From an uncultured Gammaproteobacteria bacterium (GTDB lineage: Bacteria; Pseudomonadota; Gammaproteobacteria; GCA-001735895), in the NCBI GenBank assembly GCA_937894085.1, contig CALCSG010000457.1, positions 1-36,617 of the forward strand: a DNA stretch of 36,617 nt, read 5' to 3'. The notes below the pieces were generated by a model. That model did not search any database. It was not told where the DNA came from and saw only the letters and a program-made list of their open reading frames with translations. Below, piece after piece: positions 1 through 36,617 of this stretch. The position numbers were made by a program, and so were the translations under genes. How positions within the stretch are numbered: the stretch's first letter is position 1; each line of letters starts with the position of its first letter.

Positions 1-133
1 GGGACTGCTGGAAGTCGCCATCGACTAACAGGACTTTTTGTCCCATGTCGGCCAGAACGGCTCCTATACTTGCGGTTACGCTGGTTTTACCCACCCCGCC
101 TTTTGTAGACACTATGCCTATTACTTTCGCCAT
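1..133 (-). CDS. ParA-family ATPase, N-terminal part (runs off left edge)
   Basis: The 44 visible residues begin MAKVIGIVSTKGGVGKTSV and contain the deviant Walker A motif KGGVGKT (about residues 11-17) followed by VLLVDGD, the second conserved strand of ParA/Soj/MinD ATPases. A good ribosome binding site (GGAGAA) lies about 8 bases before the ATG at 133. ParA proteins bind ATP and DNA and help partition plasmids, chromosomes or excised integrative elements. The gene is transcribed leftward and its start is only about 95 bases from a tRNA-derived repeat. In ICEclc/PFGI-1-type integrative elements a parA/soj gene commonly sits at the end opposite the integrase, so this may mark the terminus of such an element; that is inference, since the rest of the gene lies outside the window. 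A chromosomal ParA is the alternative. Confidence 0.85.
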   Translation of the reverse strand, partial: MAKVIGIVSTKGGVGKTSVTASIGAVLADMGQKVLLVDGDFQQS

Positions 134-228
134 TGATTTCTTCTCCTGAATCTAATTAAAAATATTTTTATAAAATAACCAGGTAAGTGGTTTTTAATTG
201 TTTATATTTTTTAGATAAAGGAGTAACT

Positions 229-279
229 GACTTGTAATCAGTAGGTCCCGTGTTCGATTCATGGTGCCGGCACCACTTT
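229..279 (+). repeat. Direct repeat copy 1: 3' half of tRNA-Thr(UGU), putative att site
   Basis: The sequence from about 221 to 275 reads as the 3' part of a tRNA-Thr: an intact anticodon arm (ACTGA, loop CTTGTAA with anticodon TGT, TCAGT), a T-arm with GTTCGATTC, and an acceptor 3' strand ending GCCGGCACCA. No D-arm or 5' acceptor strand precedes it, so it is a remnant and not a working tRNA gene. Bases 229-279 recur at 4706-4756 with one mismatch (269 G versus 4746 T). Tyrosine integrases often use tRNA 3' ends as attachment sites. Confidence 0.88.
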
Positions 280-531
280 CTCTTTATTTTTCAAATACTT
301 ATTCATTTTACCATTTAATTGCTTTTCGAGTTATTTTGTGAAATCGCCTGTTTTTTTATTAATATCCCTCTAAGTTGTTGATAAACATGGCATGTATTAA
401 TGATTCCATAATTATTTAAATCAGCGAGTATATTTCTTATAAATATCTAAAAATTCAGTTGTGCAGGTAGAATAGTTATTGCTTTGACTATGAGCCAGCG
501 ACTAAAGAGAAATTGCATTTTATACTCTCTG

Positions 532-579
532 CGGATAGCATTACCTATATATATGTTTATATATAGGTAATGCTATCCG
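532..579. promoter_or_regulatory. 22-bp-arm inverted repeat over the abiEi start (candidate AbiEi operator)
   Basis: Bases 532-553 and 558-579 are perfect reverse complements around a 4-base centre (TGTT, 554-557). The arms run from CGGATAGCATTACC at the outer ends to an alternating AT core. A TATACT hexamer at 521-526 could be a -10 box, which would place the repeat at the transcription start. AbiEi of Serratia is known to repress its own operon by binding inverted repeats at the promoter, so this is the natural operator candidate. The right arm contains the ATG at 570, so a transcript starting upstream would fold the start region into a hairpin. Confidence 0.75.
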
Positions 580-1199
580 TGATTAAAAGAAAATTTTCTG
601 AATCTTCTCTATTAAAAGCCAAACGTATTATTAGTCAGGGTGGAGGAGTAATCCGTACATCCGATGCTATTCGAGCAGGTATCCACCCTCGTACACTTTA
701 CGAGCTCAGGGATAAAGGAGTTCTGGAAGTTCTTTCACGTGGAGTTTACCGCTTAACCGATCAAGAAGAAATTGTAGACCCTGATCTTATCATTGTGGCA
801 AGCAGAATTCCTCGGTCAGTAATTTGCCTGATTTCGGCTCTGTCCTTCCATGAAATAACGACTCAGATTCCACATGCTATCGCTATAGCCCTTCCAAAAG
901 GAGCTGAAACTCCACGTTTGCTTTATCCACCACTTAGCGTACACCGGTTTTCAAAAGAAGCGTTGAAGGAGGGTGTTGAAGAACACCGGATAAACGGGGT
1001 AACGGTGAAAGTTTTCAACTCGGAGAAAACACTGGCAGACTGTTTTAAATTCCGTAATAAAATTGGACTGGATATAGTTCTGGAAGCACTTAAACTTTAC
1101 CGGTCAAAGGGGCAGTTTAATACTGAGAAGTTGTTGAAATATGCCAAAATCTGTCGCGTAGAAAAGGTCATGCGACCCTATCTGGAGGTTATGCTATGA
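570..1199 (+). CDS. abiEi: AbiEi-type antitoxin / transcriptional repressor
   Basis: This is a 209-residue protein with an N-terminal winged-helix region (about residues 15-65, including GVIRTSDAIRAGIHPRTLYELRDKGVLE and SRGVYRL) and a C-terminal domain containing FNSEKTLADCFKFRNKIG, a pattern typical of the AbiEi/DUF4095-like antitoxins. In type IV AbiE toxin-antitoxin systems, AbiEi counters the toxin without binding it and represses the operon. The stop overlaps the abiEii start (ATGA at 1196-1199), the usual arrangement. The start is uncertain: ATG 570 has only AGG two bases away, and GTG 579 in the same frame has AGG eleven bases upstream. Both lie in or at the edge of the large inverted repeat. 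Identification is strengthened by the adjacent toxin. Confidence 0.88.
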   Translation: MLSVIKRKFSESSLLKAKRIISQGGGVIRTSDAIRAGIHPRTLYELRDKGVLEVLSRGVYRLTDQEEIVDPDLIIVASRIPRSVICLISALSFHEITTQIPHAIAIALPKGAETPRLLYPPLSVHRFSKEALKEGVEEHRINGVTVKVFNSEKTLADCFKFRNKIGLDIVLEALKLYRSKGQFNTEKLLKYAKICRVEKVMRPYLEVML

Positions 1200-2098
1200 A
1201 AGGTCAAAAAAATATAGCAGCTTCTGTTCGGCAACGCTTACTAAATCTGGCTAAAGGCGAGCATCGACCATTCAATGAATTGCTTCAGTATTACGCAATG
1301 GAACGCTTTTTATATCGTTTATCTAACTCTGCATATTCAAAGAAGTTTATTCTTAAAGGTGCGTTGATGCTCAGAGTCTGGCAAGCGCCAGAGCATCGTC
1401 CCACCATGGATATAGATATGCTCGGAAAGGTCACCAATAACCAGCAAAGTATCATTCAAAAAATCCAGCAAATACTAATTGTTGAGGTGGATCCAGATGG
1501 TCTGGACTTTGATACAGAGTCAATACAGACTCAACGAATAACTGAAGAGGCTGACTATCAGGGAGTCAGGGTTCGGTTTAAAGGAAGTTTAGGTCAGGCA
1601 AAAATAAATATGCAATTAGATATTGGTTTTGGAGATATTGTTTACCCAAAAGCTGAAAGATCAGAGCTACCAACCTTGCTTGATAATCCTGCCCCAAGAT
1701 TACTCTGTTACAGTCGTGAAACTGCCATTGCTGAAAAATTTGAGGCCATGGTTAAGTTGGGGGTACTCAATAGTCGAATGAAAGACTTTTATGATATCTG
1801 GATGTTAGCCAGGCAATTCAACTTTGATGGTAGTGTGTTGGCTGAAGCTATTAATCTGACTTTCAAACAGCGTGATACTGTTTTAACAGAAGATGTCGTG
1901 GCTTTTCAAGAGGAATTTATTATCCAGAAGCAAGTTCAGTGGGGAGCCTTTTGCAAGCGATTAAAGCATGAGTATTTACCAATAGAATTTTTAGAAGTTG
2001 TATCACTTATTGAAAGATTCCTCAGCCCAATTGTTAAGTCTATCTGTACTGAAAAATCATTTTCCAGGCAATGGGTTGCTGCGGATAACTGGCATTAG
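1196..2098 (+). CDS. abiEii: AbiEii-type nucleotidyltransferase toxin
   Basis: The 300-residue protein belongs to the AbiEii/AbiGii toxin family (DUF1814, nucleotidyltransferase fold). Visible signatures are KGALMLRVW at about residues 54-62, the metal-binding RPTMDIDML at about 68-76 (Asp72, Asp74), and the C-terminal AIAEKFEAMVKLGVLNSRMKDFYDIW, where the family carries conserved Lys and Asp residues. Members of this family modify tRNA or other acceptors with nucleotides and halt growth, giving abortive infection against phage. The start overlaps the stop of abiEi by four bases, implying translational coupling. All catalytic motifs look intact, so the toxin is probably functional. The stop is followed six bases later by the primase-helicase start. 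Confidence 0.92.
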   Translation: MKGQKNIAASVRQRLLNLAKGEHRPFNELLQYYAMERFLYRLSNSAYSKKFILKGALMLRVWQAPEHRPTMDIDMLGKVTNNQQSIIQKIQQILIVEVDPDGLDFDTESIQTQRITEEADYQGVRVRFKGSLGQAKINMQLDIGFGDIVYPKAERSELPTLLDNPAPRLLCYSRETAIAEKFEAMVKLGVLNSRMKDFYDIWMLARQFNFDGSVLAEAINLTFKQRDTVLTEDVVAFQEEFIIQKQVQWGAFCKRLKHEYLPIEFLEVVSLIERFLSPIVKSICTEKSFSRQWVAADNWH

Positions 2099-2104
2099 AA
2101 TAGT

Positions 2105-4477
2105 ATGTCGGAGATAGATCCATTAAAACTCAATTTGCAGTTATTTAACACTGTCGAAGCCATTGATAAAAGGCTGGCTGAATTAGATCGTGATCGAGCG
2201 CTTTTAGTTAATAGAAAGCAGTTCATACTAAATCAAATTTCTGATTGTAATAGCAGCAATCCTGATAGACCTTTCATACTTTCAGTTAATCAAAAGGTGG
2301 AGATATTTAAAGGGTTGTTTAAAGGGCGATCAGATGTTTTTGCACACCGATGGGAAAACTCAAAAGGAAGAAGTGGATATTCATTTTCTTGTGAAAATGA
2401 GTGGAAGAAAGGGCTTTGTCATAAACCTAAAATAAAATGTAATCAGTGTTCTAATCGAAAGTATAATTCCCTTGATGATCAGGTTGTATATAACCACCTA
2501 AAGGGGAAACAGGTAGTGGGCTTGTATCCTCTACTCGTTGATAATACTTGCCGCCTACTAGCTGCAGATTTTGATAAGAATGACTGGATGGAGGCAGCTA
2601 AAGCAATGTCTCAGGTTTGTACACAATTTAAAGTCCCGCATGCTATTGAAATTTCACGCTCAGGAAATGGTGCTCATCTCTGGATATTTTTTTCTGAACT
2701 AGTCACGGCTAAAGATGCAAGGCAGTTGGGCTTTGGGCTGCTTGATAAAGCTATGGAAATTCACCCCAATCTATCATTTGAGTCTTATGATCGATTATTT
2801 CCTAATCAGGATCTAATGCCTGAAGGTGGTTTCGGAAACCTGATTGCTCTACCGTTGCAGTTTCATGCCAGGCAGCAGGGGAACAGTTTATTTGTTGATA
2901 ATAATTTTTCTCCTTATAAAGATCAGTGGCTGTTTTTATCACAGATAACAAGTATTTCACGCCAGGTACTGAATAATTTACTGGATCAATTGACACCTCA
3001 AACCCAGCGTTTAATAGATGATCGACCACCCTGGGAGCAAGGATTAAAACTCAGAGACGATAAAATAGAAGGTTGTCCTAAACTGATTACAGTTACGTTG
3101 GCCAATCATATTTATATCAAATTTGAGAGTTTACCGTCACTGTTGATTGCAAAATTAAAAAGATTAGCCAGCTTTTCTAATCCAGTGTTTTTTAAAACTC
3201 AGGCACTGAGGTTCTCTACTCATGGGATTCCAAGGTATATCACTTGTGCCCACATTGAGCAGGGCTATTTATCATTACCCCGAGGTTGCTTTGATGAAGT
3301 GGTTGAATTGCTTGAAGAGCAGAATGTTAAACCTGTTATTGATGATAGACGACAGTCGGGTCAAACACTAACTTCATTAAAATTCCTAGGAAAGTTAAAA
3401 AATGAACAATTGAAAGCTGTTAGGGTTATTGTAAAACATAATACCGGGGTATTACATGCCCCTACTGCGTTCGGGAAAACAGTTGCTGCAATAGGCGTTA
3501 TTTATAGGCGTAAAGTTAATACGTTGATTTTGACTCATAGTCGGCAGCTTCTGGAGCAGTGGCAGGAGCGATTGCAATCTTTTTTAACAGGAGTCGAAAT
3601 AGGGGTTATTGGTGGTGGAAAGAGGAAACCAACGAGTCAGATAGATATTGCAACCTATCAAAGTCTCATCAATAAAAAAGACAACTCAGTTGATTTATTA
3701 ATTCAGGATTATGGACAAGTAATTATAGATGAATGTCATCACATCTCTGCCCCACGATTTGAAATGGCACTTAATGAAGTACGTGCAAAGTATGTACTGG
3801 GTTTAACGGCTACTCCAGACAGACAAGATGGACACCAGAAAATAATTTTTATGCTTGCTGGTCCCGTGCGATGTAAAGTGAAACAGGATCACGCTGAAAA
3901 ATTTGTACAGAAGGTGATGGTTACTCATCTAAACCATCAGCCACCAGAAGCTTTTGTCAGTGAAGATGCAAGACCTCACATATCAGATGTATATCGATGG
4001 TTAACAGAAAATATAAGTCGTGCTCAGAAAATTGTAGATGATGTGGTCGAGAGAGTTACTGAAGGTAAAACTCCTTTAGTGTTGACAGAGCGTCGGGAGC
4101 ATGCTGATCTTATCCATCAATTACTGGTGGATAAAAAAATAAAGACAGTTGTATTACGAGGAGCAATGCGAGCTAATGAGCGCAAGTCTGCAAATAATTA
4201 TCTAGCCGAAACTCAGGTAGTTGTTGCGACAGGTAAATATGTTGGAGAAGGATTTGATATGCCAAGACTGGATACTCTTTTTCTCGCTTTGCCCATAGCC
4301 TGGAAAGGTTCTCTGGCTCAGTATGCGGGTAGAATTCATCGTGAGCTAGAGGGTAAAAGCCTGGTCACTATCTATGATTATGTTGATACATCACTTCCAA
4401 TGCTTAAAAGAATGTTTCTGAAGCGGGAGAAAGGCTATAAAGCCATGGGGTATCAAATAAGTTTCGTTAATAAATAA
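2105..4477 (+). CDS. TOTE-type archaeo-eukaryotic primase fused to SF2 helicase
   Basis: The protein has 790 residues. After a coiled-coil-like N-terminus (about 12-47) comes a primase domain of the TOTE conflict-system type (about 65-290): four cysteines (C96, C105, C112, C115) likely bind zinc, ADFD (154-157) gives the DxD metal motif, SGNGAHLW (186-193) holds the catalytic His, and SYDRLFPNQD and GGFGNLIALPLQ follow. From about 430 a superfamily 2 helicase starts: APTAFGKT Walker A (452-459), DECH box (542-545), GLTATP motif III-like segment (566-571), and a C-terminal lobe with GEGFDMPRLD and QYAGRIHRE. Nucleic acid remodelling and primer synthesis in a conflict or replication-linked role is inferred from the family. 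The start lies six bases after the AbiEii stop with no clear ribosome binding site, so translation is probably coupled. No nuclease domain is evident. Confidence 0.88.
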   Translation: MSEIDPLKLNLQLFNTVEAIDKRLAELDRDRALLVNRKQFILNQISDCNSSNPDRPFILSVNQKVEIFKGLFKGRSDVFAHRWENSKGRSGYSFSCENEWKKGLCHKPKIKCNQCSNRKYNSLDDQVVYNHLKGKQVVGLYPLLVDNTCRLLAADFDKNDWMEAAKAMSQVCTQFKVPHAIEISRSGNGAHLWIFFSELVTAKDARQLGFGLLDKAMEIHPNLSFESYDRLFPNQDLMPEGGFGNLIALPLQFHARQQGNSLFVDNNFSPYKDQWLFLSQITSISRQVLNNLLDQLTPQTQRLIDDRPPWEQGLKLRDDKIEGCPKLITVTLANHIYIKFESLPSLLIAKLKRLASFSNPVFFKTQALRFSTHGIPRYITCAHIEQGYLSLPRGCFDEVVELLEEQNVKPVIDDRRQSGQTLTSLKFLGKLKNEQLKAVRVIVKHNTGVLHAPTAFGKTVAAIGVIYRRKVNTLILTHSRQLLEQWQERLQSFLTGVEIGVIGGGKRKPTSQIDIATYQSLINKKDNSVDLLIQDYGQVIIDECHHISAPRFEMALNEVRAKYVLGLTATPDRQDGHQKIIFMLAGPVRCKVKQDHAEKFVQKVMVTHLNHQPPEAFVSEDARPHISDVYRWLTENISRAQKIVDDVVERVTEGKTPLVLTERREHADLIHQLLVDKKIKTVVLRGAMRANERKSANNYLAETQVVVATGKYVGEGFDMPRLDTLFLALPIAWKGSLAQYAGRIHRELEGKSLVTIYDYVDTSLPMLKRMFLKREKGYKAMGYQISFVNK

Positions 4478-4705
4478 AACTTGATGGGAGGTATGAATTT
4501 CTAAATATTCTTGAAAACCAGACAATGGACTATTTTGTATGATCACTGGTTTTGTCGGGCTAAGATATTTTTGAAATGGCACTCTAAATTCACAAAAATA
4601 CTTTCACAAAAAAGTTCTGTAAGTGACTGAAATTCATTCAAAAAAATAGTAGTTTTTCACAAAATAAATATGCCTAAGTTATTGAGAATTAAAGAATGTG
4701 TCATG
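4478..4705. other. Gene-free right margin of the att-flanked element
   Basis: No convincing gene is seen between the helicase stop and the second tRNA-derived repeat. A weak 8-bp inverted pair (4514-4521 and 4546-4553, loop 24) is present, but it lacks a T-run and may be chance. The segment is very AT-rich, as expected near an attachment site. Confidence 0.5.
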
Positions 4706-4756
4706 GACTTGTAATCAGTAGGTCCCGTGTTCGATTCATGGTGCCTGCACCACTTT
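4706..4756 (+). repeat. Direct repeat copy 2: 3' part of tRNA-Thr, putative att site
   Basis: It matches 229-279 at 50 of 51 positions. Unlike copy 1, the 5' strand of the anticodon stem is missing: the match begins at the GA just before the anticodon loop, so homology starts right where tyrosine-integrase crossover in tRNA sites often occurs. The acceptor end reads GCCTGCACCA, one base off the copy 1 version. To its right the core chromosome appears to resume. Confidence 0.88.
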
Positions 4757-4811
4757 TTCCTGAAATAGAAATCTATTTACTTAAATTTAATAGTAAATAC
4801 AGTTAGTTTTA

Positions 4812-6389
4812 TTAAACAATACCATCCATATCCGTTGTCCTGATTTCTCTGGATGTCTGACTCTTACCATTGTCTGGCTTATAACAACTTTGTTCACGTG
4901 GGCAAATTGCACCTCTGGAACAGATTAATCTGGCATCACTTTCTATGCCCCTTTCTATCCAGGCGATATTTAATATTCTGGCTACGCGGGTGAGATCTGC
5001 TTTTATTTTTTTAGGAATTGCGGTAAATCCTCCCTGTTCAACACAGGTATTCTTTAATTCAGCAGCAAGAGACAGCGAATCCAGTCCCTGCGCTTCTATC
5101 GCCGGGTTTAAATCTATGCCGGCACATAAAACATGATTAGTGCCGGTTATGTCTTTAACCCTGGTGGATTCGCAACAGTAAATTCTGGGTTCATCACCGA
5201 CGTTAAGTATTGATATCTGTGCGGAAGTACCTGGTGCCGGGTTATTCAATTTACGGAATACCGACCAGTGCTGGCAGGGATCCTCGACGGCTCGCATATT
5301 GCCCCAGGGTAAAGGGATGCCATTGCCACGATACACGGCTTTAAATTTTCCGGCTGCATAGGCATCAAAATAATGCCAGTGAGGGTAGGGGGAAACGGCT
5401 GTCATGCGCCGCATGGCGACGGATGTGCTGGTATCAGCATATTTGCTGACAGAAACTTCATTTCCATGGCGATCCAGTAACTGACGAAAAGGTACTTTTG
5501 GGCAGAGCAGGGCGCCGGCAAAGAAGCTGCACTCAAAGTCCCGCCAGGCATACAGAATTTCCTGCGGATTTACGTCGGAAGAACAGTTTCCATCCGGGTA
5601 ACCGGCAGAGTTGTTTTCCGGCTGGTTGCTACCAGCAATCAGGACGCTTTTTAACCCATCCTTATCGTGTAATACACAATGTCCAATATGCACGGATAAG
5701 TCGTATTTAAGCCGTTTAGGATATGATTTGAGTATTTCATTGACATAGATCGTAGCGGGAGGGGTGAAGAATGAGCTGACAAGACCATCCGGGTTACAGC
5801 TGTTTGCCTGAGCTATTTCGGCAGGTATTTTATCAAACCATTTGATCTCCAGGCCATGTTGACGGGTGATTGCCATGATGTCTTCAAGGTCCAGAGGTAA
5901 GCGTTTTAACCCGACTTCTTCAGCCGCTCTTTCAAGATCCGGAAAGTGGTTCTGATGGTGCTCCTGGTGTGCTCGAATCAACAGTTGCGCAAATTGTCTG
6001 CCGGTAGTTCCGGTTTGGGTGAGCATTTCCGGGATGGCAATTTGCAATATCTCGCTGGAAAACAGGAAACCGGGTTCGAGTGGCATGCCAAAAACTCCAC
6101 CGCGACTTCCTTTAGCCGGTGCTATTGCAGTTTCTTCGGGAGCATCATCCAGAAACCAGCCCGGCTGTTTTTGAAATACGCTGGCAATAACCTCAATAAT
6201 TTCACGGCTGGGTACGCGCTTACCGCGTTCAATCATCGACAGGTAGGAAACCGAAGGCGCCGCCTCTGCATTAATTCGCATACAGCGTGCAGAGAGATCT
6301 TCCATCGTCAGGTGGTTGCTTTTGCGTAGGTTTCGGATTTTAGTTCCGAGAAAATAGGATTTTCTGAGCAGGTTTCCACTGGGAGTCAT
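4812..6389 (-). CDS. RamB/ScfR-like XRE-family regulator of acetate/short-chain acyl metabolism
   Basis: The 525-residue protein begins with an XRE helix-turn-helix (about 14-75, with PSVSYLSMIERGKRVPS as the recognition region). It continues into an IrrE-like domain (about 150-260) and a long C-terminal DUF2083-type region ending in a Cys-rich segment, CSRGAICPREQSC (about 487-500). The position equivalent to the HExxH zinc-protease motif reads VHIGH, lacking the catalytic Glu, so the domain probably senses instead of cleaving. Homologues such as RamB control isocitrate lyase and malate synthase genes, and both enzymes are encoded divergently next door. No clear Shine-Dalgarno sequence precedes ATG 6389; a leaderless message is possible. 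Three phased TGTAAAATT repeats abut the start and suggest autoregulation. Confidence 0.87.
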   Translation of the reverse strand: MTPSGNLLRKSYFLGTKIRNLRKSNHLTMEDLSARCMRINAEAAPSVSYLSMIERGKRVPSREIIEVIASVFQKQPGWFLDDAPEETAIAPAKGSRGGVFGMPLEPGFLFSSEILQIAIPEMLTQTGTTGRQFAQLLIRAHQEHHQNHFPDLERAAEEVGLKRLPLDLEDIMAITRQHGLEIKWFDKIPAEIAQANSCNPDGLVSSFFTPPATIYVNEILKSYPKRLKYDLSVHIGHCVLHDKDGLKSVLIAGSNQPENNSAGYPDGNCSSDVNPQEILYAWRDFECSFFAGALLCPKVPFRQLLDRHGNEVSVSKYADTSTSVAMRRMTAVSPYPHWHYFDAYAAGKFKAVYRGNGIPLPWGNMRAVEDPCQHWSVFRKLNNPAPGTSAQISILNVGDEPRIYCCESTRVKDITGTNHVLCAGIDLNPAIEAQGLDSLSLAAELKNTCVEQGGFTAIPKKIKADLTRVARILNIAWIERGIESDARLICSRGAICPREQSCYKPDNGKSQTSREIRTTDMDGIV

Positions 6390-6391
6390 TT

Positions 6392-6428
6392 TGTAAAATT
6401 CACACTGTAAAATTTTAATTGTAAAATT
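6392..6428. promoter_or_regulatory. Three TGTAAAATT repeats with 14-bp spacing (candidate operator)
   Basis: The nonamer TGTAAAATT occurs at 6392, 6406 and 6420, exactly 14 bases apart, immediately upstream of the minus-strand regulator start and about 160 bases before the malate synthase start. The regular phasing suggests an array of protein-binding sites in the shared divergent promoter region. The likely binder is the adjacent XRE regulator, though this is only inferred from position. Confidence 0.5.
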
Positions 6429-6583
6429 ATAGTGAAAAACTATTTACACTGCAATGCAACAATTTGATTCAATGGAGTCAGGCGGGTCAGAAAAAGACCT
6501 TCAGAAGTTTGATTGGATACCAGCTGAAAGGTGAAAAATCGCTGGATCATATATAACCGCTAAAGTGTATTGAGGATGAAAAA

Positions 6584-8758
6584 ATGAATTTGCCAATTCA
6601 GAAGAGCTATCAGATTAACCAGCAGTTTTACAACTTTATTAATGATGAAGTGTTACCGCAGCTTTCTGTTAATCAAAACAGGTTCTGGAATGACCTTGAA
6701 ATGCTGATTGAAGAGTTGACGCCGGTTAATCAGCATTTGTTGCAAACCCGTAACCGTTTGCAATCAGAGTTAAATGACTGGCATCAGCAACATCGGGCGG
6801 AAGATTTTGATGCACAGCTATACCAGAACTTTTTAACAGAAATTGGCTACCTGGTAGCAGAGGGAGAGGATTTTGAAATACAGACGAGTAAAGTTGATGA
6901 GGAAATCACCAGCATTGCCGGGCCGCAGTTGGTGGTGCCGCTTAAAAATGCACGTTTTGCGTTAAATGCAGCAAATGCACGCTGGGGCAGTTTGTATGAT
7001 GCATTATATGGCAGCGATGTTATTCCTCAGACTGATGGTTTAAAAGTAAGTAAACAACATAACAAGGCACGTGAATCACGAGTCATTCACTACGCCAAGG
7101 ATTTTCTGGATGAAGTATTTCCATTGAACTCCGGGTCTCATCATGACGTCACCAGTTACGTGGTTTATTTTAACAATTTATTGGCATTTTTTGCGGATGG
7201 CTGTTCGACCGGGATATGTGACCCTAAACAGTTTGTCGCATTATGCGGTCATAAAAGTGAACCCAGCTGCATTGTTTTAAAAAATAATGGGCTTCATGTT
7301 GAAGTTCAAATAGATCGTAGTCACTTTATTGGGGCAAATGATCTGGCCGGGGTAAGTGATATTAAGGTGGAAGCGGCAGTAAGCACGATTATGGATTTTG
7401 AAGACTCCATTGCTGCAGTTGATGCTGAAGATAAAGTTGAGGTCTATCGTAACTGGTTAGGTTTGGTAGAGGGAAATCTTGAAGCCGGTTTTCAGAAAAA
7501 TGGCGACAATATAAAGCGAAAATTAGCCAAAGACCGAAAGTACACTTCAAAAGAATCCGGAGAGTACCGTTTACACGGCCGATCATTAATGCTGGTGCGC
7601 AATGTTGGTCACCTGATGGACACAGAATTAATGCAGGATACGCAGGGAAATAACGTGCCAGAAGGGATTGTCGATGCAGTGGTGACGGCGATGATCGGAT
7701 CACTGGATCTGAACCCTGACAAAGACTGTCATAATAGCCGGACTGGCAGTATTTATATAGTTAAACCGAAAATGCACGGCCCTGAAGAAGTCGCTTTTAG
7801 CTGTCTGTTATTCAGCCGGGTAGAAGACATGCTGGGGCTTGAGCGAAATACCTTAAAGCTCGGCATTATGGATGAAGAACGACGAACTACGGTCAACCTG
7901 AAAGAATGTATTCGTCAGGCTAAAGATCGCATTGTATTTATTAATACTGGCTTTCTTGATCGGACCGGAGATGAAATTCATACCAGTATGCAGGCTGGCC
8001 CCTTTCTTCCAAAAGCGCAAATCAAGCAACAGCCGTGGATCCAGGCTTATGAAGATAACAATGTAGATATAGGGCTGAAATGCGGATTTCCGGGTAAGGC
8101 TCAAATTGGTAAAGGGATGTGGGCGATACCGGACGAAATGCAGGCCATGATGTCACAAAAAATTGAACATCCGATGGCGGGTGCTAGTACAGCCTGGGTT
8201 CCATCACCAACGGCAGCCACTTTACATGCACTGCATTACCATAAAGTCGATGTGTTCAGCCGCCAGCAGGAATTACAGGAAAGAGAGAATGCCAGTCTAC
8301 AGGACATTCTGACCATTCCTCTGTTAACAGACCGAGCTAGTTTGAGCGCGGATGAGATAAGTAAGGAACTGGAAAATAACATTCAGGGCATTCTGGGTTA
8401 CGTGGTGCGCTGGGTCGAACAGGGTGTCGGCTGCTCAAAAGTGCCAGACATCAATAACATCGGTTTGATGGAGGATCGGGCAACGTTACGTATTTCCTGT
8501 CAGCATATCAGCAACTGGTTACTGCATAAGCTGTGCGATGAAGCACAGGTAGTGGACATAATGCAGCAGATGGCCGCTAAAGTTGATAGCCAGAATCAGA
8601 ATACACCCGGGTATATTCGAATGACCCCTGATACTGAAAACAGTCTCGCGTTTAACGCCGCCCGTGAACTTATTGTGAAAGGGTGTGAACAACCAAACGG
8701 TTATACCGAGCCGCTGCTGCATAAATATCGCTTATTAGCGAAGAGTCGTAAATGCTGA
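6584..8758 (+). CDS. glcB: Malate synthase G
   Basis: The 724-residue length equals the usual malate synthase G length. It condenses glyoxylate with acetyl-CoA to give malate in the cytoplasm, the second step of the glyoxylate shunt. Diagnostic segments are present: GIMDEERRTTVNLKECI (catalytic Arg), FINTGFLDRTGDEIHTSMQAGPF (Mg-binding Asp region), GVGCSKVPDI (the reactive Cys), and MEDRATLRISCQHI, which carries the catalytic Asp near residue 630. A GAGG ribosome binding site lies about nine bases before the ATG. It stands upstream of isocitrate lyase on the same strand, 66 bases away, so the two are probably co-transcribed under the divergent RamB-like regulator. Confidence 0.96.
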   Translation: MNLPIQKSYQINQQFYNFINDEVLPQLSVNQNRFWNDLEMLIEELTPVNQHLLQTRNRLQSELNDWHQQHRAEDFDAQLYQNFLTEIGYLVAEGEDFEIQTSKVDEEITSIAGPQLVVPLKNARFALNAANARWGSLYDALYGSDVIPQTDGLKVSKQHNKARESRVIHYAKDFLDEVFPLNSGSHHDVTSYVVYFNNLLAFFADGCSTGICDPKQFVALCGHKSEPSCIVLKNNGLHVEVQIDRSHFIGANDLAGVSDIKVEAAVSTIMDFEDSIAAVDAEDKVEVYRNWLGLVEGNLEAGFQKNGDNIKRKLAKDRKYTSKESGEYRLHGRSLMLVRNVGHLMDTELMQDTQGNNVPEGIVDAVVTAMIGSLDLNPDKDCHNSRTGSIYIVKPKMHGPEEVAFSCLLFSRVEDMLGLERNTLKLGIMDEERRTTVNLKECIRQAKDRIVFINTGFLDRTGDEIHTSMQAGPFLPKAQIKQQPWIQAYEDNNVDIGLKCGFPGKAQIGKGMWAIPDEMQAMMSQKIEHPMAGASTAWVPSPTAATLHALHYHKVDVFSRQQELQERENASLQDILTIPLLTDRASLSADEISKELENNIQGILGYVVRWVEQGVGCSKVPDINNIGLMEDRATLRISCQHISNWLLHKLCDEAQVVDIMQQMAAKVDSQNQNTPGYIRMTPDTENSLAFNAARELIVKGCEQPNGYTEPLLHKYRLLAKSRKC

Positions 8759-8830
8759 ATTGAATAAAAATACCGCCTTCTCTGTAGAAGCCAATTATTA
8801 AAAAGTCGATTATTAAAAACGAGGATGAAT

Positions 8831-10432
8831 ATGTCTAACTATAAAACTGAAATGAGTCAAACGAGTAACTTTATCAATCAACAGGGAGAATCATGGAGAG
8901 CGATAAATCCTGAATATGTGACGCGCATGCGCTTACAGAATCGTTTTCAAACAGGTCTGGATGTGGCCAGATACACTGCAGGTATTATGCGCGAAGATAT
9001 GGCTGCCTATGATGCTGACTCATCTCAGTACACCCAGTCACTGGGCTGCTGGCACGGTTTTATCGGTCAGCAAAAGATGATCTCTGTGAAGAAGCATTTC
9101 GGCACCACAAAAAAGAGCTACCTGTATCTTTCTGGCTGGATGGTGGCTGCCCTGCGTTCTGAATTCGGGCCCTTACCCGATCAGTCTATGCATGAAAAAA
9201 CAACAGTTGCCGGCTTGATCGAAGAGCTTTACACCTTCCTGCGTCAGGCTGACTCTCGTGTACTGGGTGGCCTGTTCCGAGAGCTGGATGCTGCGCGTAA
9301 AGCCGGTGATAACCTTAAGGAACAGGATATCCAGAATCAAATCGATAACTTCGAAACTCATGTTGTGCCGATAATCGCTGATATTGACGCCGGCTTTGGT
9401 AACGCTGAAGCGACCTATCTGATGGCAAAGCAAATGATCGAAGCAGGTGCCTGCTGCATTCAGATCGAAAACCAGGTTTCTGATGAAAAGCAATGTGGTC
9501 ACCAGGATGGAAAAGTAACTGTGCCGCACGAAGATTTTCTGGCAAAAATAAATGCTGTTCGTTATGCCTTTATGGAGCTGGGTGTAGATGATGGTGTAAT
9601 TGTGGCGCGTACCGATTCACTGGGTGCCGGACTGACCAAGCAAATCGCTGTCACCAACGAGCCGGGCGATATAGGCGATCAGTACAACAGTTTCCTGGAT
9701 GTTGAAGAAGTAACGCCTGAGACTATGAAAAATGGTGATGTTGTGATTAATCGTGATGGAAAACTGGTACGCCCGAAGCGTCTTGCCAGCAACCTGTTCC
9801 AGTTCCGTTCGGGTACTGGCGAAGACCGTTGTGTGCTGGACTGCATTACTTCACTGCAAAACGGTGCGGATATGATCTGGATCGAAACTGAAAAGCCGCA
9901 CATCGCTCAGATCGGTGGCATGGTTAATCGTGTCCGCGAAGTAGTACCGAATGCCAAACTGGTTTATAACAATTCTCCTTCGTTTAACTGGACACTAAAT
10001 TTCCGTCAGCAAATTTTTGATGCATGGAGTGAAGAGGGTAAAGATGTTTCTGCTTATGACCGTGACAGGCTGATGAGTGTTGATTACGATGATACAGAAC
10101 TGTCAATCGTTGCTGATGAAAAGATTCGTACCTTCCAGGCTGATTCATCCCGTGATGCGGGTATCTTCCATCACCTAATTACACTGCCAACTTACCACAC
10201 TGCTGCACTGTCTACTGACAACCTGGCCAAAGATTATTTCGGCGATCAGGGTATGCTGGGTTATGTACTGGGTGTTCAGCGTAAGGAAATTCGTGAGGGT
10301 ATCGCCTGTGTTAAGCACCAGAATATGTCAGGTTCTGATATCGGTGATGATCACAAGGAATACTTTGCCGGTGATGCAGCGCTGAAAGCGGCTGGTGAAG
10401 ACAACACCATGAATCAGTTTGCCAATATTTAA
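8831..10432 (+). CDS. aceA: Isocitrate lyase (long form)
   Basis: It cleaves isocitrate to succinate and glyoxylate, feeding the malate synthase encoded just upstream. The protein is about 533 residues, matching the long subfamily known from Pseudomonas (about 530) and not the 434-residue E. coli enzyme. The signature KQCGH (KKCGH in the short form) carries the catalytic Cys and sits in the segment starting DEKQCGHQDGK; DIDAGFGNAEATY is the conserved metal-binding region. I chose the ATG at 8831 over the one at 8825 because the GAGGA ribosome binding site at 8821-8825 overlaps the earlier codon and is correctly spaced for the later one. A hairpin terminator follows. Confidence 0.95.
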   Translation: MSNYKTEMSQTSNFINQQGESWRAINPEYVTRMRLQNRFQTGLDVARYTAGIMREDMAAYDADSSQYTQSLGCWHGFIGQQKMISVKKHFGTTKKSYLYLSGWMVAALRSEFGPLPDQSMHEKTTVAGLIEELYTFLRQADSRVLGGLFRELDAARKAGDNLKEQDIQNQIDNFETHVVPIIADIDAGFGNAEATYLMAKQMIEAGACCIQIENQVSDEKQCGHQDGKVTVPHEDFLAKINAVRYAFMELGVDDGVIVARTDSLGAGLTKQIAVTNEPGDIGDQYNSFLDVEEVTPETMKNGDVVINRDGKLVRPKRLASNLFQFRSGTGEDRCVLDCITSLQNGADMIWIETEKPHIAQIGGMVNRVREVVPNAKLVYNNSPSFNWTLNFRQQIFDAWSEEGKDVSAYDRDRLMSVDYDDTELSIVADEKIRTFQADSSRDAGIFHHLITLPTYHTAALSTDNLAKDYFGDQGMLGYVLGVQRKEIREGIACVKHQNMSGSDIGDDHKEYFAGDAALKAAGEDNTMNQFANI

Positions 10433-10446
10433 AATATTCATGCTGG

Positions 10447-10474
10447 CGATTGCAGGTCACTTTAGCTGCAATCG
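10447..10474 (+). terminator. Hairpin after aceA
   Basis: A 9-bp perfect stem (CGATTGCAG / CTGCAATCG) with a 10-base loop lies 15 bases after the aceA stop. It has no good T-run, so it may be an mRNA 3'-end stabiliser or a weak terminator upstream of the stronger one at 10524. Confidence 0.45.
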
Positions 10475-10523
10475 TCTAGTTTAGCCGAATACGCTGACAA
10501 TAGTGTTATAAGACTGGCTGTCC

Positions 10524-10549
10524 ACGATTGGCACCAATCGTAATTTTTT
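10524..10549 (+). terminator. Rho-independent terminator of glcB-aceA
   Basis: A 7-bp stem (ACGATTG / CAATCGT) with loop GCAC is followed by AA and six T residues. It ends at the stop codon of the convergent kinase gene (10548-10550), so the two transcription units meet end to end. Confidence 0.7.
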
Positions 10550-12920
10550 ACATACTCTTAATCGCCAATATGGCCTGGTTCCGTAAAGTTTTAAGCAGAC
10601 TAAGCTGGTTATCTGAAATGGCAATACTTTTTGCCTGTGTGCTGTCAATGTAAATAATGGCAATGGGACTGTGTTTAATGACGATAGGAAAGAGCACAAA
10701 AGATTTTGAGCTGATTTTCCGGTGATACCAGGCCGGAATTTTATCTTTTATTTTGGCATCCTGAGTATCATCAATTCTAATATCTACATTATTTTTAAAC
10801 GCAATATGAAAAACATCCGGCTGATAAGCCAGTGGAATGAGAAAGTTTTGAGTGAGAGACTCTATGTCTTCCCCGTAACCGAATTTTCCCTTGATACAGT
10901 TACTGGGTTTGTCGCGCAGTCCAAGTAAAACGCGAGATCCCGGCAGCGCCCGATAAATAGTTTCCAGGATCATTTGCATCACCTGGTTAATGTTTACATC
11001 ATCTCCCGTCAACGTGTTGGTAATGTCCTGGATGCCATCGGTGAGTGCTTTCTCGGAGTTATATATATTTTCCTGAGTTGTTTCCTGTTCCAGTACCTGT
11101 ACGCTTTCGTCGTCACCAAATGCATTCGCGGCCTGACTTTTTTGTGCGTCAGTTTCTGTTTCATTATCTGCAGTGAGCTGTTGATAGAACTTGCTTTTAT
11201 TGAGATTAAAATTTATCAGTTTGGCGAAGCTGGTGAGCTCTTTTTGTGATGTTTCAATCAGTTTGTTGATTTTCTTCTTATCAATATTTAACGCATTATC
11301 ATATTGCTGGGTCACTTTTTCGATTGCTGCGGCATGCTTTTCTTTAGGTTGTTTTAAGACCGTACTCAAGTTGTTACTGAAGCTTGCTATGGTGCGTAAT
11401 TTATCATCAGTTTTATCAGATTTTTTAGCCAGAAATTTTTCATCAACCGGTTTCATGCTGTTAATGATTTGTTCTGGAAACCCCCATTCTTTGGCAACAG
11501 CCATACCTAGCGTGTGATAGCTGGTGCCTAATACTTTCAGTGCCGCCGTGTTTTCTTCCTGATTGTTTTGTTCTACCTGCTTATCTATTGCCTGACTCTC
11601 TTCATGCAGGTAGAAACGCACCAGTAATTTACCAAGCTGTTGCAATAATGCGCATAAAAAGGCTTCTTCATGTTGTTTAACATTATTCGAGTTAGCCAGG
11701 TCATTCGCCATGATGGCACTAAATAATGAGGTGACCGCATCTTCCATCAACTGGTTTGCCTGCATTTTATTTTGCAGATGCTCAAATAACATGAGGGATA
11801 CCGCCAGACTTTTCACAGGGTTGATGCCTAGCATCACCACCGCGCGTGAAATGGTGGAAATTTTTCCGCCGCCACGACTGTAATAAGCGGAGTTAACAAT
11901 ACGTAACACTTTATTGGTCAGTGAGATATCTTTCAGAATAGCATTAGAGACAGTGGATAAACTCTCTGTATCGCTGTTAGACGCCTTGTTTAAAATACTG
12001 ATGGTACGCGAAAAGGCAGGGAAGTCTTTTTTATGATTCATACGTCGCAATAGAAATTGCACGGTCGAGTCGGAACTGTCGCTATGATTCAGGGCATCGT
12101 TGAGTGCCAGGTTTTGTTCCAGCGCTTTTAACATTTCACCAGCGGTCTGGTAGCGATTTTCAGGATTTTTTTCCAGCGCTTTCATGATAAACGCATCCAG
12201 ATTTTCATCAATATTATTATTTTTACTGGATGGAGGAGGGATTTCCGTATTGGCAATGGCATTTAATAACTGATACACATCATCACCCTGCACAGCCCTT
12301 TGACCGGTCAGTAATTCGTAAAATATAAGGCCCAGTGAAAACACGTCGGATACAGTCTGGTGTTTATGGGTTTCAATATATTCAGGTGCCATATATTGTG
12401 GCGTGCCTGCCAGCTGCTCATTATCATCATTTTGATTTTCAGCCAGTAACGCCAGCCCGAAATCGGCAACTTTTGCCTGCCCCTGCCTGGTGATCATGAT
12501 GTTGGCGGGTTTCAGGTCACAATGAATAATGCCTTCGTTATGTGCAGCGGCTACACCGGATAAAACATCGCGCATGATGTTGAATGTTTGTTGTAGCGGT
12601 ATCTGGTTTTTTAATTGTGCATATAGATTTTCACCTTCGACATATTCCAGTACCAGGTAAGGTTCCAGAGGGTTATTGCCGACATCGTAAATAGTTACAA
12701 TATTCGTGTGTTGCAGGCGGCTGACAGTGCGGGCTTCCTGTAATAAATTTTGTATGTTGTCCTGTTGCCGCGAGTGGTCGCGTAATATGACCGATTTGAT
12801 GGCAACCTGTCGATCCAGGCTGGGATCTGTCGCCAGGTAAACAATACCCTGGGCACCTTTGCCGAGGATATCTTTAATAATGAAACGGTCTATTTTTTGG
12901 GGGAAATCGAAATCAGCCAC
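10548..12920 (-). CDS. Ser/Thr protein kinase with HDOD and GAF-like domains (paralogue 1)
   Basis: The 790-residue protein has a Hanks-type kinase domain (about 10-275): glycine loop GKGAQG (20-25), VAIK Lys42, catalytic HCDLKPAN (133-140), DFG (153-155) and GTPQYMAPE. The residue before the catalytic Asp is Cys, not Arg, so it is a non-RD kinase and may not need activation-loop phosphorylation. An HDOD domain follows (about 295-500, ISRAVVMLGINPVKSLAVS), then a linker and a GAF-like C-terminal domain (about 640-790). HDOD proteins act in bacterial signalling without the HD phosphohydrolase residues. No transmembrane segment is evident, so it should be cytoplasmic. It follows a close paralogue by 69 bases and is the last gene of a probable three-gene operon. 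Its target and signal are unknown. Confidence 0.88.
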   Translation of the reverse strand: MADFDFPQKIDRFIIKDILGKGAQGIVYLATDPSLDRQVAIKSVILRDHSRQQDNIQNLLQEARTVSRLQHTNIVTIYDVGNNPLEPYLVLEYVEGENLYAQLKNQIPLQQTFNIMRDVLSGVAAAHNEGIIHCDLKPANIMITRQGQAKVADFGLALLAENQNDDNEQLAGTPQYMAPEYIETHKHQTVSDVFSLGLIFYELLTGQRAVQGDDVYQLLNAIANTEIPPPSSKNNNIDENLDAFIMKALEKNPENRYQTAGEMLKALEQNLALNDALNHSDSSDSTVQFLLRRMNHKKDFPAFSRTISILNKASNSDTESLSTVSNAILKDISLTNKVLRIVNSAYYSRGGGKISTISRAVVMLGINPVKSLAVSLMLFEHLQNKMQANQLMEDAVTSLFSAIMANDLANSNNVKQHEEAFLCALLQQLGKLLVRFYLHEESQAIDKQVEQNNQEENTAALKVLGTSYHTLGMAVAKEWGFPEQIINSMKPVDEKFLAKKSDKTDDKLRTIASFSNNLSTVLKQPKEKHAAAIEKVTQQYDNALNIDKKKINKLIETSQKELTSFAKLINFNLNKSKFYQQLTADNETETDAQKSQAANAFGDDESVQVLEQETTQENIYNSEKALTDGIQDITNTLTGDDVNINQVMQMILETIYRALPGSRVLLGLRDKPSNCIKGKFGYGEDIESLTQNFLIPLAYQPDVFHIAFKNNVDIRIDDTQDAKIKDKIPAWYHRKISSKSFVLFPIVIKHSPIAIIYIDSTQAKSIAISDNQLSLLKTLRNQAILAIKSM

Positions 12921-12989
12921 GAGTATCTTTTTGTTGTTTTTTTTGAGTATAGTCTATACAGCCAGCAGCGTTCTGTATCCCTTAAAATA

Positions 12990-15368
12990 TTAAGAGAGAC
13001 TTTTTATCGCCAGTATGGCCTGGTTACGCAGTGTTTTCAGCAGGCTAAGTTGTTTGTCGGATATCGAGATACCTGAGGTCTGTATACTGTCGATATAAAT
13101 AACGGCTATGGGGCTGTGTTTAATCATAATCGGAAAAAGAATGAAAAACTTTGAGCCAATTTTGCGGTGAAACCATGCTGGAATTTTATCTTTGATCTTT
13201 GTATCCTGTGTATCATCAATTTTTATATCCAGATTTTTTTTAAAGGCAATATGAAATACGTCATTTTCATAACTAAGCGGTATCTGAAAATGTTGAATTA
13301 ATTCATCGATATTTTCACCATAACCAAACTTTCCCTTAATACTGTTAGTGGCCTTGTCGCGCAAACCGAGTAATACACGTGAACCTGACAGCCCCCGGTA
13401 TATGGTTTCCAGAATCATTTCAAAAACCTGGTTTAAGTTATAATCGCTGGTTAATGTGTTGGTGATGTCGGCGATACCATCAGATAGTTTTTCTTCCGAA
13501 CTTTTCTGATCCAATTCGGTGCACTCTTCATGAAAAACAAGTGCTGTGTTATCTTCATCAAAATCATCTTCGGGCTGTTGATCCTGCTCCACAGGTTCTT
13601 TGTTAGCTTCGCTGAGCTGGCGGTAAAATTGACTCTTAGATAGATTAAAATTAATTTGTTCGGCAAATTTATTCAGTTCGATAAGTGTTTTTTCAATCAT
13701 CGCTGTTACATATTTCTTATCCAGCTTCAATGCTTTGCGATAATGTGTAATCAGTTTATCGATTAACAGTTCCTGAGTTCCCACAGGTTTTTTTAAAATT
13801 TGGCTTAAGTCATTACTAAAATGAGCTATGACTCTTAATTTCTCCTGTTGTGTTCCAGGGTTGCTGAGAATACGTTTATCCAGCGGTAGCATACTGTTAA
13901 TTATCTGTTCCGGAAATCCCCATTCTTCAGCAACAGCCATACCTAAAAGCAGGAAAGAAGTGCCCAGCACTTTCATCGATGCCGTATTTTCTTTTAAGTT
14001 ATTCTGTTCAATCTGATTGTCTATCAGCAAGCTTTCTTCATGTAGATAATATCGAACCAGCATTTTTCCAAGCTGCTGTAGCATGGCGCATAAAAAAGCT
14101 TCTTCGTGATCGGTGACCTGATTTGACTTCGCCAGATCATTCGCCATTAAAGCGCTAAATAAAGAAGTGACAGCGTCATCCATCATTTTTCCTGCCTGGT
14201 CTTTGTTCTGCAGGTTTTCAAATAACATCATGGAGACAGCCATGCTTTTTACCGTGTCCATGCCGAGCATGACAACGGCACGTGATATGGTACTTATTTT
14301 TTCACCCCGATTGTAATAGGCCGAGTTAACCACGCGTAAAATCTTATTGGTTAGTGAAATGTCTTTAAGAATAGCATTGGAAACCGTGGTTAAGCTGGTG
14401 GATTCACTGCTGGTGGCTTTGTTCAGTATACTGATGGTCTGCGAAAATGCGGGGAAATCCTTTTTATGATTCATGCGCCGTAATAAAAATTGAACAGTCG
14501 CATCGGTATTCTCAGATTGATTCGCTACATGATTAAGTGCCAGAGTATTCTCAAACGCCTTGAGCATCTCTCCAGCCGTTTCGTAACGATTGTGCGGATC
14601 TTTTTCCAGCGCTTTCATGATAAGGGCATCGAGTCCTTCATCGATACTATTGTTATGGCTTGATGGTGGTTGAATCGGCACATTGGCAATTGCATTTAAC
14701 AATTGATATACATCATCCCCGTTGACCGCTTTTTGCCCGGCTAGTAGTTCGTAAAAAATTAACCCGAGAGAAAATACATCCGATACAGTCTGGTTTTTAC
14801 GTGTTTCAATGTATTCAGGAGCCATGTATTGCGGCGTTCCAAGCAACTGATCGTTGTTCTGCTGTTGTTTATTTGCCAGTAAAGCCAGCCCGAAATCAGC
14901 CACCTTGGCCTGTCCCTGTTTGGTGATCATTATGTTAGCTGGCTTCAAATCGCAGTGAATAATACCTTCGCTATGCGCAGCGGCGACACCGGAAAGCACA
15001 TCACGCATTATTTTATAAGCCTGCTGTAGCGGGATCTGGTTTTTTAAAAGTTTATCCAGTGTATCGCCTTCAACATATTCCAGCACCAGGTAAGGGTTAA
15101 GCTGGTCGTTGCCAACATCGAATATACTGACAATATTGGTATGTTGTAATTTACTGACGGTACGTGCTTCCTGCAATAAATTATCAACGTTTTCCTGTTG
15201 CTGGTAATTATCTCGCAGGAATACAGATTTGATGGCAACCTGACGTTCCAGGCTGGGATCGGTGGCCAGATAAACAACACCTTGCGCGCCTTTGCCAAGG
15301 ATGTCATTAATAATAAAGCGATTTATTTTAGATGGAAAGTCGGGTTCGAGCACAACATTATATTTCAA
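12990..15368 (-). CDS. Ser/Thr protein kinase with HDOD and GAF-like domains (paralogue 2)
   Basis: The 792-residue protein is collinear with the downstream neighbour across its full length, from the glycine loop GKGAQG (25-30), VAIK Lys47, HCDLKPAN (138-145) and DFG (158-160) through the HDOD domain (about 300-505) to the GAF-like C-terminus. The linker between HDOD and GAF is the most divergent part. All kinase catalytic residues are kept in both copies, so neither looks like a decayed duplicate. The start lies 26 bases after the stop of a thioredoxin-like gene on the same strand, which suggests an operon. Tandem duplication with retained function is the simplest history; the two may phosphorylate each other or different targets. 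Confidence 0.88.
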   Translation of the reverse strand: MKYNVVLEPDFPSKINRFIINDILGKGAQGVVYLATDPSLERQVAIKSVFLRDNYQQQENVDNLLQEARTVSKLQHTNIVSIFDVGNDQLNPYLVLEYVEGDTLDKLLKNQIPLQQAYKIMRDVLSGVAAAHSEGIIHCDLKPANIMITKQGQAKVADFGLALLANKQQQNNDQLLGTPQYMAPEYIETRKNQTVSDVFSLGLIFYELLAGQKAVNGDDVYQLLNAIANVPIQPPSSHNNSIDEGLDALIMKALEKDPHNRYETAGEMLKAFENTLALNHVANQSENTDATVQFLLRRMNHKKDFPAFSQTISILNKATSSESTSLTTVSNAILKDISLTNKILRVVNSAYYNRGEKISTISRAVVMLGMDTVKSMAVSMMLFENLQNKDQAGKMMDDAVTSLFSALMANDLAKSNQVTDHEEAFLCAMLQQLGKMLVRYYLHEESLLIDNQIEQNNLKENTASMKVLGTSFLLLGMAVAEEWGFPEQIINSMLPLDKRILSNPGTQQEKLRVIAHFSNDLSQILKKPVGTQELLIDKLITHYRKALKLDKKYVTAMIEKTLIELNKFAEQINFNLSKSQFYRQLSEANKEPVEQDQQPEDDFDEDNTALVFHEECTELDQKSSEEKLSDGIADITNTLTSDYNLNQVFEMILETIYRGLSGSRVLLGLRDKATNSIKGKFGYGENIDELIQHFQIPLSYENDVFHIAFKKNLDIKIDDTQDTKIKDKIPAWFHRKIGSKFFILFPIMIKHSPIAVIYIDSIQTSGISISDKQLSLLKTLRNQAILAIKSLS

Positions 15369-15394
15369 GTTTTTTTGAAGTATAGTTGATGGAT

Positions 15395-15742
15395 TTAAAT
15401 GTGCTGTTGAATAAAGTGCTGAATAAATTGCGCCGGACGTGCGCTGCTAAATCTATCCAGTTCTTTTCCATCTTTAAACAGGATGATGGTCGGAAAACCT
15501 CGCACCAGATATTGACCTGCCAGTTTCATGTTATGCCCTTCATCGACTTCCAGTTTGGCCAGCACAACCTGACCTTCGAAAGACTCAACCACTCGACTTA
15601 ACACCGGGGCAATGGCAATACAGGGGCTGCACCAGTCAGCCCAGAAATCGACCAGTACAGGGGTTTTAAAAGAAGCCTGTAGAACCTGATCATCGAAGTC
15701 TTCTAAATCGATGTTAAAAATATATGGATTGATTTTGGTCAT
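15395..15742 (-). CDS. Thioredoxin-domain protein (single domain)
   Basis: A 115-residue thioredoxin fold carries the active site WCSPC (residues 37-41) after VLVDFWAD and the cis-proline segment GFPTI. The sequence LAKLEVDEG and the overall spacing resemble the N-terminal domain of CnoX/YbbN, but the TPR domain of that co-chaperone is absent. It likely acts as a cytoplasmic disulfide reductase or holdase-type partner; there is no signal peptide. It is the first gene ahead of the two kinase genes, 26 bases apart, so redox state and kinase signalling could be connected; that link is inference only. The start at 15742 lacks an obvious strong ribosome binding site. Confidence 0.88.
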   Translation of the reverse strand: MTKINPYIFNIDLEDFDDQVLQASFKTPVLVDFWADWCSPCIAIAPVLSRVVESFEGQVVLAKLEVDEGHNMKLAGQYLVRGFPTIILFKDGKELDRFSSARPAQFIQHFIQQHI

Positions 15743-15868
15743 TTATGTATAAGATAAAGCTAATATTGAGTGAAAAAAACTGCATAATGTACACACAAAA
15801 TTTATTTTTACCAGAAATTGTATATTCAGGTTCAACTAAAATAACAGCAACAGGCAGGAGTACAGATC

Positions 15869-16696
15869 ATGAAGCTTATCAACAAAGTTGGCGGTATTGT
15901 TATTATTGTACTGCTGGCGCTTTCAGGTAGTGCAAAAGCCGATGTGCTGCTACTGGTACATGGTTATCAGGGTAGTGTTTATTCCTGGGAGCATTCCGGT
16001 GTCTCTGCGGTATTACAACAGTTCGGCTGGAAACGTGCAGGTGTTTTGCTAGGAACATATCAGGGTTTGGTCCCGATTCCGATGCAGTGGCAGGATGCCG
16101 ATAACAAGGTCATCAATCTACAGTTAAATTCAGAAGCCCCGCTCAGTGGCCAGGCCAATGTGTTTACAACCGCAGTACGATGGGTTAATGACCGCTATCC
16201 ATCAGAAAAAATCATTATTGCAGGTCATTCTCTGGGCGGGGTCGTTGCGCGCTTATCGCTGGTGCGAAGTGGTGCTCCAAATGTAAAAGCGTTAATCACT
16301 ATTGCCAGTCCACATCTTGGAACCGTGCTGGCTTACCGGGGACTGGATGAAATTGATGATCCTTTTCCCATTAATAAAATAAAAGAGTTCTTAGCCGGTA
16401 ATGACTATGACACGTTGGTGCGTTCCAGAGGTTTGTTACATGACATTGTTCCTGCAGTGCCAGGTAAATTATTATACTGGCTGAATAATCAACAACATCC
16501 GCCGGTTAAATATTACTCTATCGTCAGGTCATCGGTGAATGGTGTGCTTGGTGATCCCATTGTTCCGGGTTTTAGTCAGGATATGGCCAATGTGCAGGCT
16601 ATTGGCAAAAATTCAACGCGTATAATAGAGGGATTTACACATGATTTAAGTGTGCTGGATGGTTATGCGCTGGTGAATATTCTTGAACAACAGTAG
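15869..16696 (+). CDS. Secreted alpha/beta hydrolase (lipase-like)
   Basis: The 275-residue protein has a signal peptide (residues 1-24, ending SAKA before DVLLLVHGYQG) and an alpha/beta-hydrolase fold. HG at 31-32 forms the oxyanion region, and the nucleophile elbow GHSLGG places the serine at 121. The IASPHLG segment recalls lipases and PGAP1-like esterases. It is predicted to be periplasmic or extracellular, cleaving esters; the substrate cannot be told. AGGAG eight bases before the ATG supports this start. It is transcribed alone, divergent from the thioredoxin-kinase operon. Confidence 0.82.
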   Translation: MKLINKVGGIVIIVLLALSGSAKADVLLLVHGYQGSVYSWEHSGVSAVLQQFGWKRAGVLLGTYQGLVPIPMQWQDADNKVINLQLNSEAPLSGQANVFTTAVRWVNDRYPSEKIIIAGHSLGGVVARLSLVRSGAPNVKALITIASPHLGTVLAYRGLDEIDDPFPINKIKEFLAGNDYDTLVRSRGLLHDIVPAVPGKLLYWLNNQQHPPVKYYSIVRSSVNGVLGDPIVPGFSQDMANVQAIGKNSTRIIEGFTHDLSVLDGYALVNILEQQ

Positions 16697-16713
16697 GGTG
16701 CACTGTGTGCACC
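16697..16713. repeat. Short perfect hairpin GGTGCAC/GTGCACC
   Basis: A 7-bp stem with a 3-base loop begins directly after the hydrolase stop codon. A second small hairpin (GAATGC/GCATTC, 16745-16759) lies next to the convergent DUF2288 gene end. Neither has a strong T-run. They may be weak terminators or REP-like dispersed palindromes. Confidence 0.45.
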
Positions 16714-16759
16714 ATTAAAAATCGCATGACCTGGAATTTGTGGGTGAATGCAGCGCATT

Positions 16760-17068
16760 CTACGGTTGCTGGATTAACACCCAGGGTTTGACCACGCTGG
16801 TCCATAAACTGGCATCGTCATTAAACCATTCACGTGCCTGATCGTTACTGACCTGTTGAATCAATTGCGAGTTTAACCAGATTTCTATCTGTTTGGCATT
16901 ATCCTGTTCGAATTGAAAGGCAACCTCGATCAGATCCAGTTGCTGATCAACGAATAAGGTGTAACCACTGGCAAAATGGCGTTGTAGTTCTTTCCAGGGC
17001 ATGCGCGCAGTTTCGCTATTGAGCTTGCCGCGAATGAGTTCTGCACTGGTGATTTCTGGTTTGTTCAT
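16760..17068 (-). CDS. DUF2288-family protein
   Basis: The 102-residue protein has the pattern of the uncharacterised DUF2288 family: KLNSETARMPWKELQRHFASG near the N-terminus, LDLIEVAFQFEQDN in the middle, and a C-terminal segment with W residues. No catalytic motif, signal peptide or membrane segment is visible, so it is a small cytoplasmic protein of unknown role. It lies 89 bases downstream of oxyR on the same strand, so co-transcription with oxyR is possible. Confidence 0.75.
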   Translation of the reverse strand: MNKPEITSAELIRGKLNSETARMPWKELQRHFASGYTLFVDQQLDLIEVAFQFEQDNAKQIEIWLNSQLIQQVSNDQAREWFNDDASLWTSVVKPWVLIQQP

Positions 17069-17157
17069 GATGAATACAAAGGTTAAATTAGTTGTATTGT
17101 ATAGAAAATCAAGTGCATAGTTAATGGCTGTTACCGACCTGGCCGCTATAGATCAGT

Positions 17158-18078
17158 TTAGTCAATAGTTTCAATTCCCGGTAACCCGCATTGCTGGATG
17201 TTATCAATTATCAATTGTATAGCTTCTTTGCGCGGGTAATGTTTACGCCAGGCGAGGGCAACCGTTCTACTGGGCTGAGGGGGGCTGAAGTACTTGATTT
17301 TTATTAGATCAGAGTTGTGCTGACTGTTTAGCATGCTGGTGCAGGGTAAAACGGTGATACCGGTGCCTGCTGCCACCATGTGTCGAATAGTTTCCAGAGA
17401 ACTACCTTCAAGCGTACGGGTTAATTCGTTGTTTTCAGTAATACATTTGGGACAGGCCAGCAATACCTGGTCTCGAAAGCAATGACCTGCTCCTAATAGC
17501 ATCAGGTCCTGACCAACAAGTTCATTAACCTTGATCTGCTTTTTTTCTACCCATTTATGGTGAGAGTAAATGGCTACTACAAATGGTTCTTTATATAAAG
17601 GGAAAGTCTCAATTCCCGGTTCATCAAAGGGATAAGAAATAATAATGGCATCAAGTTCTCCCTGTTTTAGCGATTGAGACAGGTTGGCAGTAAAATTTTC
17701 TTCGATAATTAGCGTCATCTTCGGCGCATTTTTGCGCAGCCCGGGAATCAGATCGGGTAACAGATATGGTCCGATGGTGTAAATAGCCCCCAGTTTAAAA
17801 GTGCCTGATAACGGGTCTTTGCCCTGCTGAGAGATTTCATTAATGACATGAGTTTCCTGTAACACCTTCTGCGCCTGTTGTACGATTTTCTGGCCGATGT
17901 CGGTGATACGTATTTCATTTTTCGAGCTGCGTTCGAACAGTTTTACATTGAGCTCTTCTTCAAGCTTTTTTATGGCGATACTTAACGTAGGCTGACTTAC
18001 AAAGCAGGCCTGGGCTGCATGCCCAAAGTGTTTTTTCTGTGCTACGGCAACGATGTAACGAAGTTCAGTAAGTGTCAT
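17158..18078 (-). CDS. oxyR: OxyR, hydrogen-peroxide-sensing LysR regulator
   Basis: The 306-residue LysR-type regulator has an N-terminal helix-turn-helix (about 1-60, with HFGHAAQACFVSQPTLSIAIKKLEEELN). In its effector domain, GHCFRDQVLLAC places two cysteines nine residues apart, the same spacing as Cys199-Cys208 in E. coli OxyR, where peroxide forms a disulfide that activates catalase and peroxidase genes. LEGSSLETIRHMVAAGTGITVLP is also typical of OxyR. No catalase or ahpC gene is adjacent. It is divergent from a TerB-family gene with 123 bases between them. Confidence 0.92.
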   Translation of the reverse strand: MTLTELRYIVAVAQKKHFGHAAQACFVSQPTLSIAIKKLEEELNVKLFERSSKNEIRITDIGQKIVQQAQKVLQETHVINEISQQGKDPLSGTFKLGAIYTIGPYLLPDLIPGLRKNAPKMTLIIEENFTANLSQSLKQGELDAIIISYPFDEPGIETFPLYKEPFVVAIYSHHKWVEKKQIKVNELVGQDLMLLGAGHCFRDQVLLACPKCITENNELTRTLEGSSLETIRHMVAAGTGITVLPCTSMLNSQHNSDLIKIKYFSPPQPSRTVALAWRKHYPRKEAIQLIIDNIQQCGLPGIETID

Positions 18079-18201
18079 AATTCAATATAGCTTCAAAGAT
18101 TATATTAGTTTGATGACTGTATTGGTAAATAGCAATGAAAAAATGGCTTTCAATCAATTTAATCTATTAAGTTTTTCTCTCAAATTGATTAGAATAGTCG
18201 A

Positions 18202-18651
18202 ATGAATAATCTTATTAAGAAATTTTTTCAACCAGCCTTCCAACGCTTTAATGAAGTTCAGCCATCGATGGCGATAGATCTTGCTACTGCAACGTTGATG
18301 GTTGAAGTGAGTAAAGCTGATTTTTCGCAGGATGAAGCTGAATTACAGAGTATTCGGCTATTATTGCTGAAGCACCTTTCCCTGTGTGAAGAGGAAGTGG
18401 ATACTTTGCTGGCAAATGCTCATGAAGAAGCGGATCGATTAGTGTCGTTGCAACATATTACCCGTTTAATGAATGAGCAGCTTGATCAGAAAGCCAAAGC
18501 GAAAGTGATTGAATTAATGTGGATGGTGGCTTTTGCCGATGGTGAGAAGCATCATTATGAAGAACATTTACTGAGGAAGGTTGCCGATTTACTGTATGTT
18601 TCTCATGAAGACTTCATAAAAGCCAGAATGCTGGCAGAAAAAACAGCCTGA
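18202..18651 (+). CDS. TerB-family protein
   Basis: The 149-residue protein matches the tellurite-resistance TerB-like (DUF533-related) helical family: IDLATATLMVEVSKADFSQDE and, later, VIELMWMVAFADGEKHHYEEHLLRKVADLLYVS, with the acidic residues that can bind metal in TerB. It is cytoplasmic and all-helical. Despite the family name, a single chromosomal TerB-like gene without terC/terD rarely implies tellurite resistance; its role is unknown. It is divergent from oxyR. Confidence 0.82.
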   Translation: MNNLIKKFFQPAFQRFNEVQPSMAIDLATATLMVEVSKADFSQDEAELQSIRLLLLKHLSLCEEEVDTLLANAHEEADRLVSLQHITRLMNEQLDQKAKAKVIELMWMVAFADGEKHHYEEHLLRKVADLLYVSHEDFIKARMLAEKTA

Positions 18652-18664
18652 CCAAAAAGCATTT

Positions 18665-18802
18665 CACCACGAAGGCACGAAGAGCACGAAGGTTTGTGGG
18701 TATGGTTTAAATTTGCAGGTCATGCCTGGATTCAAACAGAGTGCTTACTCTTAATAATAATCCCAGCTATTTTTTCTTCGTATTCTCCGTGGCTTCGTGG
18801 TG
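18665..18802. repeat. CACGAAG-type palindromic intergenic repeat (MITE-like)
   Basis: Bases 18665-18691 (CACCACGAAGGCACGAAGAG...) and 18776-18802 are inverted repeats matching at 23 of 27 positions, separated by about 84 bases. The left arm also holds three internal CACGAAG units. CACCACGAAGGCACGAAG-like sequences are familiar dispersed repeats in many proteobacterial genomes. No ORF is seen between the arms, so it is probably a non-autonomous repeat or transcribed hairpin between convergent genes. Confidence 0.7.
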
Positions 18803-18812
18803 CATATTTTCT

Positions 18813-19247
18813 TTAATTAGCAAAAAACTGCTGGCGTAGCTTTATGTTACCAACCTGTCCATCAGCGGTTTTTACTTTAATCGAAAAATCTAAAGTTTCG
18901 CGATTAGTCACTGAAAAAACACTGATGTAATAAATGGCTTTTTGTTCTTCAATTTTACGTAATTCGATAGCGCGTAACTGTCCGGTTAAGTTAGTTGCAC
19001 TGACATCAATTTCGGCTTCTACACCTTGAAAACCTGCGCCTTTTGCGAGTACGGATATATTTAACAATCCTTTGTTTTTACTGCGCGTAATACCATACGC
19101 AGTTGCTACGGCAGGCGGTAGAGATTCTGTTGAAATGGCGTTGTAATGAACAATGTAATTTCCTACTTCCTGGGAACTTTCTGCAAATGCAATAGATTGG
19201 AAGCCGATTAAAATACTAATAAAGGCTAATGATATTATTTTTTTCAT
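18813..19247 (-). CDS. Secreted DUF4426-family protein
   Basis: The protein is about 144 residues from the chosen start. It begins MKKIISLAFISILIGF and ends its signal peptide near AFA-ESS, followed by a beta-rich domain (VGNYIVHYNAISTESLPPAVATAYGI) that fits DUF4426. The role is unknown and the likely location is the periplasm. I chose ATG 19247 because GGAG lies seven bases upstream and the signal peptide starts there; an upstream ATG at 19280 would add eleven unlikely residues. It is transcribed apart from, but in the same direction as, the yggU operon. Confidence 0.78.
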   Translation of the reverse strand: MKKIISLAFISILIGFQSIAFAESSQEVGNYIVHYNAISTESLPPAVATAYGITRSKNKGLLNISVLAKGAGFQGVEAEIDVSATNLTGQLRAIELRKIEEQKAIYYISVFSVTNRETLDFSIKVKTADGQVGNIKLRQQFFAN

Positions 19248-19352
19248 GTTTTCTCCGTTGGTATCATGTTGTGGGATCAAATTAAAATTATAATAACTGC
19301 TGATATTGAACCCTGTTATAAGTATAGAACGTATTTAATTAAAAAGATTCGA

Positions 19353-19652
19353 TTATTGTTTTGATAAATTAATTATTTTATCTGGAATTTCAGTGATATT
19401 TTTTATAATCAGGGTTTTTCGCCGTCCACTTAACCCCCTTTGAATAGACACCTGTGATTTAGAGGTTTCACACAGTTTGGCAATAAAAGTAATCAACGCT
19501 TTATTTGCCTTACCCTCAACCGGCGGTGTTTTAAGCTGTATTTTCAGGCAGTTATCATACAGACCGCTAAGCTGCTCCTGCGCTGCCCCGGGTTGAATAT
19601 GGCAGAATAAGGTAAGTTGATTATTTTTTAAAACCCAGGGCTGTCGATTCAT
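19353..19652 (-). CDS. yggU: DUF167 / YggU-family protein
   Basis: The 99-residue protein has the DUF167 pattern: LTLFCHIQPGAAQEQLSG, LKIQLKTPPVEGKANKALITFIAKL and the final SGRRKTLIIKNI. The function is unknown. Its start overlaps the yggT stop by four bases (ATGA), the arrangement often found in gammaproteobacteria, so it is the last gene of the yggS-proC-yggT-yggU operon. Confidence 0.9.
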   Translation of the reverse strand: MNRQPWVLKNNQLTLFCHIQPGAAQEQLSGLYDNCLKIQLKTPPVEGKANKALITFIAKLCETSKSQVSIQRGLSGRRKTLIIKNITEIPDKIINLSKQ

Positions 19653-20257
19653 AATTGAGCAGCGAGATACACGATAGGGGGAATCAGCAACATTTTTAGT
19701 ACCATTAGTCCTAATGAAGCAAAAAGCGGGGATAAGTCGAGCCCCCCCAGTGGTGGAATAAATTTCTGAATGGGTCTCATGACCGGTTGACTGAGGGTGT
19801 TGATTAATCCAATCACGGGGTTGTAACCACCGCTATTTACCCAACTGAGAATGACCGAAACGATGATAGCAAATAAAAATATATTGATAAACATCGAAAG
19901 AATTTCAGCCAGTGCAATAATCAACATGCCGAAAATGCTTACAGAACCAATAGGTGCCAGCACATTGGCTAACTCCACAACGCCTGCTCCTAAAGCTTTG
20001 AGAATAAAATACTTAAGCATGATAATAATCAGGGCAAGCGTTAGAGCGGCTATATCCTGACCACCAAAACCGGGGATAATTCTACGTAAAGGTTTTAACG
20101 GGGGGGTGGTTGCACGAACAATAAACTGGGAAACAGGGTTGTAGAAGTCGGCGCGTAACCATTGCAGCATGAAGCGTAATAAAACCAGAAAAATATACAG
20201 GTCTAGAAGCGTGTTAATTATCAATACTAGCGGCGATGTCAGGTAGGATGAACCCAT
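19649..20257 (-). CDS. yggT: YggT-family integral membrane protein
   Basis: The 202-residue membrane protein has two YGGT repeats. Repeat one includes FYNPVSQFIVRATTPPLKPLRRIIPGFGGQDIAAL and repeat two includes GYNPVIGLINTLSQPVMRPIQKFIPPLGGLDLSPL, each flanked by hydrophobic helices. The family is linked to osmotic or cell-division-associated roles, but the mechanism is unclear. It is the third gene of the yggS-proC-yggT-yggU unit. Confidence 0.93.
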   Translation of the reverse strand: MGSSYLTSPLVLIINTLLDLYIFLVLLRFMLQWLRADFYNPVSQFIVRATTPPLKPLRRIIPGFGGQDIAALTLALIIIMLKYFILKALGAGVVELANVLAPIGSVSIFGMLIIALAEILSMFINIFLFAIIVSVILSWVNSGGYNPVIGLINTLSQPVMRPIQKFIPPLGGLDLSPLFASLGLMVLKMLLIPPIVYLAAQL

Positions 20258-20349
20258 TTTAAATTCTCGATTTAAGTGTTACTAAGTTTTAATATTACCT
20301 GAATCAATAACTTGTGCCAGAAACTGTCATAAAGTTACTAATTCAGGTA

Positions 20350-21192
20350 TTAGATAGTGTCGCCAGCCAGTTCGTCGGCCAGTTCAACAGAGCGTTTTGC
20401 GGCAGCCTGTGTTGCCTCCAGTACAAGTTGCTGTAATCCATTATGCTGGAAGCTGGCTATAGCCTGTTCGGTTGTGCCGCCTTTTGATGTAACTTGCTGA
20501 CGTAGAGTGCAGACATCTTCGTCGATCGCCATAGTGGCTGCGCCCAGTGCCGTTTGGCGGGCCAGTTTTGCTGCGGTTTCATTATCCAGGCCCAGTTCTA
20601 TAGCGGCATTTTGTAATGCTTCGATAAACAGGAAAAAATAAGCCGGCCCGCTGCCTGATATGGCGGTTACCGCATCTAACTGAGATTCCTGTTCCACCCA
20701 GACGGTAATCCCCGTACTTTGTAGAATTTTTTCTGCACTTTGTTTCTGGCTTAGGCTCACGGCAGAGTTAGCGAACAGGGCTGATGCACCCAGATTAACC
20801 AGAGACGGCGTGTTTGGCATGCATCTTACCACTGCATGATCTCCGCCAAGCCAGCGGTTAATATCGCTTTCACGAATGCCTGCGGCTATGCTGATAAAGA
20901 GTGGTTTACGCTGAGTTTTGCTGAGGGAAATCGCAACTGATCTGCATACCTGCTGCATAACCTGCGGTTTGACGGCCAGCACAATGATATCCGCAGAAGA
21001 TATCGCAATGCCGTTGTCAGTTTCTGTGCAAATCGAAAAATCATCATGTAGTTGCTGAAGTTTCGCAGCATTTATATCATTAGCAATAAGATTTTGAGGC
21101 GGGTACTGATTGGCTATCAGGCCACCTATCAGGCTGCTGGCCATATTGCCTGCGCCAATAAAGCAGATAGTAGCTGTTGTTTTGTTGGTCAT
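20350..21192 (-). CDS. proC: Pyrroline-5-carboxylate reductase
   Basis: The 280-residue enzyme reduces 1-pyrroline-5-carboxylate to proline with NAD(P)H, the last step of proline synthesis. The Rossmann motif CFIGAGNMASSLIGGL is at residues 10-25, VVRCMPNTPSLVNLGASAL is mid-sequence, and the C-terminal signature ISGSGPAYFFLFIEAL and TSKGGTTEQAIASF are both present. It starts 23 bases after yggS and precedes yggT, forming one operon. Confidence 0.97.
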   Translation of the reverse strand: MTNKTTATICFIGAGNMASSLIGGLIANQYPPQNLIANDINAAKLQQLHDDFSICTETDNGIAISSADIIVLAVKPQVMQQVCRSVAISLSKTQRKPLFISIAAGIRESDINRWLGGDHAVVRCMPNTPSLVNLGASALFANSAVSLSQKQSAEKILQSTGITVWVEQESQLDAVTAISGSGPAYFFLFIEALQNAAIELGLDNETAAKLARQTALGAATMAIDEDVCTLRQQVTSKGGTTEQAIASFQHNGLQQLVLEATQAAAKRSVELADELAGDTI

Positions 21193-21215
21193 ATTATTTT
21201 ATTTAACAGTTAGTT

Positions 21216-21920
21216 TTAGGTTGTCCGGGCGCCAAAAATGGCAGTGCCTATTCTAACCAGTGTTGAACCTTCTGCAATGGCTGCTTGCATATCCTCACTC
21301 ATTCCCATTGAAAGCGTATCGCAATCGGGGCAGTACTGCTGGAGTTCGGTTAATGCCTGTCTCATCTTTGCAAAAGGAATTCGCTGTTGTTGTGGATCTT
21401 TATGGATGGCAGGAATAGCCATTAAACCGCGTAGTTTTAATCGGGGAAGTGGTGCAATTTGGTGTGCTAAAGAGAGAATTTCATTTAACTGAATGCCTGA
21501 TTTAGCGGGCTCATTGTCAATATTGACCTGCAGTAGTACGTTTAGTGGTGAATTATTGGCAGGACGTTCATCACTTAACCTTCGAGCAATTTTGAGCCTG
21601 TCAATGCTATGAACCCAGTCAAAAAGTTCACTGATTTTACGGGTTTTGTTGGATTGAATCGGCCCTATATAATGCCAGATGATATTTTTATCGCGTAAAG
21701 CGATAATTTTTTGTTCGGCTTCCTGTAAATAATTTTCGCCAAAATCCCGTTGGCCGCAATGGTAGGCGATTTCAATATCGGAAACAGGCTTGGTTTTACT
21801 GACGGCAAGCAGGGTTACCTTATTCGGGTCACGTTGAAAGTCGCGGGCAGTCTGCTTAATTTTGTTTTGCACCAGGGCAAGATTTTTTTCGATGTTATGC
21901 ATAGCTTTTGCTATAGTCAT
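21216..21920 (-). CDS. yggS: YggS/PROSC-family PLP-binding protein
   Basis: The 234-residue protein binds pyridoxal phosphate through Lys42 in LLAVSKTKP and helps keep free PLP balanced in the cytoplasm. DFGENYLQEAEQK, WHYIGPIQSNKTR and SMGMSEDMQAAIAEGSTLVRIGTAIFG are family signatures. It is the first gene of the operon and is divergent from pilT with 91 bases between starts. Confidence 0.96.
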   Translation of the reverse strand: MTIAKAMHNIEKNLALVQNKIKQTARDFQRDPNKVTLLAVSKTKPVSDIEIAYHCGQRDFGENYLQEAEQKIIALRDKNIIWHYIGPIQSNKTRKISELFDWVHSIDRLKIARRLSDERPANNSPLNVLLQVNIDNEPAKSGIQLNEILSLAHQIAPLPRLKLRGLMAIPAIHKDPQQQRIPFAKMRQALTELQQYCPDCDTLSMGMSEDMQAAIAEGSTLVRIGTAIFGARTT

Positions 21921-22011
21921 TGCTAATAAGTGACATGCTTCTACTATAATTTAAAAAAATGAATATTACACCACTTCCGATAATAACTAATAATCAACAT
22001 TAGAGAACAAC

Positions 22012-23046
22012 ATGGATATAGCTCAACTTCTTGCCTTTGGCGTGAAACAAGGCGCTTCAGATTTGCACCTTTCAGCCGGGTTACCCCCGATGATCAGGGT
22101 GGATGGTGATATTCGTAGAATTAATGTACCGGAAATGGACCATAAGCAGGTTCATGACATGCTCTACGATATCATGAGTGATAAACAGCGTAAGGATTTT
22201 GAAGAGTTTCTGGAAACAGACTTTTCATTTGAAATACCGGGGCTGGCACGTTTTCGTGTCAACGCATTTAATCATAATCGAGGTGCTGGCGGTGTTTTTA
22301 GAACCATCCCTTCCAAAATTCTGTCACTGGAAGATCTTGGTGCTCCGTCGATTTTTAAGGATATTTCTGAATATCCTCGTGGAATAGTATTAGTCACCGG
22401 CCCCACCGGTTCAGGTAAGTCGACCACGCTGGCAGCCATGGTAGACTATAAGAATGATACTGAATATGGTCATATTCTGACCGTTGAAGACCCGATAGAA
22501 TTTGTACATCAGAGTAAAAAGTGCCTGGTTAACCAGCGTGAGGTACATCGTGATACATTGGGTTTTAATGAAGCGCTTCGCTCTGCATTACGTGAAGACC
22601 CGGATACTATTCTGGTGGGCGAAATGCGTGATCTTGAAACCATTCGATTAGCATTGTCTGCCGCTGAAACAGGTCACCTTGTTTTTGGTACCCTGCACAC
22701 CAGTTCAGCCGCTAAAACGATCGATCGAATCGTCGATGTTTTTCCTGCCGCTGAAAAGTCGATGGTTCGTTCGATGTTATCGGAATCACTGAAAGCAGTA
22801 ATTTCACAGACATTGATGAAAAAAATTGGTGGTGGTCGTGTCGCAGCTCATGAAATCATGATCGGGACACCGGCTATTCGAAACCTGATTCGTGAAGACA
22901 AGATTGCCCAGATGTACTCGGCCATACAGACCGGTCAGAGCCTGGGAATGCAGACGCTGGATCAGAACCTTAAAACGATACTGGCTCAGGGCTTAATATC
23001 AAAAGAAGAAGCCAGGAAAAAGGCAGCTAATCCTGATGCTATTTAG
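22012..23046 (+). CDS. pilT: Type IV pilus retraction ATPase PilT
   Basis: The 344-residue hexameric ATPase depolymerises type IV pili, driving twitching. The Walker A motif GPTGSGKST is at residues 130-138, the Asp and His boxes are present (LTVEDPIEF, TGHLVFGTLHTSS), and the PilT-specific motif AIRNLIRE is in the C-terminal domain. It is the first of three tandem ATPase genes on the plus strand and divergent from yggS, as in Pseudomonas. Confidence 0.97.
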   Translation: MDIAQLLAFGVKQGASDLHLSAGLPPMIRVDGDIRRINVPEMDHKQVHDMLYDIMSDKQRKDFEEFLETDFSFEIPGLARFRVNAFNHNRGAGGVFRTIPSKILSLEDLGAPSIFKDISEYPRGIVLVTGPTGSGKSTTLAAMVDYKNDTEYGHILTVEDPIEFVHQSKKCLVNQREVHRDTLGFNEALRSALREDPDTILVGEMRDLETIRLALSAAETGHLVFGTLHTSSAAKTIDRIVDVFPAAEKSMVRSMLSESLKAVISQTLMKKIGGGRVAAHEIMIGTPAIRNLIREDKIAQMYSAIQTGQSLGMQTLDQNLKTILAQGLISKEEARKKAANPDAI

Positions 23047-23085
23047 CATCCAGGTTTATCAGGTTAATATTTAAAGGCAAAAAAT

Positions 23086-24261
23086 ATGGATAGAAATAAA
23101 GCGATAGGTTTTATGCATGACCTGTTAAGAATGATGGTTAGCAAAGGAGGATCGGACCTGTTTATTACGACTGGTTCACCACCAGCCATGAAAATTGACG
23201 GCAAGATCGCTACGGTATCAAAGCAAATTCTGGCTCCCACGCATACCCAGATGCTGGCCCGATCTATTATGAATGACAAACAGGTGTCTGAATTTGAGGG
23301 GCATCAGGAATGTAATTTTTCAATTGCCTTACCCGGCGTTGCCCGTTTTCGTGTGAATGCGTTTGTACAACGTGGCAGTACCGGGCTGGTATTGCGTATC
23401 ATTAATTCTGAAATCCCCAGTTTTGAAGAACTTAACCTGCCGAATACGTTGCAGGACATTACCATGACCAAGCGTGGACTGGTTATTTTTGTCGGTGGTA
23501 CCGGTTCGGGTAAATCAACCTCTTTAGCATCAATGGTGGATTATCGAAACCGTCACAGTTATGGTCATATTATAACTATTGAAGATCCGGTAGAATTTGT
23601 GCATGAACATCGTAACTGCCTGGTGACTCAACGTGAAGTGGGCGTTGACACCGATAGCTATGAAATTGCCCTGAAAAATACCTTGCGACAGGCACCTGAC
23701 GTGATTTTAATCGGCGAAATCAGAGATAGAGAGGCCATGGATCACGCCATCGCCTTTGCTGAAACCGGGCACCTTTGTCTTTCTACATTACATGCAAACA
23801 GTACTAACCAGGCACTGGATAGAATTATCAACTTTTTCCCTGAAGAGCGACGTCAACAGTTATTGATGGATTTATCGTTAAACCTGAAAGCTCTGATTTC
23901 TCAACGACTGATACCCCGTATCGATGGTGTCGGCCGTATTCCCGCCGTTGAGATTATGATTAACACACCTTTGATGCAGGATCTGATTTTTAAAGGTGAA
24001 GTGCATGAGATGAAATCTTTAATAAAAAAATCGAATGAACAGGGCATGAAAACATTTGATCAGGCTTTATACGATTTATACGAAAGTCGACAGATTACCT
24101 TTGAAGATGCTCTGAGAAATGCTGATTCAGTGAATGATTTACGACTGCGAATAAAACTGGAAAGCGATACAGCAAGAAAAAGCGGACTGGTGGATGATCA
24201 TCGTGATGATTTCGAGCTGGAAGATGCTGAGGATGATAATTCACCTGGTGGAATGATATAG
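23086..24261 (+). CDS. pilU: PilU, PilT-dependent retraction ATPase
   Basis: The 391-residue protein matches PilU in length and order: GGSDLFITTGSPPAMKI near the N-terminus, Walker A GGTGSGKST, ALKNTLRQAPDVILIGEIRDREAMDH and GHLCLSTLHANSTNQALDRI. PilU assists PilT with high-force retraction. The C-terminal HEMKSLIKKSNEQGMKTFDQALYDLY replaces the AIRNLIRE motif of PilT. An acidic tail follows residue 370. It starts 39 bases after pilT. Confidence 0.95.
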   Translation: MDRNKAIGFMHDLLRMMVSKGGSDLFITTGSPPAMKIDGKIATVSKQILAPTHTQMLARSIMNDKQVSEFEGHQECNFSIALPGVARFRVNAFVQRGSTGLVLRIINSEIPSFEELNLPNTLQDITMTKRGLVIFVGGTGSGKSTSLASMVDYRNRHSYGHIITIEDPVEFVHEHRNCLVTQREVGVDTDSYEIALKNTLRQAPDVILIGEIRDREAMDHAIAFAETGHLCLSTLHANSTNQALDRIINFFPEERRQQLLMDLSLNLKALISQRLIPRIDGVGRIPAVEIMINTPLMQDLIFKGEVHEMKSLIKKSNEQGMKTFDQALYDLYESRQITFEDALRNADSVNDLRLRIKLESDTARKSGLVDDHRDDFELEDAEDDNSPGGMI

Positions 24262-24286
24262 AAACTTTAAGGTTTAGGTATTCGTA

Positions 24287-25453
24287 ATGAGCAAAGAACC
24301 AACCACTAATCTGCTGGAGCCTTATTTAAAAATTATGGCTGAGAAACAGGCGTCTGATCTGTTTTTTGTCACCGGTGCCCCACCTAATATGAAGCTGGAT
24401 GGTAAAACTGCAGCTATAGCTAAAAATCCATTTAAACCCGGTCAGGTGCAAAAGTTGGCATATAGCCTGCTCACCGAAGAACAGGTGATGGATTTTGAAA
24501 TAAACCGGGAATTAAACCTGGGTTTTACACTGCTTAATGTGGGACGTTTTCGGGTCAATATTTTCTTACAAAGATCCGAAGTTTCGATGGTTATTCGCTA
24601 TATTAAGTGGATCATACCGAGTATCGATGAGCTCGGGCTACCGCAAATTCTGAAAAAAATTGTAATGGGAAAAAATGGACTGGTGCTGGTAGTGGGATCG
24701 ACTGGATCCGGTAAGTCTACCAGCCTGGCCGCCATGTTAAATTATCGCAATCAACGTGAAGGTGGTCATATTTTAACCGTCGAAGACCCGATTGAATTTG
24801 TATTCAAACACTCTAAATCCGTTATTTCACAACGTGAAGTCGGTATTGATACCTTATCCTATGAAAATGCATTACGGGAGGCACTTCGTGAAGCGCCTGA
24901 AGTAATCATGATTGGTGAAGCCCGTGACCGGGAAACGATGCAGGCAGCTATAAATTTTGCAGATACCGGTCATCTCTGTTTAACCACTTTGCACGCGGTG
25001 AATTCAAATCAGGCAATGGACCGTATTATGAATATGTTTCCCACGGATATGCGCGAACAATTACTGATGGATATGTCATTAAATCTGAAAGCGGTTGTGT
25101 CACAACGACTGGTTCCAGCGATGAATGGAAAGCTGGCCTGTGTGGTGGAAGTGATGGTGAACTCGCCTTATATCTCTGAATTATTACGCGAAGGTAATTT
25201 TAATGAAATTAAGGAAGTCATGGAAAAAGGTGACACAGTTGGAATGCAGACTTTTGATCAATCCCTTTACGACTTGTATAAAGCGGATAAAATTTCAATT
25301 AAAAATGCATTAACTTACGCTGACTCCAGTACTAACCTGGAGTGGAAAATTAATTTTGGTGGAGACCAGGGCAGGGATAGAGATAAACGTCATCATTTAA
25401 ACGAACAGCCATTTCCAGATGAGCTGGAATTACCCTCTGAAGAGTCATTCTGA
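24287..25453 (+). CDS. Third PilT/PilU-family ATPase (PilU-like paralogue)
   Basis: The 388-residue protein is collinear with PilU. It has Walker A GSTGSGKST, the Asp-box Glu in LTVEDPIEF, the Walker B region EVIMIGEARD and the His box GHLCLTTLHAVNS, so ATPase residues look intact. Its N-terminal domain is distinct: LNVGRFRVNIFLQRSEVSMVIRYIKW. It lacks AIRNLIRE and instead has EIKEVMEKGDTVGMQTFDQSLYDLY. It follows pilU by 25 bases, so all three are likely one transcript. It could be a specialised retraction motor or a PilU modulator; which is not known from sequence. Confidence 0.88.
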   Translation: MSKEPTTNLLEPYLKIMAEKQASDLFFVTGAPPNMKLDGKTAAIAKNPFKPGQVQKLAYSLLTEEQVMDFEINRELNLGFTLLNVGRFRVNIFLQRSEVSMVIRYIKWIIPSIDELGLPQILKKIVMGKNGLVLVVGSTGSGKSTSLAAMLNYRNQREGGHILTVEDPIEFVFKHSKSVISQREVGIDTLSYENALREALREAPEVIMIGEARDRETMQAAINFADTGHLCLTTLHAVNSNQAMDRIMNMFPTDMREQLLMDMSLNLKAVVSQRLVPAMNGKLACVVEVMVNSPYISELLREGNFNEIKEVMEKGDTVGMQTFDQSLYDLYKADKISIKNALTYADSSTNLEWKINFGGDQGRDRDKRHHLNEQPFPDELELPSEESF

Positions 25454-25504
25454 TGTTTCTTTTACTCGCTACCTTATAACATACTATTTTCCCGAGAAAA
25501 TTAA

Positions 25505-26389
25505 ATGTCTAAAAACTGGGCTTACCTGATGTTGGCCGGTTCGGCACTTTTCTGGTCTGGAAATTTTGTTATCGGCCGGGCTTTTGCTGCCGACATACAA
25601 CCTTTAACCATTTCTTATTTACGTTGGTGCAGTGCCTTATTGGTGATTTTACCGTTCACTATAAAATCAATGATAAATCAGTGGTCTATAATCCGTGCAA
25701 ATTTACCCCTGTTAATTTTCATGGGAGCATTTGGTGTCTCCGGGTTTAATACATTTGCCTATCTAGGGTTGAATAAAACAACTGCTACCAATGCACTGTT
25801 GATTAATAGTTTTATTCCAATTCTGATCATACTGCTGTCTACAATAAAACCGGGTATCCCGATTAACGCGGCAAAACTGATCGGTATTCTGATCTCTACC
25901 GGTGGCGTTTTAATGCTGGTGAGCCGGGGAGAAGTTGCCAACTTAATAGCCTTCAAAATTAACCAGGGTGATCTCTGGGTGTTATTGGCTGCATTTGTAT
26001 GGGCCGTTTATTCTATCAGCCTGCGCTGGCGACCTGCTGAATTAACCGCACCCGCATTTCTCAGTTTCACTATGATTATAGGGGTGCTTATTCTGAGCCC
26101 GGTGTACTGGTTAAATTTTCTGAATGAACCGGCGTTTGTGGTTAATTCAGCCAATATAGTCGCTATTGCTTATGTCGCGCTGTTTGCTTCTATCGGTGCG
26201 TTTTTATTCTGGAACCAGGGAGTGAAAATTGTCGGTGCCGGTACTGCCGGGCAGTTTATCCATCTGATGCCGGTATTTGGAACGATTATGGCTGTGGTAT
26301 TTCTGGACGAAAAATTATTCTGGTTTCATGTTGTCGGGGCAATAGCGATAGGGTCGGGTATTTATTTATCACTACGAAAGTCTGCGTAA
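25505..26389 (+). CDS. EamA/DMT-family transporter
   Basis: The 294-residue inner-membrane protein has ten predicted hydrophobic segments arranged as two EamA repeats (about 5-140 and 150-290). Conserved features include FWSGNFVIGR near the N-terminus and LMPVFGTIMAVVFLDEKLF near the C-terminus. The family exports amino acids, purine metabolites or other small molecules; the substrate cannot be assigned. It lies 51 bases after the third pilus ATPase, and read-through from that operon is possible but not required. Confidence 0.88.
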   Translation: MSKNWAYLMLAGSALFWSGNFVIGRAFAADIQPLTISYLRWCSALLVILPFTIKSMINQWSIIRANLPLLIFMGAFGVSGFNTFAYLGLNKTTATNALLINSFIPILIILLSTIKPGIPINAAKLIGILISTGGVLMLVSRGEVANLIAFKINQGDLWVLLAAFVWAVYSISLRWRPAELTAPAFLSFTMIIGVLILSPVYWLNFLNEPAFVVNSANIVAIAYVALFASIGAFLFWNQGVKIVGAGTAGQFIHLMPVFGTIMAVVFLDEKLFWFHVVGAIAIGSGIYLSLRKSA

Positions 26390-26604
26390 GTAGTTACTAT
26401 AGAACAGGTTTCTCAGTGAGAGCTTTTAAAGATTTTCAGCAAGAAGCTCACTTAAGTTTAAGAAAGAAGGCTTATTCGTTTCAGGTTTATTGAATTATTT
26501 TAAGTTATTAAGTGTGCTCATAGTTGATATATAAATGTATAATAATTTTTACGCCAGCCCTAACGATCCAGAGTGTTTCGATCCTGCTTCTTAAAATAAC
26601 CAAA

Positions 26605-27486
26605 TTAACCTGAATCTGGAAGCTTTCCTTCAAACAAGGCTTTGTTTTCATTGATGGCTTCCATCATATGGTTGCGAAACACTAATACTCTTGCCGTACG
26701 TTTAAGATCCGGGTGTAACAAAATCCACAGACCTAAATTATGTGCGGGATCGGGTTCACAGTAGCGCTCAAGCTGTGGTGCTGTATCCCCCATAAAACAG
26801 GGTAAATACGAAACGCCTAAATCCTCCCGTATTGCAGACAGCGTTAACAACGTATCATCACTGAAAAAATTATGTGATTGCTCGTCGCAGGCATGTTTGG
26901 TCCAGGATTTATGAAACGTACAGCAATCCACACCTATCCATTTAAGAGCCCCGCCTGTTTCCCGATGTTGTTGCAAATATTCACGGCTGCCATAAATGGT
27001 GGAGGCGACTGTGACCAGCTTTTTACCAATTAATGTATCGGTTGGTGTGTTGGTCAACCTGATTGCTACATCAGCTTCACGTTGCGATAAGCTGGAATCT
27101 ATATTGGAGACAACTACATGTAAGTCTACCTGAGGATAAGTCTTACTAAAGCTGGCAAACATGGGCATTAATACGGTCGAAGCCATGTTATTAATAGCGG
27201 TGACCTTTAGCGGGCCTACCAGGTTTGAATCTTTACCCAGCACAGTACCATCCACATGTAGTACTTCAGTCTCCATTCTATGCGCTGCCTGGCGTATATT
27301 TTCACCTGCAGGCGTCAACTCGTAGCCTGTATTTTTACGTTCAATTAATCGAGCACCCAAATTTTCCTCTAACTTGCGCAATCGTCTTGAAACGGTGGAA
27401 TGCTGGACATTAAGCTTTTTGGCGGCACCGCTAATGGACCCGGTGCGTGCGACCTCCAGAAACAGTCTCAGGTCATCCCAATTCAT
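26605..27486 (-). CDS. LysR-family transcriptional regulator
   Basis: The regulator is about 293 residues from the chosen start. The helix-turn-helix spans roughly residues 1-60 (SISGAAKKLNVQHSTVSRRLRKLEENLG), followed by a periplasmic-binding-like effector domain. I chose ATG 27486 because a GGAG ribosome binding site lies seven to eight bases upstream and the family usually starts at this point; a longer reading from 27516 would overlap the likely operator. It is divergent from a methyltransferase-nitrilase-GFA operon, which it probably controls. The inducer is unknown. Confidence 0.86.
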   Translation of the reverse strand: MNWDDLRLFLEVARTGSISGAAKKLNVQHSTVSRRLRKLEENLGARLIERKNTGYELTPAGENIRQAAHRMETEVLHVDGTVLGKDSNLVGPLKVTAINNMASTVLMPMFASFSKTYPQVDLHVVVSNIDSSLSQREADVAIRLTNTPTDTLIGKKLVTVASTIYGSREYLQQHRETGGALKWIGVDCCTFHKSWTKHACDEQSHNFFSDDTLLTLSAIREDLGVSYLPCFMGDTAPQLERYCEPDPAHNLGLWILLHPDLKRTARVLVFRNHMMEAINENKALFEGKLPDSG

Positions 27487-27501
27487 CGTTACTTCTCCGG
27501 T

Positions 27502-27517
27502 TGTGCATTTTTGCACA
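27502..27517. promoter_or_regulatory. LysR-type box TGTGCA-N4-TGCACA
   Basis: A perfect 6-bp palindrome with four-base spacer lies 16 bases upstream of the LysR gene start and 88 bases before the divergent methyltransferase. It contains the T-N11-A pattern that LysR regulators recognise, so it is the likely operator for autoregulation and activation of the operon. Confidence 0.65.
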
Positions 27518-27605
27518 TTATGTTTCTTTTTTTAGCGAATTGTAAGCATAAGTAATCAGCATACACTCAGTATTACTTAAACAAAACAATCAAAGGAGAA
27601 CAATC

Positions 27606-28472
27606 ATGACTCATAACCCACCACTATTCGATGCTGTAAAATACAAACAAACCACCCTGCAACAGTGGAATACGGCTGCAGAAGCCTGGCATCGCTGGGG
27701 CCCCTTACTGTCAAGATGGCTGGGGCCAGCTACTGAAACGATGCTGGATATGTGTCAGGTTAAAAGTGGCAGTCGAGTACTTGATGTAGCTGCCGGTGCC
27801 GGAGAACAGACAATAGCAGCTGCCAGACGCATTGGAGAATCAGGGCATATACTGGCAACAGATATTTCACCCGACATCCTTGAGTTTGCCCGTATATCGG
27901 CCAATCTAACGGGATTGAAAAATATTTCCACTCAGGTGATCGATGGTGAAAATCTAACGCAGCTTAACGCCGATCCATTTGATGCCATCATTTCTAGAGT
28001 AGGCCTGATTTATTTCCTGGATCAGCAAAAGGCACTGGCAGGCATGAAACATCATTTGAGAACTGATGGAAAGGTGGCCGCCATGGTTTATTCCACGGCT
28101 GAAAAAAATCCCTTCTTCTCAATTCCTGTATCTATTATACGTCGTCGGGCAAAACTACCTGCCCCTTTACCCGGTCAACCAGGGCCTTTTAGCCTGGGTG
28201 ACGAAGACAGGCTTGAAAAAGCATTTTCCGATGCGGGTTTCAGAAATATAGAGATTGAAAAAATAAATGCTCCTGTTCGACTTTCCTCGGCGGCAGAGTG
28301 CCTGCAGTTTGAACAGGAATCTTTTGGTGCTCTGCATCAAATGTTATCGGGACTGTCAGATCCCCAGCAGGATGAAGCCTGGAATGAAATTGAAGAAGCT
28401 CTGGGCCAGTTTGAAATGGATGGTCAATTTGAAGGTCCCTGCGAAATGCTTGTTGCCGTAGGAACCAAATAA
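27606..28472 (+). CDS. Class I SAM-dependent methyltransferase
   Basis: The 288-residue protein has the SAM-binding motif VLDVAAGAGEQ at about residues 60-70 and the ATDIS acidic strand after it, typical of UbiE/COQ5-like methyltransferases. The substrate is unknown. A strong AAAGGAG site precedes the ATG. It is the first gene of a probable operon with the nitrilase (17 bases downstream) and the GFA-family protein. Confidence 0.85.
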   Translation: MTHNPPLFDAVKYKQTTLQQWNTAAEAWHRWGPLLSRWLGPATETMLDMCQVKSGSRVLDVAAGAGEQTIAAARRIGESGHILATDISPDILEFARISANLTGLKNISTQVIDGENLTQLNADPFDAIISRVGLIYFLDQQKALAGMKHHLRTDGKVAAMVYSTAEKNPFFSIPVSIIRRRAKLPAPLPGQPGPFSLGDEDRLEKAFSDAGFRNIEIEKINAPVRLSSAAECLQFEQESFGALHQMLSGLSDPQQDEAWNEIEEALGQFEMDGQFEGPCEMLVAVGTK

Positions 28473-28489
28473 ACCACAGGAGAGAGATA

Positions 28490-29440
28490 ATGAGTCAAAT
28501 AGCCATCGTACAGACAGCACCGGTTTTTCTGGATAAAACTAAAACCATTGAGTTAGCGGTTTCGAAGATCGAACAAGCGGCCAAAAAGGGAGCAGATCTA
28601 GTCGTATTCAGCGAAGCATTCATACCCGGTTATCCTGCCTGGGTATGGCGCCTGCGACCAGGTGGAGACTGGAACCTGTCAGAACAGTTACATGAACGCC
28701 TGTTAAACAATGCGATCAATATGCATTCAGATGACCTGGCTCCACTTTATCAAGCGGCCAAAAAACATCAGCTGACAGTTGTTTGCGGCATAGAAGAGAG
28801 AGACAGCGAACATAGTCGGTCAACCCTTTTCAATAGCGTTGTTGTCATCGGTCCAGAAGGCACCCTGTTGAATAAACACCGGAAATTAATGCCCACGAAC
28901 CCTGAGCGCATGGTGTGGGGATTTGGCGATGGCTCGGGCTTAAAGGTGGTGGATACACCGGCAGGTCGCATAGGCACCTTGTTATGCTGGGAAAACTATA
29001 TGCCACTGGCTCGATATGCATTGTATTCACAGGGAGTAGAACTGTATATCGCGCCCACCTATGACAGTGGAGATGGCTGGATTGGCAGTTTGCAACATAT
29101 AGCAAGGGAAGGTTGTTGCTGGGTTGTAGGCTGCGGAAATTTAATGAAAGGCAGTGATATCCCGGATGACTTTCCCGAAAAAGACAACCTGTACCCGGAT
29201 GCAGAGGAATGGGTGAATCCAGGTGATTCGGTAGTGATTGCCCCCGGCGGTGAAATTACTGCGGGTCCGTTGCGAAAAGAAGACGGCATCTTATATTGCG
29301 AAATTGATCCGGCAAAAGTGGGCATCGCGAGAAGAGCACTGGATGTATCAGGTCATTATTCAAGGCCTGATATTTTCCAGCTGCACATCAATACAAAACC
29401 ACAGTCTTCAGTGGTGTTCGAAAACCAGAAACCCGGTTAA
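28490..29440 (+). CDS. Nitrilase (carbon-nitrogen hydrolase family)
   Basis: The 316-residue enzyme carries the catalytic triad Glu42 (FSEAFIPGYP), Lys132 (HRKLMPTNPERMVWG) and Cys166 (LLCWENYMPLARY). The HRKLMPTxxER segment and CWENYMP are typical of true nitrilases, which hydrolyse organic nitriles to acids and ammonia. GGAGAG precedes the ATG. Its neighbours, a methyltransferase and a GFA-like protein, suggest a small-molecule detoxification or modification route, but the nitrile substrate is not evident. Confidence 0.92.
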   Translation: MSQIAIVQTAPVFLDKTKTIELAVSKIEQAAKKGADLVVFSEAFIPGYPAWVWRLRPGGDWNLSEQLHERLLNNAINMHSDDLAPLYQAAKKHQLTVVCGIEERDSEHSRSTLFNSVVVIGPEGTLLNKHRKLMPTNPERMVWGFGDGSGLKVVDTPAGRIGTLLCWENYMPLARYALYSQGVELYIAPTYDSGDGWIGSLQHIAREGCCWVVGCGNLMKGSDIPDDFPEKDNLYPDAEEWVNPGDSVVIAPGGEITAGPLRKEDGILYCEIDPAKVGIARRALDVSGHYSRPDIFQLHINTKPQSSVVFENQKPG

Positions 29441-29476
29441 TCATTGAATTTGATATAACCTGTTTAGGAGAGACTT

Positions 29477-29932
29477 ATGAATAATCAAACCCGTTACCAG
29501 GCCAGTTGTTTTTGCGGTGATGTGCAACTTACCTTAACTGGAGAACCAGAAGCCATGGCTTACTGCCATTGTGACTCATGTAGGCGCTGGTCGGCAGGGC
29601 TGGTTAGTGCGTTCACGCTGTGGAAACCTGAAAACATAGAAATAACCTCGGGAAAAGAAAAGTTAGACTGCTTTACTGGAAATCCAGGTTCAGAGCATGA
29701 AACCGAAGTGAGTCATCGAAAATGGTGTAAAACCTGCGGGGGTCATATTTATACCGAGCATCCAGACATGGGCGTGAACGATATACCGGCTGCTGTAATA
29801 ACCGGTTTTAGTTTTAAACCAGGGTTTCATGTGCACTATCAGGAAGCGGTGCGGCCAATTTCAGATGGATTACCGAAGTTTAAGGATCTGCCGAAAGAGG
29901 CCGGCGGTTCAGGTCAGCTGCTGAGTGAATAG
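29477..29932 (+). CDS. GFA-family (glutathione-dependent formaldehyde-activating-like) protein
   Basis: The 151-residue zinc-binding protein shows CFCGDVQLTL, CHCDSCRRWS and CKTCGGHIY, the cysteine clusters of the GFA/CENP-V fold. Some members combine glutathione with formaldehyde, but most are of unknown substrate. A GGAGAG site lies before the ATG, matching the preceding two genes, so all three likely form one operon. Confidence 0.9.
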   Translation: MNNQTRYQASCFCGDVQLTLTGEPEAMAYCHCDSCRRWSAGLVSAFTLWKPENIEITSGKEKLDCFTGNPGSEHETEVSHRKWCKTCGGHIYTEHPDMGVNDIPAAVITGFSFKPGFHVHYQEAVRPISDGLPKFKDLPKEAGGSGQLLSE

Positions 29933-30320
29933 CTCAATTGATGTGATGAATACAATAACTCTATATGTTGTTTATCTGCTTACCCTTGTGGCATGGTTGT
30001 GTGGCGCATCAGCTGTTCTGGCAGCTGATATGCCCTGTCACTTCGAACCATTATCGAAGCAGGTGTATGTCATTAACGGATCTAACCCAGACCAGTGCCC
30101 CATTAAAACGCTTCAACACCCGGTCACAAATCCGGTTACTATTATAGGGCAAAGCGGGGTCATTCTGGTCGACCCAGGGAGTAGCCAGCAGGTGGGTAAA
30201 CTGGTTGTAGACAGGCTTCGCTTTATCACGTCAAAACCCGTCATAGCTATTATCAATACTCATATCCACGGCCTGTACTGGTTAGCCAATCATGCCGTTA
30301 AGACCGAATTCCCTGAGGCA

Positions 30321-30328
30321 AAAATTTA
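30321..30328. repeat. Target-site duplication, left copy
   Basis: AAAATTTA here is identical to 31378-31385 on the other side of the insertion sequence. Confidence 0.9.
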
Positions 30329-31377
30329 CCTGATTACGTACAAAGCTCCGCTAGCTCACGTGGCGAGCTAGTAGCTGGTGCATAATACACCTGTTCATAT
30401 CTTTTACAGGCCAACATCATGTCACGTAACCTCATTCAATTTCAGCCAGGGCTATCATTATCCCAGTTTATTAAACTTTACGGTACTCAAACCCAGTGTG
30501 AAGCGGCTTTAGAAACATCACGCTGGCCCAATGGTTTTTATTGTCCGCATTGAAACGATACTCGACACAGTTCGCATCAGCGTTCCGGCCGAAAACTCTT
30601 TCAATGCTACCGTTGCCGTAAACAAACCAGCTTAACAGCCGGTACAATTTTTGATTCCTCTAAACTCTTGCTAACGACCTGGTTTCTGGCCATGCACCTA
30701 CTGACACAAGCCAAAAATAATGTTTCCACGCTCGAACTTTCTCGTCATCTGGGCGTGAGTTACAACACAGCCTGGCTGATTAAACACAAACTCCTCCAGG
30801 TCATGGAAGAACGTGAACAAAATCGTGAACTCATTGGACGCGTCGAGATCGATGATGCCTATTTCGGTGGCGAACATCGCGGTAAACGTGGCCGGGGCTC
30901 TCCCAATAAGGTCCCTTTTGTTGCCGCAGTGCAAACCAGTGATGAAGGTCGCCCGCACCTCGTTCGTTTTGACCGTGTCAATGGGTTCACCCATGACGAA
31001 ATCGAACGCTGGGCTCAACAAGCCTTATCCGCTGATACTGTAGTCCATTCTGACGGTCTCAGTGGGTTTACTGTTCTCTCTGAAATGGTCGATGATCATT
31101 TGCCTACCATCACCGGATCTGGCCCCGCTGCTGTTCAACTTCCTCAGTTCAAATGGGTTAATACACTTCTTGCAAACCTGAAAACAGCGATCACTGGTAC
31201 CTACCATGCCATCAAATTTCAGAAATATGCACAGCGTTATTTATCAGAAGCTCAATACCGCTTTAATCGACGCTTTGACCTGAGTACGATACTATCTCGT
31301 TTACTTCGTGCAGCGGTTACTACAAAACCAAAAACTCTTAACGTGACCAGACTGGCGGAGCTTTATACGTAATCAAG
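30329..31377 (+). mobile_element. IS1595-family insertion sequence, 1049 bp
   Basis: The ends form 26-bp inverted repeats (30329-30354 and 31352-31377) matching at 23 positions, beginning CCTGATTACG and CTTGATTACG. They are flanked by identical 8-bp target duplications AAAATTTA at 30321-30328 and 31378-31385, the length typical of this family. Intact duplications and a restorable host frame indicate a recent insertion in an MBL-fold gene. Confidence 0.92.
30419..31372 (+). pseudogene. IS1595-family transposase with in-frame TGA
   Basis: The reading frame from ATG 30419 begins MSRNLIQFQPGLSLSQF and reaches CPH followed by TGA at 30551-30553; it then continues in the same frame to a stop at 31370-31372 (318 codons in total). 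The TGA lies at the second Cys of the first CxxC of the N-terminal zinc ribbon (the second pair, CYRC, follows). The DDE-type catalytic domain is complete: VEIDDAYFGG, VVHSDGLSGF and the third segment with VNTLLANLK and GTYHAIKFQKYAQRYLSEAQYRFNRRF. A shortened protein could start at ATG 30668 but would lack the zinc ribbon. A nonsense mutation (TGC or TGT to TGA) is the simplest explanation. Confidence 0.87.
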
Positions 31378-31385
31378 AAAATTTA
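31378..31385. repeat. Target-site duplication, right copy
   Basis: AAAATTTA here pairs with 30321-30328. Confidence 0.9.
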
Positions 31386-31945
31386 TGCCCACCAGAGCAT
31401 GATCCAGCGAATAGCAGAAGGCGAAGGGGTGTTCTGGATCGACGCAATTACGGGTAAATATGATGGAGATAAAACCCAACTGGCGCTGCCTGATACGGCA
31501 TTAAAAGGGGGCGAAGTATTAAACCTGAATGGTGTCGAGATAAAAATCCATTATCAGGGGCTTTCTCACACAGACCACGATCTTTTGATCGAAGTGGTTA
31601 AGGACAAAATTTTGATCCTGGGCGGTCTCGTGGTCGAGCCGGAAGTACCATCGCAAGGTGTTCCCGCAGATGCCAATTTTAAAGGCCAGATTGCAGCCAC
31701 AAAATTTGCAATACAACTCCACATGAACATCTATATTCCTGGGCAGGGGTTCCCTCAGGGTGTGGTACTACCGCAAAGAGGGCTTCGATTCCTGCAAGCA
31801 ATTTATTCCGGTGTTGAACATTATTACAGCGAAGGGCTGGAAGACTTCGAAATAACACAAAGGCTAAAAGTAGAGTTATCTGAATTTCAACAATGGTATC
31901 AATTTGATTTTTTGGGCAGAGTAATAGCAGAAATGTACCTGCAGG

Positions 31946-32155
31946 TTGAACAGGAAAATTTTTAGCGCACTGGAAATTAAGACTTGTTTTGATAAAGACC
32001 AGGTTATCCAGGACTGTATAGTTGCCAACAGCGAAAGTCAGGAAGCGTTCCCAGAAGTTATATCAAATGCGATATCAAAAAAAGCGACGTTTTTATCTGA
32101 ACCTGGTGAGTCCAGACATGCGGGTGTTTCACCAATTACAGATCGCATGAAATAA
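31946..32155 (+). CDS. Possible small ORF after the split hydrolase gene
   Basis: A 69-codon frame begins at TTG 31946 inside the end of the hydrolase gene and runs to TAA at 32155, encoding a polar sequence with CFDKDQVIQDCIVANSESQEAFPEV. It has no recognised domain and no clear ribosome binding site. The composition is plausible for coding sequence, so it could be a small gene or a frameshifted remnant, but evidence is weak. Confidence 0.25.
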   Translation: MNRKIFSALEIKTCFDKDQVIQDCIVANSESQEAFPEVISNAISKKATFLSEPGESRHAGVSPITDRMK

Positions 32156-32221
32156 CCATAAAACGAGTATTAAATTTGCTGCTTGCACCCAGAAATTAAC
32201 ATTGGTGAAACAGGCCCTTGA

Positions 32222-32243
32222 CTAGAACGAACGTTCGTTTTAG
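32222..32243. promoter_or_regulatory. TetR-type palindromic operator
   Basis: A perfect 14-bp palindrome AACGAACGTTCGTT (32226-32239) extends outward as CTA...TAG with one mismatched pair, giving 22 bp. It sits about ten bases before the TetR gene start, a position that would repress its own transcription. GAACGAACGTTC-like sites are common for TetR regulators. Confidence 0.75.
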
Positions 32244-32252
32244 TATCGACAG

Positions 32253-32828
32253 ATGCAAACTCATATTCCCAATAAAGTACTAACCACAGCATTGAACCTG
32301 TTTACGACGAAGGGCTACTTCAGCACTTCTATGCGTGATATTACTGCAGATTCAGCCGTTAGTACCGGTTCTGTATATCACTATTTCAAAGATAAGGAAG
32401 GCGTTGCAACAGCACTCTACCGGAGCATGATAGAGCGTATGCGAGTAGCGTTACTGCATATTGTCAGTACACATGATACTTCACATGATCAATGCCATGC
32501 TGTCATCAGCCTGCTGTTTAAAATAGCCGAAGAGGAACCTGAAGTGATGAGCTTCATGCTCTACACAAAGCATCGCGAGTTTTTGCCAGCCGAGCCTCCA
32601 GTCTGTTCATCTGAGCCTTTCGAAATTATGCGTTCAATGGTTCAGTCTGGCATGGATAAAGGTGAGATCGAACAGCGCGATGTATTAGTTGCCTCTACCT
32701 GCCTGTATGGCGGAGCTATAAAAATGATCACTTCTCACCTGGACGGGATTCTCGATCAACCTCTAAGTTCCTACCTGGATGATATCTGGGCCTGCTCCTG
32801 GCGCGCCGTTGCCAGCAGTAAAAGCTAA
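32253..32828 (+). CDS. TetR/AcrR-family transcriptional regulator
   Basis: The 191-residue protein has the TetR helix-turn-helix at about 10-55 (ALNLFTTKGYFSTSMRDITADSAVSTGSVYHYFKDKEGV) and a helical ligand-binding C-terminus. The adjacent palindrome supports autoregulation. It heads a run of two further plus-strand genes (a Cys-rich protein and a DsrE-like protein) that may be its targets; the ligand is unknown. No strong ribosome binding site is visible. Confidence 0.9.
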   Translation: MQTHIPNKVLTTALNLFTTKGYFSTSMRDITADSAVSTGSVYHYFKDKEGVATALYRSMIERMRVALLHIVSTHDTSHDQCHAVISLLFKIAEEEPEVMSFMLYTKHREFLPAEPPVCSSEPFEIMRSMVQSGMDKGEIEQRDVLVASTCLYGGAIKMITSHLDGILDQPLSSYLDDIWACSWRAVASSKS

Positions 32829-32854
32829 CCACTTTCAGCATATTCAGCATCACG

Positions 32855-33067
32855 ATGAATAAAACAGAAGCATTAGAAGATTACTGTATGGGCTGTGTCT
32901 ACTATCCACCCAACTTGCCAGTACATGCCTATTCGGCAGAAGACTATCAGATGCTTCAGCAAAAAAGCTGTTCATTCGACCACCAACCAGCAGACAAATA
33001 TTGCCAGGCAACGAGAAAGACCAGCTGTTCATTGGTTGATCTCGAACGCATGAAAAATTCAATCTAA
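32855..33067 (+). CDS. Small Cys-rich protein, unknown function
   Basis: The 70-residue protein has six cysteines (YCMGC, then KSC, YC, SC) spaced along the sequence and ends in CSLVDLERMKNSI. No signal peptide is seen. The cysteine pattern could bind a metal or form disulfides, but no known family is recognised. It lies 26 bases after the TetR gene and 18 bases before the DsrE-like gene, so the three are probably co-transcribed. Confidence 0.6.
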   Translation: MNKTEALEDYCMGCVYYPPNLPVHAYSAEDYQMLQQKSCSFDHQPADKYCQATRKTSCSLVDLERMKNSI

Positions 33068-33085
33068 CAAACCACAGACTAAACG

Positions 33086-33589
33086 ATGAAAAATTTAATC
33101 AAAAAAATACTGCATACTGTATTAATTATTCTAACCATCAGCAACGTGTATGCTGCTAAAAATGTTATAGATGACAGTTCATCTCTGGGCGACCTTAAAG
33201 TGGGTAAAGGCATTTTTCTGGTGGATATCGGAGATCCTAAAAAACTAAATTTTTACCTCGAAGTCATACAGGGTACATTCAAAGGAATGAAAGCACAGGG
33301 AGTTCAACCAGACTTCATCCTGGTATACATTGGACCCAGTGTAAAATACCTCAGTAATGCTCCCTCAAGTGAAACAGAACAGGAAGCCGGCGGCATATTA
33401 CTGGAGATTGAATCTAATGTAGAGGCTTTAGCAGAGTTGGGCATAAAACAGGAAGTCTGTGCGGTAGCAACAAAAGTATTTGGTATCGATAATGAAACTA
33501 TTTTTCCCTCCATGACTCTGGTAGGTGATGGATTTATCTCGCTGATTGGTTACCAGGCACAAGGGTATCATCTGGTACCGGTTTTCTAG
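33086..33589 (+). CDS. Secreted DsrE-like protein
   Basis: The 167-residue protein starts with a signal peptide (about residues 1-23, ending NVYA-AKN). A DsrE/DsrF-type alpha/beta domain follows, with FYLEVIQGTFKGMKAQGVQPDFILVYIGPSVKYL and LAELGIKQEVCAVATKVFGI (a single Cys at the usual position) and a closing GDGFISLIGYQAQGYHLVPVF. DsrE-family proteins carry sulfur on a cysteine in cytoplasmic relays; an exported version suggests a periplasmic sulfur-related role, which is inference. Confidence 0.78.
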   Translation: MKNLIKKILHTVLIILTISNVYAAKNVIDDSSSLGDLKVGKGIFLVDIGDPKKLNFYLEVIQGTFKGMKAQGVQPDFILVYIGPSVKYLSNAPSSETEQEAGGILLEIESNVEALAELGIKQEVCAVATKVFGIDNETIFPSMTLVGDGFISLIGYQAQGYHLVPVF

Positions 33590-33625
33590 TTCAGATATAT
33601 GGCGGGTCAATATAAATGAAATGAG

Positions 33626-34108
33626 CTAATAAATAGCCGTAATGTTGTAGTGATGTTTTTGACCGGCCAGCTTGATGTTGATTTCTTCATCGACATAACA
33701 ACCCATTAACTTTTTACCCAGTGGCGCTGCAGGAGTAATAAGGGTGATATTCAGTCCTGAAAAACTTATTTTGACACCACCAGAAACTGGCGCTAAAAAC
33801 AAAATTTGTTGTGAGTCACTGTCATCCATTAAGTAAATTAAAGCGCCCAATGAAATGGCAGTCTGCGGAGTAAAATCAGTAATTTTGAGTTCGCCAAAAG
33901 CCGTTAAGTTAGCTTCACATATGGCAACCCGTTTAGCCTGACCCTGAGCCAGATAAGAAGCTTCCAGCCCCAGCGTGTCATACTTGTTATCCGCTACATT
34001 CTCTGCATGTGTGGCCGTGCTGTAAGCTTGCATTGCTGCGTTAATGGCGTCCTGCCGAAGAGTGTTTAACTCTGCCAGTATTGTTTGATGTAATAACTCT
34101 TTATCCAT
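33626..34108 (-). CDS. GreA/GreB-like transcription elongation factor-type protein
   Basis: The 160-residue protein has a helical N-terminal half with NKYDTLGLEASYLAQGQAKRV and a C-terminal FKBP-like Gre domain ending in PLGKKLMGCYVDEEINIKLAGQ, the segment that follows the GreA pattern PLGKALLGK. Gre factors rescue stalled RNA polymerase by transcript cleavage; the family this protein belongs to is a divergent GreAB-like branch whose exact role is less certain. It is transcribed alone, convergent with the DsrE-like gene. Confidence 0.78.
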   Translation of the reverse strand: MDKELLHQTILAELNTLRQDAINAAMQAYSTATHAENVADNKYDTLGLEASYLAQGQAKRVAICEANLTAFGELKITDFTPQTAISLGALIYLMDDSDSQQILFLAPVSGGVKISFSGLNITLITPAAPLGKKLMGCYVDEEINIKLAGQKHHYNITAIY

Positions 34109-34465
34109 GCTTATTTTTAATGAATGTTTAAGTTGCTCGGGTAATGGATGTTAACACCCCGTTTTCAATGCTAAACCAGTGCCTGGATAGACCGCCTTAA
34201 AACGGAACAGTTACTTTGTAGCGAACTCTGCCTGGCGACACGCCAAAGACCCGCTTGAAAACCCTGCAAAATAAGTGCGCTAGAGTAGTGTTTATTCTGG
34301 CTGATGGCGTTGATGAGGGGGCGCTGTGGTGCACTTTCCTTGAGGACCTGTGTTTTGGGCCATGCCAGCTTCCTTTCCGTGGACACAGTCACTATATACT
34401 CATAATATTCTCTATTTGTATATCCAAACATCTTTGATCGTGCCGACGCCTGAATGGCTCCTTTA
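34109..34465. other. Intergenic stretch between pyrX and the Gre-like gene
   Basis: No recognised gene lies here. A minus-strand open frame (34171-34599) overlaps the pyrX 3' end by 134 bases and would encode KMFGYTNREYYEYIVTV and ILQGFQAGLWRVARQSS at its C-terminal part. It matches no known family and the frame overlap argues against a real gene. It could be a decayed or repeated element. No clear terminator was found. Confidence 0.4.
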
Positions 34466-35737
34466 TTATTCAATAATTGTCCCGGCCACCATGGTAGTTG
34501 TAACTCTTGCAGTAAAGTCCCAGCCATGAAACGGGGTGTTTTTCCCGGCAGAGAGAAACCTGGCCGAATCACATTGATAGTGGCACTGGTCATCAACAAT
34601 GATTATGTCCGCCAGTTCTCCCGGTGCAATTTGCCCGGTGGGTAATGCAAAGATACTGGCAGGCTTTAGCGTTAATTTATTCACCGCCTGAGGCAATTTC
34701 AGAACACCCTCTTCAACTAATTTAAACAACAAGGGGAGCAGTGTATCCAGCGCACTGATGCCGGGTTCGGCTGATGGAAAAGGTTTTAACTTTGCATCGG
34801 CATCATGCGGTTGGTGGTCTGAGCAAATACAGTCTATGGTGCCATCAATTAATCCCTGGCGTAACGCAGCTTTATCCTGTTCACTGCGTAACGGTGGTAT
34901 GGTTAATTTATTGGTGTCAAAGTAGTCAATGTCGCGATCAGTGAGGAATAATTGATGCATACTGACATCTGCGGTTATTGGTAGACCATCTTTTTTCGCC
35001 TGTCGGATCATATCTACTGAGCGAGCACAGGAAATCTGACCAAAATGAGTTGTGGCGCCTGTTTGCGCAACCAGCTCAATGTCTTTCGCCAGTGCAGCTG
35101 TTTCGGCGGCTTCAGGAATAGGTGGTAATCCCAGGCGAGTTGCGAGAGCTCCTTCATGTGCGCAGCCGTTAGAGTAAAGAGCATGGTCATATGGCTGGAT
35201 GACCACTAACATATTTTGCCCTGCGGCATATTCCATGGCGCGTCGTTGTACCAGGTTATTAGCAAAAGGCTGGAGTGCATTGCTGAGTGCGACACATCCT
35301 GCCAGTTTTAAGGTACCCATGTTACTCAGGTGTTCACCGTTGAGTTTTCTGGTAATTGCGCCGATGGTGTAAATATGACAACGGTTGCCTGCTTTTTGAT
35401 TACTATGGTGAATCTGTTCTACGATGGCAGAGTTATCGGTAATGGGTTTGGAATCCGGGGGAATGCATAGACTGGTTATGCCATTCATGGCTGCCGCCCT
35501 GGTTTCTGAGGCTATACTTGCCTTATGGGTGAAGCCGGGCTCTCTGACCCTGCACTGAATGTCGATCAGGCCGGGTAATACTAACTGGCCACTGGCATCG
35601 ATAACTTTGTCTGCCGTGAATCCCTGTGGTTTATCGCCGATAGCGATGATTAACTGGTTCTCAATAAAAATATCGGTGATCTCATCCTGCTGTGTTGCCG
35701 GGTTGATCATTCGACCTTGTTGGATGTGTATTTTCAT
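34466..35737 (-). CDS. pyrX: PyrX/PyrC': inactive dihydroorotase-like subunit
   Basis: The 423-residue amidohydrolase-fold protein begins a DHOase-like pattern, but the metal-binding HxH is replaced: LIDIQCRVREPG has Gln61 and Arg63 where the enzyme has His. The metal centre is therefore lost. Such proteins (PyrC' in Pseudomonas) act as a structural partner of aspartate carbamoyltransferase in the class A complex. It starts five bases after pyrB ends, so they are co-translated. A separate active dihydroorotase is expected elsewhere in the genome. Confidence 0.9.
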   Translation of the reverse strand: MKIHIQQGRMINPATQQDEITDIFIENQLIIAIGDKPQGFTADKVIDASGQLVLPGLIDIQCRVREPGFTHKASIASETRAAAMNGITSLCIPPDSKPITDNSAIVEQIHHSNQKAGNRCHIYTIGAITRKLNGEHLSNMGTLKLAGCVALSNALQPFANNLVQRRAMEYAAGQNMLVVIQPYDHALYSNGCAHEGALATRLGLPPIPEAAETAALAKDIELVAQTGATTHFGQISCARSVDMIRQAKKDGLPITADVSMHQLFLTDRDIDYFDTNKLTIPPLRSEQDKAALRQGLIDGTIDCICSDHQPHDADAKLKPFPSAEPGISALDTLLPLLFKLVEEGVLKLPQAVNKLTLKPASIFALPTGQIAPGELADIIIVDDQCHYQCDSARFLSAGKNTPFHGWDFTARVTTTMVAGTIIE

Positions 35738-35742
35738 CGTCC

Positions 35743-36617
35743 TTACACCGGTTGAGAGGCGATCATCGACATCACCGCCATACGTACAGCGATACCGTAA
35801 GTGACCTGTTGTAATATGACCGACTGTTTGCCATCCATCACGGATGATTCTATCTCAATGCCACGGTTGGCGGGGCCGGGGTGCATTACTATTGCATCCG
35901 GTTTGGCCAGTTTTACGCGATCAGCTGTGAGACCATACTGGCGAAAATATTCCTGTTCACTGGGTAGCAGAGCTCCTGTCATGCGTTCTTTCTGCAGCCG
36001 CAGCATAATCACTACATCGACATCTTTGAGGCCTTCATCCAGATCATGGTAAACCTGTACACCAAGTGCTTCTGTCTGTTCAGGCAATAAGGTGCGTGGT
36101 GCGATGACTCTAACCTGTCCGGTATTTAATATATTTAAGGCATGAATTTGTGAGCGGGCAACACGTGAATGTTTGATGTCTCCAACAATTGCCACACACA
36201 GGTTCTCGAAGCTTCCTTTATGTCGGCGAATGGTAAACATGTCCAGCATGCCCTGTGTGGGATGAGAATGCTGACCATCTCCTGCGTTTAATACGCTGAC
36301 GCCAGGGGCAACATGTTGTGCAAAAAAATGAGCGCTGCCACTATCCTGATGGCGTATCACAAACATATCAACTTGCATGGCCTGCAGGTTGTGCAGGGTA
36401 TCCAGCAATGACTCACCTTTCACCGCTGATGAAGTCTTGATGTCGAGGCTGAGTATGTCGGCGGATAATCTTTGAGCGGCCAGTTCAAAAGTTGCACGGG
36501 TTCTGGTGCTGGCTTCAAAAAACAGGTTTGCGACCGTTTTACCGCGCAATATTGGTACTTTTTTGATGCTGCGATTAGTAACAGAAGTAAAGGATTCTGC
36601 GGTATCCAGAATATTGG
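35743..36617 (-). CDS. pyrB: Aspartate carbamoyltransferase catalytic chain, N-terminus beyond right edge
   Basis: The visible 291 residues include FFEASTRTR (carbamoyl-phosphate binding), [12 protein letters not shown], and GPANRGIEI near the C-terminus, all diagnostic. The enzyme joins carbamoyl phosphate to aspartate in the second step of pyrimidine synthesis. The frame continues through [11 protein letters not shown] to the window end, so the true start lies outside; a Met at 36549 is internal. It precedes pyrX by five bases in one transcription unit. Confidence 0.96.

Follow-up and report, generated by a model that had tools for sequence, protein, structure and literature searches.

AbiE is a bicistronic toxin-antitoxin (TA) system; it confers resistance to phages and has a stabilising effect on mobile elements (PMC3985639). 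In S. agalactiae, abiEi and abiEii overlap by 4 nt, and AbiEi binds inverted-repeat arms of up to 23 nt (PMC3985639). Primase-polymerases (PrimPols) have been described in other settings. In Thermus, a PrimPol is encoded beside a helicase on an element, ICETh2, that is flanked by tRNA-derived att sites; this PrimPol is dispensable for replication of the element, and its deletion raises transformation 100-1000 fold (PMC7693054). A CRISPR-associated PrimPol, CAPP, is known from Marinitoga (PMC8211822; PDB 7nqd-f, 7p9j), and a domain family of archaeo-eukaryotic primases, AEP-TOTE, carries the name of the TOTE conflict systems, which are defined by TPR, OB, TBP and Effector components (PMC12458937). 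AbiE, the AEP-TOTE domain, CAPP and cis-mobilizable elements (CIMEs), which are att-flanked, lack a recombinase and stand in tandem with other elements (PMC5704250), are already known. We found no description of operons that combine a TA pair with a primase-helicase in the literature searched, which was largely without subscription journals.

We analysed a stretch of 36,617 nt, referred to here as the window. Close to its left end, a 4.5-kb cassette without a recombinase lies between tRNA-Thr fragments and consists solely of abiEi, abiEii and a primase-helicase gene. The features of this cassette are as follows.

218-282, + strand: left direct repeat, 65 nt, the left att-like site; 3' half of a tRNA-Thr(TGT), from anticodon loop to CCA
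532-553 and 558-579, no strand assigned: arms of a perfect 22-nt inverted repeat with a 4-nt spacer, spanning the abiEi start; probable AbiEi operator
570-1199, + strand: abiEi, antitoxin and transcriptional autorepressor, 209 aa (AbiEi_4 PF13338, 4e-14; PADLOC AbiEi, 1e-75)
1196-2098, + strand: abiEii, nucleotidyltransferase toxin with a DID motif, 300 aa (PF08843, 4e-48; PADLOC AbiEii, 4e-98)
2105-4477, + strand: primase-helicase, 790 aa (Pfam AEP-TOTE PF22548, 7e-101; ResIII, 2e-24; Helicase_C, 7e-07)
Within the primase-helicase: N-terminal coiled coil, Cys-rich element, CAPP-like PrimPol (AEP-TOTE) domain at residues 63-291, XPB-like SF2 helicase at residues ~430-761
4695-4759, + strand: right direct repeat, 65 nt, the right att-like site; second 3' half of tRNA-Thr, with one acceptor-stem change

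The trio forms one tight operon. All three genes lie on the same strand, abiEi overlapping abiEii by 4 nt and the primase-helicase starting 6 nt after abiEii in the ORF listing; abiEi has an alternative start, GTG, at 579. The ATG of the primase-helicase lacks a Shine-Dalgarno sequence (preceding sequence ...GGCATTAGAATAGTATG). A preliminary description of this DNA had given the coordinates, the overlap, the gap and the lack of a clear ribosome binding site correctly, and its proposal of a coupled operon is supported by this layout; the inverted repeat and the pair of direct repeats had escaped it. It had also called the genes fused, a description that we reject, since they are three separate ORFs.

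The first two genes have the order expected of AbiE, with an AbiEi antitoxin upstream of an AbiEii nucleotidyltransferase, and share with the S. agalactiae system (PMC3985639) the 4-nt overlap, a winged-helix AbiEi, a DxD nucleotidyltransferase toxin and an inverted-repeat operator with long arms at the promoter, which in the window is a predicted site. The inverted repeat scores 20, compared with no more than 12 in 300 shuffles, and its arms are 22 nt long as against 23 nt in S. agalactiae. The arm sequence GGATAryATTACCTATAT is found again before abiEi in a second, related locus of the same genome (contig C143, below) and in the trio at locus L010. Given the inverted repeat and the match to the S. 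agalactiae layout, we conclude that the two genes make up a typical AbiE whose operator is conserved. Unlike its bicistronic counterpart, it is followed at 6 nt by a third gene, which, to judge from this spacing, would fall under the same control region.

The third gene encodes a probable active primase-polymerase joined to an XPB-like translocase, as suggested by intact motifs together with fold and sequence matches. The DxD (D155/D157), SGNGxH, Walker A (GKT, 457-459), DECH (542-545), TAT and QxxGRxHR motifs are conserved, and the named catalytic residues are invariant in 22 aligned relatives; the catalytic motifs picked out in the preliminary description, DID in AbiEii and DxD and Walker A in the primase-helicase, are all present. 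In an AlphaFold model (mean pLDDT 79; pTM 0.54, at which the placement of the domains relative to each other is unreliable), the PrimPol domain matches the fold of CAPP (TMt 0.79) and the helicase domain that of XPB (TMt ~0.6). Sequence searches agree with these folds (4e-14 for PrimPol against CAPP). Unlike CAPP, which it resembles in the sequence and fold of the PrimPol domain (PMC8211822), the window protein has its PrimPol fused to an XPB-like helicase and is without cas genes, none being detected among the window ORFs scanned; its score against the CAPP equivalog, NF040561, is 103 bits, well short of the cut-off of 200. The name "TOTE primase-helicase" in the preliminary description holds for the domain, which matches AEP-TOTE (PF22548, listed above), and belongs to that domain family only. 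We reject membership of a TOTE system: no TPR, OB (cold-shock) or TBP partner was detected in the three-gene cassette or in the neighbouring window ORFs scanned, and these are the partners by which such systems are defined (PMC12458937).

We next consider the cassette as a unit. Its left repeat is 97% identical to the intact tRNA-Thr on contig C78 of the window's own genome (G000), and the left and right repeats, 4477 bp apart, agree at 47 of 48 core positions. Att-like direct repeats derived from the target gene stand on both sides, as in a CIME, and none of the three genes between them encodes a recombinase. On contig C143 of the same genome, the repeat precedes an abiEi and a truncated abiEii, with 74.6% identity to the window over 1614 bp from the repeat through abiEii; by sequence comparison, we interpret this as a decayed second copy of the cassette. 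On contig C211, the tRNA-Thr repeat adjoins two tyrosine recombinases (the assembly comprises 567 contigs). The cassette is like CIMEs (PMC5704250) in being att-flanked and recombinase-less, and like the TA passengers of Tn3 elements (PMC7157771), where TA modules are exchanged within mobile elements. It is unlike both in that its content is the TA plus primase-helicase operon only, and its mobilisation is presumed. A search for an empty site by way of the right flank covered 39 further genomes, including 24 of the same genus or family, and found no match to the DUF3612 gene beside the right repeat, so the right flank may be foreign or the contig misbinned.

Two further trios are bracketed by tRNA sequence. 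In one (L126/L293), the trio alone lies between halves of a tRNA-Arg(ACG) 4.58 kb apart, the intact tRNA being on another contig of the same genome; in the other (L010), the trio alone lies between repeats 4.39 kb apart that contain the 5' half of a tRNA-Phe. In genome G004, where copies of tRNA-Lys form a tandem array, one of the cassettes consists of a Schlafen-type gene and a primase-helicase, and the layout of such tandem tRNA-delimited cassettes matches that of CIMEs and accretion (PMC5704250). On its contig C24 (L290, L291), one intact and at least four partial tRNA-Lys(CTT) copies delimit cassettes that hold, respectively, AbiE and an integrase, AlbA_2 and the primase-helicase, an AbiE-like pair, and VapBC. 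We rejected the idea that tRNA bracketing characterises the enzyme family as a whole: tRNA T-arm repeats were found at 3 of the 112 primase-helicase loci scanned and at 7 of 387 controls, which is no excess, and direct repeats of any kind at 16 of 75 primase-helicase loci versus 4 of 36, a difference that is not convincing. Bracketing is therefore true of particular cassettes and not of the primase-helicase family. In two relatives of the window's genome (G386, contig C3, L161; G380, contig C384, L162 and L163), several 3' or internal fragments of tRNA-Thr also stand in a row; the genes that they delimit, in the parts that were read, are metabolic ones or transposases and not defence genes.

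The preliminary description had singled out the trio as a possible combined anti-phage system. We collected 62 primase-helicase loci from a scan of 84,980 genomes, and drew in addition on an unbiased class sample in which 28 of 369 genomes carry the domain. The order abiEi-abiEii-primase-helicase recurs in at least eight further places (L010, L120, L126, L132, L037, L026, L030 and L187), three of which (L120, L126 and L132) come from the class sample; at another class-sample locus, L131, only abiEii precedes, with a 4-nt overlap. The trio at L010 has 62-66% identity to that of the window and the same 6-nt gap. That at L187, on an Arcobacter plasmid (Campylobacterota), retains both the 4-nt overlap and the 6-nt gap at 36% identity. 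The AbiEi partners span the Pfam families AbiEi_4 and AbiEi_3, with a sub-threshold match to AbiEi_1 at L132, and the antitoxin at L030 is DUF6088-like. With the window left out, AbiEii lies on the same strand and no more than 300 nt upstream at 4 of 28 class-sample loci; 0.0014 such loci would be expected from the genome-wide density (P 2e-13) and 0.12 from the local neighbourhood density (P 9e-6), the latter density being that of three AbiEii genes only. The density of AbiEii near the primase-helicase is about 86 times the genome mean. More generally, a same-strand ORF lies directly upstream of the primase-helicase at 28 of 38 sampled loci. The window enzyme has its closest relatives at L009 and on contig C207 of G369; these two are identical in DNA to each other and 87% identical to the window, and both sequences begin inside the gene. 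No full-length relative was found in 50,697 phage records.

The trio thus recurs, and other partners are nevertheless usual. The primase-helicase stands more often behind HigBA, ParDE, VapC, HipBA, TacAT, Fic, McrBC, Schlafen-type or SIR2 genes than behind AbiE; some of these names come from Pfam, PLSDB or RefSeq, and the remainder from sequence only. Many marine Gammaproteobacteria have HigBA as the partner, as do plasmids of Acinetobacter, and HigBA-primase-helicase islands have a P4-like integrase or tmRNA alongside. TacAT occurs with HigA and the Schlafen partner is of the AlbA_2 type, and we also found NYN, a zeta toxin with a small protein of unknown function, type I restriction and RtcB-PrfH upstream. 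The gene is in addition a Tn3 passenger, between resolvase and transposase, and is found before three tandem tyrosine recombinases; some copies are solitary, or divergent from their TA. On a 68-row tree of the primase-helicase, the AbiE label changes 8-9 times. Close copies differ in partner: in two Rheinheimera loci (L026 and L030), a stretch with 87.4% DNA identity begins shortly ahead of the primase-helicase gene and ends shortly past its stop codon, nothing else is common to them in 18 kb, and the upstream TA pairs differ.

These observations bear on how the trio is to be explained. The view from which the analysis started, that the enzyme is a dedicated third component of AbiE, either detecting phage DNA or intermediates of replication and switching on AbiEii directly, or serving as its effector arm, draws strength from the exact order and tight spacing in several lineages, Campylobacterota included, and from an AbiEii adjacency far above chance. 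Against this, the same enzyme family stands behind HigB, ParE, VapC, GNAT, Fic, HipA, SIR2 and McrBC, whose mechanisms are unrelated, close copies switch partner, and most AbiE loci have no primase-helicase. With one enzyme behind many unrelated TA and defence genes, the primase-helicase looks like a portable add-on and is probably not an AbiE component; that unrelated toxins replace one another as its partner speaks against a private signal between it and AbiEii. We therefore regard the dedicated three-part system as quite unlikely. Simple hitchhiking, in which TA pairs and primase-helicases are both common mobile cargo and their adjacency has no functional meaning, appears similarly improbable. 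It would account for the wide range of partners and for the strong clustering of defence genes, including the raised local AbiEii density, but the number of same-strand AbiEii genes immediately upstream exceeds even that local density, most sampled loci have a same-strand ORF directly upstream, and an identical 4-nt overlap and 6-nt gap are kept in distant lineages.

A third possibility, which we consider unlikely, is that the enzyme replicates or repairs the excised cassette, as a satellite-like replication protein, with the TA pair as an addiction module. PrimPol-helicases have been proposed to act as modules for replicating mobile elements (discussed in PMC7693054), the cassette is att-flanked, and the family has members that are carried by plasmids or Tn3 transposons or located next to recombinases. 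However, the helicase is XPB-like SF2 and not of the SF3 replicative type, many copies lie in restriction, SIR2, Cas9 or McrBC contexts without sign of an element origin, and the Thermus PrimPol is not needed for replication of its own element (PMC7693054).

The reading that we favour, to which we would give about an even chance, is that an antitoxin-autoregulated trio operon constitutes a whole CIME-like mobile cassette, the primase-helicase being a portable gene acquired repeatedly downstream of TA and defence operons. Under this favoured reading, AbiEi would bind the inverted repeat and repress all three genes, as sequence and precedent suggest, and the primase-helicase would be translated by reinitiation from abiEii. 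Depletion of AbiEi by an invader or by stress would then derepress all three genes. The XPB-like helicase might load on invading or aberrant DNA and open it, and the PrimPol might prime or extend on the exposed strand, so that establishment of the invader would be blocked; the folds, the conservation of the catalytic residues and the precedent of the Thermus PrimPol suggest this step. AbiEii, as the AbiE literature would predict, could arrest the cell if the primase-helicase fails and make loss of the cassette costly, and the cassette itself would be moved by an integrase from a neighbour or in trans. ICETh2 is like the cassette in being a mobile element with direct repeats of a tRNA 3' end and, in some strains, a TA pair; it differs in its size of 11 kb, in having its own integrase, and in that its TA pair is not AbiE (PMC7693054). 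Its PrimPol and helicase are separate genes rather than a fusion, which counts against the favoured explanation. So do those primase-helicase genes that stand alone, point away from their TA or ride in Tn3 elements, and the scan that showed no excess of tRNA T-arm repeats at primase-helicase loci.

A bolder version, which we hold to be doubtful, envisages a family of tiny recombinase-less, tRNA-delimited cassettes with a constant PrimPol-XPB-type helicase and a variable TA, in which the antitoxin operator, as an inducible switch, would gate a DNA-acting anti-invader enzyme and TA modules would be interchangeable promoters and guards for it. If true, these ideas would explain why one primase-helicase is found behind so many unrelated TA and defence genes. 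They would also make the purpose of the TA testable, with the TA regulating or guarding a third gene instead of being a poison pair alone, and would add tRNA-delimited defence cassettes as a small class that integrase-keyed searches would miss.

Other genes recur beside the primase-helicase. A SNF2-type helicase of ~800-860 aa adjoins it at L131 (5382-7853), L119, L037 and L138, and where it lies behind AbiE (L131 and L037) four-gene systems are possible. In many Proteobacteria, a small protein of ~180-190 aa overlaps the primase-helicase start by 8-20 nt (L149, 2225-2797; L154, L147, L116, L180, L188 and L189). Two copies that we scanned, from L149 and L180, have no Pfam or NCBIfam match; the recurrent overlap suggests that this protein is a conserved partner of the enzyme. 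In two Flavobacterium species (L048 and L061), a divergently oriented Cas9-like gene of 1436 aa adjoins the primase-helicase.

In the window itself, the start of a ParA-like ATPase gene lies left of the left repeat, at the contig edge (1-133, minus strand), and that side is perhaps the next element of a tandem. To the right of the cassette (4812-10432) are the DUF3612 regulator, malate synthase G and isocitrate lyase, and positions 10548-15368 encode two adjacent, similar proteins of ~790 aa, each with protein kinase, HDOD and GAF domains.

Follow-up and report, generated by a model that had tools for sequence, protein, structure and literature searches.

Introduction

Among described signalling systems, three types come closest to the kinases analysed here, namely Hanks-type Ser/Thr kinases, HDOD proteins and GAF sensors. 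Kinases of the PknB and StkP type possess all the catalytic motifs, and PknB forms back-to-back dimers through residues that we take to be R10, L33 and D76. The equivalent leucine and aspartate are required for dimers of other bacterial kinases, according to a review (PMC12599244). HDOD proteins influence motility, as three reports indicate (PMC6543031, PMC11004494, PMC11813219), and SadB is described as having a YbaK-like domain besides HDOD and as tested for c-di-GMP binding (PMC6543031). GAF sensor domains occur in PtsP and in a phytochrome-type histidine kinase.

No paper found in our search of the open literature joins HDOD with a protein kinase or with Hanks, and none of the papers found there that mention HDOD is, judged by its title, about a kinase fusion. 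Among the matches listed for threonine kinase, OxyR and thioredoxin, none concerns a Pkinase-HDOD-GAF protein by title, and none of the open papers searched was found to deal with DUF2288.

Here we describe a gammaproteobacterial locus in which two Pkinase-HDOD-GAF genes follow a thioredoxin gene. Like PknB and StkP, both proteins keep every catalytic motif and the back-to-back dimer residues, but they lack PASTA repeats, carry HCD instead of HRD and end in an HDOD-GAF tail. The HDOD fold of one of them is common to SadB, GsmR, Cj0248 and MmoQ, for which the available texts describe no kinase fusion. The linkage of these genes to oxyR and DUF2288 offers a first testable pathway for the Pkinase-HDOD-GAF family, and a natural experiment on the role of HDOD is provided by the two tandem pairs, whose upstream copies keep the kinase but have changed in HDOD or GAF.

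Results and discussion

Architecture of the tandem kinases

The window, 36,617 nucleotides long, is the whole of contig C457 from a genome of 6.0 Mb in 567 contigs. Two genes with open reading frames lie in tandem on its minus strand, separated by 69 bases: the upstream, diverged copy A (12990..15368, 792 aa, TTG start) and the downstream, slow and orthologue-like copy B (10548..12920, 790 aa, GTG start). Their products share 71% identity across 786 aligned residues and have one domain order. On the same strand, a gene for a thioredoxin of 115 aa with a WCSPC active site and an ATG start (15395..15742) precedes copy A by a spacer of 26 bases (15369..15394) that contains CTATACT. This distance, given in the initial annotation, applies if translation begins at TTG; GTG at 15353, in the same frame, is a better counterpart of the copy B start and would widen the gap to 41 bases.

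Pfam, together with motifs, places the kinase domain at residues 15-261 of copy B (12138..12878, minus), and Pfam places that of copy A at residues 21-263 (14580..15308, minus), with Pkinase E values of 3.5e-57 and 1.8e-57. Both have the VAIK lysine, the alpha-C glutamate, HCDLKPAN, DFG and APE, and are thus predicted to be Hanks-type Ser/Thr protein kinases; the catalytic residues are also kept in both copies of the second tandem pair, which is found in the genome G004 (G004up and G004dn). Because cysteine replaces the arginine of HRD in A and B, both are classed as non-RD, as had been proposed. An alignment of 40 relatives has cysteine at this position in 21 rows, arginine in 11, glycine in 7 and leucine in 1, and within the family of the window cysteine occurs in 19 of 23. 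PknB and StkP are the best solved relatives of the domain, and the PknB_PASTA_kin model, whose cut-off is 450 bits, scores 267-269, its match stopping at the kinase.

With equivalences to PknB assigned by eye, 39 of the 40 rows retain the residue matching R10, 39 that matching L33, and 39 a D or an E at the place of D76, and the dimer-surface residues are kept in A, B and both G004 copies. Dimers, including mixed ones, are therefore plausible, although a surface of this kind would be needed equally by any homodimer. The sole cysteine invariant in the family kinases is C427 (23/23), which lies in HDOD; C139 occurs in 19 of 23. We noticed neither a redox cofactor nor a CXXC site in the kinases.

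The HDOD domain (PF08668) spans residues 301-490 of copy B (11451..12020, minus) and 306-493 of copy A (13890..14453, minus), with E values of 2e-39 and 9.4e-41 and scores of 135.5 and 139.9 bits, far above the cut-off of 22.9. A model of copy B residues 280-575 matches 3hc1 (Z 16.1 over 235 residues), 3m1t (14.7), MmoQ (14.2) and SadB (12.8). HD enzymes carry HDxG at their metal-binding motif. Here QQLGK occupies that place and the intact HD pair is absent, which sets the domain apart from HD-GYP and HD phosphohydrolases. Since QQ replaces the HD pair, a role in binding a ligand or partner is likelier than hydrolysis.

The third domain covers residues 614-790 of copy B (10551..11081, minus) and, as judged from a marginal Pfam match and identity to copy B, residues 644-788 of copy A (13005..13439, minus). 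Its scores against GAF (PF01590) are 22.1 and 22.2 bits in the two copies, just under the cut-off of 22.4. In the model of copy B, the stretch 614-790 aligns with GAF structures at Z 14-16, resembling in fold those of PtsP and the phytochrome-type histidine kinase at only 10-21% identity, and the domain is very likely a genuine GAF. The full-length AlphaFold model of copy B, built from 7 sequences, has a mean pLDDT of 49.6, with only the GAF domain and parts of HDOD usable; the HDOD piece modelled alone reaches 62.9, and most of its residues 1-104 fall below 50.

Distribution and copy number

Among 41 genomes of the family of the window, its own included, 23 contain a match at E <= 1e-100, and the same 23 are recovered with copy B as query. 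The window's genome and G004 have the tandem pair, and the remaining 21 have a single copy, truncated by contig ends in two of them (G006 and G049). No third copy at this level exists in the window's genome, where the next match is 34% identical and covers the kinase part alone. In a wider sample of 369 genomes drawn evenly from the class, the family's own included, 25 match at E <= 1e-90, several of these over kinase-HDOD only; by genus, 23 of the 271 in the gammaproteobacterial sample include kinase-HDOD(-GAF) proteins.

The thioredoxin-kinase-kinase order recurs in G004, so the arrangement is not peculiar to one strain, the outcome by which the initial annotation would have been refuted. 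The pair is nevertheless the exception, and the earlier proposal that retention of both copies means that both are needed is weakened: with 21 of the 23 kinase-bearing genomes single-copy, a pair is unnecessary for function in the relatives.

Single-copy proteins of identical architecture from other Gammaproteobacteria are 31-38% identical to A and B, but no oxyR or thioredoxin neighbours were seen beside them and their kinases mostly carry HRD or HGD. Two relatives have broken kinase motifs and are likely, on their sequences, to be pseudokinase versions: one in G262 (L090, 6893-9280) with VAIR, HGAL and GLG, the other in G381 (L084, 2665-5340) with VAIR, RQS and HLD. In G159 (L083, 5104-9104), a kinase-less HDOD-GAF paralogue begins 2 bases downstream of a Pkinase-HDOD-GAF gene, to which it is 31% identical; this is the sole such tandem among 18 loci outside the family, several of which are short or cut.

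Genomic neighbourhood

The family shares a conserved gene order of pilT/pilU, yggS-proC-yggT (the pil, ygg and pro labels being our presumed names), DUF4426, TerB, oxyR, DUF2288 and the kinase. In the window, an OxyR-type LysR regulator (17158..18078, minus) and a DUF2288 protein (16760..17068, minus), both identified with Pfam, lie upstream of the thioredoxin, and an alpha/beta hydrolase gene on the opposite strand (15869..16696, plus; Pfam) stands between DUF2288 and thioredoxin. For the regulator, PRK11151 is the best of 53 matching NCBIfam families, at 258 bits against a cut-off of 329, and the translated gene apparently contains the two peroxide-sensing cysteines. The stretch upstream of the kinase could be assessed in 20 genomes, with G001, G014 and G040 excluded from the count, and oxyR together with DUF2288 is present in 18 of them (13/13 in g3; 5/7 in g1/g2). 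The two others, G005 and G010, keep DUF2288 and have no oxyR beside the kinase. This setting is a better find than the duplication itself.

It also bears on a defensive role. A and B are each matched by two PADLOC models, PD-T4-6 and MAD6, which score strongly along the kinase, and a group of defence-like genes (570-4477) is found at a distance of 6 kb. The best-scoring stretches of the matches, however, are on the kinase and take in no more than part of HDOD, as would presumably happen with any Hanks kinase, and the gene stays with oxyR-DUF2288 in 18 of the 20 testable family genomes. We regard a defence kinase as very improbable.

A thioredoxin gene directly precedes the kinase in all 8 kinase-bearing g1/g2 genomes and in none of the 13 testable g3 genomes. 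The window's protein matches PF00085 with an E value of 4e-25, and WCSPC is found in 7 of the 8 orthologues, with WCGPC in G010. It is an extra copy, as its genome holds 13 other matches, the best two being 44% and 47% identical. At the 18 loci outside the family, no neighbour resembles thioredoxin, DUF2288 or oxyR, so the redox link does not extend to more distant relatives of the protein. The redox connection suggested in the initial annotation is strengthened by the oxyR-DUF2288 and thioredoxin neighbours within the family but stays at the level of context, from which coupling to the kinase may be supposed.

The neighbourhood varies elsewhere. In G006 (L044, 4362-9543), oxyR is separated from DUF2288 by what appears to be an insertion of two long genes, encoding 892 and 836 aa. 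At L036 (3476-10985), the kinase is followed by glycosyltransferase, phosphorylase-like, spore-photoproduct-lyase-like and short-chain dehydrogenase genes and a LysR regulator; the downstream layout at L034 and L037 resembles this one, and in the window that position is occupied instead by apparent isocitrate lyase and malate synthase genes.

Evolutionary history of the pair

The nearest sequences to copy B are the single-copy genes of G001 and G005, at 84% and 81% identity, and copy A is 70-71% identical to copy B and to both of these. By a tree and the AU test, a sister relationship of A and B is rejected (p = 0.00087), and with it a recent duplication in the window's genome. Since A is not a recent twin of B, the two have outlived at least one species split; and as B lies nearest to G001 and G005, the A/B split predates the separation of the window's genome from these two. 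Sequence comparison thus presents copy B as the ordinary orthologue of the single-copy family kinases, and G001 and G005 have probably lost their second copy.

Both copies are accordingly old as well as intact. They differ at 0.54 of third codon positions and at 0.17 of first and second positions, with a dN of 0.20 and a dS near saturation; for most pairs the NG86 method gave a dS that was saturated or undefined, and it served solely to indicate constraint. The trees omit G006 (250 aa) and G032 (partial), the partial G049 was never in the protein set, and a second tree omits G014, G045 and G038. Long branches make the placement of G004up and G010 uncertain.

The data favour neither one duplication shared with G004 nor separate events: the AU test accepts both A with G004up (p 0.425) and G004up with G004dn (0.351), and site patterns for the three groupings of the four copies number 12, 11 and 12, with no preference. 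Acquisition of copy A from a near relative beside B, or separate duplications in the two tandem genomes, would suit these even counts and also the position of A as a non-sister of B. Yet place and order are identical in both genomes, and in each the diverged, fast copy adjoins thioredoxin. In addition, CTATACT is common to the A-B spacer, the thioredoxin-A spacer and the spacers that separate thioredoxin from kinase in G001, G005 and G004, so that the A-B spacer repeats the leader as a local tandem duplication would, although the motif is absent from the spacer between the two G004 copies. On balance, acquisition or separate duplication appears quite unlikely.

Domain-specific divergence

The two copies are not equivalent: the upstream copy, unlike the downstream one, has fast-changing HDOD or GAF domains. 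The kinase of copy A is conserved like those of single-copy relatives, and its HDOD domain has changed much faster. Against positions invariant in seven slower g1/g2 rows, copy A is changed at 2 of 138 in the kinase, 16 of 125 in HDOD and 5 of 77 in GAF (Fisher p 3e-4 for HDOD versus kinase), and G004up at 6/138, 19/125 and 17/77, respectively. When each of the seven rows was tested against the other six, they had 34/1000 changes in the kinase and 27/902 in HDOD when pooled, with individual HDOD/kinase ratios from 0 to 1.7; compared with this pool, the excess in HDOD has a p of 0.0009 for A and 0.009 for G004up.

Branch rates agree with these counts. With 18 rows on a fixed tree that leaves A and G004up unresolved, the HDOD/kinase ratio is 2.27 on the copy A branch (5-95% of 60 bootstraps: 1.55-4.07), 0.52 for copy B, and 0 to 1.22 among the other single or slow rows listed. 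In G004up it is 1.39 (0.92-2.07) and the GAF/kinase ratio is 2.63 (1.92-3.79); the GAF shift is the firmer one there, because the HDOD/kinase interval overlaps G003. Gene conversion as the cause of the conserved copy A kinase is ruled out, given that fourfold sites differ alike in every domain (0.64, 0.63 and 0.64); every stretch identical between A and B is shorter than 24 bases.

The main rival explanation, which accounts for the same numbers, is that constraint has been relaxed on the input part of a redundant copy. It holds that copy A, a tandem duplicate, is on its way to loss, with its HDOD dispensable because B supplies that domain and its kinase decaying later. Losses at positions fixed in relatives, in the HDOD of copy A and the HDOD and GAF of G004up, are what it predicts, and G001 and G005, closer to B than A is, are single-copy, which makes loss likely there. 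It fits less well with two copies that remain free of stops over 790 residues despite near-saturated synonymous sites, or with the few changes of copy A in kinase and GAF. We consider it possible but doubtful.

Proposed function

The explanation that we tentatively favour, as one somewhat short of probable, is a soluble non-RD Hanks kinase controlled by HDOD and GAF and linked to oxyR-DUF2288, whose upstream copy has kept its output and changed its input or partner domain. Kinase activity would be set by the C-terminal HDOD and GAF module as it binds a ligand or partner, HDOD likely acting as a binding rather than a cutting domain. The copies may act through N-lobe dimers, homo- or heteromeric, and would phosphorylate the same targets, with copy A responding to another signal or partner than copy B. 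If the input has diverged in this manner, A and B may listen to different signals. The neighbouring oxyR and thioredoxin genes suggest a signal tied to oxidative stress or thiol state. Against this proposal stand the presence of the pair in just 2 of the 23 genomes with the gene, the absence of oxyR beside the kinase in G005 and G010, the lack of similar neighbours at the 18 loci outside the family, the redox cofactor and CXXC site that were looked for in vain among the kinases, and the faster change of HDOD, which could also be relaxed constraint before loss, G001 and G005 having one copy each.

A more specific version, which we think unlikely, has A and B form a mixed dimer via the N-lobe, in which A with its altered HDOD would feed a thiol or peroxide signal, by way of the neighbouring thioredoxin and OxyR, into Ser/Thr phosphorylation. 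If true, it would mean an OxyR-linked Ser/Thr kinase module in Gammaproteobacteria.

Other features of the window

Rfam and tRNA scans of the window gave no matches, and no plasmid matches were found at 1e-80. Promoter and terminator scans came out near chance (21 found versus 17.4 expected, and 9 versus 6.9), so operon structure is read from spacing alone. On the plus strand, AbiEi (570-1199) and AbiEii (1196-2098) genes overlap by 4 bases and are followed after 6 bases by a TOTE primase-helicase fusion (2105-4477); the toxin-antitoxin type genes and the fusion possibly form a combined defence unit. On the minus strand, a regulator with HTH and DUF3612 (4812-6389) is divergent from the apparent malate synthase and isocitrate lyase genes (6584-10432), which it perhaps controls.
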